The notes beneath the pieces were generated by a model. The model was not told where the DNA came from, did not search any database, and saw only the letters and a program-made list of their open reading frames with translations. DNA of 64,000 bases from Pisolithus tinctorius (lineage: Eukaryota; Basidiomycota; Agaricomycetes; Boletales; Pisolithaceae). This document shows positions 1 through 64,000 of the stretch, piece by piece (the stretch's first letter is position 1; the number at the start of each line of letters is the position of its first letter). Position numbers and translations under genes: made by a program. The stretch is from NCBI GenBank assembly GCA_024663395.1, contig JANFAH010000082.1, forward strand, positions 153,390 to 217,389, written 5' to 3'.

Positions 1-590
1 ATTGGATAGATTAGTGTCCTAGAAGTGGGGTTGGCTGACCCAGCTATGAGATGAATTAGTGACCTAGAAGTGGGGTCAGCCAACACAGCTATGGGATAGA
101 TTAGTGACCTGGAAGTGGGGTTGGCCAACACAGCTATGGGATGAATTAGTGACCTAGAAGTGGGGTCAGCCAACACAGCTATGGATAGATTAGTGACCTG
201 GAAGTGGGGTTGGCCAACACAGCTATGGGATGAATTAGTGACCTGGAAGTGGGGTCAGCCAACACAGATGGGATAGATTAGTGACCTGGAAGTGGGGTTG
301 GCCAACACAGCTATGGGATGAATTAGTGACCTGGAAGTGGTGTCAGCTGACACAGCTATGGGATAGGTTAGTGACCTGGAAGTGGGGTTGGCCAAACCAG
401 CTATGGGATAGATTAGTGACCTGGAAGTGGGGCCAGCTGACATGGCTGGGGGAAGGGATGATGTCCTGGCAGTGGGGTCAGCTGATGTGGCTGGGGGGAA
501 TGAACCATGACCTGGAGTTGTGGTTGGGCAGACACTTTGCAAGAAAGACCAATATCTTGCTAGTGGGTTAGTGGGGCTGGCCAATCTTAT
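1..590. repeat. Left satellite, about 44-45 bp unit, CpG-decayed
   Basis: Tandem repeats of about 44-45 bp run from the window edge. Each carries a core close to cctggaagtgg followed by ggttggccaacac and gctatgggat. Copies alternate between ggttggcc and ggtcagcc versions and degenerate after about 430. The core matches the reverse complement of the satellite at 14,211-14,680, except that tcggccga there is ttggccaa here, the change expected from CpG deamination. Open frames through the array are repeat translations, not proteins. The array probably continues left of the window. Confidence 0.9.
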
Positions 591-883
591 TACTCAGTAC
601 ACTACTTCCTTGGTAGTTAGCTGGCTGAACCCAGATGGTTGTGGAAAAATCCTATATCCTATCCTTATCCTGTGGTATTGAAGTTAACTCTACCAATCTG
701 GCGATTGTATTGGAATTAACATTGGGCAAATTTACTCAGTTGTGTATCAGTACTTAAGGAGGAATTGTCCTGCAGGAAATTACTTTTTTTTCTGAACATT
801 CAATGTCATATGAAATTTGAAAACACAAAGCAGCTATTTTTGATTGTAGTACATGCATATCATATGTATCAAGGTAGGGTATT

Positions 884-2471
884 TTACAAAGATTCCAACA
901 GCCAGGATGATGTTTGCCCCTTTCCCTGTGTCAGTTTGGTAGCCCCTTTGGACATGCAGATAGTATAGGTTTGGGGAGGCTGAGATGTGCCTTGTGTGTC
1001 CTTCCCACAGCCAGGATTCTTGCACTCATAGGAATAAGTCTGCCCTGAACAACCAGCTTCCCACTTCTGAATGCTATAACACTGAGGGCACTGGGCAGGC
1101 AATTGTTGTCCCCAAGGCCTGATGAACTTGTCAGTCCAGACAAATTTCTCCACCACTACCTTCTCCTGCCACAACATCAGGATGATGTTGGAGTGCCTAC
1201 CCAACATACCACAGTCATTCAGGGCATACCTGACTGCACTTTGGACATGGAAGCCTTGAACAAGGGCGGAGTCAAGGACACTCATGAGGAAGGGAATGGT
1301 GGTGACTAGTTGAAGTCTCTCAGCATCAAAAAGCAACATGGACCTTGGCTTGAAACTGATATGGTGTCAGCCATAACCACCAACATTGAAAGAAAACCTA
1401 CTGTTGCACAGCTGCCTTCAGTCCTTGGAAGCTCTGCTCCTTCCTTACAGTAGAACCACATACAAAGAAGATGAGGTCTCCACCCTTGACAATGTTGGAG
1501 AGGGGTAACAGAAGGCCTTGCAGAAACTGCAACTGGTCAGATGGGAGTGACAGTCAAACAATGGTGACTTACCTCAAAGACCTCTGTGGCTATTGGAACC
1601 TTATTCTCCATTCCAGAGAACAGATCCCCCCTGTCTTCATCAGTATGGGTAGTAAGGAAAATGACTACCTTAGCAAAGGTAGTCAGACTTGAAGCTAGCT
1701 TTGATGCTGCAGTGTCATAGGCAGCTCTGGACTCCTCGGTGGCAAAGTTGAAGGACAGTTGTGAGAAGTGGTAGGTGTCTTGTCTGAAATATCCCTGCAA
1801 CATGGTGTGAAGGATATGCACAGGGGCATGGCCAAGCTCTAGAGACTCAAGGTGGAGGTGGATAATGGCAGTAGAGTTACCAGCCACTTCAGAGGTGGTG
1901 GCATGCTCAAACCCCCCAATGACCACAAGAGGGTGTTTCAGGACTGGCTTGCCTGACAAGTAGAAGCCCTGTACTTGGAGTTAGAAGTGATTGGGGTAGC
2001 AATATGCACTTACAAAATAGGGCTGAGGACTTTCAAATCTTGTCATTTTCCAATGACAGGCAACACACCTGAAGTTCATCCAGAGTTTGAGTCAATGGAG
2101 TTAATTCATAAAAGGGAGGTTAACACACCTGAAGGTCACAGGAAGCTGGGTGACCTCTGCAAGGCAATCCTCAGGTACTACAACACACTTGTTACACACT
2201 ACCCTTCTGCATCCTGCCTGATCACAAGGCCACAATGTCCCTCCATCCCTGCACATCACACAGAACTGCATAGAATGTTAGAAAGATGGATGGAATATAA
2301 AAAGAGACTTGCCAAGTTCCTCATCCTTCTCTTCTTGGCAACAGGAGCCTTCCTAGCATGGGCCTTGCTTGACTTGGCAGCATGTTTTTCCCTAGCTTTC
2401 AGACCAGCAAGAGATACCCTGGGAGCTCTACCCCCAGTGGTCTTCTTAGCTGTCTGCTTGGTCTTCACCAT
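884..2471 (-). CDS. Histone H3-tail mimic with PHD-like finger, possible caspase-like domain and zinc ribbon
   Basis: Six exons join without a stop into 449 codons: 2313-2471, 2129-2265, 2014-2068, 1573-1968, 1402-1532 and 884-1355. Intron 1 is GC-AG, the rest GT-AG, and all phases agree. The product starts MVKTKQTAKKTTGGRAP, nearly the H3 N-terminus: after Met removal K4, Q5, T6, A7, K9, G12, G13, A15, P16 and R17 match, with R2K, R8K, S10T and K14R. A Lys/Arg-rich stretch (to residue 53) follows. Next is a Cys cluster (C55, C58, C67, C72, C77, C80, C100, C103, with a DGG after the second Cys) resembling a PHD finger. An alpha/beta region carries H225 (motif TTHTD) and C274 (motif FFVCGS). 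A C-terminal zinc ribbon uses C382, C385, C404 and C409. I recall similar uncharacterised proteins in mushroom genomes but know no assigned function. The frame is intact inside a mobile region, which suggests it is expressed. Domain names beyond the H3 match are inference. Confidence 0.85.
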
Positions 2472-2760
2472 CTGAGTGTATTATGCCAATATTAGTGAGT
2501 GGCAGCAACATATGACACAGAAGGGAACAGTAGCATACCTTATTATCTTTACAAGACACAAAAGGTGTAGGGGACAAGCAGTAAGATAACAATAAATGCA
2601 TTTAGTTTAGTACATATATCATGCAGCAGGGATAGATATCTACATATTTATGGAAAAGACAAGCCAATGTATGCAACTACACAACACTGGGCACTGGATA
2701 AGCAGACCAAAGAGGGTGATATGTAAGTATCATCTGGACACCATGAAGTAGAAGTCCAAC
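2472..2760 (-). other. Spliced 5' leader of the H3-mimic gene (inferred)
   Basis: Read on the minus strand, an AG (cactcag) lies directly before the ATG at 2471, and a donor-like aag/gtatgc lies near 2,540. An intron would therefore end at the start codon, so translation begins on the first base of an exon. No coding sequence is seen here. This fits a leader made of several small non-coding exons, continuing into the array at 2,757-4,050. Confidence 0.45.
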
Positions 2761-4050
2761 AACATACCTTATTGGATGAGACACAGCAAGGGAGATGCAG
2801 TGTGGCAGGAGGGAGATATGAATTGATAGCCTACTAGTGTGTTTTGTGAGTGGTACAGGGACACCAGGAACTGGGACAACATACCTTTTGTAGGATGAGA
2901 CACAGCAAGGGGTGTTCTGTGAGTGGTAGAGGGATGCCACGACCTGGGACGACATACCTTTTTTTTTTTGATAAGGCACGGCGAGGGGGTGTTCTGTGAG
3001 TTGTAGAGGGACGCCGCGAAGCTGGGACGACATACCTTTTTTTTTGGATGAGCACGGCGAGGGGGTGTTCTGTGAGTGGTAGAGGGACGCCGCGACCTGG
3101 GACGACTTACCTTTTGTTTTTTTGATAAGGCACGGCGAGGGGGTGTTCTGTGAGTTGTAGAGGGACGCCGCGAAGCTGGGACAACACACCTTTTTTTTTG
3201 GATGAGCACGGCGAAGGGGTGTTCTGTGGGTGTTTTGTGAGTTGTAGAGGGACGCTGCGCGAGCTGGGACGACGTACCTTTTTTTTGGATGAGGCACGGC
3301 GAGGGGGTGTTCTGTGAGTTGTAGAGGGATGCCGCGAAGCTGGGACGACATACCTTTTTTTTTTTTGGATGAGCACGGCGAGGGGGTGTTCTGTGAGTGG
3401 TAGAGGGACGCCGCGACCTGGGACGACTTACCTTTTGTTTTTTGATAAGGCACGGCGAGGGGGTGTTCTGTGAGTTGTAGAGGGACGCCGCGAAGCTGGG
3501 ACGACATACCTTTTTTTTTGGATGAGCACGGCGAGGGGGTGTTCTGTGAGTGGTAGAGGGACGCCGCGACCTGGGACGACTTACCTTTTGTTTTTTTGAT
3601 AAGGCACGGCGAGGGGGTGTTCTGTGAGTTGTAGAGGGACGCTGCAAAGTTGGGACGACATACCTTTTTTTTGGATAAGCACGGCAAGGGGGTGTTTTTT
3701 GTGAGTGGTAGAGGGACGCCGGGAAGTAGGACGACATACCTGTTTTTTGGATGAGACCCGGCGAGAGGAGGGGGGTGTTTTGTGAGTTGTAGAGGGACGC
3801 TGCGAGCTACTTACCTTCTTTTTGAATGAACGGGCTTTGTGAGTAGTATGGGACACTGAACAACGCGCAATAGACTGAGAAGAATGGCAGCGTCCTGGTG
3901 TGTGATGTGAGTGTTGAAGCCATGAGAGGTTCGACAACATACCTTTTTTGTTTTTTTTTTTTGAAGGGAGACGCGGCACGACGTACCTATTTTGTGTTTA
4001 GAGAGGGAGAGGCGCGAGAGATCCAGAGGACGACGACGTACCAAAAATTT
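2757..4050 (-). repeat. Tandem array of about 76-89 bp units, each resembling a mini-intron plus mini-exon
   Basis: About a dozen well-kept units lie at 2,870-3,760, with decayed or partial units to either side. Read on the minus strand, each unit has a donor (gtatgtcgtccc or gtaagtcgtccc), a CG-rich middle, a branch-like ctctacaactcacag or ctctaccactcacag, and about 34-37 nt of aacaccccctcgccgtg followed by an A-run and G just before the next donor. Taken literally, each is an intron of about 41 nt and an exon of about 35 nt, on the strand and upstream side of the H3-mimic gene. Some edge copies have lost the acceptor (cacag to cacaa). The CpGs of the core have become TpG/CpA in copies left of about 2,950. 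Long frames through the array are repeat artefacts. Confidence 0.85.
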
Positions 4051-4980
4051 CGCTGAGACGCAGCGGGGCCAGAGAGTGGGATAACGCAACGACGGTCGGT
4101 GAGGGAGACACTGTGTGGCAAGAGGAGAGGAGCAAAAGACCGTGTCAATCCGGATACTCGGATGCACAGATCTCGATTTTGGACAGGTCACGTAGTGAGA
4201 CCTGTGATAATCTTGGACACAACCTTAATTGTGACATGAACAACGTCACGGCTGTCATGATTATCACACGTGTCTACCCGTACTTCGGATGCGTCTCTGG
4301 AACATTACGTAGGACTATATACGGAGTGGTCCGTCGCCGCTAGGCCGATTTCCGGTTTCAATAAGTGACTACATGTATTAAATGATCCGGTAGTGCTACT
4401 ACAATACATTTTCTGTGAAATCCCAAGGGTAAGCCACCACTACCGCTCAGGCCAACGGCACGAGGGAGTGCTTGCTCGGCTCGACAATGCAATTACGAGA
4501 ATGTCAAGCGAACATTTAGTATTTAGTATATAGAAGCCGAATCCGGTGACAGTGGAGTCACGTGACATCGCTATTCGCGATGTATAGTACGACACCGCGG
4601 TAACTGACTCAGAGGAAGTTGCCGGCACTCACGGCAACTGAACACGCGCCGAGGCCGAGAACGTGACATTGACGGCGACCTCGCTAGTTGGACTGTGGCC
4701 AAACAACGGTACATAAGACTCAAGTATATAAATCCCCCCCAGTCAGTGGCATATTTTTTCCCTTACTGCGTTTCTCTGCGATGTGACGCTTCCCCTCCGT
4801 CGTCCTCCCTCTCCCTCCATCTCCCTCTCCCTTTCCCCCTCTCTCTTTCCCGTTTTCTGTGCTACGTCATCTTCGTTTTTATCTCAGCCCGTCGTCTCGG
4901 CTGTCATAAGGTAAGTGGCACCTCTGATCCCAGAATTTTCACATTACTTGATTACCGTTACTTTGCAGCATCCTTGGCGC
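2950..4980. promoter_or_regulatory. CpG-rich island between divergent transposon genes, with promoter motifs
   Basis: CpG is frequent here but scarce in the flanks (600-2,800 and 4,990-13,900). On the plus strand a TATA motif (tatataaat, 4,725) is followed by a long CT-rich tract (about 4,780-4,860) and then a perfect donor, ataag/gtaagt, at 4,911. This is the usual layout of a fungal core promoter and non-coding first exon. The TET/JBP and KDZ genes lie downstream on plus; the H3-mimic gene lies leftward on minus. The island may be a shared divergent control region. No coding sequence was recognised in it. Confidence 0.5.
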
Positions 4981-4989
4981 CTCACTATT

Positions 4990-6263
4990 GACTGTAGTCT
5001 GCAGCTACAGGATGTAGGGAGGGGCTACCCTTGACCTTAGATTGTGCTTGGCCAGCGCAATTTTTGGTTGTTGGGTAATATGTTGGGTCTGGGGGAATAG
5101 TCTGTGCCTACATTGTAGGCCAGCTCATGGGATCTGGGGGCTAGTCTGTACCTACATTGTAGGTCAGCTTATGACGTTTTATTTGGTCTGTACCCACCTG
5201 TGTGGGTCAGCCTATGACGTTTTTTTGTGTGGTATGTGTTGGTATATATTGGTAGTAGCTAGTTGGTCAGGCTTTGGTGTAGTGAGTATTCAACTTCTGT
5301 ATAATCTATGTTGTACTGACATAAACTTTCTAGAGCTGTTTGTCTTTGACTCCTGGTGAATAAATAGTGCACCTCAGGTATGTGAACTTTGCAAAGTTGT
5401 GTTGATGCTAATGTGTTTTTAGGATCTTTGTTATCAGCTTTTGTGCGCTTTTTTGGGAACTTGGTTGAATTGAGGACGGTTTTTATTGGCCCAACTGTAC
5501 TTCTGGAGGAGGGCCCCCTCTGGAATGCAGGCAAGCCTTGGTTTCTTATGAAACCATTATACCTTTGTAGTTGAAATTGTAACTGTAGTTGAATTTATGT
5601 ATGACCTTGTAAATGTCACTGCTTTGATTGGATTTGAATGCTGTGTGGGAATCTATGCTTCTTTTTTTGAATGAAGCATGTGCTAACCCTAACCCTAGCA
5701 TAAGACTTGGTGTATTTCTTCATGCAAGTCTGCTTCTAACCCTAACCTTAGCAAATGACTTGGTGTATTGTTTCATGTCAGTCTGCCTGGCTGGTGGATG
5801 GTGCTAGATTAGCACTGGTGTTCCATGGCTGATCTTCTTAAGCAAGGTTTCCCTTTGATGCTCAAGAGCTTGCCAATGGCATTACTAGCAACCCAACATC
5901 TTCCCTTCAAATGCTGTCTGGATGTGTTCCTAGCTGTTGGATGTTGCTAGATTGCTAGATTAGTATTGGTGTTCCATGGTTTCCCATGATGCTCAAGAGA
6001 TTGCTGGACTGGATTGACTTGGAGTTCAACTGCTGCTGAGTTTGATTGCACCATTCCAGGCCCCTGCTTACATGACTAGATGTTTCAAGAAACATGGTGT
6101 ATCTAGTAGACTAAGTTGGGTTTCTGGATTCTGGATCTTCCCCCAAGTCAAGCAAGGTCCCTTGTGGAGAATAACTTCCAACTTATGTACTGAGTGATTT
6201 TTAACTATTTTTCTCACGGTTGAAAAATTTTCCTTTGACTTTTCCAACACCCCCCACATCATC
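4990..6263. other. CpG-poor spacer with short repeats; no gene recognised
   Basis: Three imperfect repeats of about 60-65 bp lie at about 5,085-5,230; each pairs a phrase like tagtctgtacctacattgtagg with cagcttatg. A duplicated telomere-like block lies at 5,683-5,760. No protein family is recognisable on either strand. The stretch may be a leader intron for the genes downstream of the donor at 4,911. Confidence 0.6.
5683..5765. repeat. Interstitial telomere-like repeats within a tandem duplication
   Basis: ctaaccctaaccctag (from about 5,684) and ctaaccctaacctta (from about 5,736) are short runs of the TTAGGG complement. Each is followed by a similar 40-bp phrase (gcataagacttggtgtatt, then gcaaatgacttggtgtatt), so a unit of about 55 bp is duplicated. 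Confidence 0.75.
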
Positions 6264-7608
6264 ATGGATGATTCCCTGCATACAATGGTGGTTGGAATGC
6301 TGAAGGCTGCCTTTGGAACAGTCCCTATGATCTCTTCCAGCTCTATTTTCTCAAATCACCAGCTCAGGAAGCCAAGGTAAGCCATAAGCAGTGATGCTAC
6401 ACTTGCTATGTATTTAGTTGGATAATAGACTTCGATCCTTGGCTGAGTTAACCCAAGTCAGGGCAACATTGCAAGGGGAATCTGGTCTAACTTCAGATGC
6501 TATTACATCTTTGGAAGTTAGGCTGGCATCTGCAGTCATTACACATGCCATCCTCAATCCCTGTAGGTGATTTCCACAACAATTCCAAGTGATCCAAGTC
6601 TGACCCTTAATAGATGTGTGCATTGGGATGCAGACAGGTTTTCTGAACCATTGGTGCATGCCAAGGACAGGACCATCCATTTTGAAAACCCAAAAATTGG
6701 GTATATCAATGCTCCTGCCACAGTTCTGGATGTGCATGGCAGGGTGATAGTATGGTATCTGCCTGGTATTGTCCCAGATGCACGGATAGTGAGTGTTTTC
6801 ATTCTCTGACAACCCTTCACTACAGCTTTTATATCATAGGAACTTCTCAATTCCCTTCTCCTTTCCATAAAAGACAATCTTCAGACTGAGCCCAAGAACA
6901 AGCCAAAAGACAAAAGCAAGCTTAACAAACGATATGGCCATAAGCATCAGCCTGTTGACCAAGTCATGTATGGACATGGCAGGATTTCCATGTCTCCTGC
7001 CACATTCCAACAGGCTCATGAGGTTTGTCCAGGTGCTGTGATTTCCATGGTAGGGGCTGACAAATTTAAAGAGGTTGGTTGATACACTCTATCAAAGCAC
7101 ATCCCTCAAACAGAAAGCCAATAGGGAATGGCTGCTCAAGATTTCTTATGTGGAACACTTCTGGAGCAATATAGCAAAGGTCTCATTGCCAGATATGGCC
7201 AGGGCTGGTGATCAAGCAATGTTGGCCAAGGCTGGCAGGGTGGAGAATGAGATATCCCTGGATTGGCCATCGGTCTATACCAACATTGATATTATTGTCA
7301 ATCAGGAAACTCCCTCTCACCGAGATGTCACATCCACCCCAACCCTTCTGGATTCATTAGTGAGCCTGGGTTCTCACAATGCTAAATTCCTTATTCCAGA
7401 TCTGGGGGCCGAACTGGCTTATTCCCCAGGCACCATGATTTTCCTATCAGGAAAAATCCTTCAACATTCTGTGCCAAAGTGGGAGAAGGGAGAAAGAATT
7501 GCATTGGTGCATTATATGAAGGACAAAGTACATGACCGACTCAAGGTCACAAGACCAGCATGGACTACCCAAAAGGACATTCTTGGGTTGGCTGTCAGAT
7601 ACACTTAA
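6264..7608 (+). CDS. TET/JBP-family 2-oxoglutarate/Fe(II) dioxygenase carried by the transposon
   Basis: The family oxidises 5-methylcytosine or thymine in DNA. The C-terminal part (7,075-7,608) holds the catalytic signature: a SHRDV motif (H and D at 7,318-7,326), a cupin-like stretch with LAYSPGTMIFLSG, and a distal HSVPKWEKGERIALVHY (His at 7,465, 2OG-binding Arg following). Upstream exons inferred from phase are 6,264-6,374, about 6,420-6,568, about 6,618-6,789 and from about 6,836. They encode the longer N-terminal region usual in fungal members, including a stretch containing VIVWYLPGIVPDARI. Near 7,065-7,075 the frame shifts by one base; this may be a small intron I cannot place or a real frameshift. 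The gene is co-oriented with the KDZ transposase, as described for basidiomycete KDZ elements (Iyer and colleagues, 2014). CpG is scarce in it. Confidence 0.75.
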
Positions 7609-7751
7609 AACACATTTTAGTGGCAATTTTTGGGTACAAATATTTTAAATACATTTGATAACCTTGTTCTGGACTTGTGTGGTGTTGTTTTGGGGATGAA
7701 AATTTTCAATACAGCTGAAAACCTTGCTTTTGACTCTTCCTGTGCTCAATC

Positions 7752-10700
7752 ATGCGTCGTCGTAGAACCAAAGTCCTTGGCAAAAGCTCTGCAGGAGGTT
7801 TGTATAAATTTGAAGTACTAAAACCCGGAGAGGAAAGGACACCTACAAGGAGGTGGATGCTAGACACCTCTACCTCCCATCTCAGAGTCAACCTTCAACT
7901 CCAAGGACCCCCAGGACAATAGGCTCCCAAAATGTTGTCCCAGACTCCTTTGACATGCCTACCTTGGACTGGAATGATGAGGAAGATACCCCAAATACTA
8001 GGAGGGTTACCAAGGTGGGAAGTTTTGCCTGATACTGCATTGGCTAAATTATCCCCTAGAGTCAAAATGATTTCATCAGAGAATGGCTGCCTTGGAGAGC
8101 AGAATATCTCAAAGTCATTCTCGAGGGAGAGCAGCTGGCTAAGGGGGGGATATGTGAGCAGTGCTGTCAGGCAGAAGGAAGTATCAGATGCATGTCCTGC
8201 ATTGGTGTGCATGCCTGGTGTGGTCCTTGTGCTGTGAAAGTGCATCAAAATCTTCCATTCCACAAGGTACAAAGATGGAATGCTACTCATTACCAGGCTA
8301 CCTCTTTGATGGCACTTGGGTTCCTTTGGCACATTGGCCATGGGGGTCGTCCTTGCCCTCAAAACAGACAGAATCAGGATCCAGACTCAGAGGAGTTGGG
8401 CTATACTTCTGGGGAAGGGCCTCCCAATTACAGGTCAATGGCAGTCATATCCTGTAGCCTCCATGTTAACCTCTGGTAGCAGGAGATCCTTCAGATCAAA
8501 AATGACCATAGTGCACACAGAAGGAATTTTCACTCATGAGATTTCTTGGTGCAATTGCCCTGGGTCAGATCCAATGGACTGGCACCTTGATTTACTCAGG
8601 GAAAGACTCTTTCCAGCCAGTATAACAAAGCCCAAGACTGCTTTCACCTTTGATGTTCTTAATCACTTTCTCATTGATGCCCTGGAATGCAAGACTTCAG
8701 CTATGAGTTTCTATCAGAAGCTGAAGAGGTTCACCAACAATGCATTTCCTGACTGTATACCAGTTGAGTGCCATGCACTATTTGCTCTTAGGGGGTTCTA
8801 TTAATGCATTCATTTCCAATTAGGACAGGTACCGAGAGCTGATGAGGGTTTCCAGACTGTGGAGGGATTTGAAACATAGGAAATGGTTTGGCTTTGGTCA
8901 TGATAAAGAACAAGATCCTAGACAAGGAGAACTTGCACTCTTTTGTCCTGCCTGCCCACAACCAGGTATTAATTTACCTCCAGATTGGAAAACCCGATAT
9001 GACAGGTATGGAGTGATAATCTGTAGGGTTTTGATTTCTAACTCCCCTCCCCCCTTAGTGATACCATAATGAGGCAATATGTCATGGATGGCAACTTCAC
9101 TGCTCAGCATATGAAAATGAACAAGCCTGAGTTGGATGTGTCATTATCAGATGGAACTGGTTACATGGTTGCTGAAAAGCCCTACCAGGCCCATCTTGAG
9201 CAGTCTTTGGATAACAAGGAGGTGAGTTGTCCCAAGGTCATGGAGTTTAAATGACCCACTGTACTGGTAGAGATCCACCTGCAGCAATCACAGGGCAATC
9301 AATGCTGCTAATATTAACAAGTCCAATCTCCGGTCCACTGGGATTGGTGCCACAGCCTGTGCTCGGCATGGTTGCTTTGTTCCCCATTCTGTGGTGGACT
9401 TTCAGAAAGGGGAAAAGTGAGTGGACCTGATGGATGTACTGGAAGCCTTTGGAACTCATTTTGTGCTAGGTACATGAACACAGATTACTCCATCTGCAGT
9501 GCTCTTGATTATCATTCAGAAAGCATCACAAAGGCCCTTGTCATTTATGATGTTGGGTGCCAGTGGAGTATTAACTTCCAGAGTCGGGTAAAATCCAGCT
9601 GCTCTCTCCATCTCCCTCCCTCCCTGGAAATCATTCCTGCTGTGGGGAAGTTTCATCTTGCTGCCCACAAACTCTCTTGCTTTCCAAGATATAGCCTCAA
9701 CTTTATCAAGGGTGCTGGTCATCTGGATGGTGAAATTTTGGAGACATTGTGGGCTCCATTCAATAAGATCTCTCCCACTGCAAGGTCTATGACTCAGGCC
9801 CACAGACAAGAAGTGTATGATGACCATATGAGAGATTCTAACTGGAAAAAAATTGTCAACATGGGTGAGAGACCTTTTCTTCAAAGAGAAGTTAATTTAC
9901 CCTGTACATCTCAGTTCCTGCACTGTTGAAAAAATACAAGACCTCACACAAGTGCCTAGAAGAAATGAATCAGGCATATGAGCAGTTGACAGCTGTTCTA
10001 GACCCTGGCCAACTTGCCCAATGGGAGTCGGATGTTCTTGAGGCAGAAGCAAATCGAGGTGATTCCCTAGACATTTATTTGTTGAAAGGGGAAAAAGGTC
10101 AGTATGTTCCTAAGAAACCCTGGGCATGTCTGATGGCCTGTAGCCCCTACCATGGGTGAAGTGCAGTTAAAGCTCATGAAAAATCCACCTGTGTCCCCAG
10201 GGAGCCATGGTTCTGTGGCTTGGCTTGTGGAAGGAATTAGCATAGAGGATGCACAGTATGGTCTGTGGTTTCCAGAAGCAATAGGTTGCTAACCAGACCT
10301 GCAGGGACCAGCTAAGATCTGAGCTTAGACAGAGCCACATGTCTACCAGACAAGAAATCAAAGTCTCAGAGAAAAGAAAAAGACTTTCTGCCAGGATTGA
10401 CAAATTCCATGGCACCAGCCAGGCATTTCTCAAAGGTTTGGAGGTGGATGATGTCTTCATACCCCAGGATGATCCAGCATTCCTTGGGCAAGGTGAAGAA
10501 ATTGATGACAATGGAGAGTACTGGGAAGATGATGAGGATTGGGAGGCTACAGAAGAAGGAGAGGAGCTACCTGCTGAGCTCATGAGTATATGGATGCCCT
10601 CATCCATTGGAGCAACCAAACTGATGGAGCTTGGCCTTCATGACCTCCTCAAAGAAGAAATGGAACTCAGGATTGGGCAAGCTAATGATTGTCTAGACCA

Positions 10701-11347
10701 GCTCCGAACCAACCTTGGACACAAGGCAATGTTATACAGACAGAACTTCCGCAGTGCACAATCAACTAGGGAAGGTACAAGAACCAAGCAGGACATCCAA
10801 AAAGTGGTGGCTCGGATAAACAAGCAGGTCAGAAGTTATCAGAGGGCAAGGCAGGCCATTCTCCAGTTGGAACCCAATCAAGAGATTGGACAAAGATATC
10901 AGGCTATTCAGCCCCAGGACCTGGCAGTGAGTAAGGATGTTACAGAGGAGAACCGGTTTGGGCAGGGAACCAGCAAAATGGCATGGTTTTGGATGGATGG
11001 TGAACAGGGTCAACTGAATGCTGAGAAGGGGGGTTTAATGGAGGAGTGTAAGTGTTAATACTACTCAAAAAATCTCACCAATAAATTGTGGGGCAGTTTA
11101 CAGGATCAACTGGCTCAAAGCAAGGGCAAGAAGGGACAGGTGGAAAGAAGAATTGTCATTGGTGAGGCATGAGATGGTTTGGGCCATCTTATGGTTTGAG
11201 TTCCAGAAGGACATATGGGAGAAAAGGGCTCTACAATTGTTGGAACCAGGGAAAAAGGCTTATGCTCATAAGCAGATAGTGTTGTGGACTGACTTTTCCA
11301 AAAAGGCCCAATTGATGTTCCAAGGTAAACAAATGGATTGTATTTAG
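7752..11347 (+). mobile_element. KDZ (Kyakuja-Dileera-Zisupton) transposase gene with CxC2-type Cys cluster
   Basis: A multi-exon gene starts at ATG 7,752 with a basic MRRRRTK. A Cys-rich segment (about 8,140-8,360: CEQCC, CMSC, HAWCGPC, HKVQRW) is the CxC2-type domain usual in KDZ proteins. Then follow HEISWCNCPG, FCPACPQPGINLPPDW (about 8,937), ACARHGCFVP, and the RNase H-like core with IYDVGCQW (about 9,547) and GHLDGEILETLW (about 9,717). The Asp residues and the DGE fit the family's acidic catalytic residues. A helical, charged C-terminal part continues to 11,058. An intron (gtaagt at 11,048, acceptor near 11,097) leads to a last exon ending at 11,347. Segments join by plausible introns, but I did not verify that every exon is undamaged. 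The gene should drive mobilisation of the whole unit. Confidence 0.85.
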
Positions 11348-11578
11348 AACATGGGTATATGTGTATAGTTTTCCATTACCCTTGCTTTGCACTTGGTATC
11401 TGAATCAAAGTGAATAGCAAATACATCAAAACAATCATACCATAATGGTACCTTTCCTAAAAGAGTGATGGCCGAAAACTTCAACCTCCTGCCTAAATTG
11501 GGAAAGGCTGAAAAATTTTCACCTTGCTTCCAACCTCCATCATCTGTGCTGCTAATTATCCCCCTGATTTATTCTCTC

Positions 11579-13957
11579 ATGGCTGATTGGTCTGAAGTCT
11601 ACTCTGATCTGCTGTCCTCCTATGTGGAGCAGTACACAGATGCCCGAGGGAATCCTGACCTCAGGGCCCAGATCCTGGCTGATGTGAAATCCCAGATCCT
11701 TCAGCAAGCATCTTCAGGATCTGTGGAATTGCCCCAGAACTTGAGAGTGGTAGGGTATCTTTTTCATCAAGTTTCACATATCTCAAGTGTATTTAGGCCA
11801 TCAGAAGGGTGTTTTTGCCAGAACTAGACCCTGAAGACCAGGATGATGAGGAACACATCATTGAGAGCATCCTGGCTGCAACAGACAAGAGGAAGGAGCA
11901 GCCTGGGACTGGTGAGGATGAGGATGGCAGAGAGGAGAGGACCAGACCTACCAAGGCTGGAAATTACAGAAAACCCTTCACTGATTTTACTGCCTCCCAG
12001 CAGCTCTTCAAAGAGGACATGGATGCCTATGATAGGGAGAGGAGGGACACCAAGGACCCCAAGACCATAGGTCAGAGGACCAAAATCATCCAACAGTGGT
12101 GGGAGTCTCTTGCAGATGACAAGAAGGCTGAAGCAGGGAGGGCTGCTTCCAAGTGGAATAAGTTGGGAGCTCCAAAAGAAACTCATGAATTGTCAGTGCT
12201 GGTCTACTTCAAATGTCTTATACTAATCATGCAATAATTCAGGTACAGGAGAAAAAATTTTCCCAACATGGCCAGAGACTTTATTGAAACAGTCAGGAGG
12301 ACCATGGGGTCAAATATAGTGATGTTTCTGGCTCATGAGACTACTGATTCTCAGATCAAGATGGCAGTGTAGGTTCCCCTTTACCTTGTCTATCCAATGC
12401 TAATGAAGAAACCTAGCTTTGAAACACAACCCCCTGATGGGAAGAAGGCCTTCTCAGAGTCTTCAGAGCCCACCAAGGATTGGGTTCTAAAGGGAGAGCA
12501 AATGTTAACCAATTATCTTTTGACTGAAGCTGGTAAGTGATAAACATTGGTGATCAATGTAATATGTGTACCTAGGTTGATTCCATACTCAGCTGAGGAA
12601 GATTTGAATGATGAGAATCCAAAGGTGGAGATAGCCTTGGATGATGAAGGAAACCCAGAGGTACCAGCTTGGACTGGTCAGAAACTCAAGGTCCAGCAGA
12701 GTTTGGCAAGAATGGTCTTCCAGGCTGCCTATGGTATGTTCTTGATTGTCAAGTGCATCTACAGTTGTTGATGGAAGTTGGAAACATAGCAAAGTTTACA
12801 GGGAAGCCCAAGGCCAAGGTTCCCTGGGGCCTGCTTATCAAGTCCCATTTGGAGTATCTGAGTTCCGATTCCATCCCAGAAGGATTCATGATGAAAGATC
12901 CTTCAAAATGGACCAAGGCCGACATGTGGATGCTTTGGAATCATTGGAATTCCCAAGAGGAGGAGGATAAGGTGATTGTTTCATTCATCAAGTGCAAAAA
13001 GGAGGACGAGCCATTGGGAAGGCCCTGGAACAGGAAAACCCCATCCAAAAAGAGAGAGTGGATGAGCCCTGGGGAGGACAGTGAAGCTGGGGTGGAGGCC
13101 AAGCCCTCAGATTTAGGGGAAGAAATTGGTGGGGCTGGTATGACCCCTATAGCAACTTCATCAGGGGCCCAGGATATCCTTGACTCTGGGAGGGCCCCAT
13201 CTGAAGATACCCCTCATGAATCCAGCCCTGCTTGTCATGCCAATGGGGACAGGGTGAAATATTTAAAGTCCCTTTGCATCATGCCCAGGTACCAGGAACT
13301 TGTTGAGCTTGTAGATGGCTTGCCAGAGACAGTAAGTGATAAACTTTCTTCAAATACCAGGTTAACAAACATTTTGTACAGGAACCTGATGCTGGACCAG
13401 TCAACCTGCCTGTCTGGGCATCTTGGGCCTGGAGTGCCCAGTATTTGCCCCAGGAGATGCATGGCAATGGGGATTCCTTCTGGAAGGCACTGTATCAATT
13501 GCAAAGTGAAAAGTTTGCATCCACCCAAAAAGGTCTTACCATTGTACTGGGATTTGGTTTGTTGTGGAGGGAGTGCAAAAGAGCACAGGACATAGAATCA
13601 GATGACCCTGAAGCTGCTAATCTGGGCTTTTTGCTAGGCTCAGGTCTTGATATCCACAAGGGGGAAGATGTTATGGGTGCAGTGGGGCTGGTAGTTGCAA
13701 GACTGCAGCAGAATTCTGGTGGCTCAAGCAGAGGGATTGGTGCACAGGAAACAACTGGGGTCAGTGCAGGGGATTCCTGTCCCACCCAGGGGGGTGGCAT
13801 GAAGGAATCCCGGAATACAAGAAAGGATGTGAGGAAAAGAAAAAGGGGAGGCAGTGGGGATGTTGATCAGAAGATGGCAAAGGAGGGTGAAGAGGCAAGC
13901 AAGAAATCAACTAGAGCTCGTCAACCAACCAAGAGAGCTCTGGGTCTTGGTCTATAA
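11579..13957 (+). CDS. Transposon cargo protein with HMG-like segment
   Basis: The ATG at 11,579 (MADWSEVYSDLLSSYVEQY) starts a gene of about eight exons; introns at about 11,749-11,796, 12,237, 12,369-12,410, 12,533-12,573 and 12,734 preserve phase. Residues encoded at 11,940-12,180 (KPFTDFTASQQLFKEDMD, later WWESLADDKKAEAGRAASK) look like an HMG-box-type helical domain. Downstream are an acidic linker, a block with KVPWGLLIKSHLEYL, and a Lys/Arg-rich tail (KRKRGG, KKSTRAR) suited to nuclear localisation or DNA contact. I recall related uncharacterised proteins in many mushroom genomes. It lies about 230 bp after the KDZ gene on the same strand. A chromatin or DNA-binding role in the element is inference. 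Confidence 0.65.
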
Positions 13958-14210
13958 ATAAACTGTAGATGGTGTGAATCAAAAGGATCCCTATATATGG
14001 CTACCCATGCTCATTGCAAGTTTCAAACCCTGTGAGATCACTGACATCACCTGGAGGTGAAGAATGGCCATGGATTCAGGGGGTAAGGCCACCCCCCAGT
14101 GAGGTTGGCCAACACTGGTCTCAGGGGGTATGTCCATCTGGAAGTGTCATCAGAGTCAATACTTCTGGTAACATCTAAATTGACAAGCAATTGATTATGC
14201 CAAGGGAATT
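13958..14210. other. 3' flank with decayed satellite-like phrases
   Basis: No gene is seen. Phrases such as ccagtgaggttggccaacac (about 14,097) are CpG-decayed relatives of the neighbouring satellite core ccagtgaggtcggccgacac, so the array once reached further left. Confidence 0.6.
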
Positions 14211-14760
14211 TTCAGGGTTTGGCCAACCCTACTTCCAGGTGGTGAGGTCTGTGTCCATCCCCCAGTGAAATCGGCCGACACCACTTCCAGGGTGTGGTCC
14301 ATCGCCCAGTGAGGTCGGCCGACACCACTTCCAGGGTGTGGGTCCATCGCCCAGTGAGGTCGGCCGACACCACTTCCAGGGTGTGGGTCCATCCCAGTGA
14401 GGTCGGCCGACACCACTTCCAGGGTGTGGGTCCATCGTCCAGTGAGGTCGGCCGACACCACTTCCAGGGTGTGGATCCATCCCAGTGAGGTCGGCCGACA
14501 CCACTTCCAGGGTGTGGGTCCATCCAGTGAGGTCGGCCGACACCACTTCCAGGGTGTGGGTCCATCCAGTGAGGTCGGCCGACACCACTTCCAGGGTGTG
14601 GGTCCATCCAGTGAGGTCGGCCGACACCACTTCCAGGGTGTGGGTCCATCCCCCAGTGAGGCCGGCCGACCTCCCTCCAACATGTCGGCCTATCCACCAT
14701 CAGGGTCTATAGGCCGATGTCGGTTAGTCCCACTTTCAGGACCAAATGTGCATGTCGGAT
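14211..14760. repeat. Right satellite, 43-47 bp unit, CpG-intact and inverted relative to the left one
   Basis: About nine near-identical units (gaggtcggccgacaccac, then ttccagggtgtgg, then gtccatc and a variable cc/gcc/gtcc linker) lie at 14,265-14,660, with diverged copies to about 14,760. The reverse complement gives cctggaagtggtgtcggccgac, matching the left-satellite core at 1-590. Length variants arise in the linker. Frames through it (for example 14,195-14,700) are repeat translations. Confidence 0.9.
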
Positions 14761-14807
14761 GACCCACTTTCTGGATTACATGTGACTGAAGGGTCTGGGA
14801 GTACCAA

Positions 14808-15846
14808 TACACTGGCAAGTGTAAAAATTGTAGTATTTGAAAGTGGTGGATGCCGCGCTTGCAAAGAAGGCGATGTCCAAGAGGCGGGGTGAAGGGTGGT
14901 ACCATCGAATTGTACACTTGCATACGGGCGCTTGACCGACTCTCTGCCAGTACACATGCTGCTCCCTGTGTAGAAATATTAGTCGCATTAGTCGCTGGAG
15001 CTGTGGACTTAACGTACCTCGCTCGCAGGACCGTGATGGTGTCTATTGCAACTCCGCCATTCGAGGATACTACTCGCATACCACGGTTACTAGGAACACA
15101 TTCGATGATGAGCATGAGCCTTTCTCCTACCAATACATCAATAACGTAGCTTCATAAGCATAAGGAGTCATACAGAAGTCTTGTGGACTCACCACCCATA
15201 TCGACGTGGACAAGAAGAAATTCATGGTACCAGGACGATCGAGAAGGGATATAATAAGGTCACATGCAACGACTATTCCGGCTACTTGAGTTCTTGTCCT
15301 TGCGAAGCGTAAGAAATCTTGAACGCTGTATTGTCAAGAGTTCTCGTAGTCGTGGAGGAGGCTCAAAGAGTGGACCATGGCCACCTTCGCAGGACCCGGA
15401 TGAAGGACGAAAGTCGGTAGGGACAATTGAAAGCAGACAGGGCAGATCCCAGTATTGGTGGCGGTGGAGAGAACAGAGATGATTTATAGCCTCGTAGGAT
15501 CCCATGACAGTACCGGAACTGGACATTACTAACGTCCAGAAGTATTGTCGGGTCTCCTGGAAGGACACTTTGATATCGTATATCCGGATAACACTCCCGT
15601 GGCCCCACCCTCGACTCGTCCATATTCGTGCCACAGGAAATCAATAAGAGCAACCTCGAGGCATACTCGAGACATGCAGATTCCGTGGTGAATAGGGACC
15701 GGCGGTGACTTGGGAGTGTTCGAGCCACGCAGCACAGGGGATCCATGTTTCTGACGACCATCTGTGCCTTTTTGGGAGGTGAACACGGACACCGCGCCAA
15801 ATCATTAATATTGATTAATCTCAAAGAGCAAAGCCAATGCACCGCA
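14808..15846 (+). repeat. Left arm of 1-kb inverted duplication
   Basis: This arm is the reverse complement of 15,908-16,940. The inner end reads gcaccgca at 15,839-15,846 and pairs with tgcggtgc at 15,908. The outer end near ggcaagtgtaaaaattg (14,814) pairs with caatttttacacttgcc (16,914-16,930). The arms differ by scattered substitutions and small indels, for example cccc against ccc in the ccgtggcccc stretch, so the copies have diverged. Confidence 0.9.
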
Positions 15847-15907
15847 GTTGCTCTTATTGATTGCCCATGGCACGAATACGGACGGTGACATCCTTTCTGA
15901 GTTTTGT
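15847..15907. other. 61-bp unique spacer of the inverted duplication
   Basis: This is the only unpaired sequence between the two arms. It begins gttgctcttattgattgccc; the arms themselves contain a near-copy (gttgctcttattgatttccc, about 16,100), so the spacer is itself arm-derived material. Confidence 0.8.
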
Positions 15908-16940
15908 TGCGGTGCATTGGCTTTGCTCTTTGAGATTAATCAATATTAATGATTTGGCGCGGTGTCCGTGTTCACCTCCCAAAAAGGCACAGATGGTCGT
16001 CAGAAACATGGATCCCCTGTGCTGCGTGGCTCGAACACTCCCAAGTCACCGCCGGTCCCTATTCACCACGGAATCTGCATGTCTCGAGTATGCCTCGAGG
16101 TTGCTCTTATTGATTTCCCGTGGCACGAATATGGACGAGTCGAGGGTGGGCCACGGGAGTGTTATCCGGATATACGATATCAAAGTGTCCTTCCAGGAGA
16201 CCCGACAATACTTCTGGACGTTAGTAATGTCCAGTTCCGGTACTGTCATGGGATCCTACGAGGCTATAAATCATCTCTGTTCTCTCCGCCGCCACCAATA
16301 CTGGATCTGCCCTGTCTGCTTTCAATTGTCCCTACCGACTTTCGTCCTTCATCCGGGTCCTGCGAAGGTGGCCATGGTCCACTCTTTGAGCCTCCTCCAC
16401 GACTACGAGAACTCTCGACAATACAGCGTTCAAGATTTCTTACGCTTCGCAAGGACAAGAACTCAAGTAGCCGAATAGTCGTTGCATGTGACCTTATTAT
16501 ATCCCTTCTCGATCGTCCTGGTACCATGAATTTCTTCTTGTCCACGTCGATATGAGTGGTAAGTCCACTAGACTTCTGTATGACTTCCTTACGAAGCTAC
16601 GTTATTAATGTATTGGTAGGAGAAAGGCTCATGCTCATCGTCGAACGTGTTCCTAGTAACCATGGTATGCAAGTAGTATCCTCGAATGGTGGAGTTGCCA
16701 GAGATACTATCACAGTCCTGCGAGCGAGGTATGTTGTCCCCAGCTGCAGCGACTGACGCGTCTAATATTTCTACACAGGCAGCGGCATGTGTACTGGCAA
16801 AGCGCCGGTCAAGCGCCCATATGCAAGGGTACACTTCGATGGCACCACCCTTCACCCCGCCTCTTGGACATCGCCTTCTTTGCAAGCGCGGCATCCACCA
16901 CTTTCAAATACTACAATTTTTACACTTGCCAGTGTTATTG
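15908..16940 (-). repeat. Right arm of 1-kb inverted duplication
   Basis: This is the partner of 14,808-15,846. It holds an open frame at 15,962-16,555 and splice-like signals (gtatgttgtccc at about 16,729, ctacacag at about 16,779). The left arm's copy of that frame is broken by indels. I recognise no protein family in it. Confidence 0.9.
15962..16925 (+). CDS. Unrecognised protein-like frame in the right arm
   Basis: A 197-codon open frame (15,962-16,555) is followed by a second frame from 16,556 and a possible intron at about 16,729-16,779. The first segment includes DPTILLDVSNVQFRY and RSRFLTLRKDKNSSSR. I see no motif that assigns a function. The same sequence lies inverted in the left arm with frame-breaking indels. 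It could be the remains of a host gene copied by the duplication, or a chance frame. No ribosome or promoter evidence is visible. Confidence 0.25.
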
Positions 16941-16944
16941 ATAC

Positions 16945-17520
16945 GCCAGGGTCACTCTAGCTGCGATGGCGAGTGCGTTTCCGTCTTGTTCCAGGGAAGG
17001 CACTACGTCGTTCTCAAAGAAAGGCTCGCGGCGTTTGGGTGCTACAAGCCGTCACAGGTTCAACTCATTGTTGACCTCCATAGTAATTACTGCCAGGATT
17101 TGCACCCATCCCCAGTCGAGACGGAACGACACCCCTCTCGCCTTGTTATACCCGATATTCTCTTCGGTCTGGCCACATCCATAGTCAGCTTTCTAAGAGG
17201 TGGATGATGACTTGGGACCGACGACTTCTTGTTTTCGGTCCATATTTCCGCGACTCGTATATCTGTCTAGCATTGAGATCATATCATGGAAGGTATTTAT
17301 AGTCAGTGCTCCCCCCAGCTAGGACTGGGTACAGTAGTTTGGTCGATTGTCGTTTCTGTATCTCATGTATTTAAGGGATATGTACTGTACTTACGGCTGG
17401 AACATCACGTGACTAGCTATCGATGCCTTGTACTTTTTGCACCCCGCCTCGTCAGCGCGTTGTCAGCTTTCTTGCTCGTCGAACGCGCACGTGGCTCTAT
17501 CATCTCCATTCGGAAACCGC
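16945..17520. other. No gene recognised
   Basis: CpG-rich sequence with only short frames on both strands. No domain, repeat or RNA gene was identified. Confidence 0.5.
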
Positions 17521-17559
17521 AAGGCCCGGCTGTAGCCTTTATACTGCTACAGCAATGGT

Positions 17560-17846
17560 TCTACTACATTGAGTGGCACAACACCTTTCTTTTTGACTAC
17601 ATACCTATTTGTTGCCACACGGTTACTTGAAGCTTGAAGGCCGAACCCAGCGCAATTGGTTACTTGGTACGGATCGACAGCCAAGCATGGGTGTCAGACA
17701 ACCAACAAACTGCGACGCATGCTCTCCCCGTCCCCAGGCCATCCCTGGGACACCTGCCTCCCAGAAGTTGATCTTTGATGCCATTCGCCGGTTCAGAGCG
17801 ATACCACGAGCTGCGGAGCATGGTCGCAAGCAATTCAGGTTCATGG

Positions 17847-17848
<2 letters not shown>
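17560..17848 (+). pseudogene. Truncated duplicate of the 5' end and promoter of the GRASP gene
   Basis: This matches 31,660-31,880, upstream region included. Shared phrases run from the acaacacctttctttttgac / acaactccttcctttttcgg stretch through ccgaacccagcgc and cagccaagcatgggtg to gccagaagttga / tcccagacgtcga. The intact gene's start (MGAGQSTN) is here MGVRQPTN, then the frame is broken. The copy stops at the poly-G run and no downstream exon is present. It is a decayed partial copy, not a functional gene. Confidence 0.75.

Positions 17849-17879
<31 letters not shown>
17849..17879 (+). repeat. 31-nt guanine homopolymer
   Basis: An uninterrupted run of 31 G sits exactly where similarity to the GRASP gene ends. 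Homopolymer length is error-prone in assemblies, so the true count may differ. Confidence 0.9.
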
Positions 17880-17881
<2 letters not shown>

Positions 17882-20169
17882 TGGTGGTGCCACGATCAGT
17901 AGGTGGCGTCGCTTTCACTCTTAATGCACCGATTATTGGAGGCATGTCTCGTCTGTCGGGGATATAGCTGAACATCTGGGAATCTTCTGTCCTGTAAAGC
18001 TGTCCTCCTTTGCCGCTCTCTGGAGTCGTACTACCTGTGAAAATCCGGAACATCGACGAGGGGCACCAAGAAAACTTATTGCGTTCTTTCTCCTAAATCC
18101 TTAGCAGATCGTCCTTCGCAACGCCGAAATTTGGCTTCCTTATTCCAGGTAAGCAAGAGGAATTAGACATAGAATGGCACTTCCTATGGGAATGGGTAGA
18201 AGAAGTCGCCATGGTTAGCCACTTGCAGCTCAAAGGTTGACACTCTATCATGATATGTCCCGCCCTGCGAACAAATGTCTTATCGACTAGTGGAGGGTTT
18301 GCTACAGGACATTGACTCTAGGATAGAATCTGCAGGGTTGACACCTGTCGAACTATCCCCCTCCCTTGAGAAACTTATGATGGACGCGAACAAGAGGTGC
18401 AAATTATTGGAAGCGCGCGTATATTTGGTCGCTGCCAGCAGCAGGCCAAGGGAAGACAGTGTTTAGAACCAACTCATCGAACCCTACAGATAAGGGAAGG
18501 TCAAAATCCGACTGGACGGTAGTACAGGCAAGTGATTCCCCCATCAACGGGCGTCTAGTTGAAATGACTCGGAGTCCCTCCACCGACAGGCGCCCTCTGC
18601 TCCAAAGCCGACGAACGAGCCGCTGTTATCCGAGATGTTTCAAACTTTACATCTTCAAACCCAAAGGAAGCTTGGATTTACGCCCTCATCTCCGTCAGCA
18701 TCCCTTGTCATGATCTCTAGCTGGTCCATAGTACGTAAATTCAATGCCTCAATCAACTTCGCCTGCGCCTTTTAGAGTGTTGTCCAGCAGTTTAGCCCTT
18801 TCTGCGCGTCTGAATTTTACCAATTTGCGCGAAGATTGGGATGACATTGGCTGCTTCTTCGTTGGCAACGGACCTGCCCGGTTTGCGTACCAAGGTTGCT
18901 AACTTCTTCCTTCGACCCTTACCCCCTCTACCTCTTCGGACCCCATTTCAGATAGATATTATGCAGCACCTCTCCCATAGCCCCGATGTCATGTCTAATT
19001 GTGAACTCAGCCTCATGATAGAGCGTCGTCGGCGTGACATCGAGCACGCCCAGGAGCAGATTTCACGCAAGCAGTCTGAAATGAGTCAAGTGATCGCAGA
19101 CACCATGGAGTGGGTTGTTGAGCCGAGGCACAGGAGAGAGGACTCGTGTACATGGAGAACTAAATGATGAAGCCGCCGTCATATGGTGCGTAAATCGTGC
19201 TATGCAAGTGTTTTTTTTTTTGATTATTGCTGCGTGCCTTGCACATTTGAATTCTTGTATGTTAACAGATGGTAATGATCTGTGTGCAAATTGCTATCTT
19301 CGCAGCACACATGCCGCACGAAACCAGTAGGTTTGTGACGTCTGCGCAGCGTATATTCTCATACATCGTTGGTTCCTGTACACATAGGACAACTTTCAAG
19401 TAGCTACGATCACCAGTATTGATCGATCTTGGTCATTTCTCACACAGGTGAAGGATAGTGCTGCGCCTGCGGGATAGGTGGTCCAAACGCAGAGTATGTC
19501 TTTCAGCTCCTGGTATATCAAGAACCACTCTCCAGGATAAAGATATGAAGCATAGGAAGTGTTGTGATAATATCCTCCATTTCTCGAAGAAGGATGCCGG
19601 CTGAGATCTTGGGTGTGTACTCACTTGTTCTAATCTCGTGCATGGTAAGGAGGATACAGGGACTCCGACATCTCAGACTGGCGATGTGCAATCTGGATTG
19701 TGCCAAGCGACAGCATCATCCAGAGTAACGTCCCATAAGATTGTTGCAAACCAGTGCTTACTCTGCTTGGGACAACGAGCGTGCTTACAAGTCACGACTA
19801 ACGCACAAAGTGGAACGATGGATTTACGTGTTCGGAGAAGAACAACAATATTACTCGTAAAGCGTAGTGCATAATTTGCATGGTTGCATACGTGCATATT
19901 AGCAGTATTCGGAATACAGTACAACTTGCGCCAAAACGCCATCAACGTCAATGAATGATATATCTACGCCCGACTCGTCGTCGGCAGGACATTTGTTTTT
20001 ACTCTTCCGTGAGTGGGGGCTGTTGCCGATGGCGGTAATATTTTTGGGAGCACTCTCCACACGCCCCCCCGATAATGAAAAGAACGTTTCAGGGGCGCAA
20101 CACGGCGTTTAGCGGGCTCTGAGGCCGCCCCAGGGCAGGTAATGACTGCGATACTGAGAAAGGCCTGGG
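17880..20169. other. No gene confidently recognised
   Basis: Several short frames exist: 18,275-18,466 with a helical stretch SLEKLMMDANKRCKLLEARV; 18,841-19,167 with a charged helix MIERRRRDIEHAQEQISRKQ; and 17,841-18,053 on minus. They could be exons of one or two degenerate genes, but I cannot join them convincingly and see no known family. Confidence 0.45.
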
Positions 20170-21183
20170 TCATGCGCGAGTTGCTGGCGGAGGGGGAGCG
20201 GACACGAGTGATTGCCGCCTCTGAGCTACGGTTTGCGTCGTGGGAAGGCTTTGTTCGAATGCGTGTTCGACAGGGGAGACCGGCCACAATTCAGAGGAAT
20301 CGGGGATCTGGTCTTGTGACCATGGCTGATCCCATTCAAAATCCTCCAATAGGGACGCGTTCTCTCGCTCCCGCCTGCCAAATTCCTCAATCCTAGTCAG
20401 CATACGACTCGCGAGATCTTCCAAACGCCCTAGAATGAAAACGCGACAAGTGAGTGTCAAGGTATCTGCTTTATAAGGTCCTACCTTTGAGCGCTCCCTC
20501 TATTGGAGATTGCAAATAGGTTTTACGCAGTACTTCGCAGACGAGGCAGTAAAGCAAGAGACGGAAATCCATGCTCTTATAATTTGTGTGTAAAATGAGG
20601 TCCACAACAAGGTAACCCTCATACAATCCGTCGGCGAGCTGAGACACGAGGAGTCAGGAACACGCATCATATGCTAAGCCAGGTTAGCTACCCAAAGCAC
20701 GTTGACGAGCTGCACAAATAAAAATACTCAATGGTAACCCCATTGGCCCGCCTGGAGAAAACATACCTCTTCTTTTTCGTCTTGAGTCAGAAATGGTTTA
20801 GTGTGGACGAATTTGGACAACTTGAGGCAAGCTTGTTTGAACGTTTCAGCATCTGGTCTGTCATACTGCTCCATGAAGGTATTCCTGGTTTCTACCAGCA
20901 CGGGGGCTGCATTCCTCGGAAAAGTGTCGATCAATCCATAGCGAAAATCAAATATGTCGAGTAGCTCTCCGAGCGAGAGATTAGATTGAGTATGATCACT
21001 TGACGGGACGCTGGGGTTGTTCATACCGGGTACGAATAGAAGAGAGGAAGAAGTTACAGATGGGTTTGCAGAGTCTCGACGGATGAAGACTCGACATTTT
21101 ATGCTGACGGTAACAAAGCAATGGTGGACGGCGGTGGAATCATTGTCCACCTTACTGATTGCACGATTCAACCATGCTTCCAT
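20170..21183 (-). CDS. Unrecognised spliced gene
   Basis: Four exons join in phase: 20,767-21,183; a short exon at about 20,700-20,717 (LVNVLW); about 20,487-20,647; and 20,170-20,445. Introns are GT-AG. The ATG chosen is at 21,183 (MEAWLNRAISK); the first in-frame ATG downstream would lose a dozen or more residues, and an upstream exon is possible. The product includes LSLGELLDIFDFRYGLIDTF, a helical segment with LADGLYEGYLVVDLIL and FRLLLYCLVCEVLRK, and a Pro-rich C-terminus. No motif assigns a function. Clean splicing through four exons in otherwise degraded surroundings argues for a real gene or a recent relic. Confidence 0.5.
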
Positions 21184-22710
21184 AAGACACGGTGGAATCA
21201 ATGGAACAGAATAGGGCGCGCCTTACACGGGAAAGGTGTCTGCAGCAATAATTAGGGTCGCAAAATTTCGTGGAACCAAGTGCACCTCTGGTCAGAGAAA
21301 GCATGTTGCCGATGACACGCTCCCGCATTGTGCAGCGCAGTTTAGTCGAAACGCCAATCCACCAGAACTTTTGAACGGTGGAATCCCCAGCGAACTATGC
21401 GCCAGTCTGGTAAAATGTCCGACTTTTCCCAAATATGCATTGACCTTTCGATGATCAACTCGCACGCTGTTCTACGTTGTTGAAAGGCCTTCGCCACCAC
21501 CGTGTTTTGCAGCCGCTGCTGTTCCGGCAATGTACGGCTGGGCTGGACACTGCAGGAACAGCAGCTGCTGCAATGCAGTGGATGAAGAACAGGTCAATGA
21601 ATATATGGAGGGCACTTCGTCTGTCCAAGTGAATGCCCATCACGTGGCATGGCGATAGAGGCGTCGTGCCGGCTAGTTCCGGAGCAGATCCAGATGGTTC
21701 TCGAAAGAAAACCACCCTCACTCAAGGGCTGGTCGGGTCGCTGACCTAAAGATGCGCATAGCGTCGCAGGCCGTAAGGCCTGGGGCAGCAAACTTCCCTT
21801 CCCCCCTTCTCGTCTTATTCCCAACCCGATGTATACCAGACCTGGGATGGGTCACCCTTAGCACCGCGAGCATCATGTCTCGTCGGTCGCTCCTTTGGAA
21901 CTTCCGTTGTTGCTAGTCCTACTGGTAGCTACCTAACTGGCTCAGGATATGCGGCGGTTGGGGTAGCGGTAGCCCCCTGACGAGAGCTTTCGCAGGCTCG
22001 AAACCGCCGCACCCTCCCTCCCCTTACCTACCTCTATGCCTACCGTACACGGGAGGAGCGACTGACAAAGGTAATAAGTAGATAGACAGCCCTGATAAAC
22101 TGATATCTCCTCAGTGCACATAGACTAAAACCACGGGGGGGGGTGGTTGGCCATCAATGGGTGACTGGTCGTGATTTCATCTCCATGGAAGATTTCGATT
22201 ATTCCTGCAATGTGCAAGTGGGCGCCTCAGCCTTGGTGGAATCGGGCGAACCACCGCCGACAAAGAGCTCCCCAGCCAAACACAGACCATCCTTGCCACG
22301 GTGGTGGAGTCATCCAACTTACCGCGATCTTCGTCGACCCAAGTCACTGACTCACAACTCTGTCTTCAGTGCTACTTCTCTTGGCAGGAACAACTGTGTC
22401 CAGTTATGCCAACGGTCTGCAGTGTTGCAGATGCAGATATCTTTGTGTACTTGTCATCAGCGGACAACGTTCGTATGGAATATGAGCACGCCGCTCACAT
22501 ATAAGTCGAACGAAACGATAACGTTGCCTCGGGTGTTGTGGTTGTTCCTATATAGTAAAAGGGGATGAATTCCTTCTGTCCGCTGTTTCTAGTTCCCCTC
22601 CTCCGGGGCGTCTCCGCGGTTTCTTCTGGTATCATCAACGATGACGATCATAATGCTCTCATACTACGCACGTTTGCGCTTTTTTTGTTACTTCTCGATG
22701 ACTATACAGC
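21184..22710. other. Intergenic; no gene recognised
   Basis: Only short frames without recognisable domains. The sole structured item seen is the nested hairpin at 21,951-22,010. Confidence 0.5.
21951..22010. other. Nested hairpin
   Basis: A 9-bp perfect stem gcggcggtt (21,951-21,959) pairs with aaccgccgc (22,002-22,010). Inside is a second stem, gggg (21,960-21,963) with cccc (about 21,973-21,977). A gctcgaaac phrase looks like a tRNA T-loop, but the span is too short for a tRNA. Confidence 0.4.
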
Positions 22711-24290
22711 TACCATCCATTGCCTATTGTATTTGACCCTGCCAATGGCGCAAAGTGAGCGTTTTATGCCAATGACGTTGCCAGCGTGCAACTTCTCATC
22801 TCCGTTTCTTTTTCACAGAATATGGGACCCAGAAGGGAAAGAATACATCGATATGCTGTATGCTAACTCGTAAGCTATCTTTTTGCTACTGGCTCATTTC
22901 TCCCTGCTTACACGTGGCTATTTCTTGGTAAAGGGCTGTCAATAAAGTTTGTACAGCCTGCCCTTGTTCATATGGACAAAAGACTGGTTCATAATTCCAA
23001 TTATTTAGGGCGATTGTCACCCTAGATAGTTGCCGCACCGCTCGAGCAGGCCCGGAAACTCTGTCTGTCTTCTCGGGCCATTTACAACTCTATTTTCGGC
23101 AGCGTCTTTCCGGTGAACATTGAGCCGAGACAAGTTAAGACGGCTGTCAAACTTTCCGGGGAGTCGGTGTATATGAAGGAAAGGCGTTTCCGAGGGAAGG
23201 GCGATGGCGTTGGGCGCCGAAGGCAGTTTCCATGGTGGAATTATTGGAGTTATCAGGTCTATACTTGTCGCATTTACTTCGCCGGCGCTGGGCGCTGATC
23301 GCCGATTTAGCACTGGGCTTCCCACCGATGGCACACTAATCTGGATAGCCTTGAAGGTATCTCGATGGCGTAGGTCCTACATTCCACAACATCAGCAGCG
23401 CCCGGACAGGCCGCTACGGTGTCGCAGAGGGTTTGGAGCGTGCACTGGAGCTCTATGGAGAAACGCGCTCTTGATGGAGCCTATCCAAGGCGTAACGCGG
23501 TGGGTTCCAATACTTGTTTTTTTTTCGGTTTTTTCTGTCTGACGCCCCGCGTTTCTAGTATCTTTGTTCCACTCCCTGGCTGCCTAGCAGGAATTCGAAA
23601 GCGTGTACCAAACATAATGTATCGTTGATATGTGTCGAGTTCCGAGCGGTAGGATCGTTATTGTTGTTGTTGCTTTTGGGGTCTTGTGAAGTTGGTCGAT
23701 TGTCTCCGAAATCGAGATGGAATTCGCTCACCTAATTTACTCACTAAGTGTATCCCGTCTCCGCGGTACTCGCCGGAGAGAGACTATGTACTGTATTGGT
23801 CCAGGTGAACATGGAAGTATCTACGGCGCGCAAGCTAACCTATACACCGCCATTCTTCCTACATGATGATCTGACCCTCTTCCCCCCCAGCAACGTTCTT
23901 GATGTGCAGTGGCAATGACAACTCTCCGTGCCCTTGGAGAGAATTTCGGCGAGGGCACTGGACGTCTTGGAGAATTTTTCGTTCGAAGATGAAGGCATTC
24001 AGACCACCGCTAGCGAAAGAGGTTCGCGGCAGGCGCCTGCTGAACGCAGCCATGATCAACGAGTAGAAAAGCCCTCTGGGAGGGATTGCTTGGCAGTTCT
24101 GCTTGCTGTTGAAGAGCCGTGGCGTGCTTGCGAAGCCGACGCGCATGAACATGTAAGTATTTGTCTTGCCATCGTCAAGCCACTACCATTTCACGAAGGT
24201 TGTGTCGGATCAGTATCCGCTTCACTCCACCTTTCGTATACGCAGAATGGGCCTCCAAAAGGCTGCGAAAGTGATCAGTAAGTGTCTCGC
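22711..24290 (+). pseudogene. Ornithine aminotransferase pseudogene
   Basis: Ornithine aminotransferase is a PLP enzyme of arginine/ornithine breakdown. Recognisable pieces appear in order: YHPLPIVFDPANGAK (22,711) with an intron; RIWDPEGKEYIDML (about 22,819); LSSRAIYNSIFGSVFP (about 23,060); GSFHGGIIGVIRS (about 23,220); ALELYGE and LLMEPIQGV (about 23,445-23,495); RGRRLLNAAMINE then a stop (about 24,030); and WQFCLLLKSRGVLAKPTRMN (about 24,088) followed by an intron and a last short piece. Stops and frame changes separate them. The part with the PLP-binding Lys was not found between 23,500 and 23,900. No intact copy is in the window. Confidence 0.85.
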
Positions 24291-24938
24291 ATGTAACTTA
24301 AATGAGACGCAGTACTTCTGCGCAGCTCGATGATATTCCCGGTGAAGTTGAGAGCTAGAAGGGGTACAGGGACACGACCACCAATTGCTTCTTCCTATGT
24401 ATCTGAACGTTGACGATAGGTGGACACCATCCCACTGATATTTTCGCGTAGGCACTCTGCACTATGTTTTGTCCCACATCCACACGAAATCAAGTTTGTG
24501 TTGACCCGTTATCATTCCGAAAAGTAACCGAGTAGCAGACGAGAATAAGGCTTCGCCAGTTTCGTGTAAGTGTAGCTGGTGAAATCGTTCTAACGTTAAA
24601 TTGGAGCAGACCTCCACCTAGTGTCGAGAGATGTCGACTTGTTTTATGTCGATTTGCGGGTGCGGAGAAATGCATGAGTGACGTACACGTAAGCCACTCG
24701 ACAATCACTTGTAATTGTGAACACAAACTGCTCGGGAGCGCCACCAGTCACCACAGCCACCACTATTCTAATCAGAGCTAGCGCTCTCTCTAGTACCATT
24801 CACCAACGAAGAGTGAACCGAATTTTTACAGTTTCTCAGACGAGAACTTTTACATAAATTATAGCGCAATGTCTTGACAGTCCTTTCTTTCCTTTTCAAC
24901 AGCCCCGTACACTATCCTGCCTCGTGCATGTGAGGAAA
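24291..24938. other. Intergenic; no gene recognised
   Basis: No domain-bearing frame. The last part serves as 5' flank of the transporter gene at 24,939. Confidence 0.5.
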
Positions 24939-26773
24939 ATGACCGTCGATGAAAGTAGCCCCTTACTAGAAAACTCGCGGACGAAGACGAAGACTCCTCT
25001 GCCTAAGACACAGCTGGGGCTTGTCTTGTTTGTCCTTCTCGCTGGACCTATGTCAGCGCAATATATCTTCCCATTCATAAATCAGGTGAGTAACTTGAAA
25101 TATGTGCAAGGTTACTGTAGAGCGCGGGGCTGATTGGACGACAAACCTGACGCGGCTTCCACACCTACCAACAATGTAGCTAATAAGGGAGCTAGACGTT
25201 ACGGGTGGAGATGATCGCAAGGTAGGATACTATGCTGGCGTTATTGTGAGTGCCGATTTCTTCCCTTTCCGTTGTTGCGTTCGGACCGTATTTGGGTCTC
25301 GGGAATGCAGTTTCATGAGATTTATACGGCTTTCGAACAACCCACCTGCAGGAATCCTTGTTTTATGTCACCCAAGCGCTGACGATGTTGTACTGGAGTC
25401 GCTTATCCGACCACATCGGTCGCAAACCCGTCTTACTTGTTGGCCTGATGGGTCTGAGTGTGTCTAATCTGTGTTTTGGACTATCCAGAACGTTCTGGAC
25501 GCTCGTCGCAAGGTGAGGATTCCTGTAGTGCACTCAGCTTGAAACATAATGTAGATTTTGGCTGTAGTCGGTGCATTGCCGGAGCCTTGAACGCTAATGT
25601 CGGCGTGCTGAAAAGCGTCATAGGGGAAATAACCGACAACACCAATATGGCCCAGGCATTCGCGCTTATCCCTGTTGCTTTCACCGTTGGTGCCTTAATC
25701 GCGTACGCCAATAGTTTTCCACGCCCACTGGGGGCTAAAAGTCCGAACCTTGACAGTCCCCTGTACGGCGGTAGTTTGGGGAGGCCGCATGACTATTGGC
25801 CGGAACTTTTTTCAGGATCATTCTGGGTGCAATACCCGTACTTCCTGCCTTGTGTCGTATCTGCGTCGTTTGCTGCATACTCCTTTTTTATAACCGCATT
25901 GTTTTTGGAGGAGGTGAGGGTGCAGCGCATACCACACTGAACAGCTAACCATCTCAGAATACAGTCACTGCCGTTGAAGCGAAATGGGAAGAATTCACGG
26001 CCAGACATACCTTCAACAAATTCTCAGAATGACGCCCCGGGTGATAGAGATACTTCTCCTGTACCAACTCTTACCCTACTCAAGACCTATTCGGTGATGC
26101 TACCTATCGCAAATTACGGTGTACTGGCTCTCGTCGACATTGGTTTATTTGCTCTTGTACCCTTGTTTTACTCAACTCCTGTCGAAATTGGGGGATTGGG
26201 CCTCTCACCGCTCGCTATTGGCGTGTGCATGATGGCATTTGGCATTGGAAATGGCTTGTTTCAAATATTATTCGTGGCTCGAGCAGTAGATCGTTTTGGT
26301 GAAAGAAGGGTGTTTTGTTCGGCCGTGCTTGCGTTTTTCCCTATACTTGTTGCGTTCCCGATGATGAGCTGGGTTATTCAAGCTCAAAAAGAAGTCACTC
26401 CGGCGATCTGGGCGCTCGTTCTTGTGCAACTACTCTCGTGGGCGGTGGTTGATACTGCTTATGGTACGTGTACCCGCTACTCGATATCGGTGGGTTGATC
26501 TACTCAGGCCCCGATTGATAAGCTGTTCTCTTTGTGTTTGTCACGAGGGCTTCGCCAAACAAGCATTCGCTGGGGACAGTGAATGGCATTAGCCAAACTA
26601 CGACATCGACTGCAAGGGCAATAGGACCAGCGACATTCACATCACTGTTCGCGTTCTCAAAGGAGTATAACTTGCTTGGAGGAAACCTGGTATACGCTGT
26701 GCTTCTGATCCTTCTATGTTCGTTAGTCTTCTTGTCGCGATGCCTTCCAGAGTTAGAAGACGACGAGCAGTAA
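24939..26773 (+). CDS. Major facilitator superfamily transporter (DHA1/ZIFL-like)
   Basis: A plasma- or vacuolar-membrane transporter; the substrate cannot be read from sequence. The ATG at 24,939 gives MTVDESSPLLENSRTK, a typical cytosolic N-tail. Exons are split by introns starting at about 25,086, 25,246, 25,512, 25,702, 25,914 and 26,465, and all phases agree. Motif A (YWSRLSDHIGRKPVLL, about 25,391) follows helix 2. Helices 4-5 contain GALNANVGVLKSVIGEITD, the signature of the yeast YCR023C / plant ZIFL-like group. The C-terminal half has six more hydrophobic helices and ends in an acidic PELEDDEQ. No lesion was found, provided the acceptor at about 25,972 (aatacag) is used rather than the earlier one, which runs into a stop. 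Confidence 0.85.
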
Positions 26774-28915
26774 GGAAGGGGGTTCACAGTTGGTAGGCGA
26801 TGCTATGCCCTCAATAGAAATAGCATGACACTTAACCACTACCATCCCAGGACACTTAGGATGATTTTGTCCTTGTATATTACCAGAACAAAACCTGCCG
26901 TCGATGGCAGGCGCCTTGGTTACCACACATTACAGATACAGAACATCAGAAAGAACAGTCTACACAGATGTGGTGCAATAATTCGCCATGCTCTAGGTGT
27001 CTTCCCCGCGGACAAGAAAAATGTTATACCAGCCCCTTACTACCGACTCCTCCTTCGGCCATCAGGCCATCGCTCCATTCCACCTTACTTATTTGAGGAA
27101 TGCTCTCCAGCTGGCCGTACCTGCCTTTCCCACGGAGGCTTATTCCGCTCCTCTTTCCCCCGCTTTCCCCATCCTCATCAAACCCTTTGCCATCATGGGT
27201 ACGCTTCTGGTGAGTCCAATGATGGATCTCTTCCAAATGTCCGCAAGGGATACACGAGGTTGATTTATACAGAGGGCGAATCTGGCGTCGTTACACATTT
27301 CCGGGTACGGTTCCTCCAGCCTCCGTCAAATTTTTCCTCATTTGATTTCCCGCAAACTCTTCCTGGTTCTGGCCAAGAATGATGACACCACAATCAACGT
27401 GGTCCGCTGCTCGTCCTGCCAAATCAGTTAGAATCCTCTCACTCTGTCACCCTCGTTCCTTACCCGCACCTTACTAAGTTTACTCGCCTCCTGAGCCCAC
27501 CCTGACATGTGCTGCCTTGTATATCGATTGTTTCAAAATCACTCCAGGGTTACACGGTATGAATTGTCATAAAGAGCCGTAGTACGGACGCCTAATCCCA
27601 AGGAGCAGGCTCGGCGTTACTCTCATAACGACACATGCCCATCCACGTAACCCCCCTCCCCTCCCCTCCCCTCCAGCTTACTGTGCACGGTGTACAAGGA
27701 TCACCTGGCATCTCAACCACTTACCCACCACCGTGGGCCCACGCTTGGCTTTCTCATTCTAGTGGACCTGAGTCTAATCAAGTCATATCCACAGTGTTGT
27801 AAATTCCACCTTTGGGCACTCCGAGTGGACGCGCTGCGTCTATTCGGTAGGTACATATATGTACGCGTGAGCTAGCTATTGGCAATTTCCGAGTTGAGGA
27901 AATTGCGTGCTTCGACTAGTACTCCTGAGATTACTACACTATGCGGCGCAGTCGCTAAGTTCGTCAGCGCGGGGTAAACTTACGTAGCCTTTGCACGGTG
28001 GCACACAGAACGCTGATCAACTCATATGTGCCCTGTTTTTTCGTATTCTCAGACCTTTAACGGAAGTGCTTGTATTGATCGCAAGAGATCTTTGAGTGTG
28101 ATTGTGGAGCAGAAGCTGGGCCGAGCTGCGGCAACACTCAGCCGCATCGCTCTTATTATTTTGGACTTAACGGCACAGCATGCAAGTTTTCCGGATTAAC
28201 AGGAGTTAATTTGTGTGTTACCTTCAATACCATTAAATCGACTAAGCCAAGCTGGGTATCGAGCTGGATCGAGTTAGAGTCTCGATTCAGACGATACACT
28301 GGGACATCCAGTCAGTCTATGTACACATTTTTGGAACACGAATTGTCATATGTTTTGCACCACAACAATGCATGTAAGTAAACTAAAACTGTCTGAAGTT
28401 CAACCGTCGAAATTGGTAAAGAATCGGTGAAGATACGTATTCAAGCGTGAAACACTGGTGCTGGGTGTGCCGCAGCGGAGACTGAACATTGGGACACTGG
28501 TAGCAGAGAACACACTCGCGGCATTTGAATACCGCCATCGGTATTTGAAAGTAATCTGCTGTGAGACACCGTGACAAATGTGACTAATACCTATGACTTG
28601 TCCGATTTTCCGAGCGAGTGGTAAATGAAGCCATCAGATGCCACCACACTTCTCAAATTCGCATTTCACACGCATACCGGAGTATTACCTCGGATGGTAC
28701 CTCAATAATAAGTTTGACAAAATCGACAACCTTCTCGATGACAACTGTGCTCGAGCACGCCTTACTTATGCGGTTGAACTTCGTACGGGAACCGATTATA
28801 ATATCTTTGGAATGATAATGGCAGGTCACCGTGATCTCCCGTTAAAAGGACAGACTCATCGGAATTCAGATCAGACACATCGCACTCCCTTGTCTGACAC
28901 ACCACCAGCTAAGCC
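26774..28915. other. Long intergenic stretch; no gene recognised
   Basis: A frame at 26,825-27,382 and an overlapping one at 26,997-27,263 show no known domain. A pyrimidine block (cccctcccctcccctcccct) lies at about 27,657-27,680. No RNA gene was identified. A gene of unknown type around 26,820-27,400 cannot be ruled out. Confidence 0.45.
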
Positions 28916-31312
28916 ATGTCCCCAGTTGCAGAGAGGGTCCTCTTGGTGGACTCTTATGACTCCTTCACATTCAAGTCGGCTTTCTCGTGCACGATCAGCA
29001 ATACCAACTAATCTGTTTTCTTTTCTAGCCTTGCGGCTCTCTGTCGCAAAGCAGCACCAGATTGCTGCATTCACATCATCAAAAACGACCAGCTATCCTT
29101 CCAGGAGCTATTATCGTACACTGATTATTTCTCTGCAATCATCGTTGGCCCCGGTCCTGGCTCTCCTGAAAAGCCAGAAGACATCGGAGCCGCTAATCAC
29201 CTTTGGGGAGTAGACGATTCACGCTTGGTGCCAACTTTCGGGGTCTGCCTTGGTCTCCAAAGTCTGGCTACTCAGTACGGCGGGAAAATAAAAAGATTAC
29301 CTGTCGTTAAACACGGCCAGGTGTCCGTGGTGGAGCATACAGGCGGAGACATTTTCGAGGGAGTCGGTATTGTAAAGGCAGTGCGGTACCACTCTCTCCA
29401 TGTCGAACTTAGCGGTAGCGAGGACCTGGAGGAACTCGCATGGAGTTTCGACGACGACGAGAAGACGAAAATCACTATGGCTCTCAAGCACAGGAAGCGG
29501 CCTTTCTGGGCCGTGCAGTACCACCCTGAGTCGGTCCTTACCGAGGGCGGCGGATTTGAAGTGATGTCCAACTTCTGGTGTCTCGCGCGTTCTTGGAATA
29601 CTGCTCGTAACCGTTCTCCCATACCTTGGGACAGCAAGGCATCCTCTGTTTTCGGTTCGCCGTGGCCTAACCTACGTCTGCCATCCATTTCGAAACACTC
29701 CACTGATTCGCGAACTGTACTCACGACTACGCTCCATCTCCCTGATTTGCAGGCGGTGACGATATGTGAGCTTCTCGACGTGACCAACGACAAGTCACCG
29801 TTCGTGATGCTGGAGTCAGCTGCTGGGCCTGGTCGTTATACTATCATCGGTTGCTTGCATGCATCGTCGCCTCACATTACTTACACCATTGGTGACGACT
29901 TCCTGCATTTGCAACAAGGGAAGTCCTGTTCGCGCGTCCCTTTGGAGTCTCAAGACGTATGGTCATGGGTAGCGGACTTCATGAACCAAAGGAAAGCGTC
30001 TGGTGGCCTCCCGAACGTGCCCTTCTGGGGAGGTTTGGTTGGCTACCTATCATATGAAATTGGTGTTGAAGCCCTTTCGATACCCATAACGGCAACTGGG
30101 AAGCAACTTCGTCACCCTGACATGAACCTTGTTTTCGTGGACCGCAGCATCGTCCTTGACTTGGAAGATGGTACTATCTATCTTCAATCAATTTTGGAAG
30201 GCGACCAGAAATGGCTCATTGATACCACTGAGCTCCTCCGCTCCGCAGCTCAGGAGCACTCCACTCCTACTATTGTCGCTCCTTCCTCGCTGAATGCGCG
30301 GACGAGTTTTTCCCTACCCGATGGTAAGACTTACCAGAACCGTGTTTCCACTTGCCAGGAATACCTCTCTTCGGGCGACTCCTACGAGTTATGCCTCACA
30401 GCACGGACGAGGATTACCCTTCGTGACCTGCCCCTGGTACCATCCGAGACGGAATCACCATCATGGCAACGCTACAAGTTCCTGCGTGAGCTCAACCCCG
30501 CGCCTCACGCTGGTTATCTACGACTACATCCAACGACATTAGTCTCATCGTCCCCAGAACGATTTCTGTCCTATTCCCGCCCACCCGGAGCAACATTCCA
30601 GTTACGCCCAATCAAAGGAACCGTTCGCAAAGGGCCAGATGTCACCCGCACTGTAGCTGAGAAAGAATTAAAGGGGAGCCCCAAGGAGGTTGCCGAAAAT
30701 CTCATGATTGTCGACTTGATTCGCCATGACCTTCATGGTGTAGTTGGCGAGGAAGTTGATGTGAAGCAGTTCTGTGCTGTAGAAGAATACAGCACGGTAT
30801 GGCAGCTCGTTAGCGTTATCGAAGGGAAGGCTGGCGACGAGGTGGACGCGCCAGACAGCCGTTGGGCAAACGGCGCACTTGGTTGGGAGTGTCTGAAACA
30901 TAGTCTTCCTCCTGGTGGGTCCACATATCATCCTACTCATCAAAGCTGTCTGTTCTGACACGTATTGTTTGTAGGTAGCATGACTGGTGCACCAAAGAAA
31001 CGTAGTGTCGAAATCCTTCGCACCCTCGAGGACGACGAGCGAAATGTTTACTCTGGTGTACTCGGTTACTGGTGTGTAAGCGGTGCAGGCGACTGGTCGG
31101 TTACCATCCGCAGTTGTTTCAAGTATGATGGACGCTATGGCTGCGAGCACGCCCCTGGGGCACCGCCTGACGATCATGACGAAGAATGGGTTATTGGCGC
31201 CGGTGGCGCCATCACAGCATTGTCGGAGCCCGAAAAAGAATGGGAAGAAATGCTCATCAAACTGCGAAGCGTTCTCCGTGTATTTGGGTACTCAGCTTCG
31301 CGGGAAAACTGA
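28916..31312 (+). CDS. ABZ1: p-Aminobenzoate (aminodeoxychorismate) synthase, fused GATase and chorismate-binding domains
   Basis: It makes 4-amino-4-deoxychorismate from chorismate and glutamine for folate synthesis. Three exons (28,916-28,974; 29,029-30,914; 30,975-31,312) give 760 residues. The N-terminal class I glutamine amidotransferase shows VDSYDSFTFN, GPGPGSPEKP, the nucleophile Cys in FGVCLGLQS (about 29,239) and the His-x-Glu in YHPES (about 29,521). The C-terminal chorismate-binding domain shows RPIKGTVRKG; the Lys in PIKGT marks aminodeoxychorismate synthase, whereas anthranilate synthase has Ala there. SMTGAPKKRS spans the last intron, and GAGGAIT is near the C-terminus. Length and domain order fit fungal PABA synthase. 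No damage was seen. Confidence 0.95.
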
Positions 31313-31325
31313 ATGGAGTTGCCTT

Positions 31326-31535
31326 GCAATGTATCCATATTTACATCTTCTCATTGTGAACTCAACTTCGTCCGAACATAGAACCGGGGTGTTTGGAATG
31401 TATCCCCCATATGTATATTGCCTCTTCATGAATTCAACTTCATTCGAACATAGAATATGTAGTGTGTTTACAATGTATTCTCCATGCTTACAATGCCTGA
31501 TCATGAATTCAACTTCATTCAAGTGTAAAACGCAG
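31326..31535. repeat. Three tandem copies of a 72-75 bp unit just after the PABA synthase gene
   Basis: Copies are anchored by gaactcaacttcgtccgaac (31,358), gaattcaacttcattcgaac (31,430) and gaattcaacttcattcaagt (31,505). Each is preceded by an aatgtat phrase. They lie where the 3' UTR is expected. Confidence 0.8.
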
Positions 31536-31764
31536 CGTCTACTTCTCTCTTTCTCGATTATATCGGTTGCGGTATTCTAAAAACATAAGGAAGGCGGTCT
31601 ACACGGTGTGTAAGTACTTTTAGTACATACTTCTCTGCAGCTACACTGAACTATAGTGGACCACAACTCCTTCCTTTTTCGGCTACCTAGTACCACGTGG
31701 CTATTACTTGATTAAGGCTGAACCCAGCGCGACGAGTTCCTTGACCACAGGTCAACAACCAAGC

Positions 31765-32985
31765 ATGGGTGCCGGACAGTCAACAAACGCACAAGTACCC
31801 GCGACTTACGCACTCCATGTTCTCCGGGTCACGCCTGGCTCACCAGCTTCCCAGACGTCGATTGAACCCTTTTTTGATTTCATCGTCGGATTCAATGGCA
31901 AGGACTCTTTCTCGGGAGACACTGACTTAGATACCGCAGAACTAGAGCGAATCGTTGAGGAGCACGAGGACAAGGTGCTGGATCTCCTGGTTTGGAGCGG
32001 AAAGACACGTGAAACGAGAGGTGCGTCGCATGCGGGTGGTTACGGCCGCGCCCATCGACCTTTTTCATCTGTTCTAAATGACAGTGGTTCCAATCGTGCC
32101 GTCGCGAGGCTGGGCACTCGAACAACAGGCGGCATTACCACCAGATGATTCGGGCGTACAACCACAGCCATCCCTCCTTGGGCTAAGCATGCGAATGTGC
32201 GAGTTTGAATCCGCCACGGACAATGTATGGCATGTGCTAGAAGTGTTGGAAGGAAGTCCAGCAGAAAGTGCTGGCCTTGTCCCCTATGGAGACTGGATAA
32301 TTGGCTGGTCCGGTGGCGTCCTCACAGCGGAGAATGATTTCTACGACGTGGTCGAAGCCGTATGGCATCTCGTAGCAGTCGATGAAGAATCTCACTGATC
32401 GTACCTTTTTTCCAGCACATTGACAAACCTTTGCGGGTCTATGTTTATTCCTACGACTTTGAGTATGTCACCTGTACAATCCAATGGCGTTTCTTGGCCT
32501 TACAGTCCCACAGTAATCTTAGGGAGGTGGTTCTTGTGCCCAATCGCCATTGGGGCGGCGAGGGACTCCTTGGATGCGTTTTCGGGTTTGTGTTTAACCT
32601 TATTCCTTTTCTCGAGGAAGATCTCATCTCGGTTGTAATCATACTCCGTAGCTTTGGTTACCTTCACCGTATTCCATCGGAACCTGCGACCCGTAATGAA
32701 GGGCGTAACCTCCCCGGCGTTCAGGAGGGGAGGAGTGGGTTCACTGACCATGAGGTCGTCGTTCCTGCGGACATTCCGCGGAGCCCACCAGCGAGAGCAA
32801 CACGGTCCTCACTCGATCACCCTCAGCATCTTGTGGTGGCACATCCCCGTCCCACTCGGCCTCACGGAACCACAGGCCAGGGCGCTGGCACGAGACGGTC
32901 GACAGTCACGCCAGGGTCATCTTCTGGAACACCTGTGGGCCGCTCTTCTGTCTCCTTGAATGGTGATTCGTCACCTTCATCATGA
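31765..32985 (+). CDS. GRH1: GRASP-family Golgi reassembly stacking protein (Grh1/GRASP65 homologue)
   Basis: GRASPs act at the early secretory pathway and in unconventional secretion. Four exons (31,765-32,020; 32,085-32,359; 32,416-32,585; 32,652-32,985) give 344 residues. The start MGAGQST carries the Gly2 myristoylation site usual in animal GRASPs. The tandem PDZ-like GRASP domains show LRVTPGSPASQTSIEPFFDF, the second-domain SPAESAGLVPYGDWIIG, the strand VVLVPNRHWGGEGLLGC, and FGYLHRIP. A Ser/Pro/Thr-rich tail of about 100 residues follows, as in fungi. A broken copy of its promoter and first exon lies at 17,560-17,848. Confidence 0.92.
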
Positions 32986-33730
32986 TGTGTTTTCTGCTCC
33001 GAACTCAACGAAGATCTGATACGTCAAGGTAATGCCATACGCAGTTCAAACGCACATTCGCTGGACCGTGGTATGGTCTCAACTATCACCGCTGCTGCCA
33101 CTTATAACGGTATTGCTGCGAAGGGGCAACGTGACCTCGCCAAGACTGCGAGTCGCAGTGGTCGCAAATACGTGCAAACTGTTGATCATGGTAGTGGAGA
33201 TGAAGACAGTTACGGCAGGGATGAGGACGAAGACGGCACGGCCAGTATTTCAGGGACAGAAGGAACGGATTTTGGCAGTCTTACGAGCGTCGAGTAGCTG
33301 TTGGATTATACCCATTTCTTGCAAACATCGCATTCATCAATGACTTGGTTGGTCGGGTGGTTGATCGCCGCCACCTCGTCTCACATGAACTTGCTCCACT
33401 CAGCTCTTTCCTTGCGTGACTCGTTGACTTCAGACATTGCTTTTGATGTCGCACGGGGTTTCTGCAGGCCACCGATGAATCTGCACAGTGCAAATAATGG
33501 TATTGTGCCACCATTTAGTTATGAGTTATCGAGGTAATACTTATGCGAGTGCAGATGAAAATGAAACCGTTCCAATTAACCAACCATGCTCAAATCTGCT
33601 AGGGTACGGTCACCTCTATACGGAAGACTTTGTGTTACCTGATGACACTGATCTACGACGTTCAGGAAATGAAGCCGCCCTCACAGTCCTTCCCAGTAAA
33701 TACCCACCTTCTAAAGGTGTGGTAATCCTC
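32986..33730. other. Short intergenic stretch; possible small acidic frame
   Basis: A plus-strand frame at about 33,073-33,297 encodes an acidic Ser/Gly-rich peptide (GSGDEDSYGRDEDEDG, ending SLTSVE) with no recognised domain and no clear start context. It could be a degenerate last exon. Nothing else was seen. Confidence 0.35.
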
Positions 33731-36119
33731 TCAATTATCAGTGGCCTCCGCTACTGTCCCAGAACGAGGAATAAACTCCAGATTTTGCACAATTACGGGC
33801 CAAACTGGAGAACGCGGTAAATACTGGCACTAGGGCGGTCAAGTAAAAGAACGAGACATGACCCACTTTCTTCAAATCCAGGGTGCCTCCCTTTCCGAAT
33901 CTGTTGCCATACCATCTGCATCCCTTCTGATGCTCGAACCTCGGCCCAGTGTTCGAGGAAGTACTTGACCTGGACTTTCCTTATATCGGGGAAGGTAGCT
34001 GAGAATGGAGAAAACACTTCGTAAGGTATATTCTCCACGCTGAGCGACTTTTGGATGTACTGCGAAGAAGACAATCACATTTCTATGAGAGATACAGAGA
34101 AAAGGGTTGAACCTGAGACGCCCGCTCTTTTAGCTCAAGAAGGCCTAGTTCTATACATACGAGGCAATTAAGAAAACTTCGAAGTAGAGACTGCTGGCAT
34201 GGAGGACGTACTATCGGCCAGACGATAAACAGCCTTGGCGGAACACGGCGCGGGCTGCGTAGGATGGTTCTGTTGCCATCTCTTGATCCATTCGCGTCTG
34301 GTCGTTGGGTTTTCGACATGAACGGGCACCTTTTGGTTGTCCACAAGGCTGGATTGACTCTCGGATGCTCCCTGAGCAGATGTGGTGGCTCCTCGCTTCT
34401 GTTGTAAGGGGAACGCGATAAAGGAAGATGAAAATGGTGCGAAGACAATGACGTCAGTGTATAGCTAAATGTACCAGATGAGATCCTATACATGTGTTCA
34501 GTAGACGCATCTTACATAGTAGAGCACGGCTTTGTACGTCGCATACGCGACGTCCTTTGTGACCACACGTATCTTCTTTGGTCCCTGAACCTCGACCGTT
34601 TCGGGTCGGGTAGCAGGCTGAGCTTGCTCTGGCACACATTTAAGCGAAGCGTCTGTACTCTTCGGCGAAGAAGGGTGAGAGGCTTTGGCTTGGATGTTAG
34701 GATCTTCCTCTCCAGGGGCCGCGTCGCTGGATCTAATACTCCCGGAAGTGTTCGAGTCTGCAACTGACTCGAGGACACTTGGCACACGAGTGGAAGTGGG
34801 CGAGCCAGAGACGTATTCTGTCTCCGTCTCCGTCGAGCCATCAAAGCTAGGTTCTTCTGAGAAATCGGTGACAAAATCCTCGTCCTCGTCATCCGAATCG
34901 TTGTATTGATACGAATAGGTGACATCGGATGCGATGTCCATGTCCTCTGTGTCTATCTGAGACTGCCGGAGGTCATCGTCTGCTGAGGCCTCCGAAAAAC
35001 CAGACCTAAACACTGTGTGGGTTCAGTAAGGGCGAGATGCAGACGATGGATAGCTTTCGCACTGGATTCGAAATAATCCGCACGCTCCAAGATCCTCCTG
35101 TTGGCGTATATCCTTCGGACCTCTTTTGATCTCCCTCTCCTAGGCAAGATAAACTCTACATCCGAGTATAGAGGATCGTCAAGTAATCCTCCCACTCGTT
35201 CCAGATAATCTTTTGGGACGAGCTGCACGGGGACTGAAGGGGACGGTACCGGTGCTTGAGGAGACGATGTGATAGTGCACACGATTAAGAGGGCATCAGC
35301 TTCCTTCACACTGTGTGAATTGTAATAGATGTGATCTCGTTTTGCAAATTGTGCCCTATGAATGGAATAGTCTTGAGACCGACATATGAGCCCAGAGTAG
35401 CCTACCATCCCCAATTTGCCGTCTGTAACATTGCAGTGAGTTAGCGCGTTTTACGGTGAACTTGGGATCACCTGCCTTTGACGAAAAAGAGTGGTTTTGT
35501 GCTTCCTTTGCGTTAAAAAGTACGGTCTTCCCAACACTGGACATGAAAACGGGGACCCCCTGAGGACCAATCACTAGGACCACAAAGACTACGACTGACT
35601 TTCGTAATTCGAAGGTGAATTTGTATACTCCTTCACGAACCCATCTTTTGGGAAAACGGGCATAAGCGAGGAAACCATCGATGGGAAGAGAAGGAACATA
35701 CTTGCCGTCGAGTGCCTTATCTTTCTCTTCTGCGTTAGGCTAGGGAGACATCAATAGGACGCCCACCATAGAACGAGGGAACCTGGGGACGTACTTCGCA
35801 AGAAAGATACAAGCTTACAAACGCCCCGTTTTCTGTGCCGGAGTTTGCGTAGAAAAGGATCTACTCGGATGCGAACCTATTTGGATCCGCTGATCTCGCA
35901 GGAATCCAGAGGCATACCTGCCACCTGCCGCCTCCAAACTTGCCTGACTTCGTTACCTTTGACTTGGACTCGCCTTTGCTGTTTTCGCGGTGTCAACGCC
36001 GTCTACATCCACGAAGCCAAGCCAGCATAGACGGACCTCGAATCGAATAGACTCTTGAGTCCCCGAAGGACCCACTCGAACGTAATCGAGGTACTCTCTT
36101 GCATGTCAATCTTCTCCAT
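33731..36119 (-). CDS. MATH-BTB/POZ domain protein (likely Cullin-3 adaptor)
   Basis: Many small exons join in phase from ATG 36,119 (MEKIDMQESTSITFEWVLRG). The MATH domain shows KVTKSGKFGGGRWQ, ILFYANSGTENGAFVSLYLSCE and WGWAQFAKRDHIYY. The BTB domain shows GGLLDDPLYSDVEFILPRRG and the pattern for an internalised resting segment, ILERADYFES, interrupted by a long acidic Ser-rich insert (about 34,560-34,950), as in fungal relatives. The C-terminal part shows AVYRLADK, SVENIPYEVFSPFSATF and RKGRHPGFEE. The last exon gives IWPVIVQNLEF and stops at 33,731. One intron (about 35,475) seems to need a GC donor for the frame to hold. The family usually presents substrates to Cullin-3 ligases; the substrate is unknown. 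Confidence 0.85.
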
Positions 36120-36973
36120 GGGTGAAATCCGTTCAACTGCTGTAGTAGTGGGAGGAGGACACGACTGGAATATATAGTCCCAGTGCCAGGATCACCTTGA
36201 GGGTGGTAAGATCAGGATGGTCGGGTTGTGGGTCACTGAGGGTGCCGCTGCATCATGCGTGAAGACGTGTTGTTTGCATCGCCCCTGACCACATATGTGA
36301 CTGATCAGACACAAATCCACAGCTGGCCGGCCAACAGCAACCAGCTTCGTTCCGAACATCCCGGTTTCTTCACTGTGGAACTACCGTGGATCAGTCTAGG
36401 CACACGCTACGCAAACTCCAAGCACTGTCTGAGAGACTACAAGTAGGCTGTGCGTGTGGTACATCCAGCTTTCCGCAGCCCTGTATTGCAGTGCAGTCAC
36501 TGCACAGACCATCGAAGGACTTGGTGGTTGGGATGGCCTGAGCCGTCAAAAGACCTCGTGGTAGATACAAGTTACAGCGCCAGTTGTCCTGAGGGGTATT
36601 CTGTAGTCACGTGCTGCCTGCCCCCTCGTAAATATCCTGGTCCGCGCAGTCAGACACACCGAAGTGTTGTACTCGGACTCGCACGGACCTGCAGTCCTCC
36701 AGGACTGGTCCGGCCAGCAGCTCTCCTTCTACCCCTGACCCGTACCTGGGAAGCCCCCGACCGTCATTTGCACGTACTTCTGTTGCCATCAGGTCTGTTC
36801 CGGCTGCATCCTTGCTTGCAGTTAATGAAAATCGAGCGCTTATTGGAGAATAGTTGTGCCGGAGCATCTCTAACCACCAAAGTTCAAGAAACGCCGACGA
36901 CCCTACTGCTCCTTTATTTCCTAAGCCCGCATTCCTGTGGTTCCGGCTTCACTCATCCCCGGCTCTCTGAGAA
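36120..36973. other. Divergent intergenic region between the MATH-BTB and HECT E3 genes
   Basis: This is the shared 5' region of two genes on opposite strands. Read on minus, a TATA-like tatatatt lies about 50 bp above the MATH-BTB start. The long frame at 36,450-37,001 has no recognisable domain. Confidence 0.5.
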
Positions 36974-39694
36974 ATGTCGTCCGAGGACACCAGCCATTTA
37001 GTTAGAATCACTGGTAATGGCGTGGTTCCGTTGCCTTAAATGTACGAACACCTCTGATGGTCGACACACCCAGTTCTTGCTGCAAGTTCCCTTGTCAAGA
37101 GAGAAGTGTTCAGCCAGCCCGATCCTTTCGCAGTCGTGTCTGTTGACGTCAATCAGACGTACACCACTAACACGATCAAACGTACGCTTATTCCTACGTG
37201 GAATCAGCATTTTGATATGTAAGATTCCTTGCTTCTCATCCCAGTTGCACCTATACCTTAACTTTTGGCCCCTTCTATTCACAGTACCATCAAACGGAGC
37301 TCCACTATCACCATCCAAGTCTTCGACCAACGCAGGTTCAAGAAGAGGGACCAAGGTTTTCTGGGACTAGTCCGGATTTCTGGAGACGAGGCCTTGGAAT
37401 ACTCCAGAAACACTCACGGTCAGTTTTGTCCTCGTCCTTTGTGCTGCCGTCTAACAGATTGTCCAGGTTTGATTAGCAAAGATTTGGCGGAAATAGAGTC
37501 TTCTTCTAGTGGTCCGCCGGTCTCTGGCAAGCTGCTCTTCTCTTTCTCACTCCCACGCACCGCTGGGGCACAACAACATAACATAGATCAAACAAACAGT
37601 TCTATTTCATCGCTACGTTTGTCCGAATCTTCGTCTTCGAATCTCCGCTCGCACAGAAGCTCGCCGTCCCTTCGAGTGGAATCATCACAGCCAAACCCCG
37701 CAACATCTATGTTAGGCACACTTCAGGGTCGTAGCTCATCGTTTTCCCCTCGGCCACAGTCTAGTAATTCCCCTTTGTCTCCACTGTCATCCACATCGCG
37801 CCTCGGCTCCCGGCAGCCATCGAATATCAATGACGTCCCACACTTGCAGGCAGTCTACGAAGACGAGTACGGCCAGCTTCCACCTGGCTGGGAACGGCGC
37901 ATCGATCTAAGCGGCAGGCCGTACTATGTAGATCATAACAGGCGTACCACTTCATGGAACCGTCCAGATCCACCGCAGCTACGGCAGCCTGCCGCAACTT
38001 CACTCCCTGCACCTCATCAGCCACAGACCTCGAGCAATTATGCAGATGTTCCTCTACCAGCAGGCTGGGAGGAGCGTCGCACCCCAGAAGGCCGACCGTA
38101 CTTTGTAAATCATAACGCCAGATCGACGACGTGGAGCGACCCTCGAAGGGCTGCTACAACTACGGCTGCGACCTTACCGGAAGACAGGAATGCAAAGCTT
38201 GGGCCACTGCCCTCAGGTTGGGAAATGCGCCTTACCTCGACAAATCGGGTTTACTTTGTGGACCACAACACTCGCACAACAACATGGGATGATCCTCGTG
38301 TGCCCACGGATCTTGACTCTAATGCTCCTCAGTACAAGCGTGATTACCGACGAAAATTGATCTACTTCCGCAGTCAGCCCTCAATGCAAGTAAAGGACGG
38401 TAAATGCGAAATTAACGTCCGACGGAACATGATGTTGGAAGACAGCTACGCTTCCATCATGAGGTGTCGGCCTGATGATCTAAGAAAGAGGTTGGTCATC
38501 AGGTTTGAGGGTGAGGACGGATTGGATTACGGAGGCGTGTCCAGGTTCGTTGGTCTTCATTATTAGCTTTGTAGCCTGATCTGAGTCTCCCGTCGCGTTT
38601 AGAGAATGGTTCTTTTTAATTTCCCATGAAATCTTTGATCCGTCGTACGGTCTCTTCCAGTATTCGACACACGACAACTACACATTACAGATCAATTGGC
38701 TGTCTGGGATCAATCCAGACCACTTGAGCTACTTCACGTTCGTTGGCAGGATTATGGGGCTTACCATATTCCATCGCCGTTTCCTGGATGCCTATTTCGT
38801 GCCAAGCTTCTACAAGGTGATCTTGGGCAAGAAGCCGTCACTTTCGGACCTTGAGGGAATTGATGCAGAACTACACCGAAGCATGGTTTGGATCCTGTAA
38901 GTGCGGTCATCACGTCTATTGAGAGCGGCTCTAATCATGTGCACAAAAACTAGGAACAACGACATTACCGACGTTCTCGAGATGACGTTCACGACGACAG
39001 AAGATCGCTTTGGCGAGATTCGAGAGGTTGAACTGAGGGCGAGAGGTGCTGACATCCACGTCACGGAAGCTAACAAAAAGGAATACGTCGATGCCGTGGT
39101 GGAGTATCGCACGAGAACTCGGGTAAAAGCGCAGTTCGACGCATTCATGTCTGGATTCAAGGAGTTGATACCTGTGGACATGATTGATGTCTTCGATGAA
39201 CGAGAACTGGAGTTCTTAATTGGTGGAGTACCGGAGATCGACACGTACGTAACGTAAGGCTATTTCAACTGACTGCCTTGCCTGACCGACGAGCGCAGTG
39301 ACGACTGGATTTCGTATACGGACTACCGTGGCTACGAGAAGACGGACAAAGTCATCGGGTGGTTCTGGCAGGTAGTCCGTAGCTGGCCTGCCGAACGCAA
39401 ATCGCGCTTGCTGCAGTTCGTAACAGGAACTTCGAGAGTGCCTGTAAACGGATTCAAGGATCTGCAAGGTTCAGACGGTCCACGAAGATTCACGATCGAC
39501 AAGTCTGGTGATCCGTCTCAATTGCCCCGCAGTCACACATGCTTCAACAGAATCGAGCTCCCCCCTTACGAAGATTACGAAAGTCTGGAAAAGAAGCTCT
39601 TGTTTGCGATAGAGTGAGAAGGCTTGCTTAGTCTCCGGTTCATTCCCAGGCTGACACATTACGCAGGGAAACCGAAGGCTTTGGAGTAGAATGA
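36974..39694 (+). CDS. RSP5: Rsp5/NEDD4-type HECT E3 ubiquitin ligase (C2-WW3-HECT)
   Basis: It ubiquitinates membrane cargo and other PY-motif proteins at plasma membrane, endosomes and Golgi. The ATG at 36,974 ([13 protein letters not shown]) begins a C2 domain split by introns at 37,014 and about 37,218 ([39 protein letters not shown]). After a Ser-rich linker come three WW domains: [20 protein letters not shown] (about 37,878), [20 protein letters not shown] and [20 protein letters not shown] (about 38,209). The HECT domain covers about 38,330-39,694 with [32 protein letters not shown] and the catalytic Cys in [14 protein letters not shown] (about 39,540). The last intron removes 39,615-39,666, giving ETEGFGVE at the end. 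All domains look intact. Confidence 0.95.
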
Positions 39695-39850
39695 ACCACC
39701 ACCGCTATCCACTTTTTTTGTCACCTTCGAGGAATACCACTGCCTTGTACTATGCTCCTTTCTTCACGGATGTATCTATATCATCTATGCTCTCGTGCCA
39801 TATACGTGACCTGCCTTTTGATGATGGACCGTGCGGTTCATTGACACACC

Positions 39851-40912
39851 ATGTCGTTCCATCTAGGGTCATTTGATGCGCTCGTTTCGGAGACTAATCT
39901 TAATTTGAAGGTTGTTTCAGAAAATCTACAAGTGGTGGAGTGGTGGAGCCTACCGCCTGTAGCAAGTGGTATAGCGAGATGTACGTGCTGTGCAGGGCGT
40001 GCCGCCGGTGCCACAGATGTGCTCGTTACGGAATATAATCTCCCTTCGCAGACAATCAATACTGACTTTTATCCCAAGTATTGAATGAAGCTGAAACTAC
40101 GTGGTCGTACAGGTGGTCTCTGCGATCGACCCGAGCAAGTGCGTGCAGGCTTTCCAATTCATCTCCTCACTATAATCGTTTGTTTTTTGTAGTTCTGTAT
40201 AATCTTCCGCATACGGATGACATATTGACGCCTTTACCAAGTTTCAAGTGGCTTCTTGGCAGAGCGATTATGGCACGTCCCATTCGAACTATCGCCTTTT
40301 GACGAATTGAGTGCATGGGGTATATACCCATGGGTGCTATGTTTGAAGTTCACATCCTTTATTTGGGCGTGCGCGTAGAAGACGGCTTTCAGTTGGTAAG
40401 CTTCTGCGCCGAGGAAACGTTGGGGGAGAACCTATGGACCGACAGACTCGCTACGTGCGCCTTTTTACAGACTCCATTCAGCGAGGGGAATGTGTTTCTC
40501 GATGACCCTGTGTTGCCAAAAGTGCTAGAGAGGCTCCTGCCACCTGCGTAAGCGATTTTTACAACGTCATTGTTATTTGTCGTATAGGTAACCTGCTCAT
40601 TGCGTAGCGGTGATGCTCAATTCAGAGCATACTACATGTTTGGAAATTCTTCGAACAGCCGTGAAGCGGATCTGCGAGGTGTACCAGGATTCAAGGAGAC
40701 TGTCGTCTCTTGTGATCCACCCTGCCTTGTTATTGGTTGGCCATACTGCGGCTAGCTTAGCGCTCCTAGAACACGCGACATGGTCTTGGAGAAGAAGCAA
40801 GGAAGACAATTTCAACGTCGACGTGTTCAGGAGGTGGACTGTTAAGGGAGGGTCTCACATCATCCATAGAGGAAGCCGGACGTCTTATGGCACAATCGAA
40901 AGAGATGAATAA
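39851..40912 (+). CDS. Possible degenerate or poorly resolved gene
   Basis: Protein-like pieces occur in changing frames: VVEWWSLPPVASGIARCTCC (about 39,930), LWHVPFELSPFDELSAWGIY (about 40,270), and GENLWTDRLATCAFLQTPFS with VLPKVLERLLPPA (about 40,430-40,550). The last joins across an intron (40,551-40,608) to GDAQFRAYYMFGN. Some joins obey splice rules, others need a frameshift. No domain is recognised. It may be a relic or a multi-exon gene I cannot resolve. Confidence 0.25.
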
Positions 40913-41011
40913 GGCGATAACACATGGTGTAAAGTTGTAACTGTGATATACCTCCTGTCACCGAAGGAAGGAGATGTAGTCTCCCGACATTTTCCCCCCT
41001 AGGTAGTTGAA

Positions 41012-41835
41012 TCAGGCTGTGTTATATGGTACAATGTGACACCTGACATAGTACGGATTTGAATGTCTGCGAGGATATCGAAGGAAAAACATACCCCAGC
41101 ATGCCGCGGCCTCCCCAACCTTTCCTAGGAATGAGGTTGAGGTTTAACGTCTCTTCCTCACGGAGAACCTGCACCACCAGTTCTCGCTTCACACATCAGC
41201 CGTAAGTATAACGAAGTGCGGATGCATACGAAGGCAGAAAACCTACGTTTTCACTAACAGAGACGAGTTCTGCGAGTCGCTGCAGCGAGGCCGCTGATGA
41301 AAAAGATGACCTTGTCAGGTGGCCAAACTTGACAATGAGATCTTCACGGTGAAGACCCTGTGTAGCGATGTCATCCAGATTACGACCCACGCTAGATAGG
41401 GAACGGCGTATCACGCACGGATTCAGCAGCAGGACTATCAGGAGCCACACCATCTACTCTGGCAAACGGCTTCGGTTTGTCCCCCTCGATGTTGCTGGGC
41501 AGTGAGGAAGCTTCTACCGACACGGACGTCGAAGGCACGAGAGCAGCCACCGAGGGATCAAATACTTGTTCTAGCACCTTTCCAATTTCATTTGTGACAT
41601 CCTTGAGGTCGTTTCTGAGCTCTATTATGCGGTGGCGTGCTCGCCGTATGGCGTAAATGTCCAGATCCGCGCGAGGAAAGCCCTCGCGGTCGACTAAAGG
41701 CGTGGTCATGTCGGATGAATTTGCTTTGAGAACATCAGCCTGGGCATTTATTTCTGCTTCTATGGCATCTTTTTTAGCTATGAGTTGCCTTGCGCGTTCT
41801 CGAGGACTGTCTGGTGAAGGTAGCATAAGGCCCAT
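41012..41835 (-). CDS. NAS2: 26S proteasome assembly chaperone Nas2 / PSMD9 (p27)
   Basis: It binds Rpt5 and helps assemble the regulatory-particle base. The ATG at 41,835 gives MGLMLPSPDSPRERARQLIA and an N-terminal helical hairpin (KKDAIEAEINAQADVLKAN, MTTPLVDREGFPRADLDIY, RHRIIELRNDLKDVTNEIG). The linker has FARVDGVAPDSPAAES. An intron at about 41,360-41,420 leads into the PDZ domain (GLHREDLIVKFGHL, LVVQVLREEETLNLNLIPRK, GWGGRGMLG). A last intron (about 41,039-41,090) joins the terminal CHIVPYNTA. Domain order and length fit the family. The partly overlapping frame at 41,196-41,453 only reads through introns. Confidence 0.92.
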
Positions 41836-41956
41836 GTCTTGCGTTCACAGTAATTCTTGCAAAGATAAGTTGCGGGAAATAGGGTCAATCATTCACGTGA
41901 CTGTATCACCACAAGTACAAATACACGACTTATGTAAGCACACTTTAGTATCTTGT

Positions 41957-43081
<1,125 letters not shown>

Positions 43082-45316
43082 GGTTAACTAGTAAGCAGGT
43101 ATGTGTGAATCTGCTCTCAGAGAAACTTGGAATCTCTCGAAGCCCTTAAATACCTCGGAAGATATCCACACACGTCAACAATTTGTCATGGGATACGTCG
43201 ATCGATCGGGCGTAAAGTCTGGCACCTCTATATGTTACCACGTTCGTGATTAACTGCTTCGCCGAAAAGTGATCATCCAGTCTCCGACATTGCACCATAG
43301 TGCGAAATTTAATACACTTCCCCTGCTTGAGTTCTCCACTATCGAATTGCTGACTGCCCTTGACTTGCATGTCATGTGACTGAATATTTATTACTTCTGA
43401 TTTTCTGTCATTTCTGTCATCTCCAGGGGGATAGGGGGAGACGAGCGGTACTGATTGCCACCTTCCGGTGGCGTCTCTTATCTGCTGATATGCAGATCTT
43501 TCTTCGAACTGGCCCTGACCATGGTTGGATGAACGATTACCATCGCATTCGCCAGCATTAGCACAAGGCGTGGTCCTTATGCTACTTTCGCCGGACTATT
43601 CACCCTTACATCATACAAATACCTAGTACCTCACTCTGAAGAGCAGATGAGATCTTAGCTGGGACGGTGTGACGAGTCGGCTGAATGGGTTGACCTGTTT
43701 TGGTATCGCTGAAGGAACAGGATATTAGGCTTCTCTGCAGTTACACACTAATATCGGCCGAAGACTTTTCGAACGTGATCTCCCCATCAGCACCATCCGA
43801 CACCTACGACACGTGGGGGACATTCTAACCGCATACGTCCGACACTTTGGGAGGACGGGATTCGTGCACGCCAATCTCCTTCGAATGGGAACAGGTGTCT
43901 CGCAGCCTGCGATTCTACGTCTTTAACCATTACACAATCATTTTGTCCCTGGACTTCCAGTGAACTGCCGCTTGAGGTCGTTTAGCACTAGTCCGATTGC
44001 GGATAGACGCCCAAAAACTTGCGACTTACAGTAAATACTCACCACAAGGGTAGAGTCGGACAAGTAGTGAATACCAACGTAATCGGCAGCCCTGAATAGG
44101 GGGAACAACACCTCCGGCCACCCGTTAATGATCGTAGGTGGGTCGTCGTGCACACGGACTCAAGTTGGACCGTACACGGGCAACTCACCTCCGGCAGGAT
44201 CGAGGGCCAGAGATCCACTTGTTGGGAAGTGACGGAAGCAGACACTGGACAGGTTCCTGGATCCCTGTTACTGCGCATGCACTGTACATCGTCACACATG
44301 CCGGATTCGACGTCTTCCTATGGGGTGGCCAAATTTTCTCACCGTGCTCAAGGTTTGCATTTCTGTGATGGGCCGGATAACAGCGGATAACGTGGTAGGA
44401 TGTTCTCCCGTGGATTGAAGGAATCTAATTTCTGATAATGAATACGGTTCGGACCTTGCCCAAACTGTTGCTCCAGTCCAGTCTAAGGTTGATGGGCGGC
44501 AAAATCGCCGTTAGGCGGGGCACGAACTGCAACCGACCGTTGGCCAATTCCTTGCTGCAGATCTCTGCGGGGTCAGCCCCCGCCCCCCTCCACTGCCGCA
44601 GAGCACTGAATGTTATGCGTCCAGTACAGCACTATCTAGAGTAGCCTTCAATGCTCGAGCAAAATTACTACAGATAGAGCGCTACCGAAACGATGCTGTG
44701 CCGATAGCGATATCATTATTACAAGCATGCGGTATTAGGACACGCTCCGTCCATTGTTCCGAGCAGCTCTGCGGCGCAAGAATGGCGCATGAAAGTTGAA
44801 TTATGCCCGCACACTATGCCAGTTAGTTTAGTACTAAATCCACCTGCTTCTAGGCGGCGGTGGCCATAAGTGGGGTAGATCTGGCACGAGATAACAATCG
44901 GTAAATACCACCTCCGGGATGTCACGTCGGGGCGCGCTGGCAACTTGACTGAATGGCTAATCAGTGGATCTGTCCCCCTTTCCAGGGCACCTGCATCAGA
45001 CAACTTGAAACTGGGTGATGGGTGATATGGTACTGACCGGTGTGGCCGTTGACCGGCTGGTACAGAGAGATAGGAGTTGTTCGGTTGCCAGTGCCATCGC
45101 TGATATGATATTGTGCTTGACACCTGCCCGCTCTGTCTCCTCGCCTTACATGAGGAAAAGGGTCTAGGTTAGTATGTAAACACAGTGCCCTTTACCACAA
45201 GCCTGTGCTCCAACCTTGCTCCGGCAAGCTGTATTCGACCATAAAAACCCACCTAATACCACCAACCCCACCGAATACTTTCCCTCTCTTCTGATAAATC
45301 GCACTACAACTAAAAG
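43082..45316. other. Long divergent intergenic region; no gene recognised
   Basis: It contains the THI4 upstream region (minus-strand TATA-like motif at 43,145-43,152) and, at the far end, the chorismate-mutase upstream region. Frames at 44,039-44,390 and 44,719-45,123 show no known domain. No RNA gene or repeat was found. Confidence 0.5.
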
Positions 45317-46497
45317 ATGCTGTCTCAAAATTGCGTGCACGTAGGGGACCCTCTGTCCCTAGAACGCATTCGATCAATCCTAATTCGCCTGGAAGATACC
45401 ATCATCTTCGGACTAATAGAACGAGCGCAGTTTGCACACAATGCCAAGATGTACGTCAACGGTGGGATCCCTGAGCTTAAAGAAAAAGGCATCGAAGGCA
45501 GCTGGCTTGGATGGTTTTTGAGAGAGATCGAGACATTCCATGGTTCGCTATCTTTTCCCTTCCCTCGCCATCTCATGCCAATAAGCTGAAACGTAAAATC
45601 ACTTTAAAAAAAACGCAGCCAAGGCCCGCAGATACACGAGGTACGTCCCCTATCCTCTCCCGAGATTTTTCTTTTACATCCACGCTAATCTGCGTTTCTG
45701 CCGTGAAGTCTCGATGAATATCCATTCACATCTAACCTCCCAGAGCCTGTCCTTCCTCCTCTTGCGTTCCCAAAAATCTTGTACAAAAACAACGTCAACG
45801 TCAACCCTTCCATCCTCTCCTTCTATACCCGCTTCATCGTTCCTCGCATAACACAGCGAGCAACCATTGCACTCTCTGCACTCAAGCGCTCCAATGGAAT
45901 CGTCGGCGGAGACGAGTGCGAAGACGATGCCAACTATGGCAGTGCAGCAACTATAGATGTAGAAATCTTGCAAGCTATCAGCAAGCGTGTGCATTATGGT
46001 GCGTACAGCACCATTTTTTGCTTTAAAAAGAATCCGTCAGCTAGGTCATTGTCTGATGGGTGTCTTGACTACAGGGAAATTCGTGGCAGAATCCAAATTT
46101 CGGGACCACCCCGCCGCGTTCGTCCCCCACATCCGTAGTCGCAACGCAGCAGAACTAGAAGAACTGATCATGAGGCGAGACGTAGTACAGAAGCTACTCA
46201 CGCGGCTCCGAAGGAAGGCCGCGACGTATGCTCAGGAATTTGGGCCTGACGGCGAGCCCATTGCTAACTCGCATTTGAATGGCAATGCAAAGGTGGACGT
46301 GGATGGCGTTGTTGAGCTGTACGAGAACTACATCATCCCTCTCACGATTGAGGTCGAGGTAGGGGCTCTTCCGGATACCTGATCGAGTGTCCGTGCGTGC
46401 TGATATGTCACCTGCTAAGGTCGACTATCTCCTTCAGAGATTGGACGGATTGAGTGAAGCGGAAGTGGAAGAGCTTATGGGGACCAAGCCAAATTGA
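45317..46497 (+). CDS. ARO7: Chorismate mutase (AroQ, Aro7-type)
   Basis: It turns chorismate into prephenate, the entry to Phe/Tyr synthesis; the other chorismate user in the window is PABA synthase at 28,916. The ATG at 45,317 gives [20 protein letters not shown]. Exons are separated by introns from about 45,543, a micro-exon KARRYTS (about 45,619-45,642), and introns from about 46,000 and about 46,360. Family motifs: [20 protein letters not shown] with the substrate-binding Arg, [39 protein letters not shown] and a C-terminal [14 protein letters not shown]. It is all-helical and the length fits fungal Aro7. No damage was seen. Confidence 0.95.
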
Positions 46498-47090
46498 GGT
46501 AAAGACGATCCCGCAGGCACAGCTCAATTGCTCCCTATCTGCTACTTACGATAATGTGTAATACAGTACCGTACATATTCAACCCCGCCTGGGGTGCTGA
46601 GAGCTGATCCGGTTGTCACGAGCGTGTCATGAATTTAAGCGATTTTGATTTTAGATGTAAGCAAACCCGGATCCATCCCATGATTCCCAAAACGAAGAAG
46701 GCAGGTTCGAGCCAAAAGAGGATGGGAAGGATGTGATAAGGGTGTTACAAGCGGCGTGTCGATAGATATGTAATAGAAAGGAGATGGGAAATGAATGATC
46801 CATACGTACTAGTAAGAATGCTGCAAGGTGGTATCACATTGACTGTGTTCGTTCTGCAGAAACAACAACAAAAAGAGAGGCGAAAGTCAGGGGAGGGGCT
46901 AGTAGTGGGATAACAACAAAAGGGATACAAAAAACAATAGGTTGAACAAACAAGCGCGTCGGTCGGTAGGTGAAAGGGAGGATAACGCTAAATAAATGTA
47001 AGAGTATCAGGGGCACTTGGTTTTACAAACCGAGATCTGGGGGGGAAATCGATGAGTAAACCACCCCCCCTTTTTGCGAGAGAGCAGCTA
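46498..47090. other. Convergent intergenic region; no gene recognised
   Basis: This lies between the 3' ends of chorismate mutase (plus) and septin-like gene 1 (minus). It has AT-rich tracts suited to 3' ends but nothing specific. Confidence 0.5.
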
Positions 47091-49436
47091 CTAACCTTCC
47101 AACAGACGCTTTGCCTGTTCAGGTCCAATGGCTCTTGTGGCACGTTTAGCCAAGAGTTTCTCAGTTCTGTACCTTTCGTACAACACTTCCCGAGTGTGAA
47201 CTTTGAGTACCTGCATTGAACGAATGACGCGACCCAATAATAATATGCATCAGTTCCCAATTCCGTGAGAGCAACGCAAAAACAGAAACGTAATAAAAAG
47301 GCAAACCTTCATGTGCGTCAATAACATGGCAGTTCGCAGGGCGGCGAAGTCACAATGGTCAGGGTTGAGTACGTCAACGGTTCCCCATCGGAACTTCCTC
47401 TTGAATACACCCCTCAGATCTTCCGGCGGAGTCTGATTGTACACCGGTTTGCGGGTTATGGTAGCGGGGCTATCCGGGGGTCCCCCCGTCATTGACACTT
47501 CTGTCACAGGGGTCGAAGAACTATTAAGGTCTTCACGGGGAACGGATGAGTCAGGGGTCACCATCAACGGGTGCAATTGTATTGTCCGCGGAGACTCCAG
47601 CGGCTCGGGCGCGATGAATGCGAACGGCAATAACGTTCCCAAGTCTGTTTTCGCCAGCGTCTGTGCTGAAAAGCGTACATTCGCGACGCTCAGCTCGTCC
47701 ACTTCCTCGGGGAAATGTGGCTCTCGCTCATCTTGGGCAAGAGCAGAGAGGTCCCTGCGAGAGCGGGACCGGGACCGGGATGGAGCTTGTCTAGTCTTTA
47801 CTCTTATGACTGGACGTGATGCTCGTCGATGACCGTCCTTGGGCTCCATCGCCTCGGTGTCAGGGGTCGCGTGGGAATCGCCGTTTAGATGTTGATCCGA
47901 AGGGGTGCTGCCGTTACCAGCTGGATCGTTTTCATTGGCAGCAGCTGGTATTTGTCGAGACGGCGAAGAATCTCCATCTTTCGCCGTCATGGGCGTAGAG
48001 AATATACCAAAGTCCAATTGCACTTCATGCAGACCCCTGCGGACGGCATCTTTAACGGCAGATAGGGCGCTATCGGTGAGGGAGTCTGCACGTGCAATTA
48101 TGGGAAGCACATTAACACGTTCCGACAGGCGACGGATCACCCGAAGCTCGGCCGGTGACATGGTGAGTTCACCGGGAGTGCTTGAGTCCGGGAGGTGGTC
48201 CTCCGGTTCCAACGGGCGTACAGTTGAAGACGAAAGCCTCGTCTCTGAGTATGCCTTTCTTGGGAGCGACGACGACTTCGCGCGGTGCGCGTCGCTGGTC
48301 ATGATAGAGGAGGGGTCGATCATGAAAATACACCTGACACGAGTAAGACACACCATTTTAATGATCAATTTCAAAGGCGCGAAAACTCACAAGTGTATGT
48401 GCTGATCTCCTCTACTCTGCCGAACGACTTTACTTTCCTGTCATCATTAATTGACGTTAGCAAAAGCAAACCACGGACCATGTTACATCGGCAGGAAGAA
48501 AATAACGAACTTCGATCATAGTATCCGCATACTGTTGGTCAATATACCTGATAATACTCGTAACCTGACGCTCCACACCCAACTCCTTGCCTTCGCTGAA
48601 GTCCAAGCCGGGGGTGTCAATGACAGTCAGAAGCACTCTCTCATATCGAGATTCGGATGTCTCGATGCAGGCCGTGTTGATCGACTGGGTCTGTTTGAGC
48701 TCGCCCCGGAGAAAACGGTGCAACGATGCGCGTTGTTCTTCTGATGCGGCCGACGAAATGTCTGAGGTATCGAGGAGAAGACGGAGGAGCGAGGTTTTGC
48801 CAGTGCCTCGACCACCCACGACCTGAAACATTACATATATCAATCCAAACGCGTTCGTCTCAGCCACCCCAGCGTATCCAATTGATCGAGAACAAAAAGA
48901 AAGAGAGACTCGCTACTCACCATGAGATTAAAAGCGGGAGGGTTCCTATTTTTCCTATGCACACGTCTCGCAACTACAGTCGGCGCATTCGTACTGGCGG
49001 GAGTACTGCTCCTCCAATGATCGAACGCAGGGTAGGCACTTTGGGGAGACATATACAACGAAGATATAGACACCGCTCCATTGTGAACAGCAGCTGGATG
49101 ATACAGCTGGTGACTATGTTGATTGTGACCTGGTTGTAACCAAAATGGTTTGTGGAAAAGAATCGGCGGGGCGCGGTCGAGCGAATGTAAGGAGCTTTTG
49201 ACCGCACCTTGTTGTTGACGGTAATGCAGTAGCGACACCGATGATTCCATTTCCCCCTCCCCCTCCTCCTCCCTCTTTGCATTGGGCACTGGAGTTTCGC
49301 GCAGGACAGTTGCATCTACCAGGTTCTCCGGCCATGGAATGCCTTGGGCGTGCAGTTCGGGGAGAGAAGGGGACGACCTCAATGGCGGGGCCGACGTTGT
49401 GCTCGTGTCTTTGGGTCGCTTTCGAAAGGAAAACAT
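47091..49436 (-). CDS. Divergent septin-type GTPase, copy 1
   Basis: Septins are filament-forming GTPases of the cell cortex. The ATG at 49,436 (MFSFRKRPKDTS) starts a Ser/Pro-rich N-region with ELHAQGIPWPENLVD. An intron (about 48,805-48,920) leads to the P-loop VVGGRGTGKTSLLRLLLDTS. Then come G3 (TVIDTPGLDFSEGKELGVER), an exon with IHLCVYF-type sequence, a loop of low complexity, G4 (VNVLPIIARADSLTD, about 48,100), an acidic/basic insert, and the septin-specific RWGTVDVLNPDHCDF (about 47,340-47,385). The end is LKVHTREVLYERYRTEKLLA after another intron. It lacks a clear C-terminal coiled coil. It differs from core septins by long inserts and looks like a lineage-specific group. It is paralogous to the gene at 51,473-53,361. 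Confidence 0.8.
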
Positions 49437-50132
49437 GTGATGTTACAAAGCCCCGAAGAGCGAAAAAAAAAAGGAGCGAAAAGATAAATGAAACAAGCGA
49501 GAGAAAGAACGTATGGATAGGATATGTGCACTGATCGCGGCGGCCTGCTACTAACTCGGTAGCAGGGAAACTTTTGGAGGTAGACTGTGGAAAGTGAACA
49601 ACCGTAGGAACAAAACGACAGAACTGAAGTCCCCCCGACGTCCCTGTCAAAAATTACATACCATGGCAACGCCGGGCTTCTGGTGGTGGCATCTTCTGTC
49701 CGCTCTGCTCGCACGTATGTATTCACAATCTCTGAACATTCTTAACACATACATACAGATAGCGAGTAGTAAATTGGGTGGCTGGCTGAAGGGGGAGGGG
49801 GAAGCCAAAGCCGATGTGAGTTGCAACCAAAGAACGGAAGCGAGCGTGGTAAAATACAGTACATCTGTCCAACGTGCAGGCGAAAGAGACAGGGAGACAA
49901 ACAGAACTCATGCACAACCCAAAAAAAAGAAGTGATGGATGATATCAAGAGACGATAGCAACAGCAGCCTTGCAAAGGGGCAAGCATAGAGCAAACGAGC
50001 CGGGCCAATTCTACAAGCCATACCCAGATGGCATTTGAAGGTGGAAAAAAAAATTGAGGGAGGGAGCGTGCCAGTTGGAAAAATGCGGATTTTTTGATAC
50101 TGTAACATTGTGTAAATGCCGGTCGTTCGCCT
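49437..50132. other. Spacer between septin copy 1 and Zn2Cys6 gene 1
   Basis: No gene was recognised. Purine-rich and A-rich stretches on plus (CT-rich on minus) precede the septin start and could be its promoter. Confidence 0.5.
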
Positions 50133-51472
50133 TCAGGGTATGCTTTCAACGGCGTCGCCCACCCTTATTCTCTTTTGAGTTTGTTGGGGGACGTCAACCT
50201 CGTCAATCTTCCTCTTCAAATCGACATCCATGGGCTCGCCGCAGCCTCCGATCGTCTCCTCCAGCGGCGTTCCATTAGAAAAACGAGAATCACCGACAAC
50301 CGTCGAGGACGGTGGCGAATGCGTGGGGGTGTGCAGCGCGCTCGAGGGTGTTGGGCCAACAGCCTGCATGATTTTTGATGATATCGATGCGCGTCGAGCA
50401 CCCTTCTTATTTCCCCCGTTATGACCGGTGCTATGATTATAATCACACGGAAGCTGCCTCCGGGCGCAGCTCGAGCACGCTGGGTGTGCACCATCACACT
50501 TGGTCTTACGCGCTATATTATGTACATCGTCACACTCGTCAGCATGCGTCGAACTTGCATGACGATCGAGGACAAGAACAGGGACTTACCCCTGCAGAAG
50601 TTGCATGCCACCACTTTCGGTCCGGCGCTAGTGGCCTGCCGACTGCTCCTCCCAGGCATGGTAGATGCACGTTTCCTCTGCGCAGCCTGCTGTTCCGAGG
50701 CTGGCCGGATGAGAGGCAATGGTTGGGCCGTCATCGCGGCGGCCGCTGTTGTAGGGGATCTGTCGGGGAGGGACAACGTGGCGATATGCGGCAATTCGTT
50801 GTCTTTGAAGAGGGAGCGTCCCTCTGATACGGACGAGCCTCCAGGTACGCTAGGTTTGGGGCGAACGATGGGAACGATTGCTGGCAGCAATTCACGCGGC
50901 TCCGAGGGCCCTGCAGCAGCATGGGGCTGTGCGAAACCATCGAGTATGGGACGCTTGTCAGCGTTGGAGCTCTTGCGGGACAGGGGCTGAGAAGAAGCCA
51001 TCTCGGGGGGTGTCACCGAGGGATCATTTTCATCGACGGATCTGTCGTCGCCGCCGCTGATATCGGATTCGGACTCGTCTTCCTTGCGACGGTGAGAATT
51101 CCGACGTTTGCTGTTTTGTGGCATGTAGTCGCACGAGTTAGATCGTTTGACACATTGACTACACGCCGGTCGACCACCGTCGCATTTTAGTTTACGAGCT
51201 GTGTGGAATATGAATACGTCGTTGCATCAACCAATTTGCCACAATTCTTTGGCTACTCACAACGACAAAAGTTGCATGCAACAGTAATCTTCTTCGTGCG
51301 CTGTTTGGAGGACCCTAAAGATAATGATGATGATGTGACGACGACGTTTTATGTATGTAAAAGATTGTTGTCAAGCCGATGGTGGGAGAAACTTACTCGG
51401 GGCCACTTTGACGTTATTGTGGGAAGAATTTATGCCGTCAGACAAGGGTCTTGAAATTGGCAGGGGGCGCAT
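50133..51472 (-). CDS. Transcription factor with two Zn2Cys6 clusters
   Basis: The ATG proposed at 51,472 gives MRPLPISRPLSDGINSSHNN. Introns at about 51,322-51,396, 51,205-51,265 and 50,493-50,592 preserve phase. Two fungal binuclear zinc clusters are visible: VACNFCRARKLKCDGGRPAC and on (about 51,290-51,135), and VACNFCRARKTKCDGAHPAC and on (about 50,620-50,440). Both keep C-x2-C-x6-C-x6-C-x2-C-x6-C and span an intron at the same place, which points to internal duplication. The linker is Ser/Pro-rich with LPHIATLSL. The C-terminus carries an acidic-basic KRKIDEVDVPQQTQKRIRV. The same frame is open upstream into septin copy 2, so the true start is uncertain. Nuclear DNA-binding is the family role; targets are unknown. 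Confidence 0.85.
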
Positions 51473-53361
51473 ATCTGTCCCTGGTGGGACACCGTCACGA
51501 GATATTGATAGGGATGTATGGCGGACAGCAGCCCCGCCATGGTTGGGTGGAGAGGTCTCGATGCTCAATGCAGGTCGTAAGGGATGATTGAGGGGAAGCT
51601 GGGAACGCGGAACGATGTTTGATTGTGTGTGAAGGAGGTGATTGGGTGGGTGGTGCTGGGCGAGATATTCGGCTCTGAATTTTTCAAAAAGATATTCGCG
51701 GGTATACTTCTGCAGGGTCTTGAGAGGGGTTGTTGTTGTTGTCAGGAAATCGGTTACGACGGGGAACAAATAAAACGGGGTACATACTTCCATGTGATGA
51801 ATATAGCACAGCGGAGGGACATGAAATCGCATTGGTTCGGATCTAGTACGTCCATAGATCCCCAGCGATAGCTCCTAATAAATTTTCCACGGACGAGTTT
51901 GGAGGGGGTAGGATAGTGTGGAGAGGGTGTGTATTGTTGAACGAGTTCGTGGCGAGGGGGGACACCCTCGCGACGCCATCGCTGTGAGAATAGCATTCAG
52001 GGGAGATGAGAGCATAAGGCAAGCGTAGGTATGAGGGGGTTGTGGGAGAAGTAGGGGGGGACGGATGAGCGGGAGAAGATCTATTAGTCCGGGAGGGATA
52101 GCCATTTGGGATTTCACTTTTGACAGGGTGTCCAGACTCGGCCACGTCTTTACGGTGCTGATACTGCGGGTGCATGTCCATATCGAAGATTCCAAAACCG
52201 ATGCCGGCTTCTGCGAGATCTCGGCGTATGGCGGTTTTGACGGCAAGGAGACGGTCGTTGGTCAACGTGTCCGCGCGTGCTATGACGGGGAGCACGTTGA
52301 CTCTGGCAGACAGCCTCCTGATAGTGTTTATTTCCGCGGAGGGAAGGGTGGGACGACACAAGAGGGGGTTTGTGGTGACGGGTGGTTCCAGGATGACGGG
52401 TTCGGAGTCGGTGTGTGAGAAGCTGTTTGTGCGAGCGCGGGAGAGAAGGGGGGCGGGAGGGCCTGGCACACAGGAGGGAGGGGGGATGATCACGTCGGGA
52501 TCCAGAAAGTAGATGCACCTGTATTAACTGGAGTGAGAGGGACGACTGAATGAAGCGCGCCTTGGGGGAACGCACAAATGGATGTGATGGTCACCGGTCT
52601 GGGCCTTCCACTCCTGTGAGATAAAGAGGGGTATGTATATGAGCGGAGTGGACGAGGGGGGAGGGGCGGGACTGGCTTACGTCGTCGATGCCTTCGGCGA
52701 AGCGGGCGTCGACCTGTCTGAGGATGTCCTGGATAGTGCGCTCGACGGAGTGGTCGTCGGAGAAGTCGAGAGAGGGGGTGTCGATGAGAGTGAGTGCGAG
52801 CACCTGCGGGTTGCTGTTACTGGTACTGCTGGTGTTATTTCCGGGGTCGAAGTCGATGTTGACGTTGACGGAGCGGACGTGGGCGGTGTGTCCGCTGCAT
52901 CCCTGGACGAACTTTGCGACGGAGACAAGCTGATCCTTTGTGGCTGTTGTGGAGATGTCGCTGGTGTCGAGGAGGAGACGGAGGAAGGATGTCTTTCCGG
53001 AGCGTTGGCCGGCGACCATCAGGGTGTATCCTCTGTAGGGATGAGATGCTCCGGGGCGCAGGCCGTTGGCGGCGGAGGGCGGGGATGGGACGGGGGGTAG
53101 TGGGAGAGCATTCGGGCGACGGAGGAGAGGGACGACGAGCGTCTGCGATGGTCGTCGCCGGGGACGGCGAGCGGCATGACAGTCCCGGCGAGGAGGAGAG
53201 GAGAGGAGAGAAGGGGTGCTGAGGTGAGGCAAGCGCGGGGAGGACCAGACCAGACCTGGCTGGCTGGCAGATAAACACCGATATTCCAGAAAATAATAAC
53301 TAACAGAGGGCAACGAGAACGGAGCCGAGCGCCAGAAACCGAGCCAATCGGATGCGTGCAT
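51473..53361 (-). CDS. Divergent septin-type GTPase, copy 2
   Basis: Paralogue of 47,091-49,436. The P-loop is LMVAGQRSGKTSFLRLLLDT (about 53,010). G3 reads LTLIDTPSLDFSDD, with Ser where copy 1 and other septins have Gly. G4 is VNVLPVIARADTLTN (about 52,290). The septin element is YRWGSMDVLDPNQCDF (about 51,840-51,890). The tail is TLQKYTREYLFEKFRAEYLA (about 51,720), which runs on without a stop toward the zinc-cluster gene. A frame change between LPYALISPE (about 52,030) and RWGSMDV can be reconciled by a GT-AG intron (about 51,875-51,990), but a frameshift is possible. The start is unsure: ATG 53,361 is the first in frame, and the N-region is Arg/Pro-rich and unlike copy 1. Confidence 0.7.
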
Positions 53362-53440
53362 CACCCGTTATTATTATTATTATTATTTTATCTTAGCGAT
53401 CGGGGTCCTGCCTCCGTGCGACAACATTCCCATATCCAGC

Positions 53441-55050
53441 TCACGGCGGGTCGTCCCTCGACTCGGCCCGAGACGACGACCCCGCGCTCAACTCGTACTG
53501 GCCAGTCATAATATTAGCCTCGCCGCCCTCCGAGGCCTTCTTTCCTTTTCCCTCCTTCTTCCGTGACCCCTTCGGCGCCTTCCCCGGCCCACGCCGCCGC
53601 GGGTGGTCCTGGTACTTGCACTCCAGCGACCGCGTAGCACAGTTCGAACAGCTCGGCTTGGTCCCATCACATCGCAGCTTGCGTCCTGCCCAGCCACTTC
53701 AGCGCAATCGGCAAAAATATTATCGAATAGCGTCTCTCACCTCTGCAGAAATCACACGCGACGTAGATCTTGCGCACCACCTTGGTCTTCTTGCCCTGCT
53801 CCTCTTCTGTCTCTCCCATCGACACCTCCGACTGTCGTTTCTTCCCCCGCCCTCTCGATCTGGCGCTCGATGACGCAGCCCCAGCCTCCTCCCCAGGCCG
53901 TCCCCTCTCTTCCGGTCGGTCCCTATCTCTTCCTGTTGGCACACTGATCTCCCCGAGCTGCTCGGGGACACGTAGTCTTGGCAACGACGGAACATCATAC
54001 TCTTGCGACCCCCTCGCTCCAATCTCTCCTAGTAGCTGGCTCACAGGTGGAAGAACCACCTTGCGTGCTGATGCTGCAACGTCACCCCCACGCCCGGCAA
54101 TCCACGCACTGCCCGAAGAAGTAGGAGCCCTGCTCCGTTCTTCTTCCCTAGGCATTGCCCCCCCGTAAGCCCTCCCATAGTGCGAGTCTGGATAGTGCGG
54201 CGGTGGTCGCATCGTATCCCCTTCTTCGTACACTGTGTTGTACCTTGTAAACCTTTTCCAATCCTTACACCGGTTTTTTTTGTCTCTCCCATGCTTACCT
54301 TGGTGAGATGACCCTGCCATCGACCTTCTGTTCTCCTCGTAAGTCCTCGAGAAATACCCAGATCTATAGAGATCTCCTCGTTCAGGTACGTCCAGATACC
54401 ATTCAAATTAAACCAGCCTCGTACCGAGCCATCTCGTACCCCCGACTCCCTCCTGTCGTTAATTCATGCCGCTCTTCTCCCTCTACGCGTTGCTCCAGCC
54501 CGCGGTACGATTCTCTTCCCCCATGTGCTGGCCAGGGCGCCAGATGTGCCTCTCCCGGCGGCCTCCATCCTTGTACACCAGGCAGTGGGTAAGGCGGGGG
54601 AACGGGTGGGGGGATCGTATATGAATGCTGTGCTAGGTGGCCATACCCCATCTCACCTCTAGACAAATTTCTTGTCATCGCTACCTGGGGGACGACCGAA
54701 GATGCGCCAATATCTTCCCCAATCGCCTCTCGTGAGAACGACGTTGAATACGAGCCCGACTCGTCGTCTTCTCCCGGTGTTCCAGAGTCCAGCGGTGACA
54801 ATGCTCTGTCACCACTATTCTCATCGCTGGGAAAGATGGCCGGCGTCGTCAGTGACGCCATCGGATTGGGGGCAGGCGAATATGAGAAACGCTGCTGTTG
54901 TCGCTCAAATGCATGCGACGATGATGGTCCAACCTCGGAGGACGAGGATATCGATCTCTCTGGTGCCACCACTGTATCTCGCGGTTGCTCCAAAACATAT
55001 CGATGCAGCTCTTCTGGAAGCGAGTATTTTCCTTGACCGGAATTAGCCAT
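53441..55050 (-). CDS. Zn2Cys6 transcription factor with C-terminal cluster
   Basis: The ATG at 55,050 gives MANSGQGKYSLPEELHRYVL. A long disordered, Pro/Ser/Gly-rich region runs through introns at about 54,300-54,420 and about 54,235-54,300. A block with KVVLPPVSQLLGEI is similar to motifs ahead of zinc clusters in other basidiomycete factors. A basic stretch (SARSRGRGKKRQ) precedes the cluster IYVACDFCRGRKLRCDGTKP, continuing SCSNCATRSLECKYQ (about 53,770-53,595), with canonical Cys spacing and an intron after CRG, the position also used in the neighbouring factor. A basic tail (RRRGPGKAPKGSRKK) follows. The stop is at 53,441. It sits directly upstream of septin copy 2 on the same strand. 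Confidence 0.85.
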
Positions 55051-56697
55051 TCAGGTGGGACTATGGCTAGATTATTGAAAACGGGACGATAATATGATGA
55101 TTATGATGATGTGGTGATCCACTGGTCGGCGAGCAGTTACTATGGGTGGGTGTGTCGATGTCTTCCTTCGCGCGGGGCATACAATAATGACGTGAATTCT
55201 GGTCGAGTTGTTGCATATACGTGCGCCTCGCTCGTGTGATGAAATGGCCGTCCTCTCTACAAGGACACACTGGACGAGCTGGACGAGGCGGTCGTTGGGA
55301 ATGATGGCTGTGAGCGAGGAAGACGACGTACGGGAAACGTGAAAATCCCGCTGGGATAGGTTTGACCATCCGCTATCCCATCGGCTTAAGCAAAAGATAA
55401 GTTCCGGGTCGACCGACACGACAAACAATGTGTACCGGTATGGGCTTGTCAATATACCGACTTTGATATCACCTGCGAGATATGGCACGCCGTGGTCGTG
55501 AATCTCGCGCGGCAAAAGGTCATGCATCATGCACAAACTGTTAACAATCCGAAAGCCCCGCCCCTCCCAGAAAATTTTGTGCTCGTCCCTTTTGAAATTG
55601 CAAGTTTGAAGTATGTCGTCCCCTTTTCGTCCCCTTTGGTGATATAATTTGCAGCCACACCCTTTCGCGGGTGCTGACCCAACAACACCTGCCAACGACT
55701 CTCTTGCAATCACGCCCGTAGTTACCAGCGCCGCTGGGGCCCTCCCCCATTATTATCTCGTCTCCTAAACCCCTTGGTTCCCCCCCTTGTCAGCAAGTGG
55801 AAGGCTTTGTCACTGCGTCCAAGCAAGAATTGATCCGGGGCCCATAGCAGCCCCAACCGCCAAGATCAGGATTGGTCATATATAAAAAGTGAGACATTAT
55901 GATCGACACGGTTGCAAAATCTGATTATTTTGACCCCTCGCGATTCGAACTTCCAAATATGTCTGGAAAGGTTCCTGTCCATCGGTAATAGTAGTCACGC
56001 CAAAGTCTAATTTGTTGACAGATCAAGTTAGAAAGTGGAGGCAGGTATGTACCATACCCCCACAGTGCGGCGAACTAACAGCATTGGCAAAAGCTACTGC
56101 GGCCAAACACATATCCATATCGAAAGAGGGAGATGGGCGGCCTAGGCTTAATTGGTGGCGGCGGGGACAATCGGAGATGGAGTTCACGCGCCAACTCATC
56201 CGTCCTACGATCCGTCCGAATTTCCAATTCGGAGGGCACGCTGCCATCGAATTTCCGCTGGCGTGACTGTACACTACATAGCAATGCATGGGCCCCTGAC
56301 AGCTACCAATAATAATAGTGCCAAGTTTCTCCACGGGTGGAATCTGACCACGGTGTGGGTTAAATAAAAGTTCCATGGGTAATCAAACGTGAAATTTTCA
56401 AAAGTCAAATTGAGTGGAAGCTGCGCTCGGACTTTTCTCTCTCAGAGCAAACCCAAATTGTGGGCCTTCTAGACTGCTTGACTAATACTCTGCTTGCCAT
56501 TTGACACTGACTCGCCGAAGAGGGGTACTACCATTTATGGATTCAGCTCAAGAACAGACCAAGTCAGGGGCTGCTTAGCTAAGCAGTTTATTCCAAGACG
56601 CGGATTTTTCTTTTCGAGTCCTTTTTTCTGAGTTGGCACCCGGTGGTTCGTCCTGACTCGAATTGTCGCTGCTCGTAGTCACAGAGAAGCGACAGCG
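55051..56697. other. Divergent intergenic region; no gene recognised
   Basis: This is the 5' region shared by Zn2Cys6 gene 2 (minus) and dihydroxy-acid dehydratase (plus). Frames at 55,072-55,713 (minus) and 56,012-56,266 (plus) show no known domain. No RNA gene or repeat was seen. Confidence 0.5.
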
Positions 56698-59107
56698 ATG
56701 CTACAGTCGAGATTCACAGCTACTACGTCCAGAGCGTGTACACGCTCTCACCTCGCAAAATGTACATTGTCGCGGACGTTCCGTTCGTCCTGCACAACAT
56801 GGGACGAGACCAAAAAACCTATCATGAACCGCCACAGCAGGACGATTACGCAGCCTAAAGACCAGGGAGCAGGACAGGTAAATCAGCGCATCCCGTTTTG
56901 CTCGAACAGCCGGAGATTGTGTATGTAGGTTTGTACTAAAACCTTCCTTAGGCCATGCTGTATGCTACGGAGGGTATTAAGAGTGACGATGACTTCCAAA
57001 GAGCTATGATTGGTGTTGGAAGCGTGTGGTAAGTAAGTTCCACGTGTCATTCAAATCGCTTGACGCGTAACGGGTGTGCGTGCCCAGGTACGAAGGCAAT
57101 CCGTAAGCAACTCCGAGGGGGCGTACATACATACACCGAATAATCAAATTCGCACCCCCCACAGATGCAACCGCCACCTCCTAGAACTGGGCAAAGAAAT
57201 CAAAGCCTCCATCTACCAAGCCGGAATGATCGGATACCAGTTCGGCACGGTCGGCGTGAGCGACGGTATGAGCAACGGGACGTCAGCGATGAATTATTCC
57301 CTCCAATCGCGCGATCTCATCGCCGACCAAGTGGAGACCGCTGCAGCGGGTCACTGGCTCGATGGTATGGTCGTCGTGCCAGGCTGTGATAAAAATATGC
57401 CAGGGGTTATCATGGCTCGTAAGTCGTTCCTGGTATAGAAGTAACCTACCTGTATATCTCATCAAAAAGCCTCGCAGTTGGACGCCTGAACAGGCCGGGC
57501 CTGATGGTTTATGGAGGTACTATACGTCCAGGGTCTTGTGAAGGGCAACCACAATTGGATATTGTCTCCGCCTTCCAGTCTTATGGGAAATACATCCAGG
57601 ACGGTAAGACTCCCGATGCAGAAGCATTTCGGTACAACACGGTGCGACACGCCTGTCCCGGGCCTGGCGCATGTGGCGGTGTGCGTGCTTTTAATCCAAG
57701 GAATCTCCGTGAAGACGCATATTGACAAATTAAATGGCTAGATGTACACTGCAAATACGATGGCCAGTGCCATAGAAGCACTTGGGATGTCGCTCCCGGG
57801 CTCGTCATCTTTCCCCGCTGAATCACCGGAGAAAATCGAAGAATGCAAAACTGTCGGTGCTGCCATGCGGAACCTTGTCGAGAAAAACATTTTACCGAGA
57901 GATATCATGACTCGTTCTGCCTTCGAGAATGCGATGGTACGTCCGCGCGTGACCACCAGTTATTGTCACTTTAATAAATAATAATTTATCGCCGATTGAC
58001 GCGCTGAAAATGACACAGGTCTTGGTCATGGCACTTGGAGGCTCGACAAATGCAGTACTCCACTTGATTGCGATGGCACACTCGGTTGGTATCACCCTCA
58101 CACTGGATGACTTCGCTCGTGTTTCGGAGGCAACGCCGTTCTTAGCAGACCTCAAGCCGAGCGGTAAATACGTTATGGAAGACGTATACAAACTTGGCGG
58201 CATTCCCAGTGAGTAGTTGAAACATGTGACATTTATGGGCGGACAAGGATGGCTTATTTGACCCGCTTCAGAGGTCCTACATTACTTGATGAAGAATAAC
58301 CGTATAGACGGGAACAACATGACCGTCACGGGCCTTCCGCTCGGAGAGAACCTTGAGCGCTGGGTACACAAGCACGGTGAACTTTCTCCAAACCAGGACG
58401 TTATTCGCCCGCTTGACAACCCAATCAAAACGTCTGGACATATCCGGTAAGTGCTGTGTTGATAGGGCTCATCCCCGTGGTTGATTGGTCGATAGAATTC
58501 TGCGCGGTAACCTGGCACCTGGGGGGGCTGTCGCGAAGATTACGGGAAAAGAAGGTCTTAACTTTACGGGAACGGCACGGGTCTTCAACTCGGAAGAAGA
58601 GTTCGTCCCTGCTGTGGAGTCCGGTTCCATCAAGAAGGGCGAGAAAACCGTGGTCGTCCTGCGGTATCTTGGCCCTAAAGGCGGGCCTGGAATGCGTGAG
58701 ATGCTCAAACCAACCAGTCTCATTATGGGCGCTGGTTTAGGAAAAGATGTTGCCTGCTTGACTGATGGCCGGTTCAGCGGAGGGTGCGTGTTTGTTCTGC
58801 TCAAATTGGGGAGGTTATCTTCTTATACAGTTGACTGATTAATGCCGCTCGTAGATCGCATGGTTTCTGCATCGGACATGTTGTTCCCGAGGCTCAGGAG
58901 GGAGGAGCCATTGCTCTGGTAGAGGACGGCGACATTATATCTGTCGATGCCGTATCCAACACTATTGAGCTTCACATCACTCCGGAGGAGATGGAACGCC
59001 GTAGAAAAGCATGGAAAGCCCCTCCTTTGAAAGTTACCCAGGGTACCCTCATGAGATATGTGAAGACCGTGACGGATGCCAGCCACGGGTGTATCACCGA
59101 TGCATAA
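56698..59107 (+). CDS. ILV3: Dihydroxy-acid dehydratase, mitochondrial
   Basis: It dehydrates 2,3-dihydroxy-acids in the third step of valine, leucine and isoleucine synthesis, using an Fe-S cluster. The ATG at 56,698 gives [20 protein letters not shown], an Arg/Ser/Thr-rich mitochondrial presequence. About nine exons follow; introns start at about 56,877, 57,029, 57,419, 57,676, 57,938, 58,208, 58,449 and 58,783. Motifs: [40 protein letters not shown], Cys ligands in [14 protein letters not shown] and [34 protein letters not shown], and [20 protein letters not shown] near the end with the catalytic Ser. The stop is at 59,105. It appears intact. Confidence 0.95.
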
Positions 59108-59242
59108 GAAGCACGACCCGCACGCACCGGATACCTAAAAAAAGTGTGTACATATACATATTCATTTTTATGACAAGCGATACCACACCCTGCAATTGCG
59201 TGTACGAAATCGAAGCAGTACTGGGGGAGCGTCGCACGTTCA

Positions 59243-61383
59243 TTATCGTGAACGTTGTGTGATCTTGATCCTGCGTTTTTTCTCTGCTTTAGGTATTTTG
59301 TTCTTTCTCTTTTCTCTTGCCTCGGCTTTCACAGCTTTTTTGCGTTCCTGTGGTCGTTAAGTGTGAGTCATCCAGTACAAGTGCAGGGTTTGAAAGAAAC
59401 CATAAATACATACCTTCTTAGCTTCTCGGTCCTCGTGCCTGTGACCCCGTGGAACTTTACGTAGGTTATCCTTCTCAACTTCACCATCACCCTCGCGCTC
59501 GCCTTCGAGATCTTCCTCACCGGCCGTACTGGACCCATCACTATCATCATCACTCTCCATATCTGAAGAACGGTCGGACCGTTCTTCTTCATTTTGTTCG
59601 TCACGATCATCAAAATGTACGTGCTGATGCTGATGCCGATGAAGTCCACCATTTTCGGGTTTCCGCTGCTGAGAAGCTGCTGCAGGGTCCACCAGACCGA
59701 TTGTGTCCCTGTAGATAAGCCCTTTGCCTTGTTTGAGAGCGTCAATATCGCGTTCCGGATCGTACACCTCATTGAGTGTCCGCGGGATGTATGAACGTAA
59801 GAACACATTCTCTTCATGATCTCGATGCGCAGCATCGTGTTCATCATCAACATCTTTGCCTGGCACTTTCGCACTATCATTTTCTTCGCCCGATGGCTGC
59901 TGTTCCTGTGGTTGCGGTGCTTGCTGTACCTCTGATATCCATTGCACGAGGATCTCGCGCTCGTCCAGTGGGCCGCTATCTCCACCGAACACTTCACGGG
60001 TGATGAAATCAAAACAGCGTCGAATGCCAAGACCCGTCACGCCGAACCGCCCGAAATATTCTTCGACGTTTTGATGTCCTTCCTGAGGAAATCATAAGCG
60101 GCAGGATGGTCGTGCTCGACGCTCTGGGAGACATCAATGATGTAAAGATGTGAGTCGTGATAGATAATGTTGTACTCCGACAGATCGGCATGAACGAGTT
60201 TGCACTGGTGGTACATGCGGCGCATGTTAAGAACCAGTTCTTGATACAAGGAAGGATAATCAGAGGATGGTATCTTTGCGTCCTTCAGTCTGGGAGAGGC
60301 CCTGAAAAAGGATGAAAGATGTCAGAAAAACCTCAGAGGTCGGAACCGGTAGGGTTAATGATGCATACCACCCCTCTTTATCACCAAGGAATTTCATCAC
60401 CAGGACGTTCTCCTTGACTTCGACGGGATCAGGACAATAGATGCCCGCAGCAACCAATCGTTTCAGGTTCCGCATCTCTTTTTCCGCCCACAGGCGCACC
60501 ATCTTGCGAGGATTACGGCTGTAACCATGCCTGAATCTGTGCTCGCCTGTGACGTATCGGTCCCGATCCTTGAAGACGAGGATGGATGTCTTGTATATTT
60601 TGAGTGCTAGATGTTTGTTGTCAGGGGTCAATGCATGATAAACGTTGGCCTGTGAATGCAATCCATCAAGATCACTTGGAAAAATAGTGCGAAACGACAG
60701 AAGGGGGCCCACCTCTTTCCCTGTACTGACACATCCGTTGACTTCTTGAATCAACCCACGACCAATCATCTTGAATAGAACCAGTCGTGTGCGAGGGTCC
60801 AACACGAGTTCCGAGGTAGCTCGATCAGATTTATCCTTCAAGTTGGCATACGAGCTCGGACCCTTCCTGTTGACACCTACGCCTAGGACGTACGGCTGGT
60901 CAATCTTGGCTATCCTAGAGGTGTACTTCAAGAGCGACGCCAACTGTCCCGTAGTTTTATCCTTTGCGTGGGCCGGGGCTGTCGCACCGGCGGCTCGCGG
61001 CTGATTCACCGCTGGGAGGGAAGCTACGGCCACATTTTGGTTGATGGATGAGTGAGTGCCCTGGGCATTGCCCGTACGAACAGCGACGTGCTGACGCAGG
61101 CGATTGTATTGTTTCGTAAAATCTAAAAACCTTGGTCAATGCACATCCACGATGCAAGAGACGGTCGGCGGTGCATGCCTCGCTCGGCGATCTCCCAGTC
61201 TTCGTCTTCTACCCTGTTGTCCTCGAAATCATCGTCGCTGAGTTCGTCGTCGACGTCTTCGTCTGTAGAGCTCGACCATTGGTCGGCATCGTCAACGTAG
61301 TGACCACCATTGCGAGTATTTTCTTGGTCGAGGGCGCCGTTGAATTGATCCCGTGTAAGACTGAGTGGGTTGTCGGTAGACAT
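59243..61383 (-). CDS. RIO1: RIO1 atypical protein kinase
   Basis: Rio1 acts in late 40S ribosome maturation. The ATG at 61,383 gives [20 protein letters not shown] and an acidic N-region. The RIO domain starts with [16 protein letters not shown] (P-loop, about 60,640-60,740, split by an intron), [20 protein letters not shown] (with the ATP-binding Lys), and [14 protein letters not shown]. It continues with the catalytic [15 protein letters not shown] (about 60,170-60,210) and the metal-binding [13 protein letters not shown]. The C-terminal extension is long and acidic with a His run (about 59,620), then basic. The last exon (59,243-59,345) encodes [20 protein letters not shown] and a Lys/Arg-rich end. 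The gene is tail-to-tail with ILV3, with only about 135 bp between the stops. Confidence 0.95.
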
Positions 61384-61615
61384 GTATGAAGTTCAATAGA
61401 CTCTGCTATCTAATCAAACAAGACTGGTGCCTGTCACAGAGTGAGACGAGACAACCAGAAATACGAGTATTGATTGGCACTAGTTAGATGCAACATCGTG
61501 TTCTAGGCATGTTTCCGTGAATATTCTGACAAGCGTAGGGCACTGGGTTACGGGTCTCTTTTGCAATTACTCCCTCGACGCACTCACAGACTCTGTGTCA
61601 CTCATCGGGTCGAAT

Positions 61616-62312
61616 ATGCAGGCTGTCCGCAAAAGAGTTCCCTTCGCATTCAAATCAGAAGACGACCAGGACGATCAAGTAGTTCTGGATGAGCAGGGTA
61701 ACTGACGTTTCCGGTTCCTGTTTGTCCATCATCGTAATCACCGCAATGCAGAGCAGGCTCAGCTTGTTGAAGAGATCAAGGTCCACAATGCTGCCTCCAA
61801 CGAGCACAACCGAAAAGCCTTGCAAGTGATGTTAACCCTATCCGCTGTCCTGTACGTGTTTTCTCGAAATGACAGCCAGTACATGTTGATTCAAGCCATC
61901 TTCTCCGTGCAGGCATCTCATATATTGGTTCTCTGACCGACGAAGCCCCTTATTCGCCATTTTCCCTCCATCGTCTCACGATCAGGCCTCAAACGCACCC
62001 GTCCCATTCTCTGGCATCCTTACCTACATCGCGATCCTCACCCATGTCAATCTTAGCCTCCTAGTTCATCCGCGCCACGTCGTCATCGCCGGATGGGCAG
62101 TCCGCCCTATCGGGTTCGCGGAAACATTCGCATGGTCTGCGATTTGTCCCATCGTGACCGTATACACGGGTAAAGCCTGGCAGACCACTGCATGGTGGTG
62201 CATCTCAGCGGTCATGACCTGCGTCATATACGTGGTCCATGGGTGGATCCAGAAGGCGGACAAAGAGGTGACCGAACTAGAGAATCTGCAGTATCGAGCT
62301 CCCGGCGCATGA
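61616..62312 (+). CDS. Small multi-pass membrane protein, function unknown
   Basis: The ATG at 61,616 (MQAVRKRVPFAFKSEDDQDD) begins an acidic cytosolic-looking N-part. Introns at about 61,700-61,750 and 61,852-61,912 keep the phase. Then come AQLVEEIKVHNAASNEHNRK, a first hydrophobic helix VMLTLSAVLHLIYWF, a loop, and about three more helices (GILTYIAILTHVNLSLLV, AWSAICPIVTVY, WWCISAVMTCVIYVVHGW). It ends with a short charged tail (KADKEVTELENLQYRAPGA). I do not recognise a named family. It is divergent from RIO1, about 230 bp apart, so the two may share a promoter. Confidence 0.75.
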
Positions 62313-62542
62313 ACTAATGACTCCGTGGTCTTTGTTTGACAGATCAGATCCCTGACAGCAGATGTATTTTAAAAACACTTTAGATCCAACACAGGTTCTG
62401 GTCATGTTTCGGTATGCGAAAGACAACGACGGGTATCAGGTACTAACGACTGGACGGGACAAAAGAATGACAACACGATAACCTATACATGCACCTTGAT
62501 GAAAGATTCAGAATCACTAGAAGTACACCTCCCATACAAGAC
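62313..62542. other. Convergent gap between two small genes
   Basis: No gene is seen. The stretch lies between the ends of the membrane-protein gene (plus) and the small secreted-protein gene (minus). Confidence 0.5.
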
Positions 62543-63017
62543 CTAGTCGGCGGTGTTGACAAGTTGTTGGACGTAAACGGTGACCTCGGCATACGCGTTT
62601 GTCAAGTATCCTGGCAGTGTCATAGACGGTATGAATCGAGAGCTAATACACACTGTCGAACGCACTCACGGACTGGCTTAACACTCCTGACTATACTTTC
62701 GAGCGATGGCCCAGTAAAGTCCCCGGCGTTGATGGCGAGGACATCAGCTAATGGGGGCGTTACGCCAGCAGGTCAATGTTACTCAACAGGTGGGCACTTA
62801 CGAGTTTGGACGACAAAGTTACTGGCTACAGTCCTGTGTGCTGGACCTGGGTGGAAGGAACAATTAGATTTGTAAATTGGACGGTAGTGGTTGCACGCCT
62901 ACTTTGGGCTGCGCCATGAAAGACATAGACCGGAATTACACGCCCAAATCCGACGGGCGCACCGGTGATCAAGACGGGAATGACGGACATGACGGAGAGG
63001 AAGCAGACAAACCTCAT
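62543..63017 (-). CDS. Small secreted protein candidate
   Basis: The ATG at 63,017 gives MRFVCFLSVMSVIPVLITG, a clear signal peptide with a likely cut after the ITGAPVG region. Three short introns (gtaggcg...cccag, gtaagtg...attag, gtgagtg...gccag) join four exons in phase into about 101 residues. The mature part has VFHGAAQSPAHRTVASNFVV, INAGDFTGPSLESIVRSVKP and YLTNAYAEVTVYVQQLVNTA. The mature protein has no Cys. The stop is at 62,543-62,545. No family was recognised. Size and signal peptide fit the broad class of fungal small secreted proteins; a role in host or substrate interaction is unproven. Confidence 0.6.
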
Positions 63018-63422
63018 TCCGACGAGAAACCCTGATCAATACGCCATGAACGGAACCCACTTATATATGCCCGTCCTGCTTCAGCTCTTTGTGGGCCGCT
63101 CGGAGATAGTGCGGCTATAGCAGAGAGTGAAGACTGTGAATATTCGCTTCCATCTTGGTGCAGTGAAGTTAAAGAGGTTGCTCCATTATATCGGAGTTTT
63201 GAGCATACCTCTGACAGACTATGCCAACATTGTCACTGTAATCGTACTAAAGGTTGTTCCGGCACTCATGGCAGAAAGAAGGGACACCACCGTGACTGAC
63301 ACTCTGTGAAACCGGACTATTGGAAAATCAAGCTATCCTACTGGTTTACCAGCGATACGCGAGCCTTTTTCATAACTAACCTTGCACACCAATCTGTCCA
63401 AGATCTAAAGAAATATTCAAAT
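63018..63422. other. Short spacer; no gene confidently placed
   Basis: This is the divergent 5' region of the secreted-protein gene and the right-edge gene. An open frame continues upstream of 63,423 to about 63,306, but without an ATG. Confidence 0.4.
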
Positions 63423-64000
63423 ATGACCACTCATGATCAGCTTCACAGTAATCGACTACGGTATGAAATGTTGGTCGAGCTCGTCAAGGGGGAAGTTAGC
63501 AAGATGTCAGTTTTACGCTCAGCTCCCCACACGAAGCAACTCCAGTTTTCCGTGGATATCTGCTTGGTTGCTTTGGGTGTTCGGTGAGTCCGTCATTCTC
63601 ATACATGTAAAAAGTTTCATTGGAATGTGAGTTCCAAAACTACAATGATGCCATGTGGTGCAGAACCGCGTACTTGGTCGATGCTCTTACTCCTCCAGAT
63701 CCAGTGTCTGTTTTCATGTCTTTGCTACAGAGTCTCCGCTTAAAGGTACGCCCCCACCCTTGACAGTCGATCAGTGTGTGTACTATTGCATTCGCCTACT
63801 AGAGCCAGCTTTTCGGGGACGTTTTCTTGTTGAGTGTTCCCATGCACATGCAGACCTTTTTCGTCCGAAGAACGGTTCTGCTTGAGTACACACTGCTCAA
63901 CTTCCCTTCGTTCGTCCTCTTGGATCAAAATTTGACGGTGGTAAGTGTCATCTAATTGAAGTTGTCCCAGTTGCTTCGAGGCGCTTGATGATGCATGCTT
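63423..64000 (+). CDS. Partial gene at the right edge, unrecognised
   Basis: Exons joined in phase give MTTHDQLHSNRLRYEMLVEL, QFSVDICLVALGVR, then an intron (63,583-63,661) and TAYLVDALTPPDPVSVFMSL with LLQSLRLK. A second intron (63,746-63,870) leads to TFFVRRTVLLEYTLLNFPSF and LLDQNLTV, with another donor (gtaagt) at about 63,942. The gene then leaves the window. I recognise no family. The start could be further upstream. Confidence 0.5.

Follow-up and report, generated by a model that had tools for sequence, protein, structure and literature searches.

Histone mimics are known from viruses and from a few cellular proteins, such as influenza NS1 and the automethylation site of G9a. Most of the known mimics are short motifs. 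To our knowledge, no transposon-encoded histone mimic has been described earlier, and a search of the open literature by titles and the first parts of abstracts found no transposon-encoded or fungal mimic of the H3 tail among the papers listed. Several of the finger proteins CHD4, SP140, PHF21A, ATRX and AIRE read the unmodified N-terminus of H3, and readers of this kind contact mostly residues 1 to 4. Lysine 9 with a basic residue at position 8 is the context used by H3K9 writers and by HP1 readers. The original description of KDZ/TET elements is said to be that of Iyer et al. in 2014.

Kyakuja (KDZ) transposons that carry TET/JBP occur in Agaricomycotina (Kojima 2025, PMC12730594). In the passages of that paper on TET/JBP transposons, Kyakuja-1_LB and Kyakuja-2_LB are said to have no terminal inverted repeats (section 3.2.1), TET/JBP transposons are said to lack any extra protein that would modify DNA further, a third protein is ascribed to TET+ Harbinger families, and a histone-like protein is not mentioned (PMC12730594).

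The window analysed here is a stretch of 64,000 nucleotides from Pisolithus tinctorius (contig JANFAH010000082.1, positions 153,390 to 217,389). It contains a transposon with the following features besides the gene described below.

1-14797, no strand: part of the transposon inside the window, ending in ...GGGTCTG; ends placed by comparing copies
4-437, no strand: left subterminal minisatellite of 45-bp units; the similarity runs on to the left of the window
2839-3805, minus strand: upstream tandem array of 77-bp units, each read as an intron-like and a micro-exon-like part
7054-7605, plus strand: open frame with a TET/JBP dioxygenase domain (PF12851, E 3.2e-9)
8310-8801, plus strand: open frame with the CxC2 domain of KDZ transposases (PF18803, E 5.3e-24)
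9318-9926, plus strand: open frame with the KDZ transposase domain (PF18758, E 1.9e-28)
11579-13957, plus strand: second accessory gene, encoding the 'MADWS' protein, for which no Pfam family was found
14261-14670, no strand: right subterminal minisatellite of 42-bp units
14798-14804, no strand: GGAGTAC, the 7-bp target-site duplication on the right; its left counterpart adjoins the left end of the element from outside

The element is 15,660 bp long and runs from -862 to 14797 in window numbering (G000:C82:152527 to 168186), so that its left end lies outside the window. It is flanked by GGAGTAC on both sides and ends in CA..TG. The 7-bp flanks matched in eight of the nine copies, the window's included, for which both ends were read, and were unlike each other in one. 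A tenth copy had no right end in the stretch read, and an eleventh, with its left end only, had the flank of another copy. The first and last 80 bases form imperfect inverted repeats (68/80; local score 204, as compared with a maximum of 40 in 300 shuffles). An earlier note, made from the sequence of the window, had called the H3-tail protein transposon-borne, and the element ends and 7-bp target-site duplications around its gene bear this out.

The element resembles Kyakuja, as described in the passages mentioned above, in its KDZ and TET/JBP domains, its 7-bp target-site duplications, its 5′-CA..TG-3′ ends and its occurrence in Boletales (PMC12730594). It differs from Kyakuja-1_LB and Kyakuja-2_LB, for which no terminal inverted repeats are reported there, in having imperfect ones (68/80), and from the published Kyakuja in adding a protein with an H3-like tail and a finger as well as the second accessory gene (PMC12730594). 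Because of its imperfect repeats, we call it Kyakuja-like rather than Kyakuja. In this reading, the H3-tail gene is one of the accessory genes of a Kyakuja-like KDZ transposon with TET/JBP. The Vandal families of plants, mentioned in the same source, are a possible parallel, since they encode a regulator of the element's silencing next to their transposase (PMC12730594).

The host genome (92.5 Mb, 221 contigs) has about 40 close copies of the H3-tail gene. A degenerate pattern for the H3-like start occurred 53 times in the 92.5 Mb: 40 sites belonged to the window's subfamily, four to a diverged subfamily and four to a third type, four were H3 genes, and there was one further site. Among the 40 sites of the window's subfamily, 39 were identical over 30 bases and one had one base different. 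The diverged subfamily carries MARTKQTAKKVTGG (four of four read), and the one member of the third type that was read, L042, has the tail, the finger and the His motif in its DNA. All five sites that were read out of the nine outside the window's subfamily and the H3 genes proved to be relatives. The copies on contigs C12 and C75 have a common left flank, so some copies are probably allelic or lie on duplicated contigs. A TET/JBP match in divergent orientation was found within 15 kb of at least 23 of the 41 H3-tail copies and within 7 kb of at least 20, a count that used 26 of the TET matches, of which there were at least about 150. When the genome was searched for KDZ, other KDZ families filled the matches listed, and the window's own copy was not among the matches listed.

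Chance resemblance to H3 was rejected as an explanation of the start, which is conserved across the family and whose pattern occurred 53 times in the genome and 0 times in the reversed control.

The H3-tail gene lies on the minus strand from 2471 to 884. We read it as six exons encoding 447 amino acids.

2313-2471, minus strand: exon 1, tail and basic linker, followed by an inferred GC-AG intron (2312-2266)
2418-2468, minus strand: H3-like N-terminal tail, residues 2-18 (H3 numbering 1-17), with the initiator Met at 2471-2469
2129-2265, minus strand: exon 2, PHD/ADD-like zinc finger, which runs into exon 3 as far as 2053
2014-2068, minus strand: exon 3, end of the finger (last C-x2-C-H)
1573-1968, minus strand: exon 4, core domain with the conserved His225 (codon 1647-1645) and Gly-Asp
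1402-1526, minus strand: exon 5, core domain with the conserved Cys272 (codon 1460-1458)
884-1355, minus strand: exon 6, end of the core, C-terminal Cys cluster (zinc-ribbon-like, by eye) and stop codon

The other introns are 2128-2069, 2013-1969, 1572-1527 and 1401-1356. The six exons of the earlier note were retained. Its 449 codons became 447 amino acids by the splice choice made here, as 449 would need an acceptor 6 nt upstream; this is the exon 5 acceptor that annotated relatives use, where LQ precedes FLQG.

The minus-strand frame from 2471 is MVKTKQTAKKTTGGRAPRVSLAGLKAREKHAAKSSKAHARKAPVAKKRRMRNL, and exon 1 (2471-2313) begins MVKTKQTAKKTTGGRAPRVSLAGLKAREK. Directly after the initiator Met stands VKTKQTAKKTTGGRAPR, in register with residues 1-17 of histone H3. 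It equals canonical H3 at 12 of the 17 residues and the H3 of the host itself at 13 of 17. When the 53 residues of exon 1 were compared with PDB by phmmer, 133 distinct sequences matched up to E 1 (best E 6.9e-5), and the best 60 of the 133 were histone H3 peptides, H3 chains or H3-like proteins (Cse4, H3/CENP-A chimeras). With the whole 447-aa protein, the match lay within residues 1-45, among the matches listed. A histone proper was rejected, since the 447-aa protein has no histone family in Pfam (one sub-threshold DUF). The H3-like start described for this gene, with both K4 and K9 in the H3 register, is real, and it is kept across the family, as described below.

The small residues A, V, T and P after an initiator Met are compatible with its removal. 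In the 118 tails with a Met before them, the next residue was A in 69, V in 36, T in 7 and P in 6; thus the suggestion that Val at position 2 allows Met removal extends to 118 of 118. The sequence is compatible with a free H3-like N-terminus after Met removal.

The four H3 loci of the host were recognized by the start pattern together with histone-fold matches. The two genes read encode ARTKQTARKTTGGKAPR, and both have Thr at position 10. S10 had been listed earlier as replaced by Thr: Thr is indeed present in the window's tail, but it is no departure from the host, whose H3 has Thr10. The Thr10 of host H3, the PHD-like finger and the TET/JBP domain are additions to the earlier note. Judged by eye, the interruption falls inside codon 13 in one of the two H3 genes and behind codon 19 in the other, near the end of the similarity to the mimic. 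Capture of an H3 first exon by a transposon is conceivable. The codons of the tail showed no more identity to host H3 than the codon usage of the gene gives (P 0.26 and 0.31), and this led us to reject a recent origin of the tail from host H3 by capture or gene conversion.

Relatives were sought in databases. A protein search gave 77, of which 73 were from Pisolithus, two were Pisolithus-like, one was from Suillus subluteus and one was distant. A profile search gave 102, including proteins from 22 Suillus species, Rhizopogon vesiculosus, Pisolithus and metagenomes. Pisolithus, Suillus and Rhizopogon all belong to Boletales. As these protein searches start from exact words in common, distant relatives escape them; the search with the tail region scored only 42 candidates. 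One of these, a lemur protein with histone domains, was set aside as an H3 match. No relative was found in 23 stretches of viral contigs. In GTDB genomes, 6 of 38 stretches matched, only over residues 1-21; these look like eukaryotic H3 in metagenome bins and were rejected. Forty-seven family models, mostly longer ones chosen from about 160, showed no TET or KDZ domain. Eight gene models of Suillus combine the H3-tail protein with a MADWS homologue, and a ninth is likewise combined, as judged by its similarity to the eight. These joined models indicate that the two genes are neighbours across genera. The P. orientalis models P0074 and P0076, on contigs of equal listed length, swap halves of the H3-tail and MADWS genes, as an inversion between them would.

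Conservation of the tail was analyzed in 161 sequences, namely 160 database proteins and the window's own. A tail was found by string match in 127 of them and was absent from 34, among them fragments, models cut short and some sequences with a degenerate start. Homologues without the H3-like start, which the earlier note had named as a refuting case, are therefore not the rule. A match required at least 11 of 18 positions of one of seven family consensus strings; all seven hold K4 and six hold K9, so counts based on string match are biased in this respect. Among the 80 distinct tails, K4 was present in 78, K9 in 79, G12 in 78, T6 in 73, S10 in 34 and K14 in 15. In 78 of these tails, the kept K9 stands next to a basic residue (K or R) at position 8. 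The check that the earlier note had proposed, whether homologues keep K4 and K9 in register, thus came out in its favour. It had also described K14 as lost and the acetyl site as blocked. Lys14 is not maintained (15 of 80), but 'blocked' is too strong, as some relatives keep it. As points against mimicry, position 2 is Lys in the window's tail, and position 8, Arg in H3, is mostly Lys in the family.

An alignment made independently of the tail gave similar numbers. Its rows, 47 of the 161 and then 30 representatives below 80% identity, were picked by the finger, His and Cys motifs, so column conservation of these motifs is partly built in, whereas that of the tail is free of this effect. In the 30 representatives, K9, T6 and G12 were each kept in 29 of 30, K4 in 27 of 29 and K14 in 4 of 30. 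K9 and K4 were the best-kept lysine columns of the whole protein, the third being kept in 17 of 21 (430 columns with at least 20 residues). Between Pisolithus-type and Suillus-type representatives, mean identity fell from 0.58 (tail) through 0.41 (finger), 0.35 (C-terminal part) and 0.26 (core) to 0.15 (linker). It was 0.70 in the tail and 0.53 in the core within the Suillus type; within the Pisolithus type, the values were nearly alike (0.62 and 0.58), which is a point against mimicry. All these copies and gene models are related rather than independent.

In comparisons between the three subfamilies of the host genome, silent sites in the 17 tail codons were saturated (pS 0.77-0.83) and replacements were fewer (pN 0.16-0.27), which indicates that the amino-acid sequence, rather than the DNA, has been kept. 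The same comparisons in exon 4 gave pS 0.48-0.72 and pN 0.26-0.35. Within the diverged subfamily, the tails of the three pairs differed at no silent site and by at most one replacement. In the suggested comparison of substitution rates between the tail and the rest of the protein, a tail dN/dS of 0.00 is a sign of saturation only. From these sequence comparisons, an H3-like tail is almost certainly maintained inside the transposon.

The linker is followed by a Cys-rich finger (residues 55-104). In an alignment of 14 sequences, chosen for full fingers, there were ten invariant columns, eight of them Cys in the order of PHD/ADD fingers; in the wider set, 11 of 30 finger segments were incomplete. 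The best matches of a profile of these 14 sequences were structures of CHD4 (E 4.7e-8), SP140 (4.7e-7), PHF21A (4.4e-6), ATRX (9.9e-6) and AIRE (1.9e-5). Compared with PHD/ADD readers (PHF21A/BHC80, AIRE PHD1, CHD4, ATRX), the finger is alike in its eight Cys in PHD/ADD order and in these profile matches (E 4.7e-8 to 1.9e-5). It differs in having Cys at the usual His position of PHD, in adjoining an H3-like tail in its own chain and in matching the Pfam PHD model weakly: of 23 members, Pfam placed the finger region in CK_II_beta in 12 (best E 4.6e-4) and in PHD in 3 (best 0.021).

The spacing of the first six Cys was present in 68 of 161 models. For the protein of the window, the finger depends on the inferred GC-AG intron 1. 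In the window's subfamily (23 sequences), a full finger appears only with this intron, and none of the 22 annotated models has one. The junction is supported by diverged relatives, in which the finger follows directly, and the GC-AG reading is favoured by exon 2 being open in most of the genome copies listed.

Taken together, the product appears to be a chromatin protein: an N-terminus that mimics H3 leads, through a basic linker, into a PHD-like finger of the H3-tail-reader type, which is followed by a core (residues 105-360) for which no relative was found in PDB or Pfam. The initiator Met would be removed, leaving a free H3-like N-terminus. We infer that the tail would be presented to K4/K9 writers and readers, either those of the host or the protein itself. 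The free tail may be methylated at K4 and K9, or host writers and readers of these marks may bind it, and in this way it may occupy or re-route the silencing machinery. The finger could dock the protein on real H3 or bind the protein's own tail. TET/JBP would act on 5-methylcytosine, and with the tail beside it the element would oppose both the DNA-methylation and the histone-methylation arms of silencing. The presence of TET/JBP in the element makes a direction against silencing the most likely one. We give such an anti-silencing mechanism, with the H3-like N-terminus offered to K4/K9 writers and readers beside TET/JBP, a little less than an even chance; the lack of a full finger in the annotated models of the window's subfamily counts against it. 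Its fuller form is put forward only tentatively: a transposon-made synthetic histone tail, written by the H3K4 and H3K9 methyltransferases of the host and read by the protein's own finger, would, together with TET/JBP, block both arms.

Other explanations of the same features can be considered. The tail might be an internal ligand, bound by the PHD-like finger of the same or a neighbouring molecule; the result would be an auto-inhibited state or head-to-tail chains, opened by chromatin or by methylation of the tail, and host writers would be unneeded. The tail and a full finger occur together in 61 of 161 sequences, diverged ones included (P0137, P0078 and P0162), the third lineage of the host genome (L042) has both in its DNA, and the profile matches of the finger include H3-tail readers. 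Against this, K9, rather than a residue among the first four, where readers of unmodified H3 mostly make contact, is the best-kept lysine, and 66 of the 161 models have the tail without a full finger, so we regard an internal ligand as rather unlikely. The tail might also attract silencing. When methylated at K9, it would recruit HP1-type readers to a transposase-TET complex or to target chromatin, and new copies would land or stay in heterochromatin with less harm to the host. The basic residue at position 8 and the persistence of many copies would fit this, but the TET/JBP domain of the element is expected to act against DNA methylation, and a role in attracting silencing seems improbable. 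Somewhat similar doubt applies to the core as a peptidase of the caspase/CHAT type with the tail as its built-in substrate or guide, an enzyme that would clip H3 tails, or its own tail when in the right state; we think this quite improbable. A Cys-His peptidase would suit the core on a motif reading only. His225-Gly-Asp and Cys272, in a V-C-G context, are 47 residues apart and nearly invariant in hand-picked alignments, and the two motifs were found in 115 and 110 of 161 models, respectively. But the rows of the alignment of 30 representatives were selected by these very motifs, so that their invariance there is built in, and P0053 is without the His; a search with the core gave nothing in PDB up to E 10 and nothing in Pfam, peptidase families included. 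Cys 402 and 407 are conserved columns of the C-terminal Cys cluster.

The remaining two explanations concern whether the H3-like stretch is exposed and whether it has a function as a mimic. If the gene model were wrong and the ATG at 2471 internal, the stretch would never be at a free N-terminus. Indeed, other residues come before the tail in 57 of the 127 annotated models that have one, and several of these models gain them by splicing upstream micro-exons. But the tail begins at residue 2, after Met, in the other 70, and the preceding residue is still Met in 48 of the 57 (another residue in 9). The extra N-termini differ in look between species (by eye), and an in-frame TAA stands four codons before the ATG of the window, unless it is spliced out. 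We consider a wrong model very unlikely. Finally, the start might be a passive relic of a host H3 gene, or a nuclear-import signal derived from one, without function as a mimic. Histone N-termini can act in nuclear import, and the intron after codon 19 of one host H3 gene lies near the end of the similarity (by eye). However, the constraint is position-specific, on K4, T6, K9 and G12 and not on K14 or the linker; silent sites are saturated while replacements are fewer; and codon identity to host H3 gives no sign of a recent copy. For these reasons, a relic or import signal is the most doubtful of all.

An H3-like tail offered to K4/K9 writers and readers against silencing would share with the viral and cellular mimics its basic design, that of a non-histone protein whose H3-like lysine motif could be a target for chromatin enzymes that read or write such marks. 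It would differ from them in having the first 17 residues in register from a presumed free N-terminus with both K4 and K9 kept, in being on a transposon and in coming from a family whose chains also include a PHD-like finger. If true, it would be the first known transposon-encoded histone mimic, kept across Suillus and Pisolithus lineages. A transposon with a maintained H3 N-terminus and, in its family, a reader-like finger would link histone mimicry with TET/JBP transposons. The family of tails is a natural mutational experiment, repeated many times, in which K4, T6, K9 and G12 are kept and S10 and K14 vary, and its natural variants could serve to probe the H3K4 and H3K9 enzymes of basidiomycetes. 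The interplay of selfish elements with histone methylation thereby becomes testable with peptides. These observations suggest that the transposon evades or exploits the gene-silencing marks of its host.

The start codon of the H3-tail gene is preceded by a tandem array:

Window 2844-3942, minus strand: 12.4 tandem copies of a 77-bp unit, upstream of the ATG that opens the H3-tail frame.

The 77-bp array reads as a run of splice cassettes. With acceptors picked by our own pattern, 11 of the 13 intron-like stretches listed were 41-43 nt long and ran from GTATGT, GTAAGT or GTACGT to CTCACAG or CTCACAA, the latter being the acceptor end in four of the 13. The spacers separating these stretches were 32-40 nt in 10 of 12 cases. 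Repeated peptides matching the array were present in the N-termini of P. orientalis gene models.

At position 10 of histone H3, Ser is replaced by Thr in both host H3 genes that were read, at loci L040 and L041 of the host genome (ARTKQTARKTTGGKAPR). The same genome holds a third lineage of the H3-tail protein family:

G000:C3:4014500-4015720: locus L042, third lineage of the family, start MARTKQTAKKSACGTATR.

This start has CG in place of the GG turn, and the finger and the His motif are both present at the locus.

The second accessory gene of the transposon encodes the MADWS protein, named from its first residues:

Window 11579-13957, plus strand: MADWS protein gene.

A Pfam family was not found for this protein. 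Gene models of Suillus fuse the H3-tail protein with a stretch to which the MADWS protein is about 30% identical. Immediately where the transposon ends on its right side, a palindrome starts (window 14798-16944); it matches its reverse complement with 93.9% identity.

A whole-genome search of the host detected at least about 150 TET/JBP domain matches, apparently belonging to several subfamilies, in this one fungal genome, together with numerous further KDZ transposase matches.
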